A stretch of DNA of 64,000 bases from Aequorivita antarctica (lineage in GTDB: Bacteria; Bacteroidota; Bacteroidia; Flavobacteriales; Flavobacteriaceae), in the NCBI RefSeq assembly GCF_007997155.1, contig NZ_VORT01000004.1, positions 1 through 64,000 on the forward strand, written 5' to 3'. Under the pieces are notes generated by a model. The model was given only the letters and a program-made list of their open reading frames with translations. It was not told the origin of the DNA and did no database searches. Below, in pieces: positions 1 to 64,000 of this stretch. Each line of letters opens with the position of its first letter. Position 1 is the first letter of the stretch. A program made the position numbers and the translations under genes.

Positions 1-70
1 TAGCATTTTTCTTTCCACGACCTCCTCCATAATCCTCTACTAATTCTCTTAATTCTTTTTTATAGAACAT
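1..70 (-). CDS. Partial protein, N-terminal 23 residues, cut by window edge
   Basis: On the minus strand an ATG at 68-70 opens a frame that runs off the left edge without a stop. The visible residues begin MFYKKELRELVEDY and continue with a Gly/Lys-rich stretch (GGGRGKK). I do not recognise the family from this much sequence. It points the same way as the integrase at 264-1391 and lies about 190 bases beyond its stop, so it probably belongs to the same accessory element. Confidence 0.4.
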   Translation of the reverse strand, partial: MFYKKELRELVEDYGGGRGKKNA

Positions 71-239
71 GATTGTCTTTTTTTATAAAACAACTCTCTA
101 TACGTGGTCAGTTAAATTTTTGCCAACTTGTTTATACTCCCAACTTTATTGGGTTTATCCCTTCAATTTGTTTGGCTAAACCCAAGTTTTAACAATTTTG
201 TTGTGTTTAGTAAAAACAGCATAATGTAGCTTTTTAAAG

Positions 240-254
240 AGGTTTACCAAACCT
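240..254 (-). terminator. Small hairpin after the integrase gene
   Basis: AGGTTT-ACC-AAACCT forms a 6-bp stem with a 3-nt loop, ten bases beyond the integrase stop. A second hairpin, ACTTAT-TTTTT-ATAAGT (254-270), overlaps the stop codon. The T-run on the minus strand is poor, so terminator function is only possible. Confidence 0.35.
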
Positions 255-263
255 ACTTATTTT

Positions 264-1391
264 TTATAAGTCATCAAAGGGGTTCTTTATGTTTTTTAGG
301 CTTTTTTCGCTCACGTGGGTATATATCATCGTGGTATTGGGGCTGTTGTGACCCAAAAGAGATTGTATGTACCGAATGTCCGTTCCGCCTTCAAGCAAAT
401 GTGTTGCAAAACTGTGCCTTAGACTGTGCAAGGTAATGCCCTGTTTTAAAATGCTCGCTTTCCGCATTGCCTTTTTTAGTACTTGTTGTGCACTGCTAGC
501 GGAGTATGGGCCGCCATCTTGCCCTTCAAAAAGATATATTTTGGGTTTATACGTTCTGTAATATGTTTCCAGCAATTGCAGGATGTTTGCGGAGAGTAGG
601 GTGTAGCGGTCTTTTTTTCCCTTTGCCATTTTTATATGTATCAACATGCGGTGGCGGTCTATGTCTTGAGGTCTCAGCGCAAGCGCTTCACCAATGCGAA
701 GTCCTGCGGAATAGATAAGCGATAACAAAGCACGGTGCTTTAAGTTATGGATGGCTTCAAAAATTTTTTTTATTTCTTCTTTGCTGAGCACCACGGGCAG
801 GCGTTTCTCTTTCCGGGGACGTTCTATATTCATGCTTTCCACCTCCAAATTTTTGAAGGCGAAGTATTTTTTTATCCCATTGATGCACTGGTTTTGGTAG
901 GAAATACTGTGCCCGCCCTTAAGTATATAGTCGTGGTTAAAACGTTGTAACCATAATACATCAGGATTTGCAGCTTGTTTAAGCTGCAAATATTGGAGGA
1001 AGAGCGCGGTAACGGCATGATAGGTGTTTACGGTACTTGCGGCAAGCCGTTTTTCCTGCATCCATCGTGCAAAGCGGGCGAGTTCCTTTTGTGTTGTTTC
1101 TGAAAGTTGTGGTAGGCTTAAGGGATTGCTAGTTTTAGCGACCATCGAAGGGCGGACAGGGTTTTTTTGTATTTGGCTATAATCTACATAAAGGTTCAGA
1201 TCTCGCAGCTGTTTGTAAAGTGCCTTGAATATTATTTCATCATTAAAGGCATAAAAGCATTTTTTGGTAGCGCTCCAGTTCACGTAGGGCAGGGAGTTTA
1301 TAAGTTCCTTTACAATATTATCATTGTCAAAGTTCAACTGGTAGGCTTGCCTGCCTTCGTGTTTCATTGGTATTATGGCAATAGTTCGCAT
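264..1391 (-). CDS. Tyrosine recombinase/integrase (XerC/D type)
   Basis: A 375-residue site-specific recombinase. The C-terminal catalytic domain shows the family residues: Arg in YSAGLRIGEAL, a Lys in the following beta-hairpin (AKGKKDR), HSLRHSFATHL, and the LLGHNSPNTTMIYTHV block that contains the nucleophile Tyr. A SAM-like core-binding domain lies at about residues 95-185. An extra N-terminal domain of about 80 residues, present in a family I know from Bacteroidota mobile regions, precedes it. It lacks an obvious integron-integrase insertion, so it is closer to XerC/D. It lies 1.5 kb from a tRNA-Met gene in gene-poor DNA full of inverted repeats, which suggests an island or cassette recombinase. 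Confidence 0.9.
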   Translation of the reverse strand: MRTIAIIPMKHEGRQAYQLNFDNDNIVKELINSLPYVNWSATKKCFYAFNDEIIFKALYKQLRDLNLYVDYSQIQKNPVRPSMVAKTSNPLSLPQLSETTQKELARFARWMQEKRLAASTVNTYHAVTALFLQYLQLKQAANPDVLWLQRFNHDYILKGGHSISYQNQCINGIKKYFAFKNLEVESMNIERPRKEKRLPVVLSKEEIKKIFEAIHNLKHRALLSLIYSAGLRIGEALALRPQDIDRHRMLIHIKMAKGKKDRYTLLSANILQLLETYYRTYKPKIYLFEGQDGGPYSASSAQQVLKKAMRKASILKQGITLHSLRHSFATHLLEGGTDIRYIQSLLGHNSPNTTMIYTHVSEKSLKNIKNPFDDL

Positions 1392-1668
1392 AGTTACTAT
1401 TAAAGATTCAAAAGTTACTTTTCAGCACTATCGAAATAAGCTCCTTTCGCTTAGTACCTATCCGTTATTCTACTCTAGACAGCAATCAGCTACTGTAGCC
1501 GTAGGTTATAATGGATGAGCGGACTGCTCTCGCTATCAAAAGTGCAGCTAATTATATAAATATAGTTAAAAACAATAATGCGCAATTACGGAAAACCGTA
1601 AGAGTGGGCTTATACACTGGGAAGAATACCAAATATAGTTTATAAATGGCAAAAAAGCAAAGTGAATC

Positions 1669-1701
1669 AAAAACAAAAACCCCAGCCATTAGGCCAGGGT
1701 T
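1669..1701 (-). terminator. Rho-independent terminator, minus strand
   Basis: Read on the minus strand, AACCCTGGCC and GGCTGGGGTT pair through 10 bp (two G-U pairs) around a TAAT loop and are followed by a T-rich tract. It lies about 23 bases beyond the stop of the minus-strand relic at 1724-1762, as expected for the end of a former gene. Confidence 0.65.
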
Positions 1702-1723
1702 TATAAATTAAGTAGGAAGGGAG

Positions 1724-1762
1724 TTATTTCTTCCCTAAAAGCTTTTCCAAATAACTAATTTT
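1724..1762 (-). pseudogene. C-terminal gene relic, 12 codons
   Basis: A minus-strand reading frame encodes KISYLEKLLGKK followed by TAA, and a good terminator follows it. An in-frame stop at 1763-1765 closes it upstream, so only the end of a gene is left. The parent family is not identifiable. It abuts a plus-strand relic at about 1762, which marks a deletion or insertion junction. Confidence 0.4.
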
Positions 1763-1860
1763 TTAGCATCGCCACAATTTTGGATTTGGCGGTTACACTT
1801 TTGCCTGATGCACAATTGTTCAGTTATGATGCTTTGGAAGAGCTTTTATTGGAGGAGTAA
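1759..1860 (+). pseudogene. C-terminal gene relic, 33 codons
   Basis: A plus-strand frame closed by a stop just upstream reads IATILDLAVTLLPDAQLF and ends in an acidic, leucine-rich tail (EELLLEE) before TAA at 1858-1860. It has no start codon. The composition looks like real protein, not random frame, but I do not know the parent. It faces the minus-strand relic tail to tail with almost no spacer. Confidence 0.35.
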
Positions 1861-1871
1861 GAAATTAATTT

Positions 1872-1985
1872 TCAATCTTATTAAAATGCTTATTACTAAA
1901 AAATTCCGTGAAAAATTTGCCTATTAATAGGTTGTTCGAAGGTTTTTCACGGAAAATTACTAAAAAACAAATTTGTAAAGATTGA
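1872..1985. repeat. 114-bp nested inverted repeat (cruciform-like)
   Basis: Three nested palindromic layers share nearly one centre, about 1926-1929. The outer arms are TCAATCTT (1872-1879) and AAGATTGA (1978-1985). The middle arms are TTCCGTGAAAAA (1904-1915) and TTTTTCACGGAA (1943-1954), perfect over 12 bp. The inner element is the 12-bp palindrome CCTATTAATAGG (1920-1931). A 12-bp direct repeat, ATTACTAAAAAA, occurs on both sides (1892-1903 and 1956-1967). It may be a recombination site, a miniature element or a folded DNA site. Confidence 0.75.
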
Positions 1986-2343
1986 TAAATTGCTAAAAAC
2001 AAGTGGTTTATAAAACAAAACATCGCGCAGCGTGTTATCCTCTTGCTTTACAAATTTTTTCCGCTCCGCTCCAAAAAAAGTAAACTTTCACTTAGTTAAA
2101 ACAGGTTTAAATTTATAGCTACCCATTCCAATTTTTTAATATCAATTGCTTATTATCCTTAAAGAATAATCAGAAGAAAGAAGATTATTTATAGTTAAAG
2201 CAAAACGATTTACTTATTATATCTTGAGCGTTTTCCTTTCCTTTTTTGATTTATAGCAGAATCTCAAATACAGTAGAATTCGCCGCTTCAAAACCAGACA
2301 TTATCCTCATCTTATTCTCAATTTACTTCCCATAGCGCCATCG

Positions 2344-2470
2344 CGTTACCTTTCCGATACTGTTCTATTTTAAAATTTAAAATTAGAAAAGGACTTATAA
2401 AAGGGAGCTTGCGACCGGTTATGCAGTGCTCTAATTTTAAATTTTAGATCTTTCTATCTGAAAGGTAACG
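2344..2470. repeat. Long interrupted inverted repeat, arms about 40 bp
   Basis: CGTTACCTTTC (2344-2354) plus TAAAATTTAAAATTAG (2371-2386) is mirrored by CTAATTTTAAATTTTA (2431-2446) plus GAAAGGTAACG (2460-2470). Both blocks match perfectly, with differing sequence between them in each arm. The 44-nt centre is unique sequence. Function is unknown. Confidence 0.75.
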
Positions 2471-2565
2471 GGGTGGTTGGATTTATAAATTTGATTTGGA
2501 ATGTCTTGAAATGTTACTTTGGAAGCCTGAACACTAAACCCAGCAGGATCGGGCGGACTTAATTT

Positions 2566-2621
2566 CAAAATTTTATATTCCATTAATTTATTATTTAGAA
2601 GAATATTTAAATAAAATTTTG
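2566..2621. repeat. Inverted repeat, 11-bp arms
   Basis: CAAAATTTTAT (2566-2576) is mirrored by ATAAAATTTTG (2611-2621). It is one of a series of palindromes in the integrase-tRNA interval. Confidence 0.6.
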
Positions 2622-2634
2622 GGATTGTGTCCAA

Positions 2635-2699
2635 GACATTATAGAGAAGCGCATTTCCCGAAATGCAATGTAGCGGGAATGGGCTGGAACGACATTATA
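2635..2699. repeat. 9-bp direct repeats flanking a hairpin
   Basis: GACATTATA occurs at 2635-2643 and 2691-2699. Between the copies lies the perfect hairpin GCATTT-CCCG-AAATGC (2651-2666). The arrangement resembles a small insertion with target duplication or a recombination site, but no family can be named. Confidence 0.45.
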
Positions 2700-2864
2700 C
2701 TTTAATATTAATTTTTAATTCAGTTGACTAATTTTTTCGGTGTTTGATGATGAGAAAATAATTGATATGATTTTTTTTTCGAATACATTTATCTCAATTA
2801 TGATTCTATCTAGTCATTTAATATCGTTTAAAATTAAATAAAATGAGAAATCAAAAATGGCCAG

Positions 2865-2885
2865 ATTCTGTACCTATTCTGTACC
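2865..2885. repeat. Tandem 10-bp direct repeat
   Basis: ATTCTGTACC occurs twice with one base between the copies (2865-2874 and 2876-2885), about 50 bases from the tRNA 3' end. Closely spaced direct repeats near an attachment site can be integrase arm-binding sites; here that is a guess. Confidence 0.4.
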
Positions 2886-2894
2886 CACTGAAAT

Positions 2895-2922
2895 AAAAAA
2901 GACTTCACATTTCTGTAAAGTC
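2895..2922 (-). terminator. Terminator of the tRNA-Met gene
   Basis: Read on the minus strand, GACTT and AAGTC arms (2901-2922) are followed by six Ts (2900-2895). It lies 12 bases past the tRNA 3' end. Confidence 0.6.
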
Positions 2923-2934
2923 CTTATCTAACTG

Positions 2935-3008
2935 TAGCGAGAGGGGGGCACGATCCCCCGACCTCCGGGTTATGAATCCGACGCTCTAACCAACTGAGCT
3001 ACCTCGCC
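2935..3008 (-). tRNA. tRNA-Met (CAT anticodon)
   Basis: 74 nt in cloverleaf order on the minus strand: acceptor GGCGAGG against TCTCGCT (G-U at both ends), D-arm GCTCAGTTGGTTAGAGC, anticodon loop TTCATAA, variable AGGTC, T-stem GGGGG/CCCCC, discriminator A. No CCA is encoded. A CAT anticodon also fits tRNA-Ile2 (lysidine) or initiator tRNA; acceptor and D-arm look like elongator Met. The T-loop reads ATCGTGC, where TTCRANN is usual. The 3' end points at the accessory region, the usual geometry for an integration target. Confidence 0.88.
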
Positions 3009-3040
3009 ATTTTTTTTCAAACCTATTCTAGCCGAAGCTT

Positions 3041-3086
3041 TTTGCATAGGCGGGTGCAAAGATAGAAACAAAATTATCTGTCGCAA
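3041..3086 (-). promoter_or_regulatory. tRNA-Met promoter with conserved start region
   Basis: On the minus strand TTG (3086-3084), a 19-bp spacer and TATCTTTG (3064-3057) match the Bacteroidota housekeeping promoter. The sequence from the TTTG on, TTTGCACCCGCCTATGCAAA, matches the rpmH promoter at 34057-34076 in 19 of 20 bases. Confidence 0.7.
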
Positions 3087-3213
3087 ATATTAGGTTCTGT
3101 TTTTATTTAAATTATTTCGCCTTTCTATATGTTTTTTTAAAAGAAAAATTCTCAATCTTTCATTTGAGGTTAAGATTAATATCTATATATTGGGCATCAA
3201 CTAACAGAAAGCT

Positions 3214-3600
3214 ATGGAAGACAAAATAAAATATGAAATGGAATTCCCCATTCAGGTTTCCCCTTCACTTTTATATCAATATATATCAACGCCTTCGGGA
3301 CTTTCCGAATGGTATGCAGACAATGTAAATTCAAGAGGTGAATTTTACACTTTTATCTGGTCCCAAAGTGAAGAACGGGCAAAGCTCCTGAGCAAAAAAA
3401 GCCCAGAACGCATTAAATTTAGATGGGTTGAAGACGAAGACGAAGAGTTTTATTTTGAACTTCGTATTCAGGTTGATGAAATAACTAAAGACGTTTCCTT
3501 AATGGTAACCGATTTTGCTGAAGAAGATGAAGTGGAAGAAGGAAAAATGCTTTGGGAAAACATGGTTTCTAACCTAAAGTCAATTTTAGGTTCCGCCTAA
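3214..3600 (+). CDS. START-like (SRPBCC fold) domain protein
   Basis: 128 residues with the AHSA1/START-like pattern: an N-terminal strand, an FPIQVSPSLLYQYISTPSGLSEWYADNV motif region, acidic beta-hairpins (DEDEEFYFELRI) and a long C-terminal helix with a conserved WENMVSNLKSIL. Such small flavobacterial proteins are soluble and probably bind a hydrophobic ligand or a client protein; the true role is unknown. It stands alone with its own terminator 28 bases downstream. The start is the first ATG after a clear upstream gap. Confidence 0.8.
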   Translation: MEDKIKYEMEFPIQVSPSLLYQYISTPSGLSEWYADNVNSRGEFYTFIWSQSEERAKLLSKKSPERIKFRWVEDEDEEFYFELRIQVDEITKDVSLMVTDFAEEDEVEEGKMLWENMVSNLKSILGSA

Positions 3601-3618
3601 AATCCCTTTAAAATATAA

Positions 3619-3626
3619 TACCTTTG
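3619..3626 (+). promoter_or_regulatory. -7 box of the aminotransferase gene
   Basis: TACCTTTG matches TAnnTTTG exactly. The predicted transcript start falls at or just before the hairpin 3628-3656, so the box sits between the upstream stop codon and that hairpin. No clear -33 TTG is visible. Confidence 0.5.
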
Positions 3627-3627
3627 C

Positions 3628-3656
3628 ACCGTCCATTAAAAAAGGACGGTTTTTTT
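3628..3656 (+). terminator. Terminator abutting the next start codon
   Basis: ACCGTCC-ATTAAAAAA-GGACGGT followed by seven Ts is a strong intrinsic terminator for the gene ending at 3600. The last T is directly followed by the ATG at 3657. Confidence 0.8.
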
Positions 3657-4502
3657 ATGGTGAATTTAAACGGAACACTGATAGCGAATGAAAAAGCAAC
3701 TATTACAATAGATAATAGAGGTCTAAATTATGGCGATGCTGTTTTTGAAACATTGCGATTTTCAGGAGGAAAAATATACTTTTGGGAAGACCATTATTTT
3801 CGTCTTATGGCTTCTATGCGAATTCTTCGGATGGAAATTCCAATGAACTTTACAATGGAGTTTTTGGAGGAAGAAATATTGCGAACCATTACTTCACCAG
3901 AAAAAGAAGGGGTTTCACTTCGCGTAAAGCTACTTGTTTGGCGGAAAACTGGCGGGAAATACACACCAATTACTAATGATATTGAATATGTAATTTCCTT
4001 TGAAAAACTCGACGCGCCATTTTATACTTTAAATGAAGCGGATTATGAAGTTGAACTTTTTAAGGATCATTACATCACTTCGGGATTGCTTTCAACCCTA
4101 AAAACCAATAACAGGCTTATAAATATATTGGGTAGCATTTTCGCAAAAGAAAATGATTATCAAAACTGCTTGTTGTTGAATGAAAATAAGCAAGTGGTAG
4201 AAGCGCTGAACGGCAATCTGTTTTTGGTGTCTGGAAACACTATAAAAACGCCACCTTTAAAAGATGGTTGCCTCAACGGAATTCTTAGAAAACAACTTAT
4301 CTCAATTCTTAAATTGATGCAGGACTTTACACTTGAAGAAGCATCAATTTCTCCTTTCGAACTTCAAAAGGCAGATGAAATCTTTATTACCAATATCATT
4401 CAAGGCATAGTGCCTATAACAAAATATCGCAAAAAGGAATTTAGGAATGAAGTGGCTAAACAGTTGTTGCCAAAACTGAATTTAAAGGCAAGAATAGGTT
4501 AA
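3657..4502 (+). CDS. Class IV aminotransferase (PabC/IlvE-like)
   Basis: 281 residues from the ATG at 3657; an upstream in-frame ATG at 3624 would put a terminator hairpin inside the gene. Fold-type IV PLP enzyme: NRGLNYGDAVFETLRF near the N-terminus, Arg/Lys-rich mid-region, the PLP Lys in SGLLSTLKTNNRL, and late EALNGNLFLV and ITNIIQGIVPI motifs. Members are either 4-amino-4-deoxychorismate lyase (folate) or branched-chain/D-amino-acid aminotransferases. Weak similarity to the BCAT signature favours PabC-like, but I cannot decide. It converges on the YqgE gene with a 4-base overlap. Confidence 0.8.
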   Translation: MVNLNGTLIANEKATITIDNRGLNYGDAVFETLRFSGGKIYFWEDHYFRLMASMRILRMEIPMNFTMEFLEEEILRTITSPEKEGVSLRVKLLVWRKTGGKYTPITNDIEYVISFEKLDAPFYTLNEADYEVELFKDHYITSGLLSTLKTNNRLINILGSIFAKENDYQNCLLLNENKQVVEALNGNLFLVSGNTIKTPPLKDGCLNGILRKQLISILKLMQDFTLEEASISPFELQKADEIFITNIIQGIVPITKYRKKEFRNEVAKQLLPKLNLKARIG

Positions 4503-5059
4503 TTGAAACTTGGGTTCTCGGGGGCATTGGACCACAAAACGTAATCGCCTCCAAACTCAATCATCTTTTCCTTCCAAAAGTTGGTATTGGTTTTCCCAAT
4601 GATGGTATTGTTATAGTTATTTGGAACCACGACCCAGCTATTCACTTCTAGTTCCTGTTCCAACTGTTCGCTTTCCCAACCAGAATAGCCTAAGAAAAAA
4701 CGAATTTGGTCTTTTTTCAGTTTGTCTTCCTTTAGCAAATCGATAATAGCGCTAAAATCTCCACCCCAATAGATTCCGTTGGAAATTTCAATACTGTCTG
4801 GAATAATTTCTGGAATGCAGTGTATAAAATAAAGATTGTCCTGTTCCACAGGTCCGCCATTATATACTGGAAGCTTTGAATTTACTTCTGGAACAAAGTC
4901 TCGCAGTTTGTGCTCTAGGGGTTTGTTAAGAATAAAACCAACCGAGCCGTTTTCATTATACTCTGCTAAAAGCACTACGGAACGGTTAAAAGAAACGTCC
5001 CCTATAATGGATGGCTCAGCAACCAATAATAATCCCTTGGCTGGTTTTAAGGTGGTCAT
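4499..5059 (-). CDS. YqgE/AlgH family protein
   Basis: 186 residues. Family features are visible from the N-terminus: KGLLLVAEPSIIGDVSFNRSVVLLAEYNENGSVGFILNKPL, then NGGPVEQDNLYFIH and a late GYSGWESEQLEQELEVNSWVV block. The family (DUF179) is widespread; a role in transcriptional control is claimed for AlgH but its biochemistry is unclear. It is a cytoplasmic single-domain protein of normal length and ends in a 4-base convergent overlap with the aminotransferase. Confidence 0.92.
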   Translation of the reverse strand: MTTLKPAKGLLLVAEPSIIGDVSFNRSVVLLAEYNENGSVGFILNKPLEHKLRDFVPEVNSKLPVYNGGPVEQDNLYFIHCIPEIIPDSIEISNGIYWGGDFSAIIDLLKEDKLKKDQIRFFLGYSGWESEQLEQELEVNSWVVVPNNYNNTIIGKTNTNFWKEKMIEFGGDYVLWSNAPENPSFN

Positions 5060-5200
5060 ATTGTTTTTTTTGGTTAAATAAATCTAAGTATTAAATTTAA
5101 GATTACCAAAAAAATACTAAATCGATGTTTAAATTATATTTTATTGATTAAAAGCTATAAAACATTACAGTATTCTAAATAACTAACTATCAATAAAATA

Positions 5201-5240
5201 AAAAAACCTTCTTTCCCAAGTTGTTGGTTAGAAGGTTTTT
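5201..5240 (-). terminator. HU gene terminator
   Basis: AAAACCTTCT and AGAAGGTTTT form a 10-bp stem, with T-runs on both strands. It lies 24 bases past the HU stop. Confidence 0.8.
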
Positions 5241-5263
5241 AAAATTTGTAAAATATTTTACAA

Positions 5264-5536
5264 TTAGTTTACGCTGTTTTGTAAATCTGAACCAGCTTTG
5301 AACTTTACTACTTTTTTAGCAGCAATTTTAATGGTTTTACCAGTTTGAGGGTTTCTTCCTTCTCTGGCTGCTCTTTTTGATACTGACCAAGATCCGAAAC
5401 CTACTAGAGATACTCTGTTACCTTTTTTAAGTGAGCCTTGAACGTTGCCCAAGAAAGACTCTAAAGATTTCTTAGCAGCAGCTTTTGTAATTCCGGCATC
5501 AGCTGCCATTGCATCGATTAAATCTGATTTGTTCAT
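5264..5536 (-). CDS. HU family DNA-binding protein
   Basis: 90 residues, the normal HU length. MNKSDLIDAMA begins the helix-turn-helix dimer core. The DNA-binding arm shows the signature VGFGSWSVSKRAAREGRNPQTG followed by the KTIKIAAKKVVKFKAGSDL tail. It bends and compacts nucleoid DNA. A single gene with its own terminator. Confidence 0.96.
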   Translation of the reverse strand: MNKSDLIDAMAADAGITKAAAKKSLESFLGNVQGSLKKGNRVSLVGFGSWSVSKRAAREGRNPQTGKTIKIAAKKVVKFKAGSDLQNSVN

Positions 5537-5717
5537 AATTTTTTTAAATTAAATTGTTGGTTAAACTTCGATTAATTGCTCTACAAATTTAGCAGGAATA
5601 TTCGTTCAGGCAAGTAACGACGCAGTAAATCCCTGTTTTTGTTGATAACTTGGACTGTTTGTTAATAAACCCAGCGCTTTTTTTGGGTTTTTTAATGAAA
5701 TCAGTACTGACAAGGGT

Positions 5718-6668
5718 TTACGATAGTTTGGAATCTTCATTAAAAGAATACCCATTCAAGAGAGAAAAAACATCCATTTTCCGTTTTCCGGGGAGTTGTA
5801 TTTCCTTTATTACAATGTATCCGTCCAAACAAACAACTTTTAGTTCCTTTTTCGAAGTTTTAATAGTTCCCGGTTCAAAATTGTGAATGTCTTTTTCAAA
5901 ATTGCCTGCATAGATTTTTGTTTTTAATTCTTCGTTATTATTATGAAGTATTGACCAAGCCACAGGATAGGGAGAAAGCCCACGTATAAAAGCATCAATA
6001 TCTTCCCCAGGTTTTGTCCAGTCTATACGTGTGTTTTCTGGAGTAAGTTTTGGCGCGTCTTTTAAAGTGTTGTTTTGGGGTTGCGGTCTTGGGTCTGCAT
6101 TCCCTTTTTCTATTAGGTTGAGTGTTTCCAAAACTAGCTCGCTTCCTTTCTGCATCAGCTTATCGTGAAGTGTTTCCGCATTTTCACGCTTATCTATAAT
6201 AACTTCTTTATTTGCTATTATGGAACCAGTATCAATCTTTTCGTCAATAAAAAAAGTGGTGACACCTGTCTTTTCTTCCTTATTAATAAGAGCCCAATTA
6301 ATAGGTGCAGCACCTCTATATTGCGGTAGGAGTGAAGCGTGTAGGTTGAAAGTCCCCAATTTGGGCATTTTCCAAACCGCTTTTGGAAGCATCCGAAAAG
6401 CCACTACAACTTGAAGGTTGGCGTTTAAATCTTTTAATTCTTTCAAAAAAGATTCGTCTTTCAAGTTTGTGGGTTGAAGAATTTTCAAATTTTGAGAAAC
6501 CGCATACTCCTTTACCGCCGAACCCATTAATTTTCTTCCGCGTCCAGCGGGTTTGTCGGGAGCGGTGATTACCCCTACAATACTTTTACCAGCTTCAATC
6601 AGTTCTTTTAGAATTCCCACTGCAAAATCTGGGGTTCCCATAAACACTATTCTCAATTCGTTGTGCAT
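5718..6668 (-). CDS. fmt: Methionyl-tRNA formyltransferase
   Basis: 316 residues. It formylates initiator Met-tRNA using 10-formyl-THF. The N-terminal formyltransferase domain starts RIVFMGTPDFAV, carries the SLLPQYRGAAPINWAL active-site region (HASLLPQYRG, with the catalytic Asn/His/Asp set) and GVTTFFIDEKIDTG. The C-terminal OB-like domain follows from about residue 210 (TRIDWTKPGEDIDAFIRGLSPYP). It lies 4 bases downstream of recQ in a run of same-strand genes and is probably co-transcribed with it. Confidence 0.97.
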   Translation of the reverse strand: MHNELRIVFMGTPDFAVGILKELIEAGKSIVGVITAPDKPAGRGRKLMGSAVKEYAVSQNLKILQPTNLKDESFLKELKDLNANLQVVVAFRMLPKAVWKMPKLGTFNLHASLLPQYRGAAPINWALINKEEKTGVTTFFIDEKIDTGSIIANKEVIIDKRENAETLHDKLMQKGSELVLETLNLIEKGNADPRPQPQNNTLKDAPKLTPENTRIDWTKPGEDIDAFIRGLSPYPVAWSILHNNNEELKTKIYAGNFEKDIHNFEPGTIKTSKKELKVVCLDGYIVIKEIQLPGKRKMDVFSLLNGYSFNEDSKLS

Positions 6669-6672
6669 TTCT

Positions 6673-8571
6673 TCAATTTAAATAATATTGGTTTTTAGGG
6701 TTAACTTTTATTTTCTCGGCATCCATTAACAAACGGAGCACCTTCAAAATATCGGTCTCTGCAAAAGTAAGTTTTTCTGAAATCTCCCGCGAACTTAAAT
6801 CACCGCCTTCAACCAACGCAAGTATCTGTGTTGCGATCTGTTGCATTTCTCTGTTTGATAACTTGGAATTCTGTGTTCTGCAAACTGAGCAAATTCCGCA
6901 TTTGCTGGCAGTTGTTTCGCCAAAGTATGAAACCAGTTGTACGCTTCGGCAAGTTTTGGTATTCGCAATATAGTTTAGAACAGAATTTACTTGGGCTATT
7001 TTTTTTCTATTCAGCGCTTCCACTTCACGCGAAATTACATTTATGGTTTTGTCGTCTTCCCTCGGTACGAGAAAGGTGAGCGTAGCATCGGTTATTTGCA
7101 GCATTATTTCTACAACTTGGTCGCGCTCCAATTTTTTTAAAATGGCAATAACAGTTTCAATAGATTGTCCCGTTTTGGAGACAATCAAATCTAAGTTGAC
7201 TGACGTGGGCATTTCAAATATTCCGCCGTAAATCCTGAGGATGGTTTTCCCGATAACGGAAGCGGTTACGTCTTTTTCAAAATAATGCAGCACTTCTTCC
7301 GAAGAAATTAAAAACTGAACAATTGATTTTCGCCCGAATTCCTGTGAAAGCTGAATAATGCCCAAACGATCCAAATTGTTCAACGCATTATATGCTAGCA
7401 AGGTGTTGAGATTGTATGTTTTACAGAAATCAGAAAAACCGAAGTTGTGTTGGGTAAATTCCCCTTCTCCGTAAGGAATTTGGAAATAATTGTTCAGCGT
7501 GCGATATATTTTTTTTAATTCTGAAGTAGTCGGCAGCGATTCAACAAATTGCTGTTTTACATACATTTTATCGTACTCATTATAAAGGAGTATTGCTGTA
7601 GCGTAATCTCCATCGCGTCCAGCCCGTCCAGCTTCTTGAAAATAACTCTCCAGACTTTCGGGAATTTGAAGGTGAATTACGAAACGTACATTTGGATGGT
7701 CAATCCCCATTCCAAAAGCATTTGTAGCGACCATTGTTGAAAACGTCCCGTTTCGCCAAGACTGGAGTTTTTGTGCTTTTTCCTTTGTTGATATTCCGCC
7801 GTGATAAAAAGTGGCAGAAATTCCCAAACTGTTAAGCTGTTCGCTTATTTCAATGGTGCTTTTTCTGTTTCTTACATAAACAATGGCTGACCCTTTGTTG
7901 GTTTTAAGAAGCTGCTCTGCTTTATAGAGTTTATCTTCCTGCTTAAAAACTTGATACGAAAGATTTTCGCGAACAAATGAATTTTTGAAAACCGCGGGAA
8001 GCTCCATTTTTAATTCAAAAATGGTATCTTCCAAGACTTCGGGCGTTGCCGTTGCGGTAAGTGCAATTACGGGAATCAAAGGATGTATTTCCCGAAGCAA
8101 TGTAATGTTTTTGTAAGCTGGCCGAAAATCATTTCCCCATTGAGATATGCAGTGGGCCTCATCAACAGCAATCAAATTTACATTCATTTGTTTGATGTAA
8201 TTTTGAACTATTTCCTGCTGAAGCCGTTCGGGCGAGAGGTATAGGAATTTGTAGTTTCCGTAAAGCGCATTGTCCAGTAAGGTGTTCAACTCATCAAAAG
8301 ATATTCCGCCAGTCAGTTTCAAAGCTTTTATGCCGTGTTCTTTCAAAGCATTTACTTGATCGCCCATCAGTGCCACCAAGGGCGAAACTACAATGCAGAT
8401 GCCCTCCATTGCCATAGCTGGAACTTGAAAACACAATGATTTTCCACCGCCGGTAGGCAAAAGCGCCACAGTATCCTTTCCGTTCAATACCGAATTGATT
8501 ATTTCTTCCTGCATTGGTTTGAAGGAAGTATAGCCCCAGTATTTGGTCAGGATGTCGCGGACATTTGTCAA
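6673..8571 (-). CDS. recQ: ATP-dependent DNA helicase RecQ
   Basis: 632 residues. 3'-5' DNA helicase of recombination and repair. Motif I LLPTGGGKSLCFQVPA, DEAH box AVDEAHCISQWGNDFRP, motif III ALTATATPEV, and motif VI QEAGRAGRDG are all present. The zinc-binding Cys set is seen at TKTC and SKCGICSVC. The rest of the RQC/winged-helix region is short, and a canonical HRDC domain is not obvious, so this is a compact RecQ. Its start overlaps the stop of the upstream ATPase gene by 4 bases. Confidence 0.96.
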   Translation of the reverse strand: MTNVRDILTKYWGYTSFKPMQEEIINSVLNGKDTVALLPTGGGKSLCFQVPAMAMEGICIVVSPLVALMGDQVNALKEHGIKALKLTGGISFDELNTLLDNALYGNYKFLYLSPERLQQEIVQNYIKQMNVNLIAVDEAHCISQWGNDFRPAYKNITLLREIHPLIPVIALTATATPEVLEDTIFELKMELPAVFKNSFVRENLSYQVFKQEDKLYKAEQLLKTNKGSAIVYVRNRKSTIEISEQLNSLGISATFYHGGISTKEKAQKLQSWRNGTFSTMVATNAFGMGIDHPNVRFVIHLQIPESLESYFQEAGRAGRDGDYATAILLYNEYDKMYVKQQFVESLPTTSELKKIYRTLNNYFQIPYGEGEFTQHNFGFSDFCKTYNLNTLLAYNALNNLDRLGIIQLSQEFGRKSIVQFLISSEEVLHYFEKDVTASVIGKTILRIYGGIFEMPTSVNLDLIVSKTGQSIETVIAILKKLERDQVVEIMLQITDATLTFLVPREDDKTINVISREVEALNRKKIAQVNSVLNYIANTKTCRSVQLVSYFGETTASKCGICSVCRTQNSKLSNREMQQIATQILALVEGGDLSSREISEKLTFAETDILKVLRLLMDAEKIKVNPKNQYYLN

Positions 8572-9125
8572 TTTGTTATTAAGTTAATGGTGGTTATTAT
8601 AAACTGAACTCGTTCTTTAATAGTACCCACGGGTACTTCATGAATTTTGTAACCGTAATTTTGGTAACCATTTTTTAGGAAATGAAAAATTTTTTCAGCT
8701 TGCTCAAAAGATTCATAACGCTCATTGTCCTGTTCATAAATATCTTCCCAAGGTGGGAGCACGAAGATTTCATCGTATTTATATTTTAAGCAGGTATCTG
8801 AAAATTTTTCGGGATAATGTGTGTCTACAAAATCCATGTAAGCAGTAACATCAGGCATTCCGCGATCATAGAAAAGTATTTGGCTTGCATTATTTTTTCC
8901 TTCGTGAAATTGCTTCAATCGACCTTCCAGTAGTTTTTCACTAAAAAGAATTGGGTTCTCTAGAAATAGTTGTTCAATGCCTTCTTTTTGTGCTTCTAAG
9001 ATAACATCCCTCGAAATTTCGTGTATAACGGCATGACCTTCTTTTTCCAAATAAGTAATAAGTGCTGTTTTTCCTGAACCAGGTCCGCCAGTGATTACAA
9101 TTCTTTTCGTTTTCAAAAGTTTCAA
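8568..9125 (-). CDS. AAA_28-type ATPase/kinase-like protein
   Basis: 185 residues with a Walker A motif at the N-terminus (KRIVITGGPGSGKTALI) and a DRGMPDVTAYMDF segment typical of the NadR/AAA_28-like P-loop family, followed by FVLPPWEDIYEQDNERYESFEQA. These enzymes are presumed small-molecule or nucleoside kinases; the substrate is unknown. It overlaps recQ by 4 bases and is the promoter-proximal gene of the ATPase-recQ-fmt run. Confidence 0.82.
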   Translation of the reverse strand: MKLLKTKRIVITGGPGSGKTALITYLEKEGHAVIHEISRDVILEAQKEGIEQLFLENPILFSEKLLEGRLKQFHEGKNNASQILFYDRGMPDVTAYMDFVDTHYPEKFSDTCLKYKYDEIFVLPPWEDIYEQDNERYESFEQAEKIFHFLKNGYQNYGYKIHEVPVGTIKERVQFIITTINLITN

Positions 9126-9166
9126 TTTTATACAAAGTAAGTAAATAAATATTTGTGGTGAAAGTG

Positions 9167-9174
9167 TATCTTTG
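9167..9174 (+). promoter_or_regulatory. -7 box of the DUF493 gene
   Basis: TATCTTTG, an exact TAnnTTTG match, 26 bases before the ATG at 9201. The -33 element is not clear. Confidence 0.45.
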
Positions 9175-9200
9175 TTGCTTACACAGTTACTATTATTTTA

Positions 9201-9491
9201 ATGGATCAAGACAAGAATACCGCAGAATTTTACGAGCGTTTAAAAAAACAACTTGCAGAAGATGCCACTTGGCCATCGCCCTATCTTTTTAAATTTATAG
9301 TGCCTGCGAATCTTGAAAAGATTGCTGAAATAAGAGCTATTTACGACGGTACGGATGCCGAAATAACAACCCGCGATTCATCAAAAGGGACCTATTCTAG
9401 TGTTTCTATAAAAGTTACGATGGATTCTCCAGATGATGTGGTTAAAAAATATCTTGAAGTTTCCAAGGTTGAAGGTGTTATTTCACTATAA
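9201..9491 (+). CDS. DUF493 (YbeD-like) family protein
   Basis: 96 residues. The YbeD fold is recognisable: WPSPYLFKFIVPANLEKIAEI, then RDSSKGTYSSVSIKVTMDSPDDVVKKYLEVSKVEGVISL at the C-terminus. It is an ACT-like small cytoplasmic protein of unknown function. First gene of a plus-strand run with DUF4290 and murA. Confidence 0.9.
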   Translation: MDQDKNTAEFYERLKKQLAEDATWPSPYLFKFIVPANLEKIAEIRAIYDGTDAEITTRDSSKGTYSSVSIKVTMDSPDDVVKKYLEVSKVEGVISL

Positions 9492-9565
9492 TTTTTAGTA
9501 TTTTGCGTGAGAAATGATTTTCAATCTTTCCGAATACACTAAATTCTTTCCTTAATAAAAACATT

Positions 9566-10240
9566 TTGATACAAGAAGTAGCACAAATAGAATATAATAC
9601 AGAGCGCCCAAAATTGATTATTCCAGAATATGGACGTCATATTCAAAAAATGGTAGATCAAGCAATCGCCACAGAAGATAAAGACGAGCGAAATAAAATT
9701 GCCAAAAGCATAATTGCGGTAATGGGAAACCTAAACCCGCACCTTCGCGATGTTCCAGATTTTCAGCCAATGCTTTGGGATCAACTTTTTATTATCTCGG
9801 ACTTTAAACTTGATGTAGATTCTCCTTTTCCAATTCCTTCTCGGGAAGAATTAATGGAGCGTCCCGAACCATTAAGCTATCCGCAAAATTTTCCTAAATA
9901 TCGTTTTTATGGCAATAACATCAAAAGGATGATTGATGTAGCTAGTAGTTGGGAAGAAGGCGATAAAAAAGAAGGACTTGTACTTACCATTGCGAACCAC
10001 ATGAAAAAATGTTTCCTAAACTGGAACAAAGATACTGTGGAAGATGATGTTATTTTTGCCCATCTTTTTGAACTTTCTGAAGGGAAAATCAATCTTAAAA
10101 ACAGCGATGAGGATTTAAGTGATGCTTCCAACTTGTTAAAAAACAAAAAACGTTTCAACACGAATACTTCTTCAGGTAAGAAAAATTACAAACCAAGCAA
10201 TAGCAATAACAATAGCAACCGCAACCGCAAACGTTATTAA
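9566..10240 (+). CDS. DUF4290 domain protein, TTG start
   Basis: 224 residues. No ATG occurs upstream in frame before a stop at 9515-9517, and the first internal ATG (MVDQAI) would remove the conserved YNTERPKLIIPEYGRHIQKMV block, so the TTG at 9566 is the likely start. The body is helical, with GNLNPHLRDVPDFQPMLWDQLF and WNKDTVEDDVIFAHLFELS. The tail is low-complexity, Asn/Ser/Lys/Arg-rich, and ends NRNRKRY, which suggests nucleic-acid contact. The family is restricted to Bacteroidota. It is followed by murA after 17 bases. Confidence 0.88.
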   Translation: MIQEVAQIEYNTERPKLIIPEYGRHIQKMVDQAIATEDKDERNKIAKSIIAVMGNLNPHLRDVPDFQPMLWDQLFIISDFKLDVDSPFPIPSREELMERPEPLSYPQNFPKYRFYGNNIKRMIDVASSWEEGDKKEGLVLTIANHMKKCFLNWNKDTVEDDVIFAHLFELSEGKINLKNSDEDLSDASNLLKNKKRFNTNTSSGKKNYKPSNSNNNSNRNRKRY

Positions 10241-10257
10241 AATTTCAACCGTTATTT

Positions 10258-11571
10258 ATGGGAACTTTCCAAATAGAGGGCGGGCATAAACTGAAAGGCG
10301 AAATTACGCCGCAGGGTGCCAAAAACGAAGCCTTACAAATTCTTTGTGCAGTATTATTGACTCCGGAAAAAGTTATTATCGAAAACATTCCAGATATTCT
10401 TGACGTCAATAAACTGATAAAAATATTAGAAAATCTTGGCGTAAAAATCCAAAAACTTGGAAAAGGCAAATACGCTTTTACGGCTGACGATATCAATTTA
10501 AACTACCTGGAATCCGAACTTTTTAAGCAAGAAGGAAGCTCGCTTCGTGGTTCCATTATGATTGTCGGCCCTTTATTGGCAAGATTCGGGAAAGGCTACA
10601 TTCCAAGACCAGGTGGCGATAAAATTGGAAGAAGAAGACTGGATACACATTTTGAAGGTTTTATAAAACTTGGTGCCAAATTCAGATACAACAAAGAGGA
10701 GCGCTTTTATGGTGTTGAAGCTCCCAAAGGTTTAAAAGGAGCGTATATGCTTTTGGACCAAGCTTCTGTTACAGGAACTGCAAACATTATCATGGCAGCG
10801 GTTTTGGCTAAGGGCAAAACTACAATTTATAATGCCGCTTGCGAACCATATATCCAGCAACTATGCAAAATGCTGAACGCTATGGGAGCTAAAATAAGCG
10901 GTATTAGCTCTAACTTATTAGTAATTGAAGGTGTTGAAAGTCTAGGAGGCTGTAAACACAGGGTTTTGCCAGATATGATTGAAATAGGCAGTTGGATTGG
11001 TTTGGCTGCAATGACTCATAGCGAAATCACAATTAAAAATGTAAGCTGGGAAAATTTGGGATTAATTCCTGAAACCTTCAGAAAACTGGGTATTAAACTA
11101 AATAAGAAGGGGGATGATATTCATATTCCTTCACAAAAGGAATACGAAATTCAAGGCTATATTGATGGTTCTATTCTTACAGTAGCTGATGCGCCGTGGC
11201 CTGGTTTTACACCAGATTTATTGAGTATTGTTCTTGTGGTCTGTACCCAAGCAAAAGGAAGCGTGCTCATTCACCAAAAAATGTTTGAAAGTCGTTTGTT
11301 TTTCGTGGATAAGTTAATAGATATGGGTGCGAAAATCATTCTTTGTGATCCGCACAGGGCCACAGTTATTGGCCATAATTTTCAATCAAACCTTAAAGCT
11401 ACAACAATGGTTTCTCCAGATATTAGAGCTGGTATTTCATTGTTGATTGCAGCACTTTCTGCGGAAGGTATAAGTACAATCCACAATATTGAACAGATAG
11501 ACAGAGGTTATGAAAATATTGACGAAAGACTTCGGGCAATCGGCGCAAAAATAACGCGCACAGAGCCTTAA
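10258..11571 (+). CDS. murA: UDP-GlcNAc 1-carboxyvinyltransferase MurA
   Basis: 437 residues. First committed step of peptidoglycan synthesis: transfer of enolpyruvate from PEP to UDP-GlcNAc. It shows the EPSP-synthase-like double repeat, with GAKNEALQILCAVLLT at the N-terminus and the C-terminal DIRAGISLLIAALSAEG. The loop that carries the catalytic Cys in E. coli (GGCTIG) reads PGGDKIGRRRLDTH, so Cys is replaced by Asp121. Asp here is known from MurA of Mycobacterium and Chlamydia and makes the enzyme insensitive to fosfomycin. Operon partner of DUF4290. Confidence 0.97.
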   Translation: MGTFQIEGGHKLKGEITPQGAKNEALQILCAVLLTPEKVIIENIPDILDVNKLIKILENLGVKIQKLGKGKYAFTADDINLNYLESELFKQEGSSLRGSIMIVGPLLARFGKGYIPRPGGDKIGRRRLDTHFEGFIKLGAKFRYNKEERFYGVEAPKGLKGAYMLLDQASVTGTANIIMAAVLAKGKTTIYNAACEPYIQQLCKMLNAMGAKISGISSNLLVIEGVESLGGCKHRVLPDMIEIGSWIGLAAMTHSEITIKNVSWENLGLIPETFRKLGIKLNKKGDDIHIPSQKEYEIQGYIDGSILTVADAPWPGFTPDLLSIVLVVCTQAKGSVLIHQKMFESRLFFVDKLIDMGAKIILCDPHRATVIGHNFQSNLKATTMVSPDIRAGISLLIAALSAEGISTIHNIEQIDRGYENIDERLRAIGAKITRTEP

Positions 11572-11577
11572 AAGGAG

Positions 11578-12165
11578 TTAACCCTTTCTATTCTTATTAA
11601 TTTCATCTTGTAGTTTTCTGCGAAGTTTTTGTTCGCGCTCCAAACTGTTTCGACGGTAATCTTCCAGTTCAATTTCCATCTCAGCCATATTTAGTTGTGC
11701 GGCGTTGGTGATTTTGTGACTGTTCAAAAATCTGTAGAATAAAAAACCACTTATAAATAGTAAAATCACGATAATACCCCACATTATAGAGTTGTAAGCG
11801 GCTTTGGAAGTTAGAATTCCAAAAACAGCTATTCCATCCTCTTTTTCTTTTGAGTTAGCCAGGTTTTGCTGAGTGTTCTTTAAATTTTGGCGAAGCGAAT
11901 CAACTTCATTTTTTTGTTGTGTCAACTCGATTTGCTGGGTCTTTATTTTTTCCTCCAAAGAAGAAACTGAATCTAAAATATTTCGCTTTAAAGTAGCTAG
12001 CTGCGTTTTTTTCACAACCTTATACTCTTGATAACTGTTGCTTTTGTCAAAAGCATCGGTCATTTGTTCGTTTAGGGTGTTTTTTTTTACTTGAATTGAA
12101 TCCTGTGCAGTAATTGTCAGCGTAAAAAGGAATAGGGGAAATGTCAGTAAGATAATCTTCTTCAT
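11578..12165 (-). CDS. Membrane-anchored coiled-coil protein
   Basis: 195 residues: signal peptide (MKKIILLTFPLFLFTLTITAQ), an alpha-helical coiled coil at about 55-110 rich in Gln, Lys and Glu, one membrane segment (SIMWGIIVILLFISGFLFYRF, about 130-150), then a charged helical cytoplasmic tail with NRKG at the end. I know orthologues in Flavobacteriaceae under the unsupported name tRNA (guanine-N1)-methyltransferase; nothing in this sequence supports methylation. It converges with murA, with 6 bases between stops. Confidence 0.8.
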   Translation of the reverse strand: MKKIILLTFPLFLFTLTITAQDSIQVKKNTLNEQMTDAFDKSNSYQEYKVVKKTQLATLKRNILDSVSSLEEKIKTQQIELTQQKNEVDSLRQNLKNTQQNLANSKEKEDGIAVFGILTSKAAYNSIMWGIIVILLFISGFLFYRFLNSHKITNAAQLNMAEMEIELEDYRRNSLEREQKLRRKLQDEINKNRKG

Positions 12166-12242
12166 GGTTTCAGGTTTGTGTGCAATGCTTTATTTAACAG
12201 TGCAAGAGTAGAAAAATTGTGCACAACCACCCAAATTTTACT

Positions 12243-12491
12243 TCAAATTACAAAATCTTTAACAAACTGTTTAGTTTTTATATTAGAACATGCGAGTGCT
12301 CCAGAGGGACATTTTTTTACCTGTGAGATGATTTTCTTTGTACTAGCACCTTCTAAATCAATCCATGGAATCACAGAAGTTTTAAATACTTCCGAAAGCC
12401 CTTTTGCACAAGCTTCGGCATGGATGCAACGACTTGGTTCATAGGTGACAATAACTTCACCATTGCTATATACGTTTTTGTAGGTTTCCAT
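12243..12491 (-). CDS. (4Fe-4S) mono-cluster protein
   Basis: 82 residues from the ATG at 12491. A longer in-frame start would overlap the photolyase gene and adds sequence that does not look coding. The Cys pattern RCIHAEACAKGL followed by KKCPSGAL matches the divergent 4Fe-4S mono-cluster family (Fer4_19), small ferredoxin-like electron carriers. TVIPWIDL-like spacing between the two motifs is normal. It lies downstream of the photolyase gene on the same strand, about 110 bases away. Confidence 0.8.
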   Translation of the reverse strand: METYKNVYSNGEVIVTYEPSRCIHAEACAKGLSEVFKTSVIPWIDLEGASTKKIISQVKKCPSGALACSNIKTKQFVKDFVI

Positions 12492-12601
12492 AGATTTACA
12501 ATTTGGGTCTGTATATACAGTTTTAATTTTAATCGATAAAACTACACCTTTTATCGATATAATACATGTAATTAAGAATAATCGTACAGATATTAACAAA
12601 T

Positions 12602-13906
12602 TTACGAAACCGCATCTTTGTAAACTTGTAAACATCTTTCACGTGCTTTTTTGTGGTCAACCAATTTTTCGGAATAATTTTCGGTTTCAAATTCTGGAAC
12701 ATATTTTTTTATGTATTTGTAATCTTTGTCAAACTTTTCAATTTGTGTAGTTGGGTTAAAAATTCTAAAATACGGGGCGGCATCAACGCCACTTCCAGCT
12801 GCCCATTGCCAATTACCAACGTTGCTAGCCATTTCATAATCTAGTAACTTTACAGCAAAATAAGCTTCGCCCCAACGCCAGTCTATTAAAAGATGTTTGC
12901 ATAGAAAGCTGGCCACGACCATTCGCACGCGATTGTGCATATATCCTGTTTCATTAAGTTGGCGCATTCCAGCGTCTACTAACGGATAACCAGTTTGTCC
13001 GTCTTGCCATTTTTTGAATTCAGTTTCATTGTTGCGCCACTCAATACGGTCATATTTCTTTTTAAAAGCATTTGCTACCGTTTCGGGGAAGTGCCACAGT
13101 ATTTGCATAAAGAATTCACGCCAAATTAGCTCCTGCCAAAAGACCTCGTTCTTTTCAGCAGTTGCTTTTTTTATCATTTTTCGAATACTTACTGTGCCAA
13201 AACGCAAATGTGGGCCTAAATGCGTAGTTGCATCTTCCGAGGGAAAGTTTCTTCGTTGCTCGTATTCTTGAATAGTAGTAGGGGTAACGTCGTAGTCGGG
13301 AACTTCAATTTTTGATTTTTTGAAGCCAATATCGCTAAGTGTAAGATTGGGCAATTGAGCGTTTTGATATAGTTTTTTTAGAAATTCACTCGTGTAATAA
13401 ATCTTTTCATCATTTTCTTCTTTAAATTTCTCCTTCCACTTTTTCATATAAGGAGTGTAAACGATATATGGTTCGCCGTCACTTTTTACAACTTCGTCTT
13501 TTTCAAAAATCACTTGGTCTTTAAAAGTATAGAAACCGATGTTTTCTTTGGAAAGTAGTTTTTCTATTTGCTCATCACGTTTTTTCGCGTAAGGCTCATA
13601 ATCGCGATTTGTTATTACGTGTTGGACGTCAAATTCTGAAATTATTTTCTTGAAAACTTCTTCGGGTTTGCCGTGATACATTGCGAGGCTACTGCCGTGT
13701 TCTTGCAGTTCATTCCGCATTTTTTGAAGCGTTTCAAAAATAAAAGTAACACGGGCATCGTCTTTTGGGAGCTCGTTCAATATTTCTGAATCAAATATAA
13801 ATATTGGAATTACTGGAAACTTTCCGTGTAGTGCTTTGTAAAAACCTAAGTTGTCATCTAATCGCAGATCTCTTCGGAACCAAAATATGTTTACTTTTTC
13901 TTTCAA
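12602..13906 (-). CDS. phr: Deoxyribodipyrimidine photolyase
   Basis: 434 residues. Light-driven repair of cyclobutane pyrimidine dimers with FAD. The N-terminal antenna domain begins VNIFWFRRDLRLDDN. The C-terminal FAD domain has THLGPHLRFGTVSIR, WQELIWREFFMQILWHFP, GYPLVDAGMRQLNETGYMHNRVRM and NWQWAAGSGVDAAPYFRIFNP, all class I photolyase/cryptochrome signatures. The intact Trp positions favour repair function over a pure sensor. Downstream gene of an SRPBCC-SDR-photolyase operon (3-base spacing to the SDR gene). Confidence 0.95.
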   Translation of the reverse strand: MKEKVNIFWFRRDLRLDDNLGFYKALHGKFPVIPIFIFDSEILNELPKDDARVTFIFETLQKMRNELQEHGSSLAMYHGKPEEVFKKIISEFDVQHVITNRDYEPYAKKRDEQIEKLLSKENIGFYTFKDQVIFEKDEVVKSDGEPYIVYTPYMKKWKEKFKEENDEKIYYTSEFLKKLYQNAQLPNLTLSDIGFKKSKIEVPDYDVTPTTIQEYEQRRNFPSEDATTHLGPHLRFGTVSIRKMIKKATAEKNEVFWQELIWREFFMQILWHFPETVANAFKKKYDRIEWRNNETEFKKWQDGQTGYPLVDAGMRQLNETGYMHNRVRMVVASFLCKHLLIDWRWGEAYFAVKLLDYEMASNVGNWQWAAGSGVDAAPYFRIFNPTTQIEKFDKDYKYIKKYVPEFETENYSEKLVDHKKARERCLQVYKDAVS

Positions 13907-13909
13907 ATC

Positions 13910-14605
13910 TTAATTAATATTTAGAGTAGAAAGCCCACCATCCACACCAAAAATTTGGCCCGTAATCCACTGTGATTCATCATTCAATAGAAATGCTGCC
14001 ATAGCCGCAATATCTTCCGTAGAGCCAACCTTTTTTAAAGGATGTCGCTTCGCCATTATTTCCTTTTTAGAATCACTATTCAAAAGCCTTGAAGCTAATG
14101 GAGTATCCGTTAATGAAGGTGCGATAACATTTACCCTAAACTTTGGTGCATATTCAGCGGCAAGTGCTTTTGCAAAACCCTCAATGGCTCCTTTTGAAGC
14201 GGCAACGCTTGTGTGAAAAGGCATGCCTACTTTTACAGCAACCGTGCTAAAAAAAACGAGACTCGCTTGTTCCGAATTTTTTAATTTTGGAAGTAAACCG
14301 TGAACAACGCGAATCAGCGAATTAAAATTGAGCTCCATGTCTTCATTAAAATTATCGGGTCTCATCATTTTAAATGGTTTTAGATTGATGCTTCCTGGGC
14401 AGTATACCAATCCGTCTATTTTTTTAGGTAAATCCAGGCTTGTTATATCATCTTTTAAAACATCAAAAGTTAGGTGAATAATGTCCTTTGGTATGTTATC
14501 ATTGCTTCGTGAAGCGATAATTATCTGATGACTATCCTTTAATTTTTCTGCAATAGAAGCTCCAATTCCATAGGAACCACCTATTAGTAATATCGTTTTT
14601 TGCAT
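13910..14605 (-). CDS. Short-chain dehydrogenase/reductase-like protein
   Basis: 231 residues. The Rossmann fold is clear: LLIGGSYGIGASIAEKL (TGxxxGIG class), DVL and GLVYCPGSINLKP at the NNAG position, FFSTVAV with the catalytic Ser. The usual YxxxK reads VAASK (in PFHTSVAASKGAIEG), so the catalytic Tyr is missing while Lys is kept; LIAPSLTDTPLA follows. It may bind NAD(P) without normal SDR chemistry. It lies 3 bases from the photolyase start and 14 bases from the SRPBCC gene, so one operon. Confidence 0.88.
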   Translation of the reverse strand: MQKTILLIGGSYGIGASIAEKLKDSHQIIIASRSNDNIPKDIIHLTFDVLKDDITSLDLPKKIDGLVYCPGSINLKPFKMMRPDNFNEDMELNFNSLIRVVHGLLPKLKNSEQASLVFFSTVAVKVGMPFHTSVAASKGAIEGFAKALAAEYAPKFRVNVIAPSLTDTPLASRLLNSDSKKEIMAKRHPLKKVGSTEDIAAMAAFLLNDESQWITGQIFGVDGGLSTLNIN

Positions 14606-14619
14606 TGTTTTTTTTAAAG

Positions 14620-15081
14620 TTACATGGTTCCGAAGAGTTCAATCAGTTTGTTTTGTCGGTATTCAAATATTTCGTCAAGCTTCGGTTTTACCAAAAAAGG
14701 ATGTGCCAATTGGCCCAAAAACCCAAAAGGAAGTTTGTAGTGCAGTAAATCTTCCATTTCCACTCCACCGTCAATCTCCTTTATAAAGTGTTTATGATGC
14801 CAAAGGGCATAGGGACCAAAGCGCTGCTCGTCAACAAAATATTTTCTTTCGACACTATGGGTGATTTCGGTTACCCATTTGGTCTTGATTCCTAATATTG
14901 GGGTAACGATATATTCTATGATCTGTCCGGCAAACATAGGTCTGTCAGCACCAGATTGAATATGGAAACCCATATAATTTGGCGTAATTACTTTTAGGTT
15001 TTTAGGATTTGATAAAAAATTCCAAGCCTCGTCCAAAGAAATAGGGAGGTGCTGTTTAGTGTGTAGCGTATAGATTTTCAT
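14620..15081 (-). CDS. SRPBCC family protein
   Basis: 153 residues, polyketide cyclase/dehydrase-like ligand-binding fold: IYTLHTKQHLPISLDEAWNFLSNPKNLKVITPNYMGF at the N-terminus, then a PILGIKTKWVTEI strand and a HKHFIKEIDGGVEMEDLLHYKLPFG segment, ending in a long helix. Related proteins are sometimes called cell-division-inhibitor-like. In flavobacteria it is commonly next to the SDR and photolyase genes, as here, which suggests a light- or UV-related role; the ligand is unknown. Confidence 0.85.
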   Translation of the reverse strand: MKIYTLHTKQHLPISLDEAWNFLSNPKNLKVITPNYMGFHIQSGADRPMFAGQIIEYIVTPILGIKTKWVTEITHSVERKYFVDEQRFGPYALWHHKHFIKEIDGGVEMEDLLHYKLPFGFLGQLAHPFLVKPKLDEIFEYRQNKLIELFGTM

Positions 15082-15088
15082 TCAATCT

Positions 15089-15196
15089 TTATTTCGATTG
15101 TAATTTCCTGTTCATTCGCAATAATCGATAGGTATTTGTTCTAACCTCACCCTTGCGAATACTCGACCTAAATATTCTCGTTAAAAACTTCAACAT
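15089..15196 (-). CDS. Possible 35-residue basic peptide
   Basis: ATG at 15196 to TAA at 15089-15091. It begins MLKFLTRIFRSSIRKGEVR and ends RMNRKLQSK: amphipathic and very basic, with a net charge of about +11. It is on the same strand as the SRPBCC-SDR-phr operon and ends 7 bases before the next ATG, so it could be its first gene. No homologue is known to me and a chance frame of this size is possible. Confidence 0.4.
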   Translation of the reverse strand: MLKFLTRIFRSSIRKGEVRTNTYRLLRMNRKLQSK

Positions 15197-15405
15197 TTTT
15201 TCAAATTTTCCTTAAATATACTTTGTTTCAGCATATTTAAAAAAGATTAAACAAATAATTAACAATTCCTCCGTACTTAAACAATAGCTTGAATTTTGAA
15301 GATTTATTTATTAGTAATTTTTAACTTTTTTAGGCTTTTCTTAACTATTTAAAAATTTCCAAATTGTAACTTCGTAAAAAATATAAACACCTAAAAACCA
15401 TTACA

Positions 15406-16251
15406 ATGAAAAAGATTATTTTCCTTTTTTCTGCTTTGATACTTACTGCTGGTATTCAGGCACAAATTCAAACACCACAGCCAAGTCCGTTTCAAAAAAT
15501 TGAACAAAAAGTAGGGCTTACAGATGTAACCCTAGAATATTCAAGACCTTCTATGAAAGGTAGAACCATTATGGGAAATCTGGTTCCTTATGACGCTATG
15601 TGGCGCACAGGAGCTAACGCAAACACAAAAATCACTTTTAGCGAAGATGTGGAAGTAGGTGGTAAAACTTTAAAAGCCGGTAGTTATGCAGTTTATACTA
15701 AACCAGGTACTTCAAACTGGGATGTATATTTCTATAGCGACACTTCAAATTGGGGAACTCCAGAAAAGTGGGACGACAGTAAGGTAGCTGCTCAGGTTTC
15801 TGTTCAAGCCTATCCAATGCCTATGAACATTGAAACATTCACAATGAGTTTTGACGATTTGAAAAATGACTCAGCAATGTTGGGGATGCTTTGGGAAAAA
15901 ACATACGTGGGCGTGCCTATTAAATTCAATACTGATAAAACAGTTACTGCAAGTATAGAAAGAGCAATGAGTGGTCCAACGGCTAACGATTATTATTCGT
16001 CTGCGGTTTACTATCTTGATGCAGGAAAAGATATTAACCAAGCGAAAGTTTGGATTGATAAGGCTATTAATATGAACAAAGAGCCTGCTTTTTGGCAACT
16101 TCGTCAAAAATCTTTAATCTATGCAAAAGCCGGTGATAAAAAAGGAGCTATTGAAGCTGCTAAAAAGTCAAAAGAGCTTGCAAAAGCTGCTGGGAATAAT
16201 GACTATGTGGCTTTAAATGAAAAATCTTTAAAAGAATGGGGCGCAATGTAA
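15406..16251 (+). CDS. DUF2911 domain secreted protein
   Basis: 281 residues. Signal peptide MKKIIFLFSALILTAGIQAQ, then the DUF2911 domain: PSPFQKIEQKVGLTDVTLEYSRPSMKGRTIMG, MWRTGANANTKITFSEDV and a W-rich region around DVYFYSDTSNWG. The C-terminal third is a helical, TPR-like stretch (KVWIDKAINMNKEPAFW, GDKKGAIEAAKKS). It is a periplasmic protein of unknown function, common in Bacteroidota, followed directly by a strong terminator. Confidence 0.88.
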   Translation: MKKIIFLFSALILTAGIQAQIQTPQPSPFQKIEQKVGLTDVTLEYSRPSMKGRTIMGNLVPYDAMWRTGANANTKITFSEDVEVGGKTLKAGSYAVYTKPGTSNWDVYFYSDTSNWGTPEKWDDSKVAAQVSVQAYPMPMNIETFTMSFDDLKNDSAMLGMLWEKTYVGVPIKFNTDKTVTASIERAMSGPTANDYYSSAVYYLDAGKDINQAKVWIDKAINMNKEPAFWQLRQKSLIYAKAGDKKGAIEAAKKSKELAKAAGNNDYVALNEKSLKEWGAM

Positions 16252-16270
16252 TAGCTTCTATTCATTATAC

Positions 16271-16301
16271 AAAAAAGCCCCGAACTTTCGGGGCTTTTTT
16301 T
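16271..16301. terminator. Bidirectional terminator
   Basis: AAAAAGCCCCGA and TCGGGGCTTTTT form a GC-rich stem with T-runs on both strands. It serves the DUF2911 gene (plus) and overlaps the stop of the converging 16300-16752 gene. Confidence 0.9.
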
Positions 16302-16752
16302 ATTTTGGACCCTTGGGACCTTTTTCACCTTTGCCATGTCGGTATCGGTCTAAAAGCTCTCTTTTAAAATCGTCTTCCGCTTTTTTAAGGATGATTATTT
16401 TTTTAGGTGAAATCACAGCTCGAAGTTCAGTAATCATCTGCTTGCGCAGCGCCAACTCCTCACTTTCCAAAGATAAACTTGTGTCAATTAAAGCATTGGC
16501 ATCAGATTCGCTCATACTATCCAATCCATCGCGCAGTTTTTGGTATATCTCACTTTTTTCTTTCTTTCGAAGGTCATGGAACTTTTCATCATATTTATTA
16601 TAGACGGGCCAAAATTTCTCCGCCTCAGATGGCGTAAGCGATAATTGTTGAGTAATATAAGCTGTCTTTAACGCTTTAATTTTTTCATGCTTTCCGTCCT
16701 GCGCGTGCATTGTTATTGTTGCAAGCAGGAATATAAAAATCAATTTTTTCAT
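16300..16752 (-). CDS. Spy/CpxP-like periplasmic protein
   Basis: 150 residues. Signal peptide MKKLIFIFLLATITMHAQ, then a helical domain with LSLTPSEAEKFWPVYNKYDEKF (an LTxxQ-like motif in Spy/CpxP proteins), long charged helices, and a Gly/Pro/Lys-rich tail (GKGEKGPKGPK). Such proteins bind misfolded envelope proteins. It is the last gene of the ECF sigma operon: its start overlaps the stop of the membrane-protein gene by 4 bases. It may therefore be an envelope stress sensor or effector. Confidence 0.75.
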   Translation of the reverse strand: MKKLIFIFLLATITMHAQDGKHEKIKALKTAYITQQLSLTPSEAEKFWPVYNKYDEKFHDLRKKEKSEIYQKLRDGLDSMSESDANALIDTSLSLESEELALRKQMITELRAVISPKKIIILKKAEDDFKRELLDRYRHGKGEKGPKGPK

Positions 16753-17249
16753 TGTTCGTTTATTAAAGTTTCTTCATCCACATTTTCCAAAATATAATTT
16801 TCCAGTGTGGTTTCTGAAAATTGATGGTCTTCAAGCTTTAAATCGGTAATGTCTTCATCGTTAATAAAGGTAGTAAGATCATAAATATCTAAATTCAAAT
16901 TACCATCTTCAATATAGGTGTCAATAGCTGCCAATTGCAGAGAGTCCAAACTTGAATTATCTGAATTAGTGTTGAAAACAGTGAAACCAATAATCACGCT
17001 AGCTGCGATTGCTGCTGCGTAACCAAAATATTTCTTCGGAAATAGCTGAATAACTTTCGCAGGTTTTTCTGAAGCAATAACCGTTTTCAAAATCTGTTCT
17101 CCCAAATTATCAAAATAACCATCTGGAGCTTTGAATCCAGCTGATTTCGGGAAGTTTTCTTCTGAAAGTTTGCTGTACAAGCGCTCCTCGAAACTCTCGA
17201 AATAATTTTCAGGGGTTTTAAAACCAGATATGTTTTTGTTTTCTTTCAT
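16749..17249 (-). CDS. Putative anti-sigma factor, single-pass membrane protein
   Basis: 166 residues. Cytoplasmic N-terminal half with two copies of a FKTPENYF/FKAPDGYF motif (residues 9-16 and 41-48), one membrane segment (YFGYAAAIAASVIIGFTVF), then an acidic periplasmic tail. Encoded between the ECF sigma gene and the Spy-like gene with close or overlapping spacing, so it is presumed to hold the sigma factor at the membrane. No zinc (ZAS) motif is visible, so the inhibition mode is open. Confidence 0.7.
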   Translation of the reverse strand: MKENKNISGFKTPENYFESFEERLYSKLSEENFPKSAGFKAPDGYFDNLGEQILKTVIASEKPAKVIQLFPKKYFGYAAAIAASVIIGFTVFNTNSDNSSLDSLQLAAIDTYIEDGNLNLDIYDLTTFINDEDITDLKLEDHQFSETTLENYILENVDEETLINEQ

Positions 17250-17273
17250 CGTTTAATTAGGACTTGAAAAACC

Positions 17274-17828
17274 TTAAAGAGTTTCATCCTGTGTCTTTAT
17301 GAATTCGGTAATTTTCTTCACAGCAATGTGATAGCTGCTTTTCAACCCTCCCACAGAGGTTTCCAGTATTTCCGAAAGTTCCTCGAAAGTATGGTCTTCA
17401 AAATATTTCATTGTGAAAATCAATTTTTGCCTTTCTGGGAGTGTTGCAATCGCTTTTTGAAATTGTAGCTGAATGTTGTCACCATCAAAATAAACATCGC
17501 TTTCTAGGTTGCGCAAGGCATTGTCTTTCACATTTTCAATGGAAACATTATTTCGTTTAGCTTTTTTGTTGAGAAATGTTATAGACTCATTGGCTGCAAT
17601 TCTATACATCCAAGTGTGTAACTTACTGTCTCCTTTAAAAGAATTGATATTCCTGAAAATCTTAATGAATGTGTTTTGAAGTACGTCATCAGCATCATCG
17701 TGGTCCAATACCATATTCCGTATTTGCCAGTAGAGCCGTTCCTTGTACTGCTTAACAAGTTCCCGAAATGCGGCTTCTTTGTCCGTTTCGGTCTGTAATG
17801 CCATTACAAGTTCTTGTTCTTCAACCAT
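17274..17828 (-). CDS. ECF RNA polymerase sigma factor
   Basis: 184 residues. Sigma region 2: ERLYWQIRNMVLDHDDADDVLQNTFIKIFRNINSFKGDSKLHTWMYRIAANESI. Region 4: LPERQKLIFTMKYFEDHTFEELSEILETSVGGLKSSYHIAVKKI. No region 1.1 or 3, so extracytoplasmic-function type. First gene of an operon with a membrane protein and a Spy-like protein, as in a sigma/anti-sigma/envelope-stress module. Confidence 0.93.
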   Translation of the reverse strand: MVEEQELVMALQTETDKEAAFRELVKQYKERLYWQIRNMVLDHDDADDVLQNTFIKIFRNINSFKGDSKLHTWMYRIAANESITFLNKKAKRNNVSIENVKDNALRNLESDVYFDGDNIQLQFQKAIATLPERQKLIFTMKYFEDHTFEELSEILETSVGGLKSSYHIAVKKITEFIKTQDETL

Positions 17829-17893
17829 TTTTAAGTGCGCAACTTATTTATAGGACTAAGTTACAGAACAATGGTTTAATTGAGAGCGTAAAA

Positions 17894-19720
17894 TTACGCA
17901 AGCGATTGCATTTCCACCAAGCTGTAGTAAACTCCTTTTTTCTCCAAAAGTTCTTGGTGTTTGCCCTGTTCCACAATTTTTCCTTTAGAAAGAACAACAA
18001 TATTATCTGCATTTTGAATAGTAGAAAGGCGGTGTGCAATAACGATGGAGGTTCTGTTCTTCATCATTTTCTCCAAGGCATCTTGCACCAAACGTTCGCT
18101 TTCGGTATCCAAAGCGGAAGTTGCTTCGTCTAAAATCATAATAGGAGGATTTTTCAGAACGGCTCGTGCAATGCTCAAGCGTTGTTTCTGTCCACCGCTT
18201 AGTTTGTTTCCACTATCACCAATGTTGGTTTCAAAACCTTCGGGAAGATCTTTTATGAATTCGTAAGAATTGCTAATTTCAGCGGCTTCCATCAACTCTG
18301 CTTCGGTAGCTAAAGGTTTGCCAAGTTTTAGATTGTTGCCCACAGAATCATTAAAAAGAATGGAATCCTGAGAAACAATCCCCATTAAACCGCGTAATGA
18401 TCTTTTTGAAATATTTTTTATATCTACGCCATCTATTTCGATGCTACCTTTATTTACGTCATAAAAACGTGTCAATAAGTTTGCAATCGTACTTTTTCCA
18501 CTACCTGATTGGCCAACGAGTGCAACGGTTTTTCCTTTTGGGATTTCCAAAGAAAAGTCTTTCAAAACGTATTGGTCTTCATATTTAAAAGAAATGTTTT
18601 TTATTGAAATAACACCATCAAAACCCTCCTTTTGAACAGGATTTTCAATATCGGTAATGGTGTTTTCGGCTTCCAGTAATTCCAATATACGATGTGCAGA
18701 ACCGTCGGCGCGCTTTATGGAATAGCTTGCTTTTGCAATAGCTTTGGCGGGTGTAAGGATATTATAGGCCAACATAATGTAACCAATGAAGAAACTTGCT
18801 TCCAGTGTTCTATCAACAAAAACCAAATAGCCTCCGTACACCAAAAGTACCCCAATAGTAATAATCCCTAAAAGTTCGCTTACTGGAGAAGCAAGGTTTT
18901 GCCTATTCATTACTTTATTAGAATGCTTATAAAATCGTTCGTTACTGTCCTCAAATTTATTTTGAAACAATTTTTCAGCGTGAAAAGCTTTAATAATGCG
19001 CAATCCGCCCATTGTTTCTTCTAATATTGAAAGGAAAACCCCCTGTTCTTCCTGTACTTTTAGGGAGCCTTTTTTCAATGATTTTCCAATTTTTGAAATC
19101 AGAAACCCGGAAATCGGTAAAAATAAAAACACAAAAAGTGTCAATTTAGGACTTATAAAAAGCATCGTTGCCAATGAAAAAATGATGGTCAAGGGTTCGC
19201 GTACAATCATTTCCAAAACGGAAAGCACCGAATTTTTCACTTCGTCCACATCGCCGCTCAATCGGGAGATTGTATCACCCTTTCTTTTTTCGGAATAAAA
19301 GGCCAACGGAAAACTAATTACCTTACTGTAAAGGTCGTTTCGAAGATCCTTCAATACCCCATTTCGAAGAAAAGTGGAATAAAACATGGCCAAATAATTA
19401 CTCAAATTTTTCAATAAAAAGAGCGAAATTATAATGCCCACCATATACATGAGCACCTTAAACTCGCCTTGATTATTGATGTTTTCAACGATAAAATAAT
19501 TAAGGTATTCCTGCGAAAAATCTTTTATATTCGAAATTCCACTATAAACCGGTTTTGGGCCAAGTGTACGTTGATCGCTAAATATTATTTCTAAAACAGG
19601 TATCAGTGCCACAAAAGAAAGGGTACTGAACAGTGCATATAATATGTTGAAAAAGATATTAAGAAAAGCATATCTTTTATAGGGGTAGGCGTAGCGCAGT
19701 ATTTTTCTGAAATAATTCAT
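17894..19720 (-). CDS. ABC exporter, fused permease and ATPase (MsbA-like)
   Basis: 608 residues. Six-helix transmembrane domain to about residue 330, then an NBD: Walker A LVGQSGSGKSTIANLL, Q-loop GIVSQDSILFN, signature LSGGQKQRLSIARA, Walker B IMILDEATSALDTESE and switch His in VIAHRLSTIQNAD. Half-transporter acting as homodimer; lipid, LPS-core or drug export cannot be told apart. Its ATG shares one base with the stop of the phosphosugar mutase gene. Confidence 0.93.
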   Translation of the reverse strand: MNYFRKILRYAYPYKRYAFLNIFFNILYALFSTLSFVALIPVLEIIFSDQRTLGPKPVYSGISNIKDFSQEYLNYFIVENINNQGEFKVLMYMVGIIISLFLLKNLSNYLAMFYSTFLRNGVLKDLRNDLYSKVISFPLAFYSEKRKGDTISRLSGDVDEVKNSVLSVLEMIVREPLTIIFSLATMLFISPKLTLFVFLFLPISGFLISKIGKSLKKGSLKVQEEQGVFLSILEETMGGLRIIKAFHAEKLFQNKFEDSNERFYKHSNKVMNRQNLASPVSELLGIITIGVLLVYGGYLVFVDRTLEASFFIGYIMLAYNILTPAKAIAKASYSIKRADGSAHRILELLEAENTITDIENPVQKEGFDGVISIKNISFKYEDQYVLKDFSLEIPKGKTVALVGQSGSGKSTIANLLTRFYDVNKGSIEIDGVDIKNISKRSLRGLMGIVSQDSILFNDSVGNNLKLGKPLATEAELMEAAEISNSYEFIKDLPEGFETNIGDSGNKLSGGQKQRLSIARAVLKNPPIMILDEATSALDTESERLVQDALEKMMKNRTSIVIAHRLSTIQNADNIVVLSKGKIVEQGKHQELLEKKGVYYSLVEMQSLA

Positions 19721-21435
19721 TAATTCACGTTTAGTTGCGCGGCGATAGCGTCAATTTTTTTCTGAAGAATCTCTTCAAAATTTTTGGTTTCCAAAGTATT
19801 CACGCTAATGTAGAACTTTATTTTCGGTTCTGTGCCGCTGGGCCGTGCTGCAATTTTACTGCCGTCTTCGGTATAATAAATCAAAACGTTGGATTTTGGC
19901 AGATTAAGTGACAAAGTTTCCTGTTTTAAGAAATTTATGGACTCATTTTTTAAAATATCATCCATCCGTACCACTTTACTTCCGGCGATTTCTTTAAAAG
20001 GATTTTCGCGAAGCGCTTTCATCATTGCTGAGATCTCCTCGGCGCCTTGCTTTCCCTTCTTGGTGATTGAAATTAAATGCTCCCGATAGTTGCCGAATTG
20101 ATTGTAAACGTCATTCAAATACTGAAACATACTGCTTCCGGCATTCTTTTTTTGCGCTGCAATTTCACAAGCGAGTAGAGTAGCAGTAACGGCGTCTTTA
20201 TCCCTTACAAAATCGCCAACCAAATAGCCGAAACTTTCTTCACCACCACCAATAAAATCAAGCTCGGGAAAGTCTTTGATCATTTTGGCAATCCACTTAA
20301 AACCTGTGAGTCCTTCAATATACTTTACGTTGAAATGTTTAGCAATTTTTTCAACCATTGGAGTTGAAACTATTGTGGAAGCAACAAACTGGTTTCCGTT
20401 GAGATTTCCAGCTTTTTTCCATTGCTCCAAAAGGAAATGCGTCATCAAAACCATTGTCTGGTTTCCGTTGAGCAAAACCATTTCATTTTTATCATTTCTA
20501 ACCGCAACACCCAAGCGGTCACAATCTGGATCGGTACCAATTACGATGTCTGCGTTTTCTTTTCCGGCAAGTTCTAAAGCCATTTTTAAAGCGGCTGGCT
20601 CTTCCGGATTTGGCGATTTTACAGTGGGAAAATCACCATTTGGCTCTGCTTGCTCTTCAACAATCAACACATTGTTGAAGCCAGCGTGCTCCAAAACCTT
20701 TGGAATCATTGTTATTGAAGTGCCGTGAAGCGAAGTGAAGACAATTTTTAAGTTGTCTTTAGCTTCTTTTGAAGTATTAAAAGTTCCGTTTTCAACTGAA
20801 GCTTTTGTGAAAGCGTCATCAACTTCGACATCTATATATTGAATCAAACTTTCGTTTGCTTCAAATTTTATGTCTTCGTATTTAAGTGAATTTATTTCAG
20901 CGATAATTTCGCCATCCTGCGGTGGAACCAGCTGTCCGCCATCTTCCCAATACACTTTGTAACCGTTGTATTCCGGCGGATTGTGAGAAGCCGTTAAAAC
21001 AATTCCGGCCTGACAATCTAAATATTTTACAGCAAAGGAAAGCTCTGGTGTGGGGCGTAATTCTGAAAAAAGAAAAACTTTTATTTCGTTTGCAGAAAAC
21101 ACATCCGACACCACTTTTGCAAATTCTTTGCTATTGTGACGGCAATCGTAGGCAATGGCTACCTTAATTTCCTGACTCGGGAATTGCTTTTTTAGATAAT
21201 TTGAAAGCCCTTGTGTGTTTTTCCCCAAGGTGTATTTGTTGATTCGGTTATCACCAAGCCCCATTATGCCTCGCATTCCCCCGGTACCGAACTCCAGATT
21301 TTTATAAAAACTGTCCTCCAATCCATCAGGATCGTAGGCAATCATTTCTTTAATATCGTGCTGGGTTTTTTCGTCGAAAAAAGGGGTGAGCCATTGGTTA
21401 ACTCGGGCTAAAATTTTCGGATCTACGTAAATCAT
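19720..21435 (-). CDS. Phospho-sugar mutase (PGM/PMM family)
   Basis: 571 residues, alpha-D-phosphohexomutase. Phosphoserine loop TASHNPPEYNGYKVYW, metal loop GTDPDCDRLGVA, sugar loop GGGEESFGYLVGD and phosphate loop RPSGTEPKIKFYI are all intact. It interconverts hexose 1- and 6-phosphates (glucose and/or mannose). Length fits the larger PGM2-like bacterial group. It overlaps the ABC exporter by one base, so the exporter may carry a sugar-containing product. Confidence 0.95.
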   Translation of the reverse strand: MIYVDPKILARVNQWLTPFFDEKTQHDIKEMIAYDPDGLEDSFYKNLEFGTGGMRGIMGLGDNRINKYTLGKNTQGLSNYLKKQFPSQEIKVAIAYDCRHNSKEFAKVVSDVFSANEIKVFLFSELRPTPELSFAVKYLDCQAGIVLTASHNPPEYNGYKVYWEDGGQLVPPQDGEIIAEINSLKYEDIKFEANESLIQYIDVEVDDAFTKASVENGTFNTSKEAKDNLKIVFTSLHGTSITMIPKVLEHAGFNNVLIVEEQAEPNGDFPTVKSPNPEEPAALKMALELAGKENADIVIGTDPDCDRLGVAVRNDKNEMVLLNGNQTMVLMTHFLLEQWKKAGNLNGNQFVASTIVSTPMVEKIAKHFNVKYIEGLTGFKWIAKMIKDFPELDFIGGGEESFGYLVGDFVRDKDAVTATLLACEIAAQKKNAGSSMFQYLNDVYNQFGNYREHLISITKKGKQGAEEISAMMKALRENPFKEIAGSKVVRMDDILKNESINFLKQETLSLNLPKSNVLIYYTEDGSKIAARPSGTEPKIKFYISVNTLETKNFEEILQKKIDAIAAQLNVN

Positions 21436-21576
21436 TCGCTTAAATTAAGGTGCAAAAGTAAGTATTAATAAGGTGCTTTTGAGAATTCCGATTTTATATA
21501 AATAAAAAACGCTTTGCTCTCGGTGTTTTTTGTGGAAATAAAGTGTTAGCATAAAAAAACTCCGAGGACACAATGT

Positions 21577-22518
21577 TTAAACTTGTTCTTTGATTATGTA
21601 ATTTCGTGAGTCTTTCTTGCTTCTAAGAATCAATTCGCCTAAAAATCCAGCGAGGAAAAGTTGGGTTCCCAGAATCATTGCGGTTAGGGCGATAAAAAAC
21701 TCAGGCCGTTCTGCAATGAGCCTTCCGGCTGGGTTTAAAAAAAGTTTATCGATACCAAGAAAAAAAGCAAAACAAAACCCTATAAAAAGCATACCCGCTC
21801 CCCAAGCGCCAAAAAGATGCATCGGCCGTTTCCCAAATCTTGATAAAAACCAAATAGTTATCAAATCCAAAAAGCCACGAATAAAGCGTTCTGCACCAAA
21901 TTTTGTGGTCCCATACTTTCGGGCTTGATGTAAAACAGGTTTTTCTGAAATCTTGCTGAAGCCTGCATTTTTCGCTAACACAGGAATATAACGATGCATT
22001 TCGCCAGTTACTTCGATGGATTTTACAACATCTTTTTTATAAGCTTTCAGACCGCAATTGAAGTCGTGCAATTTTACACCTGAAGTTTTCCGAGCTGCAT
22101 AATTGAACAATTTGGAAGGCATGTTTTTACTGATAACTGAATCATACCGTTTCTTTTTCCAGCCTGAAACAAGATCAAAACCTTCCTCAATAATCATTTT
22201 GTATAGTTCCGGAATCTCTTCAGGATTGTCCTGCAAATCGGCATCCATCGTAATTATCACATCCCCTTTTGCCATTGCAAAACCTGCATGTAATGCTTGC
22301 GATTTTCCGTAGTTTTTCTGAAAGCGTATTCCTTTTACATTTGAATTTTCTTCAGAAAGTTTTTCAATTATTTCCCAAGAATTATCTGTGCTACCATCGT
22401 CTATAAAAATTAGCTCGTATAAAAAACCATTGGATTGCATTACGGATGCAATCCAACGGTATAATTCATTAAGCGATTCTTCTTCGTTAAGAAGTGGGAT
22501 GACAATGGAAATATTCAT
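21577..22518 (-). CDS. Family 2 glycosyltransferase, DPM/GtrB-like
   Basis: 313 residues. GT-A domain: ISIVIPLLNEEESLNELYRWI, FIDDGSTDNSWEI, and the metal-binding DADLQDNPEEIPEL. Two C-terminal membrane helices (about 235-260 and 272-295) as in undecaprenyl-phosphate glycosyltransferases. It probably loads a sugar onto polyprenyl phosphate at the membrane. Nine bases upstream lies the DUF4199 gene, so they share a transcript. Confidence 0.9.
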   Translation of the reverse strand: MNISIVIPLLNEEESLNELYRWIASVMQSNGFLYELIFIDDGSTDNSWEIIEKLSEENSNVKGIRFQKNYGKSQALHAGFAMAKGDVIITMDADLQDNPEEIPELYKMIIEEGFDLVSGWKKKRYDSVISKNMPSKLFNYAARKTSGVKLHDFNCGLKAYKKDVVKSIEVTGEMHRYIPVLAKNAGFSKISEKPVLHQARKYGTTKFGAERFIRGFLDLITIWFLSRFGKRPMHLFGAWGAGMLFIGFCFAFFLGIDKLFLNPAGRLIAERPEFFIALTAMILGTQLFLAGFLGELILRSKKDSRNYIIKEQV

Positions 22519-22526
22519 TCAGATAA

Positions 22527-23057
22527 TTAAATTTGTTGTGGTGGGTTTTTCTTCATTATTAAACCTGCAATTAATGAAATGATAAATCCAAAAAACAAAG
22601 TTGCTATTATTGCAAAGGCAGACATTATCCAAGGTGTCATAAATTTGGCAGAAATTTCTAGACTATTTTCTATTTGTTCCTGAGACATGTTTGGATAATT
22701 TTCAATCATTTGTTCTCTAGAAAAATCTAAAGTTTTTTGAATAAAATCAGGATCAATAAAATTCATAAAGATATAATTGAAAATAACTGCTATAATCCCT
22801 GCAACTAGGCTTATTGCCAAACCTACTTTTAAAGACTGACTCAGGGTAAGAAAGCCTGCATTAATAGTTTTGAATGCTTTAATACCATAAACAATAGCGG
22901 TTACTGAAATAAGCAACTGTAAGACGGTTAGCCACCAAGGACGATCTATATGAACATCCAATACATAAGAGATAACTTGTAAGGCAATTGAAAGTAATGC
23001 TAATAGAACTCCATAGTTGAGTGCTATTTTTTTTAAAGAAGCTGTTTGAGTTTCCAT
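22527..23057 (-). CDS. DUF4199 membrane protein
   Basis: 176 residues with four membrane segments (about 12-32, 41-60, 77-100 and 142-167) and an acidic loop between the third and fourth (DFSREQMIENYPNMSQEQIENSLE). Matches DUF4199, a Bacteroidota family without known function that often neighbours the GT2 gene. A minus-strand TATCTTTG box (23093-23100) is a likely promoter for the pair. Confidence 0.87.
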   Translation of the reverse strand: METQTASLKKIALNYGVLLALLSIALQVISYVLDVHIDRPWWLTVLQLLISVTAIVYGIKAFKTINAGFLTLSQSLKVGLAISLVAGIIAVIFNYIFMNFIDPDFIQKTLDFSREQMIENYPNMSQEQIENSLEISAKFMTPWIMSAFAIIATLFFGFIISLIAGLIMKKNPPQQI

Positions 23058-23157
23058 TTTTTAATCGTTTTTTGGTTCGAGTTGTTAGTAAACAAAGATA
23101 GCAAAACGTTACATTTGCGATGGATTTTGAAGAAAATTAAAAAAGTGCACTATTTTG

Positions 23158-23187
23158 TTGCTAATTTCTAATTAATACTTAAATTTG
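23158..23187 (+). promoter_or_regulatory. rpmE promoter
   Basis: TTG (23158-23160), a 19-bp spacer and TAAATTTG (23180-23187) match the Bacteroidota consensus, followed by CAAAC and a 5' leader of about 35 bases. Confidence 0.65.
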
Positions 23188-23225
23188 CAAACTCAAAATC
23201 GAGCGCATTTTAAAAATATATAGAG

Positions 23226-23507
23226 ATGAAAAAAGGTATCCACCCAGAAAATTATAGACTAGTTGCTTTTAAGGACATGAGTAATGAAGATGTTTTCCTT
23301 ACAAAATCAACTGCAGATACTAGAGAGACTATCGAGGTAGATGGTGTTGAGTATCCTTTGGTAAAGATGGAGATTTCACGTTCTTCACACCCTTTTTATA
23401 CTGGAAAAGCAAAACTTATTGATACTGCAGGACGTATTGACAAATTCAAAAACAAATACGACAAGTTTAAAAAACCTGCTGCTACAGAAGCTAAAACTGA
23501 AGAGTAG
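23226..23507 (+). CDS. rpmE2: 50S ribosomal protein L31, type B
   Basis: 93 residues: [19 protein letters not shown], ... [38 protein letters not shown]. The L31 zinc CxxC residues are absent (type B, C- form), and the SSHPFYTG block is the family hallmark. A short Lys/Ala/Glu tail follows. Single gene with own promoter and terminator. Confidence 0.97.
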
Positions 23508-23530
23508 TCTTCAATTTTGATAAAACATAC

Positions 23531-23560
23531 AAAAGCCTTCGAGAAATCGAGGGCTTTTAT
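23531..23560 (+). terminator. rpmE terminator
   Basis: AAAAGCC and GGCTTTT arms with inner TCGA-GAAA-TCGA form a stable hairpin with a short T-tract. Confidence 0.8.
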
Positions 23561-23573
23561 ATTTTAGATTGCC

Positions 23574-23687
23574 GATTAACGATTGTCGATTGCTGAATTT
23601 TTTAGTAATATTGAATAACTAATAAAGATAAGCTTGTTGATTTTTTTTAATCGAAAATCAGCAATCAAAAATCTGCAATCGTTAATC
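23574..23687. repeat. Split inverted repeat in front of the GlmU-like gene
   Basis: Left arm GATTAACGATTG (23574-23585) and GATTGCTGA (23588-23596) are mirrored by TCAGCAATC (23658-23666) and CAATCGTTAATC (23676-23687). The left side also has a near-tandem GATTGYCGATT (23567 and 23581). GATTG-rich intergenic repeats of this kind are common in flavobacteria; function unknown. The right arm ends three bases before the ATG at 23691. Confidence 0.7.
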
Positions 23688-23690
23688 CCA

Positions 23691-24866
23691 ATGAATTATA
23701 TCCTCTTCGACGGCAACGTCCGCAACCAGCTTTTACCCTTCACATTTACGCGTCCTGTGGCAGATATTCGTGTGGGGATTTTGACCATTCGCGAAAAGTG
23801 GGAACACCTTTTAGGCTTCACCACAACTACAGTAACCGAAGATTACCTTTCGGAAAAATATCCTTTTTTGGAATTGGAGAAGAATATTTTAATCAATGCG
23901 TCTTTTCTTCCTTCGGAAAATTTGGTGAACATAATCAAAGGTTTAGAAGAAAACCAAGCTGTATTTTTTGATGAAGAACCTATTGCTTTTTTTACAACAG
24001 AAGGGCAGGAAGTAGATTTTGAAACCTTCGATATAATTCAATATGCACACGATGATGTTTTGAGAATTGAACACTCTTGGGATATTTTTTCAAAAAATGG
24101 CGAAGCGATAAAGCGCGATTTTGAAATGCTTACTAAAGATCGCAAATCGCAACCTATTCCAAAAGCGGTTTGGACTAAAAATCCTGAGAATATATTCATT
24201 GAAGAAGGAGCAATCATTGCGTTCTGCACATTAAATGCTTCCGAAGGTCCCATATATATAGGTAAAGATGCTGAAATAATGGAAGGTGCGTTAGTGCGCG
24301 GCCCATTTGCGTTGTGTGAGTATTCTACATTGAAAATGGGAGCCAAGATTTACACAAACACTACAATTGGACCACATAGTAAAGTTGGGGGAGAAGTGAA
24401 TAATTCTGTGATTTTCGGGTATACTAACAAAGGTCACGATGGGTTTTTGGGAAATTCAGTGTTGGGAGAATGGTGCAATTTGGGAGCGGACACCAACAAT
24501 TCAAACTTAAAGAATAACTACGCTGAAGTACGTCTCTGGGATTACGAAACCGAAGGTTTTGCCCACACCGGACTTCAATTCTGCGGCTTAATGATGGGCG
24601 ACCACAGTAAGTGTGGCATCAATACTATGTTTAATACTGGAACTGTGGTGGGCGTGAGTGCCAATATCTTTGGAAGTGGTTTTCCACGAAATTTTGTCCC
24701 GAGTTTTAGTTGGGGCGGAAGCGGTGGTTTTACAACTTATAAAACCGACAAAGCCTTTGAGGTTGCAAAGGTTGTTATGAGTCGGAGAAGTATAGAGTTT
24801 TCAGAAATGGATGCTAAGATTTTGGAGCACGTTTTTGAAGAGACTTCGAAGTGGCGAAAAGGTTAG
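23691..24866 (+). CDS. GlmU-family sugar nucleotidyl/acyltransferase-like protein
   Basis: 391 residues from the ATG at 23691 (an earlier in-frame ATG at 23634 lies in the inverted repeat and is rejected). N-terminal MNYILFDGNVRNQLLPFTFTRPVADIRVGILTIREKW resembles a nucleotidyltransferase-like domain. From about residue 185 a left-handed beta-helix with hexapeptide repeats follows (IYIGKDAEIMEGALVRGPFALCEYSTLKMGAKIYTNT, GVSANIFGSG). It may act on a sugar phosphate; the exact reaction is unknown. Its last 48 bases are echoed at 26667-26714. Confidence 0.85.
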   Translation: MNYILFDGNVRNQLLPFTFTRPVADIRVGILTIREKWEHLLGFTTTTVTEDYLSEKYPFLELEKNILINASFLPSENLVNIIKGLEENQAVFFDEEPIAFFTTEGQEVDFETFDIIQYAHDDVLRIEHSWDIFSKNGEAIKRDFEMLTKDRKSQPIPKAVWTKNPENIFIEEGAIIAFCTLNASEGPIYIGKDAEIMEGALVRGPFALCEYSTLKMGAKIYTNTTIGPHSKVGGEVNNSVIFGYTNKGHDGFLGNSVLGEWCNLGADTNNSNLKNNYAEVRLWDYETEGFAHTGLQFCGLMMGDHSKCGINTMFNTGTVVGVSANIFGSGFPRNFVPSFSWGGSGGFTTYKTDKAFEVAKVVMSRRSIEFSEMDAKILEHVFEETSKWRKG

Positions 24867-24927
24867 AATAAACCGAATGGAATTAAAGTGTCAAAAATTA
24901 TTCAAGCGTAATTATAAAAATGATTTT

Positions 24928-26652
24928 ATGAAATTATCTCTACTTGCTTTAATTGGTTTATTTTCAATTACAAGTTATTCTCAAATAATATTTGTGAATA
25001 AAGATGCCGTGGGTCTTGATGATGGTACAAATTGGGAAAATGCTTACAAAAGTTTGGATTTTGCTACTAAGAATACTATTACTGGAGAAATTTGGGTTGC
25101 CCTGGGAACATATTATCCTGAAACTGACAGAATGGGAGAAATACCTTCAAATTCTAGAAGAAAAAGTTTTGTATTGAAACCCAATGTTTCTTTATATGGT
25201 GGATTTAATGGCACAGAGACAAGCAGAGAACAGCGAAATTATAATCAGAATATAACAATACTTAGTGGTGAATTAGGTAATCCCAACAGTTTACTTGACA
25301 ATTCATTTCATGTTATAGAACAAGGAACTTCTCAAACAAATGCAGAAACAATTATAGATGGCTTTACAATTCGTGACGGTTATACCGCAATTAATGGATA
25401 TGGCGGTGGTGGTCTGGATATTTATGACTTCTTCATTATGCGAAATTGTATCCTTGAAAATAATTATTCTTTAAGTGATGGCGGTGCAATTCGATCCTCT
25501 TATTCTAATGCTATAATTGAGGATAACATTTTTAGAAATAATCATGCTTTTCAAGGAGGTGCCATTGCACTAATAGGTTCTGATGCACTTATAAAAAATA
25601 ATGTTTTTTATAACAATGTATGTGATGATATAAACGGTAATAGTTCTACTAGTAATGCAGGAGGGGCTTTGCATGTAACAGCATATTCCAGCCCAATTAT
25701 TACTGATAATATTTTTCAAGGAAATTACGCTAAGGTTCAGGGTGGGGCTGTTGATCTTGAAAGTAATTACTCTGTTGTTTTTCAGAATAATATATTATTT
25801 GAAAACAGTTCTGAAGATGGAGGAGCTTTATATATTGATGGAGGAGGAAAATATTTGTTTAATAATGTTTTTGCTAAAAACACGGCTAGCCACGATGGTG
25901 GAGCAATCTATTTGGATTATGTCAATACTCTTGAATGTATAAATAATACTATTGTCGATAATACTGCTGATCATTATGGAGGAGGTATTATGACGTCTGG
26001 TGCAGGAATTAATATGGTTAACACAATTTTGTACGGCAACACTAGTTTTGATAATTACCAAATAGTTTTTTATTTTCAAATAGGAGGCTTTTATAGCAAA
26101 ATTAGATTTTCGGATATCGAAAATGGTATTGATGGCATTGGCCGCAATGGACCCGAGGACAGATTATTATATGAAGATAATTTTGATATAGAACCAGAAT
26201 TTGTTGATTCTAATGACAACAATTATAGACTTGAACCAAATTCTCTATTAATAAATAATGGGACGTTTTCAAATGAAATCATACAAACTCCGTGGCAAGG
26301 AACACAAGGAGAAGAAATTAATTTTCCTCTTATTGATGTAGATGGAAATCCAAGGATTATTAATACAATAGATTTAGGGGCTTATGAGTATGGTGTTCTA
26401 GATATTTCAAATTTCGAAAATGAAAGATTAATTGTTTATCCAAATCCTACAAATGGTCTTTTTTCTATTAAGAATATCGGAAATTTTAATAACGTTACAG
26501 TTCATGATGTTTTAGGCAAAAAAATTATAGACTTAAATTTAAAAACTGGTATTAATAAGTTGGATTTATCAATATTTGCTTCAGGGATATATCATCTAAA
26601 ATTTATTTCGCCGATGGGGAATTTAAACAAAAAAATAATTCTTCTTCATTAA
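24928..26652 (+). CDS. Secreted beta-helix protein with T9SS type A sorting domain
   Basis: 574 residues from the ATG at 24928, which opens a signal peptide (MKLSLLALIGLFSITSYSQ); a longer frame starts inside the upstream gene. The middle is a right-handed beta-helix with GG(A/G)I-type turns (DGGAIRSS, QGGAIALIG, NAGGALHV, DGGAIYLD, YGGGIMTS), as in polymorphic outer-membrane repeats. The C-terminus (YPNPTNGLFSI ... GIYHLKFI) is a T9SS sorting signal. Secreted or surface-attached, possibly adhesive or polysaccharide-binding. It appears to have been inserted next to glmU (see relic at 26667). Confidence 0.9.
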   Translation: MKLSLLALIGLFSITSYSQIIFVNKDAVGLDDGTNWENAYKSLDFATKNTITGEIWVALGTYYPETDRMGEIPSNSRRKSFVLKPNVSLYGGFNGTETSREQRNYNQNITILSGELGNPNSLLDNSFHVIEQGTSQTNAETIIDGFTIRDGYTAINGYGGGGLDIYDFFIMRNCILENNYSLSDGGAIRSSYSNAIIEDNIFRNNHAFQGGAIALIGSDALIKNNVFYNNVCDDINGNSSTSNAGGALHVTAYSSPIITDNIFQGNYAKVQGGAVDLESNYSVVFQNNILFENSSEDGGALYIDGGGKYLFNNVFAKNTASHDGGAIYLDYVNTLECINNTIVDNTADHYGGGIMTSGAGINMVNTILYGNTSFDNYQIVFYFQIGGFYSKIRFSDIENGIDGIGRNGPEDRLLYEDNFDIEPEFVDSNDNNYRLEPNSLLINNGTFSNEIIQTPWQGTQGEEINFPLIDVDGNPRIINTIDLGAYEYGVLDISNFENERLIVYPNPTNGLFSIKNIGNFNNVTVHDVLGKKIIDLNLKTGINKLDLSIFASGIYHLKFISPMGNLNKKIILLH

Positions 26653-26666
26653 AAATCTTTAATTAG

Positions 26667-26714
26667 ATTTGGGAGCACGTTTTTGAAGAATCCGCGAAGT
26701 GGCGCAAAGGTTAA
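26667..26714 (+). pseudogene. Duplicated 3' end of the GlmU-like gene
   Basis: The frame reads IWEHVFEESAKWRKG then TAA, against ILEHVFEETSKWRKG then TAG at the intact gene end (24819-24866). The DNA matches in about 41 of 48 bases. It has no promoter or start. It is the stranded 3' end of an older glmU-like allele, separated from its gene by the T9SS gene. Confidence 0.85.
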
Positions 26715-26992
26715 TGATAAAACAGAAAGTAGATTAATACACCCAAAATAACAACCATTACGCCGCCAAAAACAATTGTTAACCGTTTTTGTCGGCTTAC
26801 TTCGTTTTGTTTCAACTTCTGTTTAAAAGCCACAAACTGGGCTGGCGACATTTTTTTGTAATCAACAATCTTTGTTGAAGTTCCATATTTTGAAGCAACA
26901 TCTTTTTCAAAATAATTATTTCGTTTGGCAAGTTGCTTCGCATTATAGCGAATTGATTGTATCATTGCCGCAGCCGAACCGCCAAATCCCAT
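26711..26992 (-). CDS. Small single-pass membrane protein
   Basis: 93 residues: a conserved-looking N-terminal segment (MGFGGSAAAMIQSIRYNAKQLAKRN), KYGTSTKIVDYKKMSPAQFVAFKQKLKQNE, then one C-terminal membrane helix (LTIVFGGVMVVILGVLIYFLFYH). Typical flavobacterial hypothetical of unknown function. Its stop overlaps the glmU relic on the other strand by 4 bases. It is followed upstream by the peptide-binding lipoprotein gene. Confidence 0.75.
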   Translation of the reverse strand: MGFGGSAAAMIQSIRYNAKQLAKRNNYFEKDVASKYGTSTKIVDYKKMSPAQFVAFKQKLKQNEVSRQKRLTIVFGGVMVVILGVLIYFLFYH

Positions 26993-27023
26993 TTTGTTAT
27001 ATATTTATTGTTTTGGGCATACT

Positions 27024-28643
27024 TTATTTTTCTTTTTTAACCCTTTTCAATATCAAAAAATTCTGTGGATTAATGCCCAATCCTGAAACTTTTTTGTTTA
27101 CAAACCGAACAGCCATGTCATAAAACAAAGGCACTACGGGAGCTTCATCCACAACTATGGAATCCATTTTTGTATACAGTAATTTCCGTTCTTCAATATT
27201 TGAAATTGATAGCGATTTCACATAAAGACTATCAAAAGTTTCGTTTTTGAAGTGCATATAATTAGGACCGTTCGGCGCAAAATTGGGACTGTAAAAAAGG
27301 GAAAGATAATTTTCTGCATCAGGGTAGTCTGCAATCCAGCTGGCTCGGAAAATATCGAGTTCGCCGCTACTTTTCATTTGACGAAGCGTTGAAGGGGGCA
27401 TCACATCTATGGTTACTGCTATTCCAAGCTTTTCGAGTTCTCGTTGCACATATTCACACAAATCCAAATATTGACTGTTTGTGCCAATAATTATTTCAGG
27501 TTGTGTGTCGCCAGTCTCAGTTTTGTATTGTTCAATTAATTGCTTCGCCTTTTCGGGTTGGTAGGTGTAGCCGTCTATTTCGTCATAACCAGGCAATCCT
27601 TTTGGAATAAAGCCGTGAGTGGCAGGAATACCCATCCCATTACGAAGATAGGTCACCATCTTTAAACGGTCGAAACCATAATTTATAGCTTGTCGAAAGG
27701 TTTTGCTTTGTATTTCGGGCGTATTTGTTCCAAGAAAAAGACCGAGATATTCCGTGTTTAAATAAGGCCCCGTAATCATATATGCCAAGTCCTCATAATT
27801 TGACTGGAGTTTTCCGTGAGTGGTCAACAATTCATCTTTATAACTCCCGTCTAAACCTGAAATGAAATCCAATTTTCCCTGTGCGAATTGTAAAAATTCA
27901 CTCTGTTTGTCTGGTAAAAAAGTTATTGAAACTGCTTCCAGATAAGGAAGCCTGTTTCCGCTTTCATCCTTTTCAAAATAAAGCGGATTTTTTCTAAAAA
28001 CTAGTTTCACGTTTTCTTCCCACATTTTAAACTGAAAAGGACCAGTTCCCACAGGATTTCTTCGGAATTCATTGCCGTAATAATCCACAGCTTCCTTTGG
28101 AACTACAGAACAATAGCGCATAGAAAGCAAGCCTAGAAAAGCTGGAAAGGGTTGTTTCAGCTGAATGACCAATGTGGTGTCGTTTTCAGCTTTATAGCTT
28201 TCCACATAATTCATCACCCAACTGCCAGAAGATGCTACTTTTTCATCGGTCAATCGGTCGAAACTGTATACGAAATCCTGGGCTACCACCTTTCGCGTAT
28301 AACGGGTTGGATTGTAAAGCCCTTTTTGTGCAAACGCTTTGTTTTGATGAAAAAAAACATCGTTTCTCAGAAAGAAGGTGTAGGTGTTTGTGGAATCATT
28401 TATAATCCATTTTTTCGCAATGTCGGGTTCAATATTTAAGGAATCGTCCAGTTGTACTAAGCCATTGTATAGTTGATTGTCTGGCCAAATGGCCTGTGGA
28501 TTTCTAGCAAATGCGGGGTCGAGTGTTGGGATGTTTCCGTGCTCGTTATAGCGGAAAACGAGATGGTCCAAGTCAGTTTCTACGGTGTTTCCGCAAGAAA
28601 AGAGGATTAATGTTGTTATGAAAATTAAGAAGAATCTAAACAT
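27024..28643 (-). CDS. ABC transporter substrate-binding lipoprotein (SBP_bac_5)
   Basis: 539 residues from the second Met, giving a lipoprotein signal MFRFFLIFITTLILFSCGN with Cys at residue 17. Family 5 oligopeptide-binding fold: GNIPTLDPAFARNPQAIWPDNQLYNGLVQLDDSLNIEPDIAKKW, TRKVVAQDFVYSFDRL, NPVGTGPFQFKMWEENVKLVFRKNPLYFEKD, and FRQAINYGFDR. Binds peptides or another small ligand outside the membrane. No permease genes adjoin it. Confidence 0.9.
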   Translation of the reverse strand: MFRFFLIFITTLILFSCGNTVETDLDHLVFRYNEHGNIPTLDPAFARNPQAIWPDNQLYNGLVQLDDSLNIEPDIAKKWIINDSTNTYTFFLRNDVFFHQNKAFAQKGLYNPTRYTRKVVAQDFVYSFDRLTDEKVASSGSWVMNYVESYKAENDTTLVIQLKQPFPAFLGLLSMRYCSVVPKEAVDYYGNEFRRNPVGTGPFQFKMWEENVKLVFRKNPLYFEKDESGNRLPYLEAVSITFLPDKQSEFLQFAQGKLDFISGLDGSYKDELLTTHGKLQSNYEDLAYMITGPYLNTEYLGLFLGTNTPEIQSKTFRQAINYGFDRLKMVTYLRNGMGIPATHGFIPKGLPGYDEIDGYTYQPEKAKQLIEQYKTETGDTQPEIIIGTNSQYLDLCEYVQRELEKLGIAVTIDVMPPSTLRQMKSSGELDIFRASWIADYPDAENYLSLFYSPNFAPNGPNYMHFKNETFDSLYVKSLSISNIEERKLLYTKMDSIVVDEAPVVPLFYDMAVRFVNKKVSGLGINPQNFLILKRVKKEK

Positions 28644-28761
28644 TTGAATGGTTGACAAACCCGAAATTTCGGGAAACGAATATATGGTTTATTGGTGCTA
28701 TTTTATCCAAAATATCGAAATTTCAAAACAAAAAACTCGTGTATTCGTGGGTAATAGTTTG

Positions 28762-28769
28762 TATTTTTG
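28762..28769 (+). promoter_or_regulatory. -7 box of mtaB
   Basis: TATTTTTG, an exact TAnnTTTG match, 26 bases before the ATG at 28796. It supports that start over the longer upstream frame. Confidence 0.55.
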
Positions 28770-28795
28770 CGGTCTTAATTGCCAAAAATACAACA

Positions 28796-30142
28796 ATGCA
28801 TCCTTCAAAAAAAGTCGCTTTCTACACGCTTGGTTGCAAGCTCAACTTTAGTGAAACTTCTACCATTGCGCGAAGTTTTGAAGGAGAAGGTTTTGAGCGT
28901 GTGGATTTTTCTGAAAAAGCAGACATTTATGTTATAAATACTTGCAGTGTAACCGAAAATGCAGACAAGCGCTTTAAAACAATTGTAAAGCAAGCACAGA
29001 AGGGTAATCCTAATGCTTTTGTAGCTGCAGTGGGCTGTTACGCACAGCTAAAACCACACGAACTGGCAGATGTTGACGGGGTGGATTTAGTTTTGGGTGC
29101 TACCGAGAAATTTAAACTTACAGGCTATATAAATGACCTTTTGTCGCGCCCCGAGCGCAGTCGAGGGGTTGGAGAAGTGCATTCATGCGAAATAGAGGAA
29201 GCTGATTTTTATGTGGGTTCTTATTCCATAGGAGATAGAACACGGGCTTTCTTAAAAGTACAGGACGGTTGTGATTATAAATGTACTTATTGCACTATTC
29301 CTTTGGCGCGTGGCATATCGCGTAGCGATACTTTGGAGAATGTTTTGCAGAACGCTGCCGATATTTCGGCACAGGGAATTAAAGAGATTGTGTTAACAGG
29401 TGTAAACATTGGCGATTACGGAAAAGGGGAGTTCGGAAACAAAAAGCACGAGCACACTTTTCTAGAACTTGTAAAAGCTTTGGATAAAGTTGAAGGTATT
29501 GATAGGCTTCGTATTTCTTCAATTGAACCAAATCTATTAAAAAACGAAACAATTGATTTTGTGTCGAAATCGAGAACTTTTGTGCCGCATTTTCATATTC
29601 CTCTACAAAGTGGAAGCAACGCTATTTTGAAAATGATGCGTCGTCGCTATATGAGTGAATTGTATATTGAGCGCGTTGCAAAGATTCGTGAAGTAATGCC
29701 AAACGCTTGTATTGGTGTGGATGTAATTGTTGGTTTTCCAGGAGAAACTGACGAACATTTTTTGGAAACCTATCATTTTTTGAATGAGCTAGACATTTCA
29801 TATTTACACGTTTTTACCTATTCCGAAAGGGACAATACACCAGCAGCTGAAATGGAAGGCGTGGTACCAATGAAGATTCGAAACAAACGCAGCAAAATGC
29901 TGCGCGGTCTTTCAGTAAAAAAGAGAAGGGCTTTTTATGAAAGCCAGTTAGGGACTGAAAGAACCGTTCTCTTTGAGGGTGAAAACAAAGAAGGCTACAT
30001 TCACGGTTTTACTGAAAATTACGTAAAAGTAAAAGCTCCGTGGAACCCAGAATTGGTAAATACCTTAGAAAAAATTACGCTTACTAAAATTGATGAAGAT
30101 GGGTTGGTGCGTTTTAAAGTTTCTGAAACTGTATTGGATTAA
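28796..30142 (+). CDS. mtaB: tRNA t6A37 methylthiotransferase MtaB
   Basis: 448 residues from the ATG at 28796. Adds the methylthio group to t6A37 of tRNA (ms2t6A). Domain order: UPF0004 domain with KVAFYTLGCKLNFSET, YVINTCSVT and AVGCYAQLK cysteines; radical SAM domain with CDYKCTYCTIPLARG; later SSIEPN, HFHIPLQSGSNAILKMMRR and IGVDVIVGFPGETDE; C-terminal TRAM-like domain. An unusual RPERSRGV insert lies between the first two domains (29147-29170), from a palindromic repeat. Overlaps the GNAT gene by 4 bases. Confidence 0.96.
   Translation: MHPSKKVAFYTLGCKLNFSETSTIARSFEGEGFERVDFSEKADIYVINTCSVTENADKRFKTIVKQAQKGNPNAFVAAVGCYAQLKPHELADVDGVDLVLGATEKFKLTGYINDLLSRPERSRGVGEVHSCEIEEADFYVGSYSIGDRTRAFLKVQDGCDYKCTYCTIPLARGISRSDTLENVLQNAADISAQGIKEIVLTGVNIGDYGKGEFGNKKHEHTFLELVKALDKVEGIDRLRISSIEPNLLKNETIDFVSKSRTFVPHFHIPLQSGSNAILKMMRRRYMSELYIERVAKIREVMPNACIGVDVIVGFPGETDEHFLETYHFLNELDISYLHVFTYSERDNTPAAEMEGVVPMKIRNKRSKMLRGLSVKKRRAFYESQLGTERTVLFEGENKEGYIHGFTENYVKVKAPWNPELVNTLEKITLTKIDEDGLVRFKVSETVLD
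29147..29170 (+). repeat. Palindromic repeat inserted in mtaB (PERSRG insert)
   Basis: CCCCGAGCGCAGTCGAGGGG is an imperfect palindrome, GC-rich in an AT-rich gene. It encodes RPERSRGV in frame between the two main domains. Such inserted repeats giving PERSRG in Bacteroidota proteins are known to me as dispersed palindromic elements. Confidence 0.75.
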
Positions 30143-30438
30143 ATATTAATGCCCACTGGCAATAAATCTTTATATTTTCTACGGTTTTTTCGCATAAAAC
30201 CTGCTATTTCTGGGCTCGTGGGAACCAAGCTTATGCCTCGGTTTTTTACTTCTTCAAAAACGGCTTTAATAAAAATGTCACGGAAACCTTGTTCTTCCAG
30301 ATCTTCTGGCATTTCGTATTTTGTTAGGAAGATTTTACGATCTTGTAGTGCATATTCAATGCGAGCCATATTGTCGCCAATTTCGAGTTCAAACTGTCTT
30401 AAAAATTCATTGTCGGTAATTTCTACATCTTCAATCAT
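30139..30438 (-). CDS. GNAT-fold small acetyltransferase-like protein
   Basis: 99 residues, close to the YidJ/Acetyltransf_CG family: NEFLRQFELEIGDNMARIEYALQDRKIFLTKYEMPEDLEEQGFRDIFIKAVFEEVKNRGISLVPTSPEIAGFMRK. The RG-x-LVP-x-SP element with catalytic-region Cys replaced by Ser is normal for part of this family. Substrate unknown. Converges with mtaB, overlapping by 4 bases. Confidence 0.82.
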   Translation of the reverse strand: MIEDVEITDNEFLRQFELEIGDNMARIEYALQDRKIFLTKYEMPEDLEEQGFRDIFIKAVFEEVKNRGISLVPTSPEIAGFMRKNRRKYKDLLPVGINI

Positions 30439-30631
30439 TGGGAAGTATTTTTTAAATTGAAAAATTATTTAAAATGCAGTGATGGTGATATTGAATCGGT
30501 ATTTTTAAGATACAGGTTTTGGCACCTTAAAATGATGTTGTTATATATGCTATTACTTTTGGATGTCTGTTTTGTTTTCAAAGCAAATTATTGCGAGAAA
30601 TTTCAGTTTAGAGGAAACAGTTATATAATTA

Positions 30632-30658
30632 TATCTTTGTATTCGTAAATTTACGAAT
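30632..30658 (+). promoter_or_regulatory. Promoter with palindromic operator at the start site
   Basis: TATCTTTG (30632-30639) fits the -7 box. One base later begins a perfect 18-bp palindrome, ATTCGTAAATTTACGAAT (30641-30658), which covers the predicted transcript start of the alpha/beta hydrolase gene. That is a classic repressor position. Confidence 0.55.
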
Positions 30659-30695
30659 AATCTTTGGGCTATGCCATTTTCTTCACAAAAGACTT

Positions 30696-31355
30696 ATGAA
30701 TTCTAAAAAAACACATGTTTATTTCGTTCCTGGATTGGCTGCGGGAACCGAAATTTTTAGGAATATCAAGTTTCCCGAAAAGTATGAAATACATATTTTG
30801 GAGTGGTTGATTCCAGACAAGAACGAAAGTTTACAGGCCTATGCAAAGCGTATGGCGCTTTTTGTAAAAGAAAAGGATGCAATACTTATTGGAGTTTCTT
30901 TTGGAGGCGTAGTGGTTCAGGAAATGCATGATTTTTTAAAATTGAAAAAACTTATAATCATTTCCAGTGTAAAAACTCAGAGTGAGCTTCCAAGACGAAT
31001 GAAACTTGCCAGTTTTACAAAAGCTTACAAACTAATTCCAACCAGTTTGGTTTTGAGTGTGGAAGATTTAACCAAATTCTCAATAGGCCCAAAAACAAAA
31101 AAAAGATTATCACTTTATCAGCAATACCTTCACGTTCGCGATAAAAAGTACTTGGATTGGGCACTTGAAAAAATGGTGACTTGGAACCAAAAGGAAAAAA
31201 TTGAGGGGGTTATTCATATTCACGGTGAAAAAGATATGGTTTTCCCCATAAAATATATAGAAGATTGCACAGTTATTAAAGGTGGAACACATATTATGAT
31301 ACTCAATAAAGGCAGGGAAATCTCTGATAAATTACTTGAAATTTTTGAAGAATAG
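30696..31355 (+). CDS. Alpha/beta hydrolase
   Basis: 219 residues. N-terminal VYFVPGLAAGTEIFRNI, nucleophile elbow IGVSFGGVVVQEM, late HIHGEKDMVFPIKYIED (acid) and GGTHIMILNKG (His). All three catalytic residues are therefore present. No signal peptide, so cytoplasmic. The substrate cannot be told. The ATG at 30696 lies about 37 bases after an operator-like palindrome. Confidence 0.85.
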   Translation: MNSKKTHVYFVPGLAAGTEIFRNIKFPEKYEIHILEWLIPDKNESLQAYAKRMALFVKEKDAILIGVSFGGVVVQEMHDFLKLKKLIIISSVKTQSELPRRMKLASFTKAYKLIPTSLVLSVEDLTKFSIGPKTKKRLSLYQQYLHVRDKKYLDWALEKMVTWNQKEKIEGVIHIHGEKDMVFPIKYIEDCTVIKGGTHIMILNKGREISDKLLEIFEE

Positions 31356-31499
31356 TTTTTCCTTTTCTGTTTAAAAATAGCTTTATTAAGTATCTTTATT
31401 GAAAATATGATTCATGAAATGCCCAATAAAAAAACACAAATTGAGTGAAGATGTATATTGGGGCATTCCATCTTCCTGTTTTAAAAATATTATATACAG

Positions 31500-32420
31500 A
31501 TGAAAACGATTGGTAAAATAGGTTTGGGATTAGTGGTATTGGCTATCAGTGCCATCAGCATTCATGCAGTCCAGGATGCCCCGACAGATGAAAATTTTGA
31601 AAAGAAACTGGTTAATGACTATAATGTGTACGCATTGCCATTACCAGAAAAAATGGATTTTGCAGGTGAGCCCGTACCACTTAAAAATCCAGATATTCGT
31701 GAGCGAATGGACAGGGAGTTATTGGTAAATACATACTGGCAATCCAACGGGCTTTTGCTTTTTAAACGTGCAAATAAATATTTCCCGCTCTTAGAACCTT
31801 TGTTGAAAAAATATGGCTTGCCAGACGATTTTAAATATCTGGCTGTTGCAGAAAGTGGTTTGGAATATACAAGTTCGCCAGTTGGGGCCTCTGGTATTTG
31901 GCACTTTATGAAAGGAACGGGATTAGAATATGGATTGGAAATCAACGATTATGTGGACGAGCGCTACAATCTTGATAAGGCAACAATGGTAGCTGCAGAA
32001 TATTTAAAAAAATCAAAAGAAAAATTTGGGAGTTGGACTATGGCTGCAGCTTCGTACAATGCTGGAGTAGGAGGAATGAACAAACAGATAAATCGGCAGA
32101 AAGAAACCAGCTATTATGACTTGTTACTGAATGATGAAACAAGCCGTTATGTATTCAGAATACTAGCTTTAAAAGAAATAATGACCCACCCGCAGCAATA
32201 CGGCTTCAATTACAGGGAAAAAGATTTATATACCAACATTCCTACTTTTACGGTAAAAGTTAATACTCCAGTAGAAGATTGGGCAGAGTGGATAAAACCT
32301 TATGGTATTAACTATAAAATCCTAAAACTTCACAATCCGTGGCTCAGAGATACGTATTTAAAAAATACAACAGGAAAGGAATATTTCATTGAAATACCTG
32401 AAAAAGGATATTATCAATAA
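31500..32420 (+). CDS. Lytic transglycosylase, MltD-like
   Basis: 306 residues with a signal peptide (MKTIGKIGLGLVVLAISAISIHA). SLT domain: LPDDFKYLAVAESGLEYTSSPVGASGIWHFMKGTGLEYGL with catalytic Glu in AESGL, and SWTMAAASYNAGVGGMNKQI. It cleaves peptidoglycan to anhydro-muropeptides. A short C-terminal wall-binding-like stretch (PTFTVKVNTPVEDWAEWIKPYGINY) follows, without a full LysM. Ends at a strong terminator. Confidence 0.93.
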   Translation: MKTIGKIGLGLVVLAISAISIHAVQDAPTDENFEKKLVNDYNVYALPLPEKMDFAGEPVPLKNPDIRERMDRELLVNTYWQSNGLLLFKRANKYFPLLEPLLKKYGLPDDFKYLAVAESGLEYTSSPVGASGIWHFMKGTGLEYGLEINDYVDERYNLDKATMVAAEYLKKSKEKFGSWTMAAASYNAGVGGMNKQINRQKETSYYDLLLNDETSRYVFRILALKEIMTHPQQYGFNYREKDLYTNIPTFTVKVNTPVEDWAEWIKPYGINYKILKLHNPWLRDTYLKNTTGKEYFIEIPEKGYYQ

Positions 32421-32439
32421 AAAATTTAGATTATATAAT

Positions 32440-32474
32440 AAACCCGTAAAAATGCTATTTTTTTACGGGTTTTG
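32440..32474. terminator. Bidirectional terminator
   Basis: AAACCCGTAAAA and TTTTTACGGGTTT form a long stem with A/T runs on both sides. It serves the transglycosylase gene and overlaps the 3' end of the converging TlpA-like gene. Confidence 0.85.
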
Positions 32475-33164
32475 TTTTGAAGCGATGTGATCTTTATCTT
32501 CGTCGCCTAAGTTTTTAAGGAGTGAAATTCCATTTAAAAAAGAGTTGTAATTCAACTCAAAAGAAATTTCATATTTTTCATTATATGGGTGAAGTACGCC
32601 GCGCCTTACATCAACAATTCGTTTGTTTTCATCAATAAAAAAAGAAGTTGGAAAACCAAGGCTGTGCTTCATTATTTCCACTATATGATCGTTTTTATTT
32701 TCCTTTTCATCAACGTAAATAATGTTTATTCTTCTGGAATAATCACGAGTTGATTTACGGACACTTTCTTTTGAATCCCAGAAAAGAACAACAAAATCGA
32801 TGTCTTTATAATATTTTTCCGCAACTTCGTTTAGGGCTGGAACTTCACCAACACCAGGCGTACACCAAGATGCGTAAGTCATTAAAAACATTGGTCTTTC
32901 AAACTTGTAGAGTTCAATCTTTCTTCCAGATAGCTTTCTTACTTTAAAGTTATCAAGATAGCTTCCGTTAACTACATTGTTAATCAAAGAATCAAACAGG
33001 AATTCTGCACGCTCAAAATCCTGATCTGCGTATGCCTCTTGTGAATTTTTCGTGTATTTCTTAATGTTTTTTCCAATTGCTTCAGAAAACAGAGAACCTT
33101 GCTCAATCTGGGATTGTGCTGAAAAAGTTACCAATAAGAAAAGATAAAGTAGTTTTCTACCCAT
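32463..33164 (-). CDS. TlpA-like thioredoxin-fold secreted protein
   Basis: 233 residues from the ATG at 33164 (the longer frame needs a TTG). Signal peptide MGRKLLYLFLLVTFSAQSQ, a helical N-terminal segment, then a thioredoxin fold: FLMTYASWCTPGVGEVPALNEVAEKYYKDIDFVVLFWD and the cis-Pro region LGFPTSFFIDE. The active site reads WCTPG, so the second Cys of CxxC is missing. It may be a redox-inactive or mono-thiol variant. Located in the periplasm. Confidence 0.85.
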   Translation of the reverse strand: MGRKLLYLFLLVTFSAQSQIEQGSLFSEAIGKNIKKYTKNSQEAYADQDFERAEFLFDSLINNVVNGSYLDNFKVRKLSGRKIELYKFERPMFLMTYASWCTPGVGEVPALNEVAEKYYKDIDFVVLFWDSKESVRKSTRDYSRRINIIYVDEKENKNDHIVEIMKHSLGFPTSFFIDENKRIVDVRRGVLHPYNEKYEISFELNYNSFLNGISLLKNLGDEDKDHIASKQNP

Positions 33165-33285
33165 AAGCAAAAGCTTTGAGCAAAGATACGTTACTTGGTT
33201 GATTTACAACACGGTATTCGACATAAAGCTAATTTAAATCGACAAACTGCACTAAAAGTAGAAAGACACTATTTAAGAAAACAGT

Positions 33286-33852
33286 TTAAAATCTTTTCCC
33301 GCCACGACCACTGCGACCGAATTGTTGACGGGGTTGGCCCATTTTCTTCATTTGCTGTTTCATCATCTTTATTTGATCGTCCAGCATATTGTGTTTATCA
33401 AGGCTTTTAGCTTCGATCATAAGCTGCTCCGCCTCGCGTTTGCGGTTTTTAGTCATTGCTATCCCCGCAAGGTTCAATTTGGTCATAGCCATATCGGCAG
33501 ACATATTCAAACCTAGTTTTTCAGCTTTTTTAAAATATTTTTCAGCTTCAACCATATTGGTCTGCGAAATCATCAACCCGTTCAAGTAATTGTAGTAGCC
33601 CTCTTGTTTTGGCACCAATGAAGCTTTAGGATTGCCTATTTTGTCAAGCCATTTCTTTGCTCCAGGAAAATCCTGTTTTCTAAGGCGTAGAAAAGCAAGC
33701 AAAATGATTTCGTTCTTAAAATATAGGAAGACGAATACCAAAGAAAGTAAAATGAGCATAATCCCGTTGCCGATATTTGTTTCGGTGAATTGCCAAACAG
33801 CAGTGCCAATAACCAAGGCAGTTAGAACTAATTTTATATTTTTATTGAACAT
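33286..33852 (-). CDS. Membrane protein with TPR-like C-terminus
   Basis: 188 residues. Two N-terminal membrane helices (about 8-24 and 28-48), a TPR-like helical region (AKKWLDKIGNP, YYNYLNGLMISQTNMVEAEKYFKKAEKLG), then a Met/Gln-rich helix and an Arg/Gly tail (FGRSGRGGKRF). I recognise no function. Confidence 0.72.
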   Translation of the reverse strand: MFNKNIKLVLTALVIGTAVWQFTETNIGNGIMLILLSLVFVFLYFKNEIILLAFLRLRKQDFPGAKKWLDKIGNPKASLVPKQEGYYNYLNGLMISQTNMVEAEKYFKKAEKLGLNMSADMAMTKLNLAGIAMTKNRKREAEQLMIEAKSLDKHNMLDDQIKMMKQQMKKMGQPRQQFGRSGRGGKRF

Positions 33853-34030
33853 GTTTCATTTTTTAAAATGGCCTGCAAAGGTATAAAAACTAAATGCGTT
33901 ATGGAAGATTTTCCATTTCGGAAGTAGAAATTATTTCATATAAAAGAAGGCGTAGGTAATAATATTATAGGTTGTATTTTTGCGACAATCGTTATGTCTA
34001 AAAAAATTATGGATATTTTTCAAAAAAGGT
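33853..34030. other. Intergenic region before rpmH
   Basis: Contains a second TATTTTTG box (33975-33982), which would drive a transcript with a 14-codon reading frame (33994-34038) before the rpmH promoter. I see no other structure. Confidence 0.35.
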
Positions 34031-34076
34031 TTGTCTAAGTGAAAACTTGTTGTATTTTTGCACCCGCCTACGCAAA
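34031..34076 (+). promoter_or_regulatory. rpmH promoter with conserved start region
   Basis: TTG (34031-34033), 19 bp, TATTTTTG (34053-34060), then CACCCGCCTACGCAAA. The stretch 34057-34076 matches the tRNA-Met promoter (3041-3060, minus) in 19 of 20 bases. Confidence 0.7.
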
Positions 34077-34154
34077 TAAATGCTTTGGCAGACGAGCCCA
34101 ACTTTGAAGAAGGGGGATTGAACAAAGATATAACGGTAGTTAAAGAATACTATA

Positions 34155-34316
34155 ATGAGCAAAAGAACATTTCAGCCATCAAAAAGAAAAAGAAGAAACA
34201 AACACGGTTTTAGAGAGCGTATGGCTTCTGTAAACGGAAGAAAAGTATTGGCTGCCCGTAGAGCGAAAGGCAGAAAGAAAATTTCTGTATCTTCTGAATC
34301 ACGTCATAAAAAATAA
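34155..34316 (+). CDS. rpmH: 50S ribosomal protein L34
   Basis: 53 residues, too short for many gene lists. [41 protein letters not shown] is diagnostic of L34, with a short flavobacterial tail ([11 protein letters not shown]). It has its own promoter (34031-34076), a leader of about 90 bases, and a strong terminator. Confidence 0.97.
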
Positions 34317-34335
34317 TGTTGATAAATTATATATA

Positions 34336-34370
34336 AAAGGTGTTGTTTAACTAAGCAACACCTTTTTTTT
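34336..34370 (+). terminator. rpmH terminator
   Basis: AGGTGTTG and CAACACCT arms around a 10-base loop, followed by eight Ts. Confidence 0.85.
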
Positions 34371-34386
34371 ATACCCTAAAGCGTCG

Positions 34387-34394
34387 TAATTTTG
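34387..34394 (+). promoter_or_regulatory. -7 box of carB
   Basis: TAATTTTG fits TAnnTTTG, 22 bases before the carB ATG at 34417. Confidence 0.5.
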
Positions 34395-34416
34395 CGGCAC
34401 CGAAAAAGTTAAAAAA

Positions 34417-37269
34417 ATGCCTAAAAATCCTTCAATTAAATCAGTTCTAATTATTGGCTCAGGTCCCATTGTTATTGGTCAGGCTTGTGAATTCGACTAT
34501 TCAGGTTCACAATCTTTGCGCTCTTTACGGGAAGATGGTATCGAGACCGTTTTGATAAACAGCAATCCTGCAACCATTATGACCGATCCTTCTATGGCCG
34601 ATCATATTTACCTTTTGCCACTTACAACAAAATCACTCGTAAAAATTTTGAAAGAACATCCGCAAATTGACGCTGTATTGCCTACAATGGGTGGGCAAAC
34701 TGCGCTTAACTTGTGTATTGAAGCTGATGAAAAGGGGATTTGGAAAGATTTTGGCGTAAAGCTAATAGGTGTAGATATTGACGCCATAAACATTACAGAA
34801 GACCGCGAAAAGTTTAGATTATTGATGGAGAAAATTGGTGTGAAAATGGCGCCTCAAGCCACTGCCAATTCTTATCTGCAAGGAAAGGAAATTGCACAGG
34901 AATTTGGTTTTCCACTAGTAATTCGGGCATCATATACTTTGGGAGGTGCTGGTGCATCTATTGTTTATAAAGAAGAAGATTTTGACGAACTTTTGTCATA
35001 TGGTTTAGAAATTTCGCCCATTCACGAGGTAATGATAGACAAAGCAATGATGGGCTGGAAGGAGTACGAACTTGAATTGCTTCGCGATAATAATGACAAC
35101 GTTGTAATTATATGTACCATTGAAAATATGGATCCAATGGGAATCCATACGGGAGACTCCATTACTGTGGCTCCAGCAATGACGCTAAATGACCGCACCT
35201 TTCAAAAAATGCGCGATATGGCTATTCTTATGATGCGCAGTATTGGTGATTTTGCAGGTGGTTGTAACGTTCAGTTTGCTGTAAGTCCAGATGAGGAAGA
35301 AGAAATCATCGCCATTGAAATTAATCCGCGTGTGTCTCGTTCTTCGGCTTTGGCATCAAAAGCAACGGGTTATCCCATTGCAAAAATAGCAACTAAACTA
35401 GCTATTGGTTATAGACTTGATGAGTTGAAAAACCAAATTACAAAGTCAACTTCAGCATTGTTTGAACCAACTTTGGATTATGTTATTGTAAAAATTCCAC
35501 GATGGAATTTTGATAAATTTGAAGGTTCAGATCGAACCTTAGGGCTTCAAATGAAATCTGTTGGAGAAGTGATGGGTATTGGCCGTTCTTTTCAAGAAGC
35601 GCTTCACAAAGCCACGCAATCGCTGGAAATAAAACGAAATGGAATTGGTGCCGACGGAAAAAGCTATACCAACTACGAACAGATTCTCGACAAACTGAAA
35701 AACGCAAGTTGGGATCGTGTTTTTGTAATTTATGATGCAATCCAGATTGGGATTCCACTAAGTAGAATTCACGAAATCACAAAAATTGATATGTGGTTCC
35801 TTCGCCAATACGAAGAACTATATCTTTTGGAAAAGGAAATTTCAAAATATACTTTGGAAACGCTGCCGAGGGAATTGTTGCTGGAGGCTAAACAAAAAGG
35901 CTACGGTGACCGTCAGATTGCACATATGCTGAAATGTTTGGAGAGCCAAGTTTACAAAAAACGTGAAGATATGAACATTCAACGCGTTTATAAATTGGTG
36001 GATACCTGTGCTGCTGAATTTAAAGCGGAAACACCTTATTACTATTCTACTTTTGAAAACGAAATGCAGCTTGAGGGCCAAAAACCCTTTTCCGAAAACG
36101 ATAGCATAGTAACAGAAAAGAAAAAAATTATAGTGCTTGGTTCCGGTCCAAACAGAATAGGGCAGGGCATCGAGTTTGATTACTGCTGCGTTCACGGAGT
36201 TTTAGCAGCTGCTGAATGTGGGTATGAAACCATAATGATAAATTGCAATCCAGAAACTGTTTCTACAGATTTTGATGTTGCGGATAAACTTTACTTCGAA
36301 CCTGTTTTTTGGGAACATATCTATGATATAATCCGCCACGAAAAGCCCGAAGGTGTAATTGTACAATTGGGTGGACAAACTGCTTTAAAGCTTGCCGAAA
36401 AGCTAGATAGATACGGTATTAAGATTATTGGGACAACTTATAAGTCTTTAGATTTAGCTGAAGACCGAGGAAGCTTTTCAAATATTCTAAAAGAGAACAA
36501 TATCCCTTACCCAGAGTTTGGTGTGGCAGAAACAACAGAGGAGGCACTAGCGCTTGCCGATGAGCTTGACTTTCCCCTTTTAATTCGTCCTTCATACGTT
36601 TTGGGTGGCCAAGGAATGAAGATTGTTATCAATAAAAAGGAATTGGAAGAACACGTGGTAGATTTGCTGCGTAAAATTCCTAATAATAAATTATTGCTGG
36701 ATCATTATCTTGATGGAGCCATTGAAGCTGAAGCAGACGCAATCTGCGATGGTGAGAATGTATATATCATCGGAATAATGGAACATATTGAACCTTGCGG
36801 AATCCATTCGGGAGATTCAAATGCCACCTTACCACCATTCAATATTGGTGAATTTGTGATGCAACAGATAAAAGATCATACTATAAAAATAGCGAAAGCA
36901 CTAAATACTGTTGGGCTCATAAATGTGCAGTTCGCCATAAAAGATGATATAGTATATATTATTGAAGCCAATCCACGCGCCTCGCGAACAGTACCTTTTA
37001 TAGCAAAAGCCTATGGCGAGCCTTATGTAAACTATGCAACCAAGGTAATGCTGGGTCATAATAAAGTAACCGATTTCAACTTTAATCCGAAGTTGGAGGG
37101 GTATGCAATTAAACAACCGGTTTTTAGTTTCAACAAATTCCCGAACGTAAACAAACAATTGGGACCAGAAATGAAAAGTACAGGAGAAAGTATTTTGTTT
37201 ATAGATAGTTTGAAGGATGATGCTTTTTACGATTTATACGCAAGAAGAAAAATGTATTTGAGTAAATAA
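34417..37269 (+). CDS. carB: Carbamoyl-phosphate synthase large subunit
   Basis: 950 residues. Forms carbamoyl phosphate from glutamine-derived ammonia, bicarbonate and 2 ATP for arginine and pyrimidine synthesis. Two homologous ATP-grasp halves are present: SVLIIGSGPIVIGQACEFDYSG and SGPNRIGQGIEFDYCC, each with VLPTMGGQTALN or VIVQLGGQTALK. The frame ends LKDDAFYDLYARRKMYLSK, so the C-terminal MGS-like allosteric domain (about 120 residues in the 1073-residue E. coli enzyme) is absent. This short form is, to my knowledge, usual in flavobacteria. No carA lies nearby. Confidence 0.97.
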   Translation: MPKNPSIKSVLIIGSGPIVIGQACEFDYSGSQSLRSLREDGIETVLINSNPATIMTDPSMADHIYLLPLTTKSLVKILKEHPQIDAVLPTMGGQTALNLCIEADEKGIWKDFGVKLIGVDIDAINITEDREKFRLLMEKIGVKMAPQATANSYLQGKEIAQEFGFPLVIRASYTLGGAGASIVYKEEDFDELLSYGLEISPIHEVMIDKAMMGWKEYELELLRDNNDNVVIICTIENMDPMGIHTGDSITVAPAMTLNDRTFQKMRDMAILMMRSIGDFAGGCNVQFAVSPDEEEEIIAIEINPRVSRSSALASKATGYPIAKIATKLAIGYRLDELKNQITKSTSALFEPTLDYVIVKIPRWNFDKFEGSDRTLGLQMKSVGEVMGIGRSFQEALHKATQSLEIKRNGIGADGKSYTNYEQILDKLKNASWDRVFVIYDAIQIGIPLSRIHEITKIDMWFLRQYEELYLLEKEISKYTLETLPRELLLEAKQKGYGDRQIAHMLKCLESQVYKKREDMNIQRVYKLVDTCAAEFKAETPYYYSTFENEMQLEGQKPFSENDSIVTEKKKIIVLGSGPNRIGQGIEFDYCCVHGVLAAAECGYETIMINCNPETVSTDFDVADKLYFEPVFWEHIYDIIRHEKPEGVIVQLGGQTALKLAEKLDRYGIKIIGTTYKSLDLAEDRGSFSNILKENNIPYPEFGVAETTEEALALADELDFPLLIRPSYVLGGQGMKIVINKKELEEHVVDLLRKIPNNKLLLDHYLDGAIEAEADAICDGENVYIIGIMEHIEPCGIHSGDSNATLPPFNIGEFVMQQIKDHTIKIAKALNTVGLINVQFAIKDDIVYIIEANPRASRTVPFIAKAYGEPYVNYATKVMLGHNKVTDFNFNPKLEGYAIKQPVFSFNKFPNVNKQLGPEMKSTGESILFIDSLKDDAFYDLYARRKMYLSK

Positions 37270-37349
37270 GCTGATGTTTTCCTTTTCAACTGGATTTTTT
37301 ATTATTATTTTTTGTAAATTAGTGTGTCAACCTACTTAACCTTTCATTT

Positions 37350-37925
37350 ATGAAAAAAATTACTTTGTTCTTATTTTTTATTGCAATAAACATTCTCAGT
37401 GCGCAGAATGTTGTTGAAATTGCTTGGGGACAAGGGATTAATGAATCTGTTGCCAGTCCTACAATAGAAGTGGGAGATACTGTTCTGTGGACTTGGGCAG
37501 ATACTTCACAAAAAAGTGTAACGAGCCTTCAAAATGGTACCGAAGTTTTCGACAGTGGTTCGCTTAAGGGTATAAACAATGATTTTTCATATACTTTCTC
37601 TAAAATAGGTATTACCGAATATCAAAATGATCTTGCCCCTTCAATGCATGGCAAAGTTACAGTGGTTGGAAGGCTTTCAACAGAAGAAAAATTTGTAAAA
37701 AACTTGAATTTCTACCCTAATCCGGTAAAAAATGACCTGACCATTTCTTCAATTTTTAAAATTGATAGTTATCAAATTTATAACGTTTTGGGAACCCTAG
37801 TTTCCGAAGGAAAGGGATCCGGAAATATTGCCCAGGTTGATATGAGCAGATTGAACAGTGGTTTGTATTTTGTGAAAGTTACTTCAAAAAATATGCAGAC
37901 CACTTTAAAAATTGCTAAAAAATAA
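37350..37925 (+). CDS. Cupredoxin-like secreted protein with T9SS sorting domain
   Basis: 191 residues. Signal peptide MKKITLFLFFIAINILSAQN, a plastocyanin-like domain (VEVGDTVLWTWADTSQKSVTS-type strand pattern, LAPSMHGKVTVVG at the end), then FYPNPVKNDLTI ... LNSGLYFVKVTS, a type A T9SS C-terminal signal. Classical Cys and both His ligands of blue copper proteins are not all evident, so metal binding is doubtful. Secreted, function unknown. Confidence 0.85.
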   Translation: MKKITLFLFFIAINILSAQNVVEIAWGQGINESVASPTIEVGDTVLWTWADTSQKSVTSLQNGTEVFDSGSLKGINNDFSYTFSKIGITEYQNDLAPSMHGKVTVVGRLSTEEKFVKNLNFYPNPVKNDLTISSIFKIDSYQIYNVLGTLVSEGKGSGNIAQVDMSRLNSGLYFVKVTSKNMQTTLKIAKK

Positions 37926-37944
37926 ACTTTTCGGGTATTATTTT

Positions 37945-38496
37945 TTATTTATAACCTTTGTAATCTACAATTACGTTATGGTTCTTTAATTCGCTAATAT
38001 ATTTTTCGACTTCAAAGTTGGTTTCTTGGAATTTTGAGTGCTTTTTTGAAGCCAAGCGTGAAGCGCTTTTCAAAAAACGCCTTATTTCAATCTTTGAATC
38101 CAATATTAATCCGGGCACTTCCATGCCATTGCCATTATCATCTTTTGCGACCATAGTAAAGTAGGATGAATTGCAATGTTTCTTTACTCCAGTATGTATG
38201 TTTTCGGCCTCAACCCGAATCCCGACAATCATCGAGGTTTTTCCCACATAATTTATTGAAGCTTTTAGTGTCACCAATTCTCCCACTTCAATTGGGTTTA
38301 AGAAGTTTACAGTATCTACTGAGGCTGTAACACAGTAGTATTTGCTATGCTTTGATGAACAAGCAAATGCAATTTGATCCATGAGAGACAGAATATAGCC
38401 ACCGTGTATTTTTCCGCCAAAATTTGCGTGGGAGGGTAGCATCAATTCAGAGAGAGTCACTTGCGACTCTTCAATATGTTTATGAATGTCACTCAT
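37945..38496 (-). CDS. Acyl-CoA thioesterase, hotdog fold
   Basis: 183 residues. YciA/BACH-like: LSELMLPSHANFGGKIHGGYILSLMDQIAFACSSKHS, VTASVDTVNFLNPIEVGELVTLKASINYVGKTSMIVGIRVEAEN, and STYFT-like NSSYFTMVA. The catalytic Asn/Asp (SHANFGG, MDQIA) is present. Hydrolyses fatty acyl-CoA in the cytoplasm. A C-terminal extension after the hotdog domain is charged and of unknown role. Confidence 0.92.
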   Translation of the reverse strand: MSDIHKHIEESQVTLSELMLPSHANFGGKIHGGYILSLMDQIAFACSSKHSKYYCVTASVDTVNFLNPIEVGELVTLKASINYVGKTSMIVGIRVEAENIHTGVKKHCNSSYFTMVAKDDNGNGMEVPGLILDSKIEIRRFLKSASRLASKKHSKFQETNFEVEKYISELKNHNVIVDYKGYK

Positions 38497-38865
38497 TTAA
38501 TTTCTGTTGAAGTGTGGGGAGTTTTCTTTTTCAACCTCCGTAATAAAATACTTGGTATCTCCCCAAATTGCGAAGGAAGCAAATCGTTCAACGTAAGTAA
38601 CTTTTACGTAGTTACCTTGAAATTCTTTCAGTTTCTCAATTACTTCAGCATCTTGATCTAAGACGGAAAAAGAGAAAATTTGTGCTCCGCTTATACCTTG
38701 GCTTATTTCTCCTTCCCAAGTCTTAATAACCACACCGCGATGGCTGAATTTTATAAGCTCACCTGCACGGGTTCCTTCGCTATAGGGAACATAATATACA
38801 AAAGCAAAATAGAGTAGGTACAACGCCAACAGACTTCCGAGGATAATGAAGAGGACTTTTTTCAT
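38497..38865 (-). CDS. Small membrane-anchored flavobacterial protein
   Basis: 122 residues: one N-terminal membrane helix (KKVLFIILGSLLALYLLYFAFVY) then VPYSEGTRAGELIKFSHRGVVIKTWEGEISQG and a beta-rich end (VKVTYVERFASFAIWGDTKYFITEVE). Similar proteins carry the label 6-phosphogluconate dehydrogenase in some records, without any dehydrogenase motif; here no such motif is visible either. Its start and the thioesterase start are co-directional, with adjacent stops. Confidence 0.8.
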   Translation of the reverse strand: MKKVLFIILGSLLALYLLYFAFVYYVPYSEGTRAGELIKFSHRGVVIKTWEGEISQGISGAQIFSFSVLDQDAEVIEKLKEFQGNYVKVTYVERFASFAIWGDTKYFITEVEKENSPHFNRN

Positions 38866-38899
38866 CTTTTAAATTTAGACAAAATATATCATATTGCTC

Positions 38900-40114
38900 T
38901 TATAGAAAATTATAACCCGCAATTAAAGCGAAAGAATTATAGTCAGTGCTAATATCTAGATAATTAGTAATCTTACGGGAAGTGTGGTATCGAGCTTCAA
39001 GACTATACCTTTTCTTGTATTTGAAACCCAAACCGAAACCTATAGCAACATCTGTCTTAACATCCATATCATAACTATTTTCATTGCTTGATTCAATTTT
39101 TGAATCAAGAATTGAAGCGTCTATTACGAATGCTGCATCAAGAAAGAATGCCGAATCTTGATTCAAAAACATATAATGGCGAGCTCCAATTGGTAGCTCA
39201 ATTGAATTATATTCAGCTGTTACTAATGTTGTTTTCTGGAACGTTAGGAAATCTACATAGATTACTTCTTTTTCAGCTTTATAATTGCGATAGGCGGGTT
39301 CTATAAATATTGACCATTTTCCGTTATTAAAGGGAAAAACATATTCTGCCTCCAAACCAATTCTAATTCCTGTTTGGTTATCAAATTTCAATTTTTCATC
39401 ACCAGCTTTAAGAATGGATAATGATCCAAAAGTTACTCCCGGACGAATGCTTAAGTTAAATCCTGATTTGACATCTTTTTTGGCATAAACTATGTTTTCA
39501 CCATTTTGGCAAGTATTATACTTTTTAAAAAGGGTAGTCAAACTGGACTTTTTATACTCAATATTTTCAAGAGCCTTGGCGTCTATACTAGAACATTGAA
39601 TATCTGTGATAAGTTGCTGTTTATATCTATTATTCTTTGCAATATCCTGGTTTAAAGTAGTGTATCGCTTATAAATGAGTTGTTCAATTTTGCTGTCATT
39701 CACTTTGTAGAAAAAACGATTTTCGCCATTTTTTGTTGTGTAATAAAGCGAAGCATTGCCTTCAACCAAAACTTTTAAAAAGAGGGTTTCGTCCTTGAAA
39801 ATTGGATTCCTGTCTTCGGTTAAGTCGCCAACTTTATCACTGGACTGTTCAACTGGTAAAGTCACTGTCAAATATTTGAAATTTTCAGAGGATCCAAATT
39901 CCTTTACAGTTGAAACATTGCCTAGTTTAACCTCGTCATTTTCTCCAATTTTATATTCAAATGTGGCTGGACTTCCTTTCCAATCTTCATTTTTAATCAA
40001 ACAATTGGTTTTTGTTCCATTGGTTAGAACGATATATCCCGCTTCAAATTTCGTTTGCGAGAAAAGGTTCGGTACTGATAATAAAATGGTTAGAAGGAGT
40101 AATTTTGATTTCAT
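38900..40114 (-). CDS. Outer-membrane beta-barrel protein
   Basis: 404 residues. Signal peptide (MKSKLLLLTILLSVPNLFSQ), a beta-rich first half (GYIVLTNGTKTNCLIKNEDWKG...), a helical link with two Cys, then a porin-like barrel from about residue 225: FNLSIRPGVTFGSLSIL, RIGLEAEYVFPFNNGKWSIFIEPAYRNYKAEK, IELPIGARHYMF, IGFGLGFKYKKRYSLEARYHTSR, and a terminal aromatic residue (AGYNFL). Function unknown. Confidence 0.85.
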   Translation of the reverse strand: MKSKLLLLTILLSVPNLFSQTKFEAGYIVLTNGTKTNCLIKNEDWKGSPATFEYKIGENDEVKLGNVSTVKEFGSSENFKYLTVTLPVEQSSDKVGDLTEDRNPIFKDETLFLKVLVEGNASLYYTTKNGENRFFYKVNDSKIEQLIYKRYTTLNQDIAKNNRYKQQLITDIQCSSIDAKALENIEYKKSSLTTLFKKYNTCQNGENIVYAKKDVKSGFNLSIRPGVTFGSLSILKAGDEKLKFDNQTGIRIGLEAEYVFPFNNGKWSIFIEPAYRNYKAEKEVIYVDFLTFQKTTLVTAEYNSIELPIGARHYMFLNQDSAFFLDAAFVIDASILDSKIESSNENSYDMDVKTDVAIGFGLGFKYKKRYSLEARYHTSRKITNYLDISTDYNSFALIAGYNFL

Positions 40115-40173
40115 GAATATTGGTTTTCTTAAAAGTTAAAGAGTGCAAAATAGAAAATAAATAATGGAAACCC

Positions 40174-41502
40174 TCATTTTTCTATAGGGCTATTTTCATC
40201 ACTGCTGTTCAACAGTTTCTGATCGATATTTTTACTGGTAATAGCGCCCAGCTTTCTTAACTTTTCAACCCTTTTTACTAGATTTCCCTTGCCTTCCAGT
40301 TTAATTAAAGCATTGTCAAAAGAACCTTGAACCGTTCCTAATTGTTTTTTTATTTTGTTCAGTTCATCTAATAATCCAACAAAGGAATCGTACAATCTGC
40401 CAGCTTCTGTGGCAATCTCGAGCGTGTTTTTCTTTTGATTGTCGTTTTCCCATAGATTTTCTACCAATCGCAATGCTGCCAATAGTGTGGATGGGGTTAC
40501 AATCATCACTTTTCTTTTAAACGCTTCTTGATACAGGTTTTTTTGGTTAGCTACCGCTATTGCAAAAGCAGGCTCTATTGGAACAAACATGAAAATGGTA
40601 TCTGGACTTTCGTTTACGGCGTGATAATATTTTTTTTCACTTAGGGTAAGTATGTGTTTTTTTATGGAATCTATATGTTTTTTTAGATAAAGGCTTTTCA
40701 GATTTTCATCATCTTCAGAAACATACCTTTCAAAGTCGGTAAGTGAAACCTTACTGTCAATTATCATCTTTTTACCGTCTGGCAGATGAATGATGACATC
40801 CGTTTGCAGCCTACCGCCATCGGGATTGTCGTGGCTGTCCTGTATGGTATATTCGCGTCCTTTTTCCAGGCCAGATTCTTCCAAAACTCGGGACAGAATC
40901 ATTTCCCCCCAATTTCCTTGGATTTTGGAATCCCCTTTTAACGCTTTGGTAAGGTTATCAGCCTCTTGGCTTATTTTAATGTTTTGCTCGTTCAAATACT
41001 GAAGTTGTTTACCCAATTCGGCGTGGGTACGCACAAAATCTATATTGTTTCTCCCAACTTTTTCTTCAAAATCCTTTATCTTTTCATTCAAAGGTTTTAA
41101 AATGTTTTCTATATTTTTTTTATTTGAATCTGTAAATTCCTCAGTTTTGTCTATCAATATTTTATTTGCGAGATTTTCAAATTTATCTTTAAAATCCTTT
41201 TCAAAATTTTGGAAACGCTCCTTTTCCTTTTCAAGTTCAGAATACAACGAATTATATTCGGCACTTTGCTTTGAAAGTTGATTGCTTATTTGTTCTTTTT
41301 CTGCCCTTACCTGCTCTTTTTCATTTGATAAAATATTGTAACGCTCGTCTAGTTTTTCTATCTGAAACTGTGCGTTTTCAAGCCGTTCTTCCAGTTTACT
41401 GGTTTCGGTTTTGTTTTTTAATCTAGCAAAAAGATTACCTATAAATGCCCCGATGAGAAGACAGATAGCAGCTAATAAAAGAAATAAAAAAGTTTCGTTC
41501 AA
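40174..41502 (-). CDS. rmuC: DNA recombination protein RmuC
   Basis: 442 residues. N-terminal membrane helix (FLFLLLAAICLLIGAFIGNLFA), a long coiled coil (30-200), then the RmuC nuclease-like core: KGDSKIQGNWGEMILSRVLEESGLEKGREYTIQ, LQTDVIIHLPDGKKMIIDSKVSL and FVPIEPAFAIA. It limits inversions at short repeats in E. coli. Normal length. Confidence 0.95.
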   Translation of the reverse strand: MNETFLFLLLAAICLLIGAFIGNLFARLKNKTETSKLEERLENAQFQIEKLDERYNILSNEKEQVRAEKEQISNQLSKQSAEYNSLYSELEKEKERFQNFEKDFKDKFENLANKILIDKTEEFTDSNKKNIENILKPLNEKIKDFEEKVGRNNIDFVRTHAELGKQLQYLNEQNIKISQEADNLTKALKGDSKIQGNWGEMILSRVLEESGLEKGREYTIQDSHDNPDGGRLQTDVIIHLPDGKKMIIDSKVSLTDFERYVSEDDENLKSLYLKKHIDSIKKHILTLSEKKYYHAVNESPDTIFMFVPIEPAFAIAVANQKNLYQEAFKRKVMIVTPSTLLAALRLVENLWENDNQKKNTLEIATEAGRLYDSFVGLLDELNKIKKQLGTVQGSFDNALIKLEGKGNLVKRVEKLRKLGAITSKNIDQKLLNSSDENSPIEK

Positions 41503-41622
41503 TTTTAAGTTATTAGGTTATAAAATTATTGGGTAATAGCGTTAATTGGAAAGGATATTCCAAGGTTTTGATAAAGATAATAAGTTATACGGAATCCATT
41601 AAGCCAGTAACGAAATAACTAA

Positions 41623-42417
41623 TTAATTTTTTATCACAAACCGTCCGATTTTTCCATCAAAATCGATGGTTTCTTTCGGGAAAAGCGTATCGAACCTTCC
41701 TGCTTCTATCAGTTTGCAGGGTTCACCAAAATAAGTTTCGTCCTTTGCCATCACCAGCAATTTGTCTGTAAGTTGGATTGCCAAATCTATTTCATGTGTT
41801 GAAAAGAAAATGGTTTTTTGTGTTTCTGAAGCCAGTTTTTTAAGCAGTTTCAACACATAAGCACGATGATATATATCTAAATGGGTTGTAGGTTCGTCCA
41901 ATATTATAATCGGCGTGTCCTGTGCCAAAGCGCGTGCAATTGCAACCCGCTGCATCTGACCATCGCTGAGTTCAAAGCATTTTCGTTGGGCGAGGGCAGT
42001 GGTTTCGGTAGCCTCCAATGCGAGATTTACAGCTTTTTTATCTTCTTCAGTAAGGGAACCAATCCAATTGGTGTACGGTTGTCTTCCCAAGGAAATCATT
42101 TCCAAAACAGACAGGTTTTTAGAAGAGGGCGCTTCGGTTAAAACCACGCTCAACTGTGTTGCGAGTTGAAAGGAAGAATATTCTTTTAAATTTTTCCCAT
42201 TCAAAAATACTTCACCATTTAAGGCAGTTTGCATTCCCGTCAAAGTTCGTAAAAGTGTGGATTTCCCAATTCCGTTTGCGCCAACGAGTCCCACCAATTC
42301 ACCTTTTTCAATAGAAAAATTGATTTCTTGCGCAACTACTGAATTGCCCTTTTTATTCGCATAACCAACTGCAAGGTTCTGCGTTTGTAAAATGATATTT
42401 TTTTCTTCAGGAGCCAT
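41623..42417 (-). CDS. btuD: Cobalamin ABC transporter ATPase (BtuD-like)
   Basis: 264 residues. Walker A GLVGANGIGKSTLLRTL, Q-loop, signature ELSDGQMQRVAIARALAQ, Walker B IIILDEPTTHLDIYHR, switch STHEIDLA. FecE/BtuD class of importer ATPases. Its start overlaps the permease stop by one base in an operon btuF-btuC-btuD. Siderophore or haem transport is the alternative, but the divergent cobalamin riboswitch argues for B12. Confidence 0.88.
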   Translation of the reverse strand: MAPEEKNIILQTQNLAVGYANKKGNSVVAQEINFSIEKGELVGLVGANGIGKSTLLRTLTGMQTALNGEVFLNGKNLKEYSSFQLATQLSVVLTEAPSSKNLSVLEMISLGRQPYTNWIGSLTEEDKKAVNLALEATETTALAQRKCFELSDGQMQRVAIARALAQDTPIIILDEPTTHLDIYHRAYVLKLLKKLASETQKTIFFSTHEIDLAIQLTDKLLVMAKDETYFGEPCKLIEAGRFDTLFPKETIDFDGKIGRFVIKN

Positions 42418-43448
42418 TAAAAGAAGAGTTTTCGTTTTCTAACCAACAACCAAATTACAACAGGAGCACCAATCAATGAAGTAATTGCATTAATAGGCAA
42501 AGTAAATTCGCTGAAAGGCAATTGCGCCACAGTATCACAAATTAGCATCAGCAAACTGCCGCAAAGCAGCACGGCGGGCAATAAAACCAAATGGTTTGAG
42601 GTTTTGTAAAATTGGCGAACCAAATGTGGCACAGCCAAGCCTACAAAGGCAATTGGCCCCACAAAAGCTGTAATGCTTCCTGCAAGAATACTGGTTGCCA
42701 GAATAATTATAAAAGTGGCTCTTTTTATGTGAAGCCCCATACTTTTTGCATAGTTTTCCCCCAAAAGTAATGCGTTTAACGACTTACTGCTGAAAACACT
42801 CAAAACTAAACCTATAACAAAGCAGATGCCCAAGATCAAAACGCCTTGCCACGACTGGTTCCCAAGACTACCGAAGGACCAGAAAATGTATTGTTGCAGT
42901 TGTTCCGCATTGCTGAAATAAGACAAGACCGAAACCACGGCGGTGGTTACACTACCGAACATCAATCCAATTATCAAGATTGCCATCGTGTCCTTTATTT
43001 TAAAAGTTACCGCTAAAACTGCCAGTAAGACTAAAAAACTTCCCAATGCCGAAGCGATTACCAAACTCCATTGGCTCAAAAGTATAGTTCCAAAAAACCC
43101 TCCAAAAGCGCTTGCGCCCAAAATTAAGATGGCCACGCCCAAACTGGCGCCACTGCTCAACCCAAGAACGAAAGGGCCGGCCAGAGGATTTCTAAACAGA
43201 GTTTGCATCAGCAAGCCTGAAATTGCCAACCCACCGCCGGCTAGCATTGCGGTAATTGCTTTTGGCAGGCGATAATCCATCAAAATGTATTGCCACGTTT
43301 CTTTGGATGCGCCTTTTCCTATAAAAGCTGAAAAAATTTCATTTAGGGGAATGGAAACCGAACCAACGCTCAAATTCACCAAAAATACGGCAACCAGCAC
43401 CAAAAAAAGTACTGTAAAATGAAGACGATATGTTTGTGCAGTTTGCAT
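42417..43448 (-). CDS. btuC: Cobalamin ABC transporter permease (BtuC-like)
   Basis: 343 residues with about ten membrane helices of the FecCD/BtuC fold: LPKAITAMLAGGGLAISGLLMQTLFRNPLAGPFVLGLSSGASLG, NALLLGENYAKSMGLH, and GPIAFVGLAVPHLVRQF, the ATPase-contacting coupling helix. Forms the homodimeric membrane pore that BtuD drives. Joined to both partners by one-base stop/start overlaps. Confidence 0.9.
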   Translation of the reverse strand: MQTAQTYRLHFTVLFLVLVAVFLVNLSVGSVSIPLNEIFSAFIGKGASKETWQYILMDYRLPKAITAMLAGGGLAISGLLMQTLFRNPLAGPFVLGLSSGASLGVAILILGASAFGGFFGTILLSQWSLVIASALGSFLVLLAVLAVTFKIKDTMAILIIGLMFGSVTTAVVSVLSYFSNAEQLQQYIFWSFGSLGNQSWQGVLILGICFVIGLVLSVFSSKSLNALLLGENYAKSMGLHIKRATFIIILATSILAGSITAFVGPIAFVGLAVPHLVRQFYKTSNHLVLLPAVLLCGSLLMLICDTVAQLPFSEFTLPINAITSLIGAPVVIWLLVRKRKLFF

Positions 43449-44593
43449 TATTGCAATTTATCAAAAAAGTAAAGTTCGTGTTTTGGAAACAATTCTGGGT
43501 GAAGTATTTTTATGAGGTCTTTTAAAACCAAGTCTGGCCTGTTTGGTGCCAGTTCAAAATAAATTACGCCTCCAGTTTCGCCTTTCTTCAAACTATATGT
43601 ATAAATATTTCCAGTTTTAAATGCTTTAAATTGAGTGTAAGCTTGGTTTGTGTTTTTCATTTCTTCCAAACTCGTAAATTGTCCAGGCCCAATCCAAACT
43701 TCGGCATCGTGCCCTTTTTCCATGACCGATTCCAAATTTAGCGATAGACCTCCTGTGCCTCTTGAATCTTTCCACAAATAATCACCGTTGGCATCGGCTA
43801 TAAACTGTGCGCCCCAACTTTCGCCCTGGGGCATGAACCAAACGTCTTTATACATTGCACCGCTAATAACGGTAGGTATTCCTGGAGCTGTGGAAGCAAG
43901 TTTTTTTGCTGAAAGATATTCTGTTTCAATAGTTTTGAAAATGCTATCGGCTTCTTTTTCTTTATCGAAAAGAACACCGAAAAATTTTATCCATTCGGCT
44001 TTCCCCAAGGGTGAGGTTTCCGTCCAGTCTGAATTGTAAAGCACAGGAATCCCTGTTTTTTCAATAGTTGCGAAGGTTGAATTATTTCCGTCAACAGCAA
44101 AACCAATCACCGCATCAGGTTTTAAATCGATTAATATTTCAGTGTTTATGTCTTCGTTTCTGCCCAGTTCAGTTATTTTTCCTTCTGAAATTATTTTGCG
44201 CATTTTTTCGGAAGAAATATAATTTAGGTTTGGAAAACCTACTAACGTTTTGTTTTCATCCAACATTTCCAAAGAAGGAATATGTGTAGTTGAAGTAACA
44301 ACCATTCGTTTTACAGGAACCTCAACAACGGCATCATAAATTTCAGGATTTGGAAGCGAACCATTTTTTTCAACCAAAGCATATTTAAATGTTTTGCTGG
44401 TTCCAGGCCATGGGTTTTTCAGAGTGATGGTTTTATATCCTTCAAAAGTGTTGATTTCAAATCCTTTTGCATATTTAATTTCCGAAGATTGCTTTTCAAT
44501 ATTGGCGATTTCTTCGGTTTTAGTATTAGGATTATCGTTTTTACAGGAGGCAAAAACACAGAGAAAAATGATTAGTAAAACAATTTTTTGCAT
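43448..44593 (-). CDS. btuF: Cobalamin-binding lipoprotein (BtuF-like)
   Basis: 381 residues from the ATG at 44593; the frame extends two codons to a TTG but ATG is preferred. Lipobox signal MQKIVLLIIFLCVFASCKN. Class III periplasmic binding protein: VPVKRMVVTSTTHIPSLEML, LGRNEDINTEILIDLKPDAVIG, GGLSLNLESV and a C-terminal RPDLVLKDLIKILHPELF. Hands B12 to BtuC. A minus-strand TATTTTTG box (44597-44604) ends only 3 bases before the ATG, so the mRNA may be leaderless. Confidence 0.85.
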   Translation of the reverse strand: MQKIVLLIIFLCVFASCKNDNPNTKTEEIANIEKQSSEIKYAKGFEINTFEGYKTITLKNPWPGTSKTFKYALVEKNGSLPNPEIYDAVVEVPVKRMVVTSTTHIPSLEMLDENKTLVGFPNLNYISSEKMRKIISEGKITELGRNEDINTEILIDLKPDAVIGFAVDGNNSTFATIEKTGIPVLYNSDWTETSPLGKAEWIKFFGVLFDKEKEADSIFKTIETEYLSAKKLASTAPGIPTVISGAMYKDVWFMPQGESWGAQFIADANGDYLWKDSRGTGGLSLNLESVMEKGHDAEVWIGPGQFTSLEEMKNTNQAYTQFKAFKTGNIYTYSLKKGETGGVIYFELAPNRPDLVLKDLIKILHPELFPKHELYFFDKLQ

Positions 44594-44614
44594 CCTCAAA
44601 AATAATGGTTTTGT

Positions 44615-44646
44615 TTGGGCGAACTAGTATTTATACCCTATTTTTG
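44615..44646 (+). promoter_or_regulatory. Promoter of the riboswitch-btuB operon
   Basis: TTG (44615-44617), a 21-bp spacer and TATTTTTG (44639-44646) match the Bacteroidota promoter, just upstream of the riboswitch. Confidence 0.6.
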
Positions 44647-44654
44647 CAATGAAT

Positions 44655-44838
44655 TTTGGTGAGCAAATTTCCATAATGGAAATTGCTCTTAAAAGGGAAT
44701 TCGGTTAAAAACCGAAGCTGTTCCCGCAACTGTAAGTCGTCCCGAAATATTTTCGGGCGTGCATTCTTCAAAACCACTGTCCTGATGGCTATCGGGATGG
44801 GAAGGTGGCACAAAAGACAAGCCAGGAGACCTGCCAAA
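44655..44838 (+). ncRNA. Cobalamin riboswitch
   Basis: An RNA leader with the diagnostic elements: AAAAGGGAAT followed by a short hairpin, GCTGTTCCCGCAACTGTAA, and the B12 box GCCAGGAGACCTGCC (44821-44835). Adenosyl- or hydroxocobalamin binding represses the downstream genes. It controls btuB and the BtuG-like gene. The divergent btuFCD operon has no such leader. Confidence 0.95.
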
Positions 44839-44882
44839 ATTGTAACATAAAATCATCAAACTTTCGGGATAAAGGTTGAATT

Positions 44883-46715
44883 ATGAAACAAAATTGGCTC
44901 CATATTGTTTTTATTTTTTTTCTGTGCACGGCTTCTGCGTATGCGCAATTGGACAGCATTCAGCACTTGCCAGAAGTGATGCTGACAGATTCCAAACTCG
45001 TCCATTTTTCAAAAGGTTTTAAACTTGAAAAACTGAGCGATTCATTGGTTAAAAGAAACGCTACTTCGTTGACCGAAACGCTTCGTTATAATACTTCAAT
45101 ATATTTTAAGGAAAACGGTTTCGGAATGGTTTCATCGCCATCTTTCCGTGGCACAAATGCCGCGCAAACAGCTGTGGTTTGGAACGGAATAAACATCAAT
45201 TCGGTGTTTACGGGACAAACGGACTTCAATACAATTTCACCGTTAAACTATAACGAAATTTCCATCAGAAGTGGAGGAGGAGGCGTACAATACGGAAGCG
45301 GAGCCGTGGGCGGAAGTATCCACTTGAACAATACATATTCCTTCAAAAAAATTGATACTACTGAGGTTGGATTGCGTTACGGAAGTTTTTCGACCGTAGG
45401 CGGAAATGCCAGCACAACCCAAACTTGGGGCGATCATTATTTGAATATAGGTGTGGATTTTATAAGTTCTGAAAATGATTATGACTATGTTGGAAAAGAA
45501 CAAAGGAATAATCATGGACAATTTGTACGCTTTGCGGCAAAAGTGAACGAAGCCCGAAAACTGAAACGTGGCGTTGCTACTTGGAATTCGGAGTACACCT
45601 ATAACGACCGTAATTTTTCTGGCAGTTTAAACACTAAAGGGAAAGACGCTTATAAAGATATTACCACCCGAAACCTTTGGCAATTACAGCAGAAAGTCGG
45701 CGTTTTCAATACTAAAGGGAGTGTTGCCCACCTTTTTGAACAATACAATTATTTTCCGGAAAGTGAAAACCCATTTAATACTGGTGGGAAAGCAAATACT
45801 TTTATTGGGGCGTTTCAGTCCGAGGTTTTACTCCAAAAAAAAATACGGATAAATGGAAAACTTGAATATACCTATGTTAAAGCCGAAGGTGATAATGTTG
45901 GAGATAATTCCAGGAAAACATTGGCAGCCGTGTTATTAATGAACTACAAGCTTTCTGAAAAATTTAATTATGGAATTAATTTTCGGCAGGAATTTTTAAA
46001 TGATTTTGACAATCCGTTCCTTTTTTCTGCGGATGCGAAATATAGCGTTTCAAAAAACTATGCACTCCGTATAAATGGATCAAAAAATTATCGGGTACCA
46101 ACATTCAACGATTTGTATTGGTACGCTGGTGGAAATATTGATTTGAAACCGGAAACTTCATATCAAGTAGAACTTGGGCAGGAAGTTTCAGTTGGAAAAC
46201 TGAAAGTTGATGTTGCTGCCTATTATATTTCTTCTGAAGATTTAATAAAGTGGATTCCCGGAAACGGTGGACTTTGGCAACCCGTAAATATCAGCAAAAC
46301 CAGAAATTATGGCATTGAGGCTGTACTTGGATATTTTTTAAAGCTCAACAATAAACAATCATTGGATTTTAACGCAAACTATTCATATACCAAAGCGGAA
46401 GATTTGGAAAAGGAGAAGCAACTTATTTATGTCCCTTTTCATAAAACTTCTAGTACAATTGAGTATAATTTCAAACACTTTTCGTTTTATATTCAAGGAT
46501 TATTCAATGGTGAAGCATACACAGCCACGGACAATAGTGAAAGTGTAGCTAGTTACACCATCTTCAATCTTGGAGCGCAATACACATTGCCATTTAACCC
46601 AAATATAACTTTTGGTGGGCGGCTTAAAAATGTTTTTAATGTGTATTATGAAAACGTTGCATACAGACCAATGCCATCCCGAAGCATTCAAATATTCTTA
46701 AATTTTAATATATAA
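44883..46715 (+). CDS. btuB: TonB-dependent cobalamin receptor (BtuB-like)
   Basis: 610 residues. Signal peptide MKQNWLHIVFIFFLCTASAYAQ, plug domain (SLTETLRYNTSIYFKENGFGMVSSPSFRGT, VVWNGININS, RSGGGGVQYGSGAVGGSI), then a 22-strand barrel ending SIQIFLNFNI with a terminal Ile. Takes B12 across the outer membrane with TonB energy. Start 45 bases after the B12 box of the riboswitch. Confidence 0.93.
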   Translation: MKQNWLHIVFIFFLCTASAYAQLDSIQHLPEVMLTDSKLVHFSKGFKLEKLSDSLVKRNATSLTETLRYNTSIYFKENGFGMVSSPSFRGTNAAQTAVVWNGININSVFTGQTDFNTISPLNYNEISIRSGGGGVQYGSGAVGGSIHLNNTYSFKKIDTTEVGLRYGSFSTVGGNASTTQTWGDHYLNIGVDFISSENDYDYVGKEQRNNHGQFVRFAAKVNEARKLKRGVATWNSEYTYNDRNFSGSLNTKGKDAYKDITTRNLWQLQQKVGVFNTKGSVAHLFEQYNYFPESENPFNTGGKANTFIGAFQSEVLLQKKIRINGKLEYTYVKAEGDNVGDNSRKTLAAVLLMNYKLSEKFNYGINFRQEFLNDFDNPFLFSADAKYSVSKNYALRINGSKNYRVPTFNDLYWYAGGNIDLKPETSYQVELGQEVSVGKLKVDVAAYYISSEDLIKWIPGNGGLWQPVNISKTRNYGIEAVLGYFLKLNNKQSLDFNANYSYTKAEDLEKEKQLIYVPFHKTSSTIEYNFKHFSFYIQGLFNGEAYTATDNSESVASYTIFNLGAQYTLPFNPNITFGGRLKNVFNVYYENVAYRPMPSRSIQIFLNFNI

Positions 46716-46720
46716 CTAAA

Positions 46721-47779
46721 ATGAAAACTATGAAGAAAATAATTTTTATGGCCTTTACGGCTTTGCTATTTGCGGCTTGTAATAGTGATGATGATAACGT
46801 TCAATCAGAATATATTCCTGCAGCTTTTGCGAAAGGTATTTTTATTACCAACGAAGGCCCATTTAATAATGGAAGTGGTAACATCACATACATTTCTGAA
46901 GATTATAGTACGGTGGCGCAAAACATATACAGAAATGTGAATGGAACGGAACTGGGTAATATAGTACAGTCCATGGGCTTTAACGATGACAACGCATACA
47001 TTGTGGTAAGCAATTCACAAAAAATTGTAATTGCCAACCGTTATACTTTTCAAAGTGTAGATTCCATAAAAACTGACTTAAACAATCCGCGTTATTTTGT
47101 ATCTATTGGAGGCAACAAAGGGTATGTGAGCAATTGGGGTGATCCGAATGACAATGCAGATGATTATTTAGCTGTTGTGGACTTACGGACCAATACGGTT
47201 TCATCAACTATTCCTGTAGCTTTTGGACCCGAGAGAATGGTTACCTATAACAATAAAATCTATGTAGCCCATCAAGGAGCTTACGGGCAGAACAATTTGA
47301 TATCCGTGATTTCGGGAACCTCTGTTGAAAATACAATAACTGTGGGCGATGTTCCCAACTCCATGGTAGTTTCTGGAAGCACACTGTATGTGCTTTGCGG
47401 TGGAAATCCAAGCTATACTGGTACTGAAACAGCTGGGTCTTTAGTGAAAATTGATCTTTCAATTGGGCAGGTTACACAGACATATTCTTTAGGAACCACA
47501 CAACACCCATCTAGTTTGACAATGGATGGAACGAATCTATTTTATAACCTTGACGGAAAAGTTTATAAAGTGAATACAGCTTCCATTTCATTACCTGGAA
47601 CTGATATTATTTCTGGTAATTTTTATACCCTTCAAGCAAAAGATGGAAAATTGTATGCTGCCGATGCAAAAGATTTTGCGAGTAAAGGTTCTTTGGTAAT
47701 CTATGATTTATCTACCAACCAGCAAATTCAGGATTATCAAACTGGTATCGTTCCAGGCGGAATTTATTTTAATGAATAA
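46721..47779 (+). CDS. BtuG-like cobalamin-binding surface lipoprotein (DUF5074)
   Basis: 352 residues, 5 bases after btuB. Lipobox signal MKTMKKIIFMAFTALLFAACN, then an acidic DDD stretch as in surface-exported Bacteroidota lipoproteins. The body is a seven-bladed beta-propeller of YVTN/DUF5074 type (DDNAYIVVSNSQKIVIANRYTF, PRYFVSIGGNKGYVSNWG, YLAVVDLRTNTVSSTIPV, GGIYFNE). In Bacteroides, BtuG is such a lipoprotein, caps BtuB and binds B12 very tightly. Position and family suggest the same job here. Confidence 0.85.
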   Translation: MKTMKKIIFMAFTALLFAACNSDDDNVQSEYIPAAFAKGIFITNEGPFNNGSGNITYISEDYSTVAQNIYRNVNGTELGNIVQSMGFNDDNAYIVVSNSQKIVIANRYTFQSVDSIKTDLNNPRYFVSIGGNKGYVSNWGDPNDNADDYLAVVDLRTNTVSSTIPVAFGPERMVTYNNKIYVAHQGAYGQNNLISVISGTSVENTITVGDVPNSMVVSGSTLYVLCGGNPSYTGTETAGSLVKIDLSIGQVTQTYSLGTTQHPSSLTMDGTNLFYNLDGKVYKVNTASISLPGTDIISGNFYTLQAKDGKLYAADAKDFASKGSLVIYDLSTNQQIQDYQTGIVPGGIYFNE

Positions 47780-47792
47780 ACTTCAGAATATT

Positions 47793-47830
47793 AAAAAATC
47801 CATTAAGCTAGAAAGCTTAATGGATTTTTT
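47793..47830 (+). terminator. btuB operon terminator
   Basis: AAAAAATCCATTAAGC and GCTTAATGGATTTTTT form a 16-bp stem with a 6-base centre. Three perfect 7-bp tandem copies of TAACTAC follow at 47836-47856. Confidence 0.85.
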
Positions 47831-47870
47831 ATTTCTAACTACTAACTACTAACTACTCAGAACTAAATCA

Positions 47871-49265
47871 CTAATTCCCAATCATTTTTCCATCAATTGG
47901 AGAATTTGCCTTACTATCTGAAAGCTCTTTCAATACTTTGAAATCCTTTTTTCCGTTGAAAGGTCTTCCAGCAATTTCAAAAAGGGCCGCGGCAAGAAGA
48001 GGTTCGTTTTCATTACCCAATTGGCCTAAATCGAAATAATTTTCCTTCAAAGCAATCTGCGGAAATAAACCATCGCCATAATCTGTGTTTCCTGCAACGT
48101 TGGAAGTTTTGAACACCAAGGGCAACATTGCGTAGTAATGAGATGCGCTTGCTTCCTGTCTGCTAAATAATGGAGCTGGCGCATCATAAAGTAAAAATGA
48201 AGCTTGAAATTTTCCAGTAGTTGTATCACCAACTTGTACAGTATTTATATAAGGGTTGAGCCCGTTTATAACCAACTCGCTGGCAGAAGCTGTTCTTTGT
48301 GTAGTTAAAATATAAACATTGCTCAGATTGAGACTGTTTATAGCCGAACCATTGCTAATAGAACTGTCAAAAAGCCCGTCCGATGCGTTTCCTGCTTGGC
48401 GATCAGCGTTCCAAAATTCTTTGTAAAAAACCTGCCCGTTAAACTGGCCTGTTATCATACTAGCCAAATCGGTTGCTGTTTCCACTGCTCCGCCACCGTT
48501 ATAACGAAGATCCAAAACAAGATTGGTAACCCCTTCAGCTTTAAATTGTGCAAATGCATTATTAAGCTGTGTGTCATAATCCTTAATAAACCCGTTGTAC
48601 ATTAAGTAGCCTATTTTTTCGCCATTCACATCTAAGGTTTCTACTTTATATACAGGGTTTTCGTTATATTGGGTTTTGTTCAGCAATGCTGTTTGTCCAG
48701 TGGAGGTAAAGTTTGTTCCATCATAGGTAGCGAGGCCAATGGTATAACTGTTTGGAGTCTGTAAGTCTATATAGTTTTGGCTAGTTATTTGTTGCCCATC
48801 AATAGTGGTAAACAAATCACCGCGTTTTAAACCTCGTGCTTCGGCATCTGTGTTTGGCAATACGTAACGCACATAGCCAAAAACATTGCCGCTGTTATCG
48901 GGATAATACACTAGGCCAAACTCCATGCCGTTGCTTAGGCTGATTCCGCTCAAGGCGTCTTCAATTATTCTAAAATCACTAAAAAGACTGCTGAAACGAT
49001 CCTGTGGTGATAATAAATAATCGAACAAAGTTTCGGGAGTGTCGTAATTATTCAAAAAACTATCGAGTTCGCCTTGGCTAGCAAAAGCATCATTCGCTAG
49101 TTCTGGTGTATCAGCTTTGTATAGATAATAATAGTTTAATCCTCGGTATATAAAATTTTGAATATCAAGTGTTGAAGCTGGTTGAATGTTGTCGTCCATA
49201 TCTTCAAAACAAGAAACAAAAAGCATAGAAAGAGCCAATAGGGGAATGAAAAATTTTCTTTTCAT
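47871..49265 (-). CDS. S41 family peptidase lipoprotein
   Basis: 464 residues. Lipobox signal MKRKFFIPLLALSMLFVSCFED, an N-terminal helical segment, a PDZ domain (LPNTDAEARGLKRGDLFTTIDGQQIT) and the tail-specific protease domain (IGYLMYNGFI, LDLRYNGGGAVETATDLASMITG, nucleophile in RTASASELV, later Lys in GDTTTGK). Cleaves proteins from the C-terminus in the envelope. Stands alone, facing the riboswitch operon. Confidence 0.93.
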   Translation of the reverse strand: MKRKFFIPLLALSMLFVSCFEDMDDNIQPASTLDIQNFIYRGLNYYYLYKADTPELANDAFASQGELDSFLNNYDTPETLFDYLLSPQDRFSSLFSDFRIIEDALSGISLSNGMEFGLVYYPDNSGNVFGYVRYVLPNTDAEARGLKRGDLFTTIDGQQITSQNYIDLQTPNSYTIGLATYDGTNFTSTGQTALLNKTQYNENPVYKVETLDVNGEKIGYLMYNGFIKDYDTQLNNAFAQFKAEGVTNLVLDLRYNGGGAVETATDLASMITGQFNGQVFYKEFWNADRQAGNASDGLFDSSISNGSAINSLNLSNVYILTTQRTASASELVINGLNPYINTVQVGDTTTGKFQASFLLYDAPAPLFSRQEASASHYYAMLPLVFKTSNVAGNTDYGDGLFPQIALKENYFDLGQLGNENEPLLAAALFEIAGRPFNGKKDFKVLKELSDSKANSPIDGKMIGN

Positions 49266-49497
49266 AGTAAGGTTTGTTAATGTTTGGAATTAAAACAGGT
49301 AAATTAGGGATTATATTGCAATGGTAAAAATATGTTTTTTAGTCGAAATTATTTTAGACGATTTAAAATGAATTATTTTGGAATAGAAACAAAACTAAAA
49401 GTAATTAAGAAACAGTCCTTAAGAGAAACAGGATTGATTCACAAATTAATAATAAAACCCTCCAGTACCTTGGTTCTTAATTTCTTTTAAAAAGTAT

Positions 49498-49523
49498 TGT
49501 AACAAAAATTGACCCCGTTCGTC
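49498..49523 (+). promoter_or_regulatory. ECF-type promoter (probable autoregulation)
   Basis: TGTAAC (49498-49503), a 16-bp spacer and CGTC (49520-49523) match the general ECF sigma promoter pattern (AAC ... CGTC), 38 bases before the ATG of the ECF sigma gene. Confidence 0.6.
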
Positions 49524-49560
49524 ATTTAAATAGAAGCCGGAAAAACAACAACCACCAAAG

Positions 49561-50067
49561 ATGGACAAAACCGAATTTATTGCTTTAGTAATGCCCTTTA
49601 AGGATAGGTTGTACCGTTTGTCCAAAAGAATTTTGGTATCCAAAGATGAAGCTGAAGATGCCGTGCAAGAAGTGTTTTTGAAATTGTGGAGCGGAAAGGA
49701 AAACATTGAAAACTATAAAAATCCAGAAGCATTTGCTATCACAATGACCAAAAATTATTGTTTGGACCGGTTGAAATCGAAACAGGCTTCTAATTTGAAG
49801 ATTGTTCATAGCAACTATCAAACTTCAGAAAATATTGAAAAAAAGATTGAAGCTAACGATGGTGTGGAAATTGTTTTCAAAATAATGGAAACTTTGCCAG
49901 AGCAACAGAAAATAGTGCTTCAATTGCGAGATGTGGAACAATTTGAGTTTTCAGAAATCGCAAAAATGCTGGATAGTAATGAAACAGCAATACGAGTGAC
50001 ACTTTCCCGTGCACGAAAAACAGTTAGAGACGCAATGATTAAAAAATACAATTATGGAATCGGTTAA
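49561..50067 (+). CDS. ECF RNA polymerase sigma factor
   Basis: 168 residues. Region 2: RLYRLSKRILVSKDEAEDAVQEVFLKLWSGKENIENYKNPEAFAITMTKNYCLDRLK. Region 4: LPEQQKIVLQLRDVEQFEFSEIAKMLDSNETAIRVTLSRARKTVRDAM. First gene of a four-gene operon; the next frame overlaps it by 14 bases. A canonical ECF promoter sits upstream, so it probably drives itself. Confidence 0.93.
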   Translation: MDKTEFIALVMPFKDRLYRLSKRILVSKDEAEDAVQEVFLKLWSGKENIENYKNPEAFAITMTKNYCLDRLKSKQASNLKIVHSNYQTSENIEKKIEANDGVEIVFKIMETLPEQQKIVLQLRDVEQFEFSEIAKMLDSNETAIRVTLSRARKTVRDAMIKKYNYGIG

Positions 50068-50491
50068 CGTAAAAAAAATACTGGATGCCTATTTTGAAGG
50101 CACAACAAGCCTTGAAGAAGAAAAAAGGTTGCAGGACTATTTCAACAGCGAAAAGGTTGCGGACGATTTGGTTCAATACCAACCAATTTTCGCAGGATTG
50201 AAAGTCGCAAAAGAGGAACGCTCAAGCAAAGCATTCACGCTGCCGGAAAGCAAACCTAAAACTATCAAAACTTGGTGGTATTCAGCAGCGGCAATTTTGG
50301 TAGTGGCATTTGGGGTGGGAAGCTTTTACTTTTCACAACCGCACTATTCACAAGAGGAAAAGGAAGCGCTAGCAGCTTTTGAAAAGAGCAAAAACGCAAT
50401 GATGCTACTTTCAGAAAATTTAAACAGAGGCGCTGAACAGCTCACGTTTGTAGAACAATTTACGATAACGAAGGAAAAAATATTTGAATAA
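50054..50491 (+). CDS. Putative anti-sigma factor
   Basis: 145 residues, start inside the sigma gene. Cytoplasmic N-terminal domain with VKKILDAYFEGTTSLEEEKRLQDYFNSE (pattern common in sigma-linked Bacteroidota proteins), a membrane helix (WWYSAAAILVVAFGVGSFYFS, about 80-100), then a helical periplasmic tail. Inferred to hold the sigma factor at the membrane. Translational coupling by the 14-base overlap supports a fixed ratio. Confidence 0.75.
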   Translation: MESVNVKKILDAYFEGTTSLEEEKRLQDYFNSEKVADDLVQYQPIFAGLKVAKEERSSKAFTLPESKPKTIKTWWYSAAAILVVAFGVGSFYFSQPHYSQEEKEALAAFEKSKNAMMLLSENLNRGAEQLTFVEQFTITKEKIFE

Positions 50492-50539
50492 GGATTAAAT
50501 AATAAAACAATTAAAACAACAAACATTAAATTATAAACG

Positions 50540-51079
50540 ATGAAAAAAATAGCAATAATACTAGCAATGGCAATAGCGCCGATGGTTTCTTGGGCACAGA
50601 ATGCTTTTGATTCCTTTGAAAATGAAAAAGATGTAACCTCTGTAGTGGTTACCAAAAACATGTTCAAACTTTTGAGCAAAATGGATTTAAATTCTACCGA
50701 TCCCGAAGCCCAAGCATATCTTAAAATGGTTAATGATCTAGACAACATCAAAATTTTTACAACAGACAATCCTGGTGTGGCAAAAAAAATGGACGATGCT
50801 GTTGCAAATTATATTTCTACCTCGAAGAATTTGGGTGAATTGATGCGCGTTAAAGAAGATGGTAAAAACATTAAATTTTACAGTAAAGAAGGTAAAAACG
50901 AAAATTTCGTTAGTGAGCTGTTGATGCACCTTGACGGAATGGTGGACGGAAAACCGACCACTATAATTATGAGCATTACGGGAAATATAGATTTGAAACA
51001 GATTTCAAAACTGACAGAAGATTTAAAAGTTCCGGGCAGCGAGCAATTGAAAAATATTGACAAAAAGAAAAAGCAATAA
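50540..51079 (+). CDS. DUF4252 domain secreted protein
   Basis: 179 residues. Signal peptide MKKIAIILAMAIAPMVSWAQN, then DUF4252: FENEKDVTSVVVTKNMFKLLSKM, MVNDLDNIKIFTTDN, LMRVKEDGKNIKFYSKEGKNENFVSELLMHLDG and TTIIMSITGNIDLKQISKLTEDL. Periplasmic, unknown function, typically encoded next to an ECF sigma factor in Bacteroidota. It ends in a Lys-rich tail. First of a tandem pair. Confidence 0.88.
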   Translation: MKKIAIILAMAIAPMVSWAQNAFDSFENEKDVTSVVVTKNMFKLLSKMDLNSTDPEAQAYLKMVNDLDNIKIFTTDNPGVAKKMDDAVANYISTSKNLGELMRVKEDGKNIKFYSKEGKNENFVSELLMHLDGMVDGKPTTIIMSITGNIDLKQISKLTEDLKVPGSEQLKNIDKKKKQ

Positions 51080-51081
51080 CT

Positions 51082-51621
51082 ATGGTACTCCTAAAATATT
51101 TTATGGCCTTTATATTAGGCGCAATGGCTTTGGTTTCCTGCAGCGATAAATCTTTGCAGAAGTATTTAGTGGAAAAGCAGGATGATGATAAGTTTGTGAA
51201 AATGGACGTTGCCGCTAGCTTACTTCAAGGAAGAAACAGCAACTTTACGCAGGAAGAGAAGGATATCCTGAACACCATAAAAAAAGTAAATGTAGTAGCC
51301 TATCCTATCGTTGATGGTGATACGACTGATTATGAAAAGGAAAGACAAGAATTGAAATCTATCTTGGATCAAGAGCAATACAAAGAATTGACCCGGATAA
51401 AAAGTAATGATTGGGACGCCACTTTAAAATATACAGGTGAAGAGGATGCCATTGATGAGGTAATTGTTTTTGCAAGCGATGACAAACGCGGCTTTGCGGT
51501 TTTTAGGCTATTGGGCGAAAATATGCGCCCAGATCAAATGCTAAAATTGATGAAATCTGCCGAACGCGGCGATTTGGATGTCTCTAAACTGGAGGGATTC
51601 GGAGAAATATTTAAGGATTAA
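51082..51621 (+). CDS. DUF4252 domain lipoprotein
   Basis: 179 residues, 2 bases after the first DUF4252 gene. Lipobox signal (LKYFMAFILGAMALVSCSD). Weaker but clear relation to its neighbour in KVNVVAYPIVDGDTTDYEKERQELKSIL and DEVIVFASDDKRGFAVFRLLGENMRPDQMLKLMKS. Probably membrane anchored, partner of the first. The operon ends at the terminator 51645-51679. Confidence 0.82.
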   Translation: MVLLKYFMAFILGAMALVSCSDKSLQKYLVEKQDDDKFVKMDVAASLLQGRNSNFTQEEKDILNTIKKVNVVAYPIVDGDTTDYEKERQELKSILDQEQYKELTRIKSNDWDATLKYTGEEDAIDEVIVFASDDKRGFAVFRLLGENMRPDQMLKLMKSAERGDLDVSKLEGFGEIFKD

Positions 51622-51644
51622 ATTTAGTAGATTAATAGTTTGAA

Positions 51645-51679
51645 AAGGCTTCTCCCTAATTAGGGTTGAAGCCTTTTTT
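51645..51679. terminator. Bidirectional terminator
   Basis: AAGGCTTC and GAAGCCTT arms with an inner CCTAATTAGG palindrome and a seven-T run; between the DUF4252 operon and purB, which converge. Confidence 0.85.
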
Positions 51680-51687
51680 TATGGAGT

Positions 51688-53031
51688 TTAAATTCCAGTA
51701 TAATTTCCAGGTGTAATGTTTCGCATTTCCTGCTTTACACTTTCGGGAATTTCCAAAGTTTCTATAAAATTTGCGATGGAAGTTTGGTTTATGTGTTCGT
51801 TGGTACGTGTGAGCCCTTTCAATGCTTCATAAGGGTTTGGGTATCCTTCACGGCGCAGAATGGTTTGAATGGCTTCGGCTACCACTGCCCAATTATTTTC
51901 AAGATCTTCCGCAAATTTCGCTTTGTTCAATAACAATTTGTTCAAACCTTTTAAAGTGGAATAGAAAGCAATGAGTGTATGCCCGATGGGAACACCAATG
52001 TTTCGTAAAACGGTACTGTCCGTAAGGTCTCGTTGCAACCTGCTGATAGGAAGTTTTCCTGAAAAATGCTCAAAAAGTGCATTCGCAATACCTAAGTTTC
52101 CTTCACTATTTTCAAAATCAATAGGGTTTACTTTATGCGGCATGGCGCTGGAGCCAATTTCGCCAGCTTTAATTTTTTGTTTGAAATAATCCATGGATAC
52201 ATACGTCCAAATATCTCTATCCAAATCAATAAAAATATTATTGATCCTTTTCAGGCAATCGAAAAGCGCAGCCATGTGGTCGTAATGCTCAATCTGTGTA
52301 GTAGGGAAGGAGTGGTGCAATCCTAAAGTTTCCTGCACAAAGTTTTTCCCGAAAGCGCGCCAATCGATGTTTGGATAGGCTACTTTATGGGCATTAAAGT
52401 TCCCGGTTGCGCCACCAAATTTTGCAGCGCTTTTTATGTCGTTCATCAAATCGAATTGTTCTTCAATTCTGACTACAAATACTTCAATTTCTTTTCCCAA
52501 ACGGGTTGGAGAAGCTGGCTGACCGTGAGTTCGGGCAAGCATGGAAATCTCTGCCCACTCTTCTGAAAGTGCTTTCAGTTTATTTTTTACTTCCAATAAA
52601 AGTGGAACATAAACTTGATTGATGGCATCTTTCAATGAAAGTGGAATAGCCGTGTTGTTTATATCTTGGGAAGTCAATCCAAAATGAATAAATTCTTTAA
52701 ATTTTTGCAGGTTTAAACCGTCAAATTTTTCTTTGATGAAATATTCAACCGCTTTTACATCGTGGTTGGTAACCTTTTCGGTCTCTTTTACTTTTATGGC
52801 GTCCTGTACCGAAAAGTCTAAGTAAAGGTCACGCAATTTTTGGAAAAGGTTTCTGTCAAAATCCTTTAATTGTGGCAGGTCCAGTTCTACCAAGGCAATA
52901 AAATATTCAATTTCCACCTGCACGCGGTAACGGATGAGCGCTTCTTCAGAAAAAAACGGGATCAAACTTGCGGTTTTTGTGGCGTATCTGCCATCAATGG
53001 GTGAAATGGCTTGTAAAGAGTTGGTATACAT
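51688..53031 (-). CDS. purB: Adenylosuccinate lyase
   Basis: 447 residues. Fumarase/aspartase superfamily; splits SAICAR and adenylosuccinate in purine synthesis. AISPIDGRYATKT at the N-terminus, FIHFGLTSQDINNTA, LARTHGQPASPTRLGKEI, the GSSAMPHKVNPIDFENSEGN signature loop with the catalytic Ser, and DLTDSTVLRNIG. All active-site blocks intact. Confidence 0.97.
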   Translation of the reverse strand: MYTNSLQAISPIDGRYATKTASLIPFFSEEALIRYRVQVEIEYFIALVELDLPQLKDFDRNLFQKLRDLYLDFSVQDAIKVKETEKVTNHDVKAVEYFIKEKFDGLNLQKFKEFIHFGLTSQDINNTAIPLSLKDAINQVYVPLLLEVKNKLKALSEEWAEISMLARTHGQPASPTRLGKEIEVFVVRIEEQFDLMNDIKSAAKFGGATGNFNAHKVAYPNIDWRAFGKNFVQETLGLHHSFPTTQIEHYDHMAALFDCLKRINNIFIDLDRDIWTYVSMDYFKQKIKAGEIGSSAMPHKVNPIDFENSEGNLGIANALFEHFSGKLPISRLQRDLTDSTVLRNIGVPIGHTLIAFYSTLKGLNKLLLNKAKFAEDLENNWAVVAEAIQTILRREGYPNPYEALKGLTRTNEHINQTSIANFIETLEIPESVKQEMRNITPGNYTGI

Positions 53032-53283
53032 GGTTCAAAATTTAAAAGCGCAAAGATACGAAACGCGGCCGAGTTATAAAGGAAGGGTTTGGTTATTAAA
53101 TTTGTTGTGTTTATATGGTTTATATTAATGGAATGCCAATATAATCCGATTTTAAGATAACGGATAGTTAAAAATAAAGTGGTCCAATAAACTTTAAGAT
53201 TTTGTTATCAATATAAGTTAGGAGCGAGTTGTAATTTTAATTGTGAAAAGAGAAATGAATTATTAATTTAATTAAAAATTGTT

Positions 53284-53403
53284 ATGAACACACAAAATCA
53301 AAATCAACAAAGGAGCACTCAAAATCAACAACAAAAACAACAACAGAAGACTCCTCAAAACAAACCCCAAAACCAACGTCATCCTGAAGAGGAAGAAGAA
53401 TAG
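53284..53403 (+). CDS. 39-residue Gln/Asn-rich peptide
   Basis: ATG at 53284 to TAG at 53401. The composition is extreme: starts MNTQNQNQQRSTQNQQQKQQ and ends with Pro/Gln/Asn and a Glu run (HPEEEEE). No membrane or fold signals. It is followed by a stem GTGCCTA/TAGGCAC (53423-53441) and a strong terminator, which supports a real transcription unit. Function unknown; a disordered small stress protein is possible. Confidence 0.55.
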   Translation: MNTQNQNQQRSTQNQQQKQQQKTPQNKPQNQRHPEEEEE

Positions 53404-53444
53404 TGGTAAGTTTAAAGAATGAGTGCCTAGTTTTTAGGCACAAC

Positions 53445-53480
53445 GAAACCCCTTAATCAACACAATGAGAAAGGGGTTTC
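53445..53480 (+). terminator. Terminator after the Gln-rich peptide
   Basis: GAAACCCCTT and AAGGGGTTTC arms with a 16-base loop; T-tract moderate. Confidence 0.75.
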
Positions 53481-53622
53481 TTATTGTGGGGATATAATAA
53501 AAAAAGCGGATTGCCAAATATATTGAAAATTATGGGTTTTGAGGGGAGATTTTAATATTATGTGTTAATCCAGCAGGATAATTAATGATAATTTGTAATA
53601 ATATAAAACAATTTGTTTTAAT

Positions 53623-53937
53623 ATGGAAAATAAAAAGGATACAGCGAAACACAGTGTAGGTAAAGGTGCACAAAAAGAAAAATATAATTCCGGTAATGAA
53701 GCGAGCTATGTTAAAGATTCTAAAGAGAATGCTGATAACCCTAAAAATCAAGAAAATTATTTAGAGATGAAATGGAAAAAAATATCCTCAGATTTTCGTA
53801 AAAAATATAATATGGACGTGAGCGAATCTGAATATAAAGGCAATTCCTTTTCAGAAATTCTAACAAAATTGGAAAAAAAGACTGGAAAACCCAAGGCTAC
53901 ATTGGAACAGGAAATAAAAGACTGGCAAAACAGTTAA
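53623..53937 (+). CDS. Small hydrophilic protein, possible stress protein
   Basis: 104 residues. First half is disordered, Lys/Asn/Glu-rich (MENKKDTAKHSVGKGAQKEK). The second half is a folded-looking domain: MKWKKISSDFRKKYNMDVSESEYKGNSFSEILTKLEKKTGK then KATLEQEIKDWQ. The W..I...F...Y/..EI.DW arrangement is faintly like CsbD stress proteins, but I do not claim membership. Own terminator at 53960-53996. Confidence 0.7.
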   Translation: MENKKDTAKHSVGKGAQKEKYNSGNEASYVKDSKENADNPKNQENYLEMKWKKISSDFRKKYNMDVSESEYKGNSFSEILTKLEKKTGKPKATLEQEIKDWQNS

Positions 53938-53959
53938 ATATCTAATGATTTTCAACTTT

Positions 53960-53996
53960 AAAACCCTTCTGTAGCTCGCTACACGGGAGGGTTTTT
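53960..53996 (+). terminator. Terminator
   Basis: AAAACCCT and AGGGTTTT outer arms with an inner TGTAGC-TC-GCTACA hairpin and T-tract. Confidence 0.8.
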
Positions 53997-54121
53997 ATTT
54001 TTCTAAATCCTGGTAATATCTTTAAAAAAGTATATTTTGGGTTAAAGATTTGTTTTTTTGAGTTAAGATAAGCCCACAGCTTTTGATATCTTAGCCAAGC
54101 AAGAATTGCTATGAAGAAGAA

Positions 54122-54157
54122 AAAACCTCAGTTAAAATTTATTTTACTGGGGTTTTT
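54122..54157 (-). terminator. AraC gene terminator
   Basis: AAAACC-CAGT-AAAA and TTTT-ACTG-GGTTTT pair around a short loop, with one or two mismatches. The stem touches the stop codon of the AraC-family gene at 54156. Confidence 0.65.
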
Positions 54158-55175
54158 ATTTGTCTCGCTGTTTCTTCCGAAATTCAGAAGGAGAGATTGC
54201 ATGTTTTTCCTTAAAAATTTTGGAGAAATAACTTTTACTGGAAAGGCCAATGGCACTCACAATTTCCGAAATACTGAGATCTGTTTTGGTCAATAGGTTA
54301 TAAGCAGCATCCAGTCTTGCTTTTTGCACGTAATTATTTACTGTTGTACCGTATAATTTTTTAAAACCTTCTTGCAGCTTGTTTACGTTCAGTCCAGCTT
54401 CTCTTGCCAAATTTTCCACTGTGGGCACATCTGAAATATTGCTTTCAATAAGGTCGGAAATATGGTTTATCTGTTTCAGTTCCGAAGAACGCAAGAGTGT
54501 ACGGCTGCCTTCGTCTTTCTTATCATCTTGATATTGCAGAATCTGATGTGTTAAAATCTGGTAAGCCATGCCTTCCAAAAATAGTTTCCGCGTAAAATTT
54601 TCCGCGGTAAACTCAAGCATTCCGTTTAATATATCTGAGATTCCTAGGCTGTAGTTTCCACTGTAATAAAAAGTACCACGGGCCTTAATATCTTTAAAAA
54701 GTTGTTCCAATTCATTGTCAAGACTTTTAATGTCGCACTCCATTTTAGCTTGAAACCTTTCTCTTTCAATTTCCAGACTGTTCACTTTTATTCTTTGTTT
54801 CGCTTTAAATAGCAATACATGGCCGTTGTGCTTGCTACTGGCCACGATGGCGTTTTGGTATTGTTCAATGGTGTGAAGGTCATCCTCATCTTCAAAACGA
54901 TGGCGTAAAATTCCTTCTACTGTATAAAGAAATTTCAAGGGGTGTATGTTGTTCACCACAAAATGTATTTCCATATCTTCATTGAAAAGACAATCATACT
55001 GAACGAGTCCCAGACCGCCTTCAAAGTTGATACCCCGAATGGTTCCTTCACCAACTGAGGGAGGTAGTTTTAGTAAATACTCGCCACAATTCTCTGAAAA
55101 AGGGATATCAAAAACCTTAGAAATATCCCTGATTACGTCCTTAAGTGGGAGCGAGTTGACCTGTATTGAATTCAT
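54156..55175 (-). CDS. AraC family transcriptional regulator
   Basis: 339 residues from the second Met (MNSIQVNSLPLKDVI); the first Met is 8 residues earlier. N-terminal sensor region of about 230 residues with no named domain. C-terminal AraC DNA-binding domain with two helix-turn-helix motifs: VPTVENLAREAGLNVNKLQEGFKKLYGTTVNNYVQKARLDAAYNLL and ISEIVSAIGLSSKSYFSKIFKEKHAISPSEFRK. Regulated genes unknown; nearest neighbour is the DUF1328-like gene upstream on the same strand. Confidence 0.92.
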   Translation of the reverse strand: MNSIQVNSLPLKDVIRDISKVFDIPFSENCGEYLLKLPPSVGEGTIRGINFEGGLGLVQYDCLFNEDMEIHFVVNNIHPLKFLYTVEGILRHRFEDEDDLHTIEQYQNAIVASSKHNGHVLLFKAKQRIKVNSLEIERERFQAKMECDIKSLDNELEQLFKDIKARGTFYYSGNYSLGISDILNGMLEFTAENFTRKLFLEGMAYQILTHQILQYQDDKKDEGSRTLLRSSELKQINHISDLIESNISDVPTVENLAREAGLNVNKLQEGFKKLYGTTVNNYVQKARLDAAYNLLTKTDLSISEIVSAIGLSSKSYFSKIFKEKHAISPSEFRKKQRDK

Positions 55176-55307
55176 GAAGAGGTTGTTTTGTCGCGCCAAA
55201 GTACTATTATGAAACCAAATGCTTTAACACATATGGTGCTATTGTTTAACTCATATACGTTGGCTCCTCTAAGATATTGCTTAATAATTGGTTATACTAA
55301 TTGTTTT

Positions 55308-55342
55308 AAAAAAAAACCGCCCAATTAAAATTTGAGCGGTTC
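55308..55342 (-). terminator. Terminator of the DUF1328-like gene
   Basis: AACCGC and GCGGTT arms with inner CAA/TTG, followed on the minus strand by a nine-T run. Confidence 0.8.
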
Positions 55343-55365
55343 CGTTGCGAGTTTCAAGGTAAATT

Positions 55366-55542
55366 TTACTCATAATATCTTTTGCGTTTTTTGCGTCCTT
55401 CCATAAAAAAGGAGATCACTAAAAAAACGCCCAAAACATAAAAAGCAGTTTTGGCAGGTTCAATCGGGCCAAATCCTAAACCTAAAAAGCCAAGGACGGC
55501 GACTACCACTGTAAGAAATAGAAGGAGGATTGTCCAAACCAT
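55366..55542 (-). CDS. DUF1328-like small membrane protein
   Basis: 58 residues, below many gene-length cutoffs. Two membrane helices (WTILLLFLTVVVAVLGFLGL and AFYVLGVFLVISFFM) joined by GFGPIEPAKT, then a basic tail (EGRKKRKRYYE). The overall plan fits DUF1328/YtjA-type proteins, often induced by stress. ATG at 55540-55542, TAA at 55366-55368, clear terminator. Confidence 0.7.
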   Translation of the reverse strand: MVWTILLLFLTVVVAVLGFLGLGFGPIEPAKTAFYVLGVFLVISFFMEGRKKRKRYYE

Positions 55543-55680
55543 AATGAGGAAATTTAGAGGTTCGTAAATAACTAACTTTCAGTTATCTAAAGGTATTAAA
55601 TGATTAAAATTTTAATTAATGTAAATCGAATAATTTTTAACGCATTTCGAAGAAGGAAGATTTACGAAGGTATGGATGGA

Positions 55681-56226
55681 TTAGTGCTTTTCATAGGAGC
55701 CGTTGTTGGCAGCTGGCATTAGTATATTTCTAATTAACTTCTCGTTTAATTTATTTTCTCCATTTGAAATTCTAATTGCTATATCTGAATCAAAATCATT
55801 GACGCTTTTAAAATAAATTAATGGATTATCGATTTTTATATAAATTCTTTCGCAATAATTTTTTTTCAAAATATCATTTCTTTCAAATTTATCGTAACGA
55901 TTTGTTTTTAAAATATAATAGTTAGAATTGATTTCGTTTATTCCCCATTCATTTTCCTCGGCAGTCTTAAGTAATCTATTTTTAAATTCATCTTTTTCTA
56001 TCTTAAATTGAGATTTTAAATAATAAAGATTTCTATGAAGGTAAATTAAGTTCAACATTCCAATAGTTATAAATGTAACACCAATCTTTCCTAAAGTACC
56101 GATTTCACTTATTTCAAAATTAAAATTTTCGATTTCTGAAGTCAGACACCAAACTCCAATAAATATAAATATCAAAGTGACTTTGTAATATTTTAATTTT
56201 TCTTTGAAGTCTAAATTTATTTTCAA
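55681..56226 (-). CDS. Two-helix membrane protein, cassette-like
   Basis: 181 residues, very AT-rich. Two membrane segments (about 15-30 and 47-64), then a soluble mixed domain (KSQFKIEKDEFKNRLLKTAEENEWGINEINSNYYILKTNRYDKFERNDILKKN...). No family recognised. The gene's 3' end encodes LMPAANNGSYEKH, from the sequence GCTGCCAACAACGG. In Bacteroidota I know genes that end in this way where an attC-like repeat begins. Upstream lies a 36-bp palindrome. Confidence 0.7.
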   Translation of the reverse strand: MKINLDFKEKLKYYKVTLIFIFIGVWCLTSEIENFNFEISEIGTLGKIGVTFITIGMLNLIYLHRNLYYLKSQFKIEKDEFKNRLLKTAEENEWGINEINSNYYILKTNRYDKFERNDILKKNYCERIYIKIDNPLIYFKSVNDFDSDIAIRISNGENKLNEKLIRNILMPAANNGSYEKH

Positions 56227-56254
56227 TTTCTGTGTTTTTTTTGCTTGCTGCCAA

Positions 56255-56290
56255 AATGGGAATAAACACTATATAGTGTTTATTCCCATT
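56255..56290. repeat. 36-bp perfect palindrome
   Basis: AATGGGAATAAACACTAT followed directly by its exact reverse complement, ATAGTGTTTATTCCCATT, with no loop. It is preceded by TGCCAA (56250-56255, sharing one base), the same core seen at 57693 and in the 55681 gene end. It is 29 bases from the ATG of the 181-residue gene. Confidence 0.9.
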
Positions 56291-56644
56291 ATATATTTTT
56301 TCGTTTAACTTCAAATATAACATAAACCGCACTATTTCCATATCACATCCATTATCATTACCAGCGTAGCATTCAGTGATTTATTTTCTTCCTAAACCAT
56401 AGAAAAGCATTCCCGCAGGGCCGGACACACTGTTGGAAAAACGCTCCTGGTTGTTGTGTAGGTAAGACTCTAGAAAAATTGTGTTTCAGCCTAGAGGAGA
56501 GATGCTATAATATAATGAATCTCTACAATGGTTTTTCTAAAACTTCTGGATGCTCAGAATTTTCAGCTTAAATTTCTGGAAAGAGAAGCTTTGGTGATTG
56601 GGTGACTTCTTATCTAGTTGGTATTTTATATTCAACTAATTTTT
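56291..56644. other. Gene-free stretch inside the accessory cassette
   Basis: About 350 bases without a credible gene. A short inverted repeat, AGAGAT at 56500 with ATCTCT at 56518, is present; otherwise only broken sequence, including a GC-richer patch (CCCGCAGGGCCGGACACAC at about 56413-56431) unlike its surroundings. It looks like decayed insert DNA. Confidence 0.4.
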
Positions 56645-57652
56645 TTACTGAAATTTACATTTCAATTCTATTTCAGGCTCTAGGCAATAAGTGAAAATAA
56701 TGCTTTTATAAAGAAAAGGCTGTTCCAATATAATTTCGAGAGGAACCGTTAATTGAGATTCATTTCTATCTAGCCATATATCATTATAGATATGAACCTT
56801 GGTGTCCAGTAAAATCTTTTCATAACTACTCAGGTTTAGCGCATTCAGGTCAATTTCTTTATCTGGTAAATGTGAAGGGGCAAGCCGAACACCAGCAAAA
56901 GTTGTCAAAGATTCACGTACGTTTAAAATAGCTCCAACTTCATATTCCTTATAATCTTGATTTTCTTTAGAGCAAGATATCAACGATAGATTTATCAATA
57001 CATTTTCAGGAATTAATATGATGTTTTTATTGAATTGTGTAAGCAAATTGAATAAAATAGGAACATAGCACTCTCGATACAATAAAGCATCCAATGTTTC
57101 ACTAATGAGGATATGGAATACCTCAGGTTTTGGAACTTTAAAAGTCACCGCATCTGCCAAATAATACTCTTGAATATAGTTGCTAAGGCCTAGTGAATTG
57201 ATTAATTTTTTAGCAGAATCAAGTGATTTTTTATTAATTTCTAATAATGAAAATTGCACCTCTCCCTCTTTAAAGTGGGGGGCCACTAAAGTTATAAATG
57301 GAGCATAAGGACCACATCCTGCATAAAACACATTTATTACTACTCCAGGCTTTGCCTTTTGCTCTGCTCTGATCGCTGCAACAATAGCTTTTAAAAATTT
57401 TACAGTTCTTTTATAGTCTATTAAGCACTGTGCCGCATGATTCAACCCCAGTGCTTTGCCTTTTGCAGTAGGAATAGCAGCTAGATGCTCAATTTCAAAG
57501 TCAAACCCAGTAATCTTAGTGATTTGTTGAAAGTGTGTATGAATTTCATTTAGTCTTTTTTCAGCCTCACCTTGATTTAATGAATTCGCCAGTATTGAAG
57601 AAGTAAATTTTTTGATGATACTAACTACTTTCTTTTCAATCATTTGTTGCAA
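56645..57652 (-). CDS. SAM-dependent methyltransferase, PRMT-like
   Basis: 335 residues. Rossmann methyltransferase: motif I INVFYAGCGPYAPFITLVAP, post-I LLEINKKSLDSAKKLI, then the acidic AD segment and ILISETLDALLYRECYVPILFNLLTQFNKNIILIPE, which resembles the SE...E double-acid loop of protein arginine methyltransferases. The C-terminus is beta-rich. N-terminal 60 residues (helical) are unknown. Substrate unknown. Not operonic: the neighbour on each side is a repeat element. Confidence 0.72.
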   Translation of the reverse strand: MQQMIEKKVVSIIKKFTSSILANSLNQGEAEKRLNEIHTHFQQITKITGFDFEIEHLAAIPTAKGKALGLNHAAQCLIDYKRTVKFLKAIVAAIRAEQKAKPGVVINVFYAGCGPYAPFITLVAPHFKEGEVQFSLLEINKKSLDSAKKLINSLGLSNYIQEYYLADAVTFKVPKPEVFHILISETLDALLYRECYVPILFNLLTQFNKNIILIPENVLINLSLISCSKENQDYKEYEVGAILNVRESLTTFAGVRLAPSHLPDKEIDLNALNLSSYEKILLDTKVHIYNDIWLDRNESQLTVPLEIILEQPFLYKSIIFTYCLEPEIELKCKFQ

Positions 57653-57692
57653 TTAGAAATTTTAACGATAAGATTTTTTTTAAAAAAATTAC

Positions 57693-57744
57693 TGCCAACA
57701 CGTTTATATGCGCTATTTTATTACTATTTATATACCCGTTAGAA
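57693..57744. repeat. attC-like imperfect inverted repeat
   Basis: TGCCAAC (57693-57699) and GTTAGAA (57738-57744) bound an imperfect palindrome whose inner arms are CGTTTATATG and TATTTATATACCCG. GTTAGAA differs in one base from the integron core GTTRRRY; TGCCAAC resembles its inverse. Length 52 bp and position beside a foreign-looking gene fit a cassette recombination site. Confidence 0.4.
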
Positions 57745-57784
57745 CTGCTAAAGACTGTTCTTTCAAAAAAATATTTGTTTCAGT

Positions 57785-59692
57785 TTATAAAGCCTCATCC
57801 ATAATCTCCTGAACACATTCCGGGTTTAGCAACGTAGAAATATCCCCTAGATTATTGGTGTCTTTCTCCGCAATCTTTCTAAGAATACGGCGCATAATTT
57901 TTCCACTTCGGGTTTTGGGAAGGCCCGTTACAAACTGAATTTTATCTAATTTGGCTATTGGGCCTATATGCTCCGTGATTATCTGGTTAATCTCCTTACG
58001 CAGGTTGTCGTGTACGCGGCCTTCGCCAGTTTCTTTCAGGATTACAAAACCGTAGAGCGCATTCCCTTTCACATCGTGCGGGAAGCCCACTATGGCGCTT
58101 TCCGCCACAGCTGGATGTTCGTTGATGGCATCTTCAATAGGTGCGGTACCCAAATTGTGGCCAGAAACTATAATCACATCATCCACACGACCCGTAATGC
58201 GGTAATATCCCGTGCTATCGCGAAGAGCGCCATCACCTGAGAAATAGTAATTTTTAAAAGTTGAAAAATAGGTTTCGCGGTAACGTTCGTGGTTACCCCA
58301 TATAGTCCGCGCCATTCCTGGCCAGGGGAATTTAATGCATAAACGGCCACTAACTAAGTTTCCTTTCAGCTCATCGCCATTTTCATCCATTAGCGCAGGT
58401 TGTATTCCCGGCAGCGGCAAGGTGGCATAAGTAGGAATGGTAGGTGTGGAATAGGGTATAGGCGAAATCATAATGCCACCCGTTTCGGTCTGCCACCACG
58501 TATCTACAATGGGACAGTTTTTCTTGCCAATATTGTCATTGTACCAGTGCCAAGCCTCCTCATTTATGGGTTCGCCGACGCTGCCCAAAATTTTAAGTGA
58601 GGAAAGGTCATATTTTTCTGAAAAATCTAAACGCTCTTTTGCCAAGGCACGAATAGCAGTTGGTGCGGTATAAAACTGGTTTACTTTGTGTTTTTCAATT
58701 ACTTGCCAAAAACGTCCAAAATCTGGGTAGGAGGGAACCCCCTCAAACATAACAGTTGTTGCGCCATTTGCCAACGGACCGTAAACTATGTAGCTATGGC
58801 CTGTAATCCAGCCAATATCTGCCGTACACCAAAATACATCGTTTTCGCGGTATTGGAACACGTTCTTAAAAGAATATGCCGTATAAACCATATAACCCGC
58901 TGTGGTGTGAACCATCCCCTTGGGTTTTCCAGTGGAGCCAGAAGTGTAAAGAATAAATAATGGATCTTCGGCATCCATAATTTCAGGAACACATTTATTG
59001 TTTGCGGCATCAAGCAAAGGTTGCAACCACTTATCGCGGTTTGCTTTCATTGGTATTTCACTGTTGATGCGTTTGGCCACCAAAACGGTTTTCACACCTG
59101 GGCAGGATTCCAAGGCTTCGTCCACAATACCTTTTAAATCTATCGTTTTCCCACCTCGATAAGAACCATCACTTGTAATTACCATTTTACAATCAGAATC
59201 ATTAATCCGCGTATGAAGCGCTGTGGAAGAAAATCCAGCAAACACGACAGAATGTATGGCGCCAATACGTGCGCACGCCAACAAGGAAACCGCCAAATCG
59301 GGAATCATTGGTAGATAAATACAAACCCGATCGCCCTTTTTCACTCCGTGATCCAGTAAAACGTTTGCAAACCTACAAACGCGGTCGTGGAGCTGTCTAT
59401 AGGTTATATGCTCCGCAGCTTCAGAAGGATCGTTGGGTTCAAAAATGATGGCGGTTTTGTCGCCACGGGTGTATAAATGACGATCAATACAGTTTTCGGT
59501 GATGTTTAGTTTTGCGCCTTTATACCAAGAGACTTCGGGTTTTGAAAGGTCATAATCCAGCACTTTGTCCCAGCGTTTGCGCCACATAAAATTTTCTTCT
59601 GCAATTTCTTCCCAAAAACTTTCGGGGTCGCGAACAGATTTTCTATAAACTTGAAAATATTCTTCTAAATTTTTAATGTGGTAATTACTCAT
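57785..59692 (-). CDS. acs: Acetyl-CoA synthetase
   Basis: 635 residues. Activates acetate to acetyl-CoA via acetyl-AMP. ATP loop LFILYTSGSTGKPKGMVHT, YTAPTAIRAL, VDTWWQTETGGIMISP, YFSGDGALRDSTGYYRITGRVDDVIIVSGHNLGTA and LPKTRSGKIMRRILR with the acetylatable Lys. Standard AMP-forming enzyme, normal length. Divergent short gap to the patatin gene on the same strand. Confidence 0.97.
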   Translation of the reverse strand: MSNYHIKNLEEYFQVYRKSVRDPESFWEEIAEENFMWRKRWDKVLDYDLSKPEVSWYKGAKLNITENCIDRHLYTRGDKTAIIFEPNDPSEAAEHITYRQLHDRVCRFANVLLDHGVKKGDRVCIYLPMIPDLAVSLLACARIGAIHSVVFAGFSSTALHTRINDSDCKMVITSDGSYRGGKTIDLKGIVDEALESCPGVKTVLVAKRINSEIPMKANRDKWLQPLLDAANNKCVPEIMDAEDPLFILYTSGSTGKPKGMVHTTAGYMVYTAYSFKNVFQYRENDVFWCTADIGWITGHSYIVYGPLANGATTVMFEGVPSYPDFGRFWQVIEKHKVNQFYTAPTAIRALAKERLDFSEKYDLSSLKILGSVGEPINEEAWHWYNDNIGKKNCPIVDTWWQTETGGIMISPIPYSTPTIPTYATLPLPGIQPALMDENGDELKGNLVSGRLCIKFPWPGMARTIWGNHERYRETYFSTFKNYYFSGDGALRDSTGYYRITGRVDDVIIVSGHNLGTAPIEDAINEHPAVAESAIVGFPHDVKGNALYGFVILKETGEGRVHDNLRKEINQIITEHIGPIAKLDKIQFVTGLPKTRSGKIMRRILRKIAEKDTNNLGDISTLLNPECVQEIMDEAL

Positions 59693-59830
59693 TTTTAAAT
59701 GATTTTGGGAGTATTTCTGAAATGTTTTTTTGAGACAGTAATATATTTAAATATGACGACTCTTAAAACTAAAACATGAGTTTTTATGAGATGCTTTTAA
59801 ATCAAGAAGGATTCTAAATAAAAGTGCTGA

Positions 59831-60598
59831 TTATTTAAAATCTACTAATCTACGATCTTCCAATAGTTTTTTTGTAGTTGAATATCCTAACTGATAAATA
59901 GCATCTATATTATTCATATCAAAGGTTCCATATTTAATAAGTTCTTCAGGATAAATAACTAGATCGCAAGCAGAAAACTTGTTTAATGACTCTGCAGCTA
60001 CTTTAATTTTATAAGCTCTTTCTACAACGGTATAAGAATGCTTTAAATCCTTGGCGGTTATTTTTTTCAATGGATTTACATAAACACCGATTACTTTATC
60101 ACAGTTAGCTACTAATGGTTCAACGGGAAAATTGTTAAGCGTTCCTCCATCAACGTAATAGGAACCATTAATTTGCGTAGGAGTAAAAACGCCAGGAAAA
60201 GAAGCAGATGCAATTATAGGTTTGATTAATTGCCCCTTATTGAAAATTTTTAAAGTTCCTTTTATTATGTCTGTAGCGGTAATATATAGCGGTTTTTTTA
60301 AAGCTGCGAAATCATCATCAGGAAAGTATTTTTTAAGGTCCCCATAAAAATTTTCACTATTGATAAATCCCGGTTTATTGTATGCGTATCTATTGGTGCG
60401 AAAAATAGGAATGGTTTTAAAAAAATTCAATATTTCCATCCATGGTACATCATTAGCATACAATGCCCCCACAATAGCTCCTGAACTTGTGCCAGAAATA
60501 TGGGTAACAATGATGCCGTGTTCTTCTATTGCTCTAATAGCACCAATATGCGCAGCTCCTCTGGCTCCTCCACCCGAAAGTACCAATCCTATTTTCAT
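59831..60598 (-). CDS. Patatin-like phospholipase
   Basis: 255 residues. Oxyanion hole GLVLSGGGARGAAHIG, nucleophile GTSSGAIVGAL (GxSxG), and catalytic Asp in YYVDGGTLNNFPVEPL. Cytoplasmic or membrane-surface lipid hydrolase (Ser-Asp dyad). Upstream lies an ATGAC-N4-like FNR-type site (60651-60664) with a TATATTTA box centred 33 bp downstream on the minus strand, so it probably belongs to a stress or low-oxygen regulon. Confidence 0.92.
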   Translation of the reverse strand: MKIGLVLSGGGARGAAHIGAIRAIEEHGIIVTHISGTSSGAIVGALYANDVPWMEILNFFKTIPIFRTNRYAYNKPGFINSENFYGDLKKYFPDDDFAALKKPLYITATDIIKGTLKIFNKGQLIKPIIASASFPGVFTPTQINGSYYVDGGTLNNFPVEPLVANCDKVIGVYVNPLKKITAKDLKHSYTVVERAYKIKVAAESLNKFSACDLVIYPEELIKYGTFDMNNIDAIYQLGYSTTKKLLEDRRLVDFK

Positions 60599-60620
60599 AT
60601 ATTATTTGCTATTTAGACAG

Positions 60621-60664
60621 TAAATATATTAAAGGGTATAATTTGAAGTTATGACGTAGATCAT
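60621..60664 (-). promoter_or_regulatory. FNR-like site and -7 box of the patatin gene
   Basis: ATGAC-GTAG-ATCAT (60651-60664), one mismatch to the ATGAC-N4-GTCAT palindrome, with TATATTTA (60628-60621, minus) centred 33 bp from it. The box differs from TAnnTTTG in one base. Confidence 0.6.
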
Positions 60665-60765
60665 TTTAGCTTCAATATTCTACAATTGCAAGTTTTGTTA
60701 TTATTTTCTCTAATATATAGTTGGCTTTTAACTGATTGGAAATTAACGTATAAATAATAATAGGT

Positions 60766-60809
60766 ATGACCTACGTCATTTTAAAAGAGTAATATTTATA
60801 ATAGTTTTG
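60766..60809 (+). promoter_or_regulatory. FNR-like site and -7 box of the coiled-coil gene
   Basis: ATGAC-CTAC-GTCAT (60766-60779) is a perfect site. TAGTTTTG (60802-60809), an exact -7 box, is centred 33 bp downstream. This places the site near -40, the class II activator position. Confidence 0.7.
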
Positions 60810-60829
60810 ATTTATAATAACTTAAGATC

Positions 60830-61216
60830 ATGGCAAAACAACTTATTTTCAACGCAGATTTACATTTTGAACACAATCAATGGAGAAGTGAACTTGCCTT
60901 TTGGGAAGATGAATTAAAATCTTTTACTAAGCGCTTAGAAGAATTAGTCGACCGCTGGACTGATAAGGATATGTTGGCACAATTAGAGCATTTTCAAAAT
61001 TCATTTATTCGCCAAGGAGAGGTTATAGACACATTGCAACACGATATCAATGTCCACGAAACTAATATGAGTGAGCTTGATGCCGAAGGCGAAAATGCAC
61101 TTAATCAGGCGCTAGTTAAAAACCATAGTGAGTTTAGAAATCGCATGGAAACCCAAAGACATATCTATGCAAGCCTTAAGAAAGATTTCTTTAAATTTCT
61201 TTCTAAATATATGTAG
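60830..61216 (+). CDS. Uncharacterised helical coiled-coil protein
   Basis: 128 residues, all helical and hydrophilic: LHFEHNQWRSELAFWEDELKSFTKRLEELVDRWTDKDMLAQLEHFQNSFIRQ ... SLKKDFFKFLSKYM. No membrane or signal segment. No known family comes to mind. It has an FNR-like site at -40 and shares the intergenic space with the patatin gene, so it is likely a cytoplasmic stress-response protein. Start follows the -7 box by 20 bases. Confidence 0.75.
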   Translation: MAKQLIFNADLHFEHNQWRSELAFWEDELKSFTKRLEELVDRWTDKDMLAQLEHFQNSFIRQGEVIDTLQHDINVHETNMSELDAEGENALNQALVKNHSEFRNRMETQRHIYASLKKDFFKFLSKYM

Positions 61217-61411
61217 CTTAAACAACCCTAATTGTTGAGAAAAGAAAGACTATTTTGAATGCTTTTTGTGCTTAACCTTAGGACTTAAAAAAGTGTCTGA
61301 ATTTAATTAGAAATTTTGATCAAATGTATAGAGCTTTTATTGATGTGCAAAAATTCAGATTCCAATGAGGGAATATGAAACTATTTGTCAATAATAAGTG
61401 AACCTTTAAAC

Positions 61412-61447
61412 AAAAAAGGAAGAAGATTCAATCTCCTTCCTTTTTTT
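61412..61447. terminator. Terminator of the hsp20 gene
   Basis: AAAAAAGGAAG and CTTCCTTTTTT arms with inner AGATT/AATCT, and T-runs on both strands. Confidence 0.85.
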
Positions 61448-61459
61448 GATTTCTTCTCC

Positions 61460-61894
61460 TTAAGAAATCGCCACCTTTCTTGGTTTCTTTTGCTTAGCCT
61501 CTGCTTTTTTGATAAGGTTAAAACTTAAAACACCATCCTTATAATGGGCTTTTATATCTTCATCCTTAACTGAACCTGGAAGTTGTAATTTTTTATTGAA
61601 AGAATTGTAGCTAAACTCCTTACGAGTATAGTTGTCGTCTTTATCTTCCTTAGACTTTGAGCTTTCTGCAGAAATATTTAGGCAGCCATTGTCGATGGTT
61701 ACATCAAAATCTTTCTTGGTAAACCCAGGTGCCGCCAATTCAACTTCAAAGGTATCATTGGTTTCCTTAATGTTCAATGCTGGTTCATACTGTTTTTTGT
61801 TCCATAAACGCTTGTCAAAGAAATTGTCATCATCAAAAAAATCTGATGTAACTAAATTTCCCCACGGTTTTCTGTTAAATTTTACTAGTGACAT
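61460..61894 (-). CDS. Hsp20/alpha-crystallin small heat-shock protein
   Basis: 144 residues. N-terminal KPWGNLVTSDFFDDDNFFDKRLWNK; alpha-crystallin domain from NIKETNDTFEVELAAPGFTKKDFDVTIDNGCLNISAESS to KDGVLSFNLIKKAEAKQKKPRKVAIS, with the conserved A-x-x-x-n-GVL motif (YKDGVL) and LPGSVKDEDIKA. ATP-independent holdase chaperone in the cytoplasm. Standalone, with its own terminator. Confidence 0.94.
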   Translation of the reverse strand: MSLVKFNRKPWGNLVTSDFFDDDNFFDKRLWNKKQYEPALNIKETNDTFEVELAAPGFTKKDFDVTIDNGCLNISAESSKSKEDKDDNYTRKEFSYNSFNKKLQLPGSVKDEDIKAHYKDGVLSFNLIKKAEAKQKKPRKVAIS

Positions 61895-61995
61895 AATTTT
61901 ATGATTTTAAGTTAAACAATATTTTATAAATCTAAATCACAAATAGTTAGTTAATTAGAAAATAACATTAATCAAATAACTATATATCTTTCGCT

Positions 61996-62601
61996 TTATT
62001 TGCTTAATTTATAAACCGTATAAGTATTGTCCTTTTCACGCACAGCAATAAGATTATCATTGATAAAGGTGGAGCGAATGATTGGTGGATTTTGCTTTAA
62101 TTTTAGCTCGTCGAACAGTAAATTGTTAGGTCCCCTTAGGAGTTGTATTGTTGCATTCTTCGTGTCTATTACCAATTCATTGTAGCTATAGTTTACAATA
62201 TGCTTTCCCAGTACATTGGTGGTGCCTGTATCTTCTTTATAGTATTTAATAACTCTGGCATAACCGTTTTCAAAAGGGGTAGCAGCAAGATAATCTGCAG
62301 GAATCACTTTTTCCCCCTTAGTGTTAATATAACCATAGAAGGTAATGCCGTCTCTCACTTCTTGAACTAAACAGTATCCCTCACTAAAAACAGGGGCTCC
62401 ATTAGGTGAAACAACTATATCTTTTCTGTAAGCTATAGTAAGTGTTCCAGTATCATTAACAAATCCCCAAGAATTACCTTTTTTAACTCCTGCTAGCCCT
62501 TCTTGAAAAGGGGCTATTTCATCAACCTCTGTAAGTACCTGTGCGGTTGAAAGAAAGGATAAACTTGTTAGCAGCAGCGTAATTAATATTGCAAGTTTCA
62601 T
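61996..62601 (-). CDS. WG-repeat secreted protein
   Basis: 201 residues from the Met at residue 11 of the frame, which opens a signal peptide (MKLAILITLLLTSLSFLSTAQ). Three WG-type beta-hairpin repeats: EIAPFQEGLAGVKKGNSWGFVNDTGTLTI, FSEGYCLVQEVRDGITFYGYINTKGEKVIP and ATPFENGYARVIKYYKE. Probably folds as a beta-propeller-like or repeat domain that binds a ligand. Function unknown. Confidence 0.8.
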   Translation of the reverse strand: MKLAILITLLLTSLSFLSTAQVLTEVDEIAPFQEGLAGVKKGNSWGFVNDTGTLTIAYRKDIVVSPNGAPVFSEGYCLVQEVRDGITFYGYINTKGEKVIPADYLAATPFENGYARVIKYYKEDTGTTNVLGKHIVNYSYNELVIDTKNATIQLLRGPNNLLFDELKLKQNPPIIRSTFINDNLIAVREKDNTYTVYKLSK

Positions 62602-62703
62602 AATAAATCTATTTAACTTCCTTATTACCAATGATATTCATAAAATTAACTGTTGTTTTAGCATTTTAAAATGATATTTATCAGTTTAGCTAAAAATTAT
62701 TAA

Positions 62704-62747
62704 ATGACAAATGTCATTGTATTGATAAAGTTTGAAGTTTAACTTAG
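62704..62747 (+). promoter_or_regulatory. FNR-like site and -7-like box of the universal stress gene
   Basis: ATGAC-AAAT-GTCAT (62704-62717), a perfect palindrome, with TAACTTAG (62740-62747) centred exactly 33 bp downstream; that box differs from TAnnTTTG in one base. The transcript would have a leader of about 190 bases. Confidence 0.55.
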
Positions 62748-62937
62748 TTACTTAAAATGATAGTAGTGGTAAAAGCCGTATTATAAAAATGTGAAATGAA
62801 CAATTTGTATGTGTTCCAAGCTATAGGGGTTCTACTTTGAAAATATTATGCCTTGCACCACTATAGAAAAATAGGGCAAAAGATGTAGCCTTTATTAGAT
62901 CTTTTAAAAGAATGGTATTAATTAAAATTCTTCAAAA

Positions 62938-63792
62938 ATGAAAAATATTTTACTTCCCACAGATTTTTCCTTAAACGCTTTAAATGCCATAGAATACGCA
63001 ATACAGCTTTTTAAAGATGAAGATTGTACATTCCATTTGCTCAATACATTTACACCGATGGCATATAATGTTGCAACATTGGCAGATAGCTATTCAACCA
63101 TGATGATTGAGGAAATTAACAGACAAAATTCCGAAACCGGACTATTGGAAATTGAAAAACAGCTAAAAAAGAAATTTAATAACCCCAAACACGCTTTTCA
63201 AACATTAGCCTCTTTTAACTTGCTGGTCAGCGAAATTAAAGCGGTGGTCAAAGAACGCAATATTGATTTAATAGTAATGGGCACTAAAGGAGCAACAGGG
63301 GCACAAGAAGTTTTCCTGGGCACAAATACCATGTATACAATTAAAAAGGTGAAATGTGCTGTAATCGCAGTTCCTGCGAATATGAAATATGAAAAACCAA
63401 AGGAGATTTTATTCCCAACAGACTTTAAGTTTTCTATGGAAAATAAATATCTGAAACTTCTTAAATCTATTTGTACAAAACATATATCCCGACTAAATAT
63501 CTTAAATATATACTTCGGCGTACCTCTAGACTCCTCCCAAGAAAAAGTAAAAGACCAATTTGAAGTTTTTTTTAAAGATAACGCCCACCTTTTTCATACA
63601 GCTGAATATGAGGATATAACCGAGGCCGTGGCGCAATTTCAGATAAAATACAAAGCCAATTTCTTAGTGATGATTAATAATAAACATTCCTTTTTTGAAA
63701 ACCTATTTTTTAAACAAGTCATTAAAGAAATGGTATATCATACCAATGTGCCTTTTATGGTAATCCCTTCCACAAAATTAATGAAATCTTAA
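62938..63792 (+). CDS. Tandem universal stress protein (UspA)
   Basis: 284 residues, two UspA domains. Domain 1: MKNILLPTDFSLNALNAIEYAI and the ATP-binding G-x2-G-x9-G(S/T) motif in VMGTKGATGAQEVFLGTNT, intact. Domain 2 (from about 150): KEILFPTDFKFSMENKYLKLL, with VMINNKHSFFENLFFKQV in place of the ATP motif, so only one site is likely to bind ATP. Cytoplasmic stress survival protein. An FNR-like site lies about 220 bases upstream. Confidence 0.92.
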   Translation: MKNILLPTDFSLNALNAIEYAIQLFKDEDCTFHLLNTFTPMAYNVATLADSYSTMMIEEINRQNSETGLLEIEKQLKKKFNNPKHAFQTLASFNLLVSEIKAVVKERNIDLIVMGTKGATGAQEVFLGTNTMYTIKKVKCAVIAVPANMKYEKPKEILFPTDFKFSMENKYLKLLKSICTKHISRLNILNIYFGVPLDSSQEKVKDQFEVFFKDNAHLFHTAEYEDITEAVAQFQIKYKANFLVMINNKHSFFENLFFKQVIKEMVYHTNVPFMVIPSTKLMKS

Positions 63793-64000
63793 ACTCTCTA
63801 AGTGACCTTTGTTTTTTTTTTGATTTTTTAGACAACTTGTTTTTAAATCATTGACATAAATATTTACAATCAATTTTGAAAATGTGCATGGGGTGTATAT
63901 AGAATTCAATTGCATAATTTGCCTGTAAGGCAATATTGTAAACCAAATTGTGGAGGAAAATTTTAGGGATAACATTATTCCTATCAACAACATTTTTGTT
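63793..64000. other. Intergenic, right edge
   Basis: About 200 AT-rich bases without a credible gene or clear terminator. The only long frame on the minus strand is low-complexity and I reject it. Confidence 0.5.

Follow-up and report, generated by a model that had tools for sequence, protein, structure and literature searches.

Probable operators and promoter boxes in the window

Palindromes of the form ATGAC-N4-GTCAT precede several genes in the 64-kb stretch of Aequorivita antarctica DNA analyzed here (the window), which raises the question of whether they are genuine operators and, if so, which protein reads them and in response to which signal. An earlier note had placed three such sites upstream of patatin, coiled-coil and universal stress protein (Usp) genes, and their coordinates proved correct, including the single mismatch of the patatin site (Table 1). 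At all three, the gap between the operator end and a TAnnTTTG-like box was exactly 22 nt, which confirmed the claimed distance of 33 bp from center to center. The set of three was nevertheless incomplete, since a fourth operator lies upstream of a WG-repeat gene, and the region therefore consists of two divergent promoter pairs. TAnnTTTG is a promoter element of Flavobacterium. As a string, it also occurs in the literature on this genus.

Table 1. Positions of operators, promoter boxes, neighboring genes and candidate regulators (plain numbers are window positions)
Feature	Position	Strand	Remarks
Acetyl-CoA synthetase-like gene	57785..59692	-	Pfam AMP-binding and ACAS_N
Patatin-like phospholipase gene	59831..60598	-	PF01734, 123 bits; box-to-start 23 nt
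Promoter box, patatin	60621..60628	-	TATATTTA; 5/6 positions; exactly 22 nt past operator
Crp/Fnr-type operator, patatin	60651..60664	-	core TGATCTACGTCA; one mismatch
Crp/Fnr-type operator, coiled-coil	60766..60779	+	exact ATGAC-N4-GTCAT
Promoter box, coiled-coil	60802..60809	+	TAGTTTTG; 6/6; exactly 22 nt past operator
Coiled-coil-like protein gene	60830..61216	+	128 aa; box-to-start 21 nt
WG-repeat protein gene	61996..62601	-	PF14903, 67.8 bits; ATG start; faces fourth operator
Promoter box, WG-repeat	62641..62648	-	TAATTTTA; 5/6; exactly 22 nt past operator
Fourth operator, WG-repeat	62671..62684	-	CTGATAAATATCAT; overlooked earlier
Crp/Fnr-type operator, Usp	62704..62717	+	exact ATGAC-N4-GTCAT
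Promoter box, Usp	62740..62747	+	TAACTTAG; 5/6; exactly 22 nt past operator
Usp gene	62938..63792	+	284 aa; PF00582, 87.8 bits
PAS-HisKA-HATPase kinase gene	C2:57571-58806		adjoins fusion gene
Receiver-Crp/Fnr fusion gene	C2:58808-59857		350 aa; outside window
L015, Crp/Fnr protein	C2:31750-32382		210 aa
L016, Crp/Fnr protein	C43:267922-268506		195 aa

The palindrome count by itself is near chance and weak evidence: the window had 3 palindromes with at most one mismatch where 1.19 were expected, and shuffling gave three or more in 10 of 100 cases. The signal is carried by the geometry. Three palindromes were followed, exactly 22 nt further on, by a box scoring 4/6 or better. First-order simulation of 2000 windows gave 0.19 such cases on average, and four of these windows reached three or more; the thresholds were picked post hoc on data already seen. 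The window contained five TGAY-N4-RTCA cores, four of them being the operators of the divergent pairs, while the fifth, at 37762, is internal to an ORF, with a box of 4/6.

The acetyl-CoA synthetase-like gene lies 138 nt beyond the patatin gene on the same strand, and we would guess that the two are co-transcribed. A Pfam search with the 128-aa coiled-coil-like protein returned zero families over the cut-off, and the Pfam match of the Usp was confined to residues 1-146. The box-to-start distance of the Usp gene, 191 nt, makes an unusually long leader compared with the 18-35 nt found for 21 of 37 targets in the same genome. For the WG-repeat gene, an alternative TTG start at 62631 is permitted by the ORF list. 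Ten of 18 coiled-coil relatives carried a site whose box matched at 5/6 or better and stood 22 nt away (in two of these, L208 and L214, the called start precedes the box), and in five the upstream 260 nt contained no core, a footprint that excludes L212 (ORF unrecovered) and relatives below 60 bits (L216-L225). The three other patatin homologues among the fetched loci comprised two without a core and one with a 4/6 box, and when the window's Usp was compared with the fetched relatives, nine of its 30 best homologues had a site of their own.

The composite motif in the genome and the family

A random distribution across the genome had been named as one outcome that would refute the proposal. 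For the loose palindrome alone the outcome was indeed random (81 occurrences of ATGAC-N4-GTCAT with at most one mismatch against 104 for the reversed control), whereas the composite of palindrome and box was nonrandom, with 76 occurrences compared with 42 when up to two mismatches were allowed, nine of the 76 being exact. The exact palindrome occurred seven times and its reversed form never; in six of the seven, one strand carried a box of at least 5/6 exactly 22 nt away, the exception being C2:90119 (4/6), and no other offset between 5 and 59 recurred. ATGAC-N4-GTCAT was rejected as a consensus for being too narrow, its one-mismatch form being unenriched, and TGAY-N4-RTCA was the useful core. 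The target list for the genome contained 38 sites, 32 with at most one mismatch and six selected from 44 with two; for one of them (C5:21072, close to a locus end) the target was not found, and another (C66:5811) falls in a called ORF, probably with a wrong start.

Across 199 Flavobacteriaceae genomes, TGAY-N4-RTCA-N23-TAnnTTTG was found 1414 times and its reversed pattern 29 times. The 1.0 Mb surrounding 80 named loci of a receiver-Crp/Fnr fusion gene contained 786 cores against 96 in the reversed orientation, and a single box spacing occurred 129 times, the next two 13 and 8 times and all others among 60 offsets at most five times. The counts in both the genome and the family thus bear out the half-site spacing of an FNR-type site and agree with the claimed class II-like geometry, in which the spacing to the box is constant. 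From this fixed spacing, an activator position near -40 (class II) is predicted.

A receiver-Crp/Fnr fusion and its adjacent kinase

The fusion encodes, in one open frame, a receiver (residues 4-116, 101 bits, with the usual phosphorylation residues), a cNMP-type domain (PF00027, 61 bits, cut-off 27.5) and a Crp HTH (PF13545, 50 bits, cut-off 27), which places it in the Crp/Fnr superfamily. Receiver residues D9, D10, D52, S82 and K104 and the recognition helix ATESLIRTLS were invariant in 8/8 sequences. It is distinct from FNR proper, which is a one-component protein without a receiver, and it lacks the FNR cysteine set, the only invariant cysteine (8/8) being C51 within the receiver. The standalone FNR relatives have CxxC, C53 and C106 in 8/8 and C29 in 6/8, and are predicted to sense through an Fe-S cluster. 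Their recognition helix, ATESAIR in 7/8, is nearly identical to that of the fusion (common pattern ATES.IR). This likeness, together with the co-occurrence of sites described below, predicts that the fusion binds the TGA-N6-TCA palindrome. The fusion tree was built from 20 of the 80 named fusions, that of A. antarctica and five others. Neither the fusion nor this operator was described for Flavobacteriaceae in the titles and abstract openings searched, which covered few subscription journals.

The kinase gene lies directly upstream of the fusion gene in 77 of 80 loci. The best PDB matches of its PAS domain were the oxygen sensors DosP and FixL (E 9e-19 and 4e-15), and the heme His and oxygen-binding distal Arg of DosP correspond in the alignment to H67 and R87, respectively, as expected of a putative heme-PAS. 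Among the 77 kinases, the heme His was kept in 76, the distal Arg in 67 and the phospho-acceptor His in all; because ten lack the distal Arg, some may not sense oxygen in this manner. A site with box was found within 250 nt after the fusion gene in 76/80 loci, compared with 5.4% of random stretches. Autoregulation of the kinase operon was considered and is doubtful: a core lay near the kinase start in 61/77 loci, but the box (at least 5/6 at 22 nt) pointed towards the divergent gene in 57 loci and towards the kinase in one, so that the operon's own promoter had no box at 22 nt in 76/77.

The presence of regulators agreed with the number of sites. The cysteine-bearing standalone FNR was present in 118/199 relatives and was not found in A. 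antarctica at E 1e-40. The mean number of sites was 12.7 in the 48 genomes (of 199) with both regulators, 8.6 in the 38 with the fusion only, 6.3 in the 70 with FNR only and 0.9 in the 43 with neither, 26 of which had none; these counts were taken without regard to phylogeny or gene content, and small size is common among the genomes lacking both regulators. Sites were present in 156/156 genomes with either or both. At the thresholds used, neither regulator was found in G138 (99% complete, 5 sites), G048 (82%, 9 sites) or G147 (73%, 7 sites), and 4 of 28 fusion-bearing genomes outside the family lacked the composite site.

Regulon content and proposed mechanism

Sites in the A. antarctica genome precede ccoNO, hemN, RIC and HPF, all above NCBIfam cut-offs, as well as the nos operon, a nor-like operon and several Usp genes. 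The copper nitrite reductase gene has just a weak site nearby, which counts against the preferred explanation. In the 80 named loci, a site with box lay within 300 nt of 147/250 Usp ORFs against 139/780 other ORFs, a comparison confounded by operon position because these loci surround the regulator. In the family member F. psychrophilum, the cbb3 oxidase is reported to be strongly raised under oxygen limitation (PMC9723704). Motif counts, gene content and regulators together give computational support to a common regulon under oxygen or redox control. Its description as a stress regulon holds for the shared control and not for the restriction to stress, as the set looks microaerobic and denitrifying. 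The Usp, patatin and coiled-coil genes look like outlying members of it, and the window sites appear to be real switches belonging to a low-oxygen and denitrification program that spans the genome.

We put at roughly three in four the probability that the sites serve as operators in a family-wide low-oxygen Crp/Fnr regulon, with the kinase-switched fusion most likely the activator in A. antarctica. The site type named in the earlier note stands, and its likely reader in this genome is the fusion rather than a standalone FNR. A Crp/Fnr-type dimer would bind TGAY-N4-RTCA, whose center lies 33 bp before that of the TAnnTTTG box in an observed and conserved geometry, and would activate from the class II position. 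At low oxygen, the presumed heme of the kinase PAS would be emptied, and the kinase would phosphorylate the receiver of the fusion. The fused dimer would then switch on the cbb3 oxidase, oxygen-independent heme synthesis and the reduction of NO and N2O, along with Usp genes and ribosome hibernation. Peripheral members in the window would be the genes for patatin, the coiled-coil protein, the WG-repeat protein and the Usp, and in many relatives a standalone FNR with conserved cysteines may serve the same sites.

Alternative explanations

It is unlikely, yet worth serious consideration, that the fusion reads the sites while the kinase senses NO, CO, redox state or quinones, or that the fusion acts independently of phosphorylation. 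Heme-PAS domains can bind NO and CO, the distal Arg is lost in 10/77 kinases, and genes with NO-handling products (RIC and those of denitrification) are among the targets. Against this reading stand the PAS matches to the oxygen sensors DosP and FixL, the presence of the cbb3 oxidase and oxygen-independent hemN among the targets, and the invariant receiver residues (8/8). More doubtful is an oxygen-linked reading of the sites by another Crp/Fnr protein, L016 or L015, with the fusion controlling something else. Both exceed the Crp HTH cut-off, and the recognition helix of L016 is of the E..R type (RVETVIRAIKQLEQDG). Where FNR and fusion were both missing, genomes had 0.74 sites per Mb with L016 (4 genomes) and 0.34 without (39), and two homologues of L016 accompany the 5 sites of G138. 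However, L016 is present in just 35/199 genomes and made no difference in fusion-only genomes (mean 8.73 sites in the 15 with it, 8.48 in the 23 without), and G100, with L016 and FNR, had one site against one in the control. L015-type helices lack the Glu, and such proteins occur in the site-free genomes G073 and G087. The ATES.IR helix common to the fusion and FNR speaks against both candidates.

We regard it as highly improbable that the window sites are chance palindromes beside ordinary promoters, with a real regulon elsewhere. Such a reading would suit the near-chance palindrome count, the long Usp leader, the five coreless coiled-coil relatives and the patatin homologues with a missing core or a poor box, but four of the five window cores carry the box at one spacing in two divergent pairs, three or more palindromes with box arose in 4/2000 simulated windows, and the coiled-coil site and its spacing are kept in 10/18 relatives.

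Relation to known systems

In FixL-FixJ-FixK2 of Bradyrhizobium and hFixL-FxkR-FixK of Rhizobium leguminosarum, a heme-PAS kinase is described as standing above a Crp/Fnr activator whose targets include cbb3 oxidase and denitrification genes, and R. leguminosarum FnrN is described as a second, FNR-type input on the same anaeroboxes (PMC7888657, PMC6710368). The arrangement proposed here, in which a heme-PAS-like kinase acts on a Crp/Fnr-type activator for cbb3 and denitrification genes, would resemble these systems. In the rhizobia, however, the response regulator FixJ or FxkR induces a separate FixK, while here receiver and activator are one protein in place of a separate NarL/FixJ-type response regulator and a separate FixK, so no intermediate transcription step is needed. 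The kinase most likely controls the fused activator directly, as a FixL-FixJ-FixK cascade collapsed into two proteins. We also lean, with less confidence than for the regulon itself, towards a wider picture in which Flavobacteriaceae feed two interchangeable inputs into a single set of low-oxygen operators, FNR and the kinase-fusion shortcut (one, the other or both per genus), the condensed FixL-FixJ-FixK having arisen once and the regulon having been rewired on unchanged DNA sites.

The E. coli-type FNR site is TTGAT-N4-ATCAA. The present system shares with E. coli-type FNR and its class II promoters the TGA-N6-TCA core, a predicted site position near -40, a microaerobic gene set and, in sister genera, a standalone protein with conserved cysteines. 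It differs in that A. antarctica lacks the standalone protein, conserved cysteine in the fusion is confined to the receiver, the outer operator bases vary and the box is TAnnTTTG. The kinase PAS aligns with DosP and FixL at the heme His and distal Arg positions; unlike DosP, a phosphodiesterase, it belongs to a HisKA kinase paired with a receiver-Crp/Fnr fusion. In an anammox-reactor study, Crp/Fnr homologues of Flavobacteriales, Saprospiraceae and Ignavibacteria MAGs were predicted to be carbon sensors, and its Ignavibacteria section reports no evidence for denitrification control by Crp/Fnr factors (PMC8510549). Because the operator comes with a fixed promoter geometry, members of the regulon can be predicted throughout the family from sequence. 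Sensors appear to have been exchanged while the operators stayed the same, and how a global regulon changes its input is thereby open to direct testing. Flavobacteriaceae are widespread heterotrophs, and some of them, A. antarctica included, carry nosZ.

Composite operators in the window

The earlier note had reported three FNR-like sites, each followed by a TAnnTTTG-like promoter box, ahead of patatin, coiled-coil and universal stress protein (Usp) genes, and all palindromes and boxes were recovered at the claimed positions, with every box beginning exactly 22 nt past the 14-bp site. A fourth operator, overlooked in that note, faces a WG-repeat protein gene; the region therefore consists of two divergent promoter pairs, and the Usp promoter, too, is half of one. 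The looser core TGAY-N4-RTCA occurred five times in the window and the reversed control pattern never. A box matching at 5/6 positions or better lay at 22 nt from 4/5 cores, all four within 60621-62747, and the fifth core, at 37762, was inside an ORF.

Operators of the divergent promoter region and the gene faced by the fourth operator
Feature	Position	Strand	Box	Spacing from site to box
Patatin-side site	60651-60664		TATATTTA	22 nt
Coiled-coil-side site	60766-60779		TAGTTTTG	22 nt
Usp-side site	62704-62717		TAACTTAG	22 nt
Fourth operator	62671-62684	minus	62641-62648	same geometry
WG-repeat protein gene	61996-62601

An Hsp20 gene without its own site (61460-61894, minus strand) is situated between the two promoter pairs; two of its homologues in relatives have a site, at loci L175 (box 5/6) and L211 (box 4/6). 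The island continues past the window (sequences L008 and L009, C43:60001-100000 of the same contig) with another operator at C43:64789, and the genes there were identified by eye as a heavy-metal P-type ATPase, a phosphoribosyltransferase/thymidine-phosphorylase-like pair, an MBL-fold protein, another Usp and efflux genes.

The palindromes alone were unconvincing evidence, and it is the geometry that carries weight. Palindromes with at most one mismatch numbered three in the window against 1.19 expected, a count reached in 10/100 shuffles. Across the genome, a 3.84-Mb draft in 66 contigs, the one-mismatch form of the palindrome was not enriched (81 vs. 104 reversed), and only the exact form stood out (7 vs. 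0). Reading these seven in either direction gave 14 orientations, 6 of which had a box of 5/6 or better at offset 22; no other offset between 5 and 59 had more than one. In first-order simulations of the window, with thresholds picked after the data were seen, the observed three sites with box were attained in 4/2000 runs (mean 0.19). In the whole genome, the composite RTGAY-N4-RTCAY-N22-TANNTTTG matched 76 times with at most two mismatches vs. 42 times reversed, including 9 exact matches and 32 with at most one mismatch, and contigs C2 and C5 carry many of these sites.

Genes downstream of the operators

The genes downstream of these sites comprised ccoNO of the cbb3 oxidase (1340 bits, after a 68-aa ORF), hemN (423 bits), the iron-sulfur repair protein RIC (244 bits) and the ribosome hibernation factor HPF, all passing curated NCBIfam cut-offs, as well as several Usp genes, a P-type ATPase, a CoA-ligase-like ATP-grasp protein, phosphofructokinase and alcohol dehydrogenase. 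A further site preceded a run of cytochrome c, fasciclin and nosZ, then nosD-, nosF- and nosY-like genes, in which nosZ was named from its propeller domain and the others by eye. Also downstream of a site was a nor-like operon (small cytochrome c, heme-copper subunit-I-like protein and more genes), likewise named by eye, its family matches being weak. A copper nitrite reductase on the same contig (345 bits) had only a weak site nearby. Using starts from a simple ORF caller, the box-to-start distance was 18-35 nt in 21/37 targets, the long exceptions including the Usp gene of the window (191 nt) and the gene at C43:97012 (193 nt). Judged by these matches, the downstream genes appear to form a regulon for low oxygen and denitrification, with the window genes as its predicted fringe.

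Conservation in the family

Among 199 family genomes from 198 genera, TGAY-N4-RTCA-N23-TANNTTTG matched 1414 times vs. 29 times reversed, with at least one match in 173/199. Around 80 named loci of a receiver-Crp/Fnr fusion gene (1,007,456 bp), 786 cores were found vs. 96 reversed; of 60 offsets, one spacing had the box 129 times, the next two had it 13 and 8 times and none of the rest more than 5 times, and the reversed control had 0 boxes at the favoured spacing. Upstream of the coiled-coil gene, the site with a correctly spaced box of 5/6 or better was present in 10/18 relatives above 60 bits, the called start preceding the box in 2/10, and an upstream core was absent in 5/18.

Candidate regulators

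Three Crp-type HTH proteins exceeded the Pfam cut-off in the genome, namely, the 350-aa fusion on C2, the 210-aa L015 and the 195-aa L016. The fusion comprises receiver (101 bits), cNMP-type (61) and Crp HTH (50) domains, its best matches among named genomes being in Aequorivita at 93% identity. It was present in 86/199 family genomes (E 1e-60), some copies being no more than 41-50% identical. Eight relatives that have sites yet lack the fusion at this threshold carry a standalone protein of roughly 225 aa, whose cysteines (CxxC, C53 and C106 in 8/8, C29 in 6/8; numbering of the representative L089) suggest Fe-S binding. Its recognition helix, ATESAIR in 7/8, is close to the ATESLIR invariant in 8/8 fusions. 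This standalone FNR was present in 118/199 family genomes and was not found in the window's own genome at E 1e-40.

Composite sites averaged 12.7 in genomes with both regulators (n = 48), 6.3 with the standalone protein only (n = 70), 8.6 with the fusion only (n = 38) and 0.9 with neither (n = 43, zero in 26), and sites were present in all 156 genomes that have at least one of the two regulators. Fusion-only genomes (36) differed from those with neither (11) at ≥90% completeness and ≥2.5 Mb (Mann-Whitney p = 1e-6, phylogeny and gene content ignored). L016 is an unlikely reader, since fusion-only genomes were alike with it (8.73 sites) and without it (8.48). Against the fusion and the standalone FNR as readers, however, stand the nearly complete G138, with 5 composite sites and neither regulator at the thresholds used, and the partial genomes G048 (9 sites) and G147 (7), also with neither. 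G138 has two L016 homologues.

Predicted sensor kinase and proposed mechanism

The gene immediately upstream of the fusion encodes a 411-aa PAS-HisKA-HATPase kinase, an arrangement seen in 77/80 named loci. Among PDB entries, its PAS domain matched two oxygen sensors, DosP (E 9e-19) and FixL (E 4e-15). In the alignment with DosP, H67 and R87 are opposite the heme histidine and distal arginine, and these residues were kept in 76/77 and 67/77 kinases, respectively. Eight aligned fusions had no invariant cysteine outside the receiver, which would place sensing in the kinase. Within 250 nt past the fusion gene, on its downstream side, a site with box occurred in 76/80 loci vs. 5.4% of random stretches, ahead of a Usp gene in 8/8 loci inspected; the operator thus appears to govern the regulator's own neighbourhood. 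A core also lies at L060:17520-17533 in the kinase locus, flanked by L060:17056-17460 (minus) on one side and by the kinase, at 17571, on the other. It recurs upstream of the kinase gene in 61/77 loci, with a box 22 nt away towards the divergent gene in 57 and towards the kinase in 1; in the window's own genome, TACTTTTG is found 25 nt away on the side of the kinase.

The sites, their spacing and conservation, the gene content, the co-occurrence, the domain make-up and the conserved sensor and receiver residues are directly evidenced. In the mechanism we propose on this basis, the kinase would bind heme and respond to oxygen, phosphotransfer would proceed to the fusion receiver, and the fusion would bind the DNA sites and activate from the class II position. 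The closest known parallel comes from rhizobia, in which, according to PMC7888657, hFixL-FxkR-FixK and FnrN act on common anaeroboxes; here, in contrast, a single protein would combine the FixK-like activator with the receiver that the kinase addresses. FNR/FixK regulons and heme-PAS kinases are already known kinds, whereas a receiver-Crp/Fnr fusion reading a low-oxygen operator and exchangeable with standalone FNR family-wide was not found in searches of open-licence papers, judged mostly at title/abstract level. For the family member F. psychrophilum, the excerpt of PMC9723704 describes cbb3 oxidase as strongly up at oxygen limitation and does not mention Fnr/Crp.

Origin and spread of the fusion

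In a midpoint-rooted tree with long branches flagged, the Crp halves of 26 fusions formed one group (support 96/98), which is consistent with a single fusion event. Its neighbours were the standalone FNR and another Crp/Fnr family with cysteines. The members of this second family (L099-L102, L110) are 249 aa long with an N-terminal CxxC-type cysteine motif and were present in several standalone-FNR genomes. The fusion also occurs in other families of the class (49/345 phylum genomes, 28 outside the family). The composite was absent in 4/28 of the latter (G267, G314, G441 and G457), and the operator link is therefore firm within the family only. Elsewhere in the phylum the composite was weak, mostly 0-4 per genome, the exception being one distant family, f46. 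Its two genomes, G459 and G492, neither of them among the 49 genomes matching the fusion, carry 28 and 30 composite sites (reversed 0) and so exceed nearly all genomes of the family to which the window belongs.
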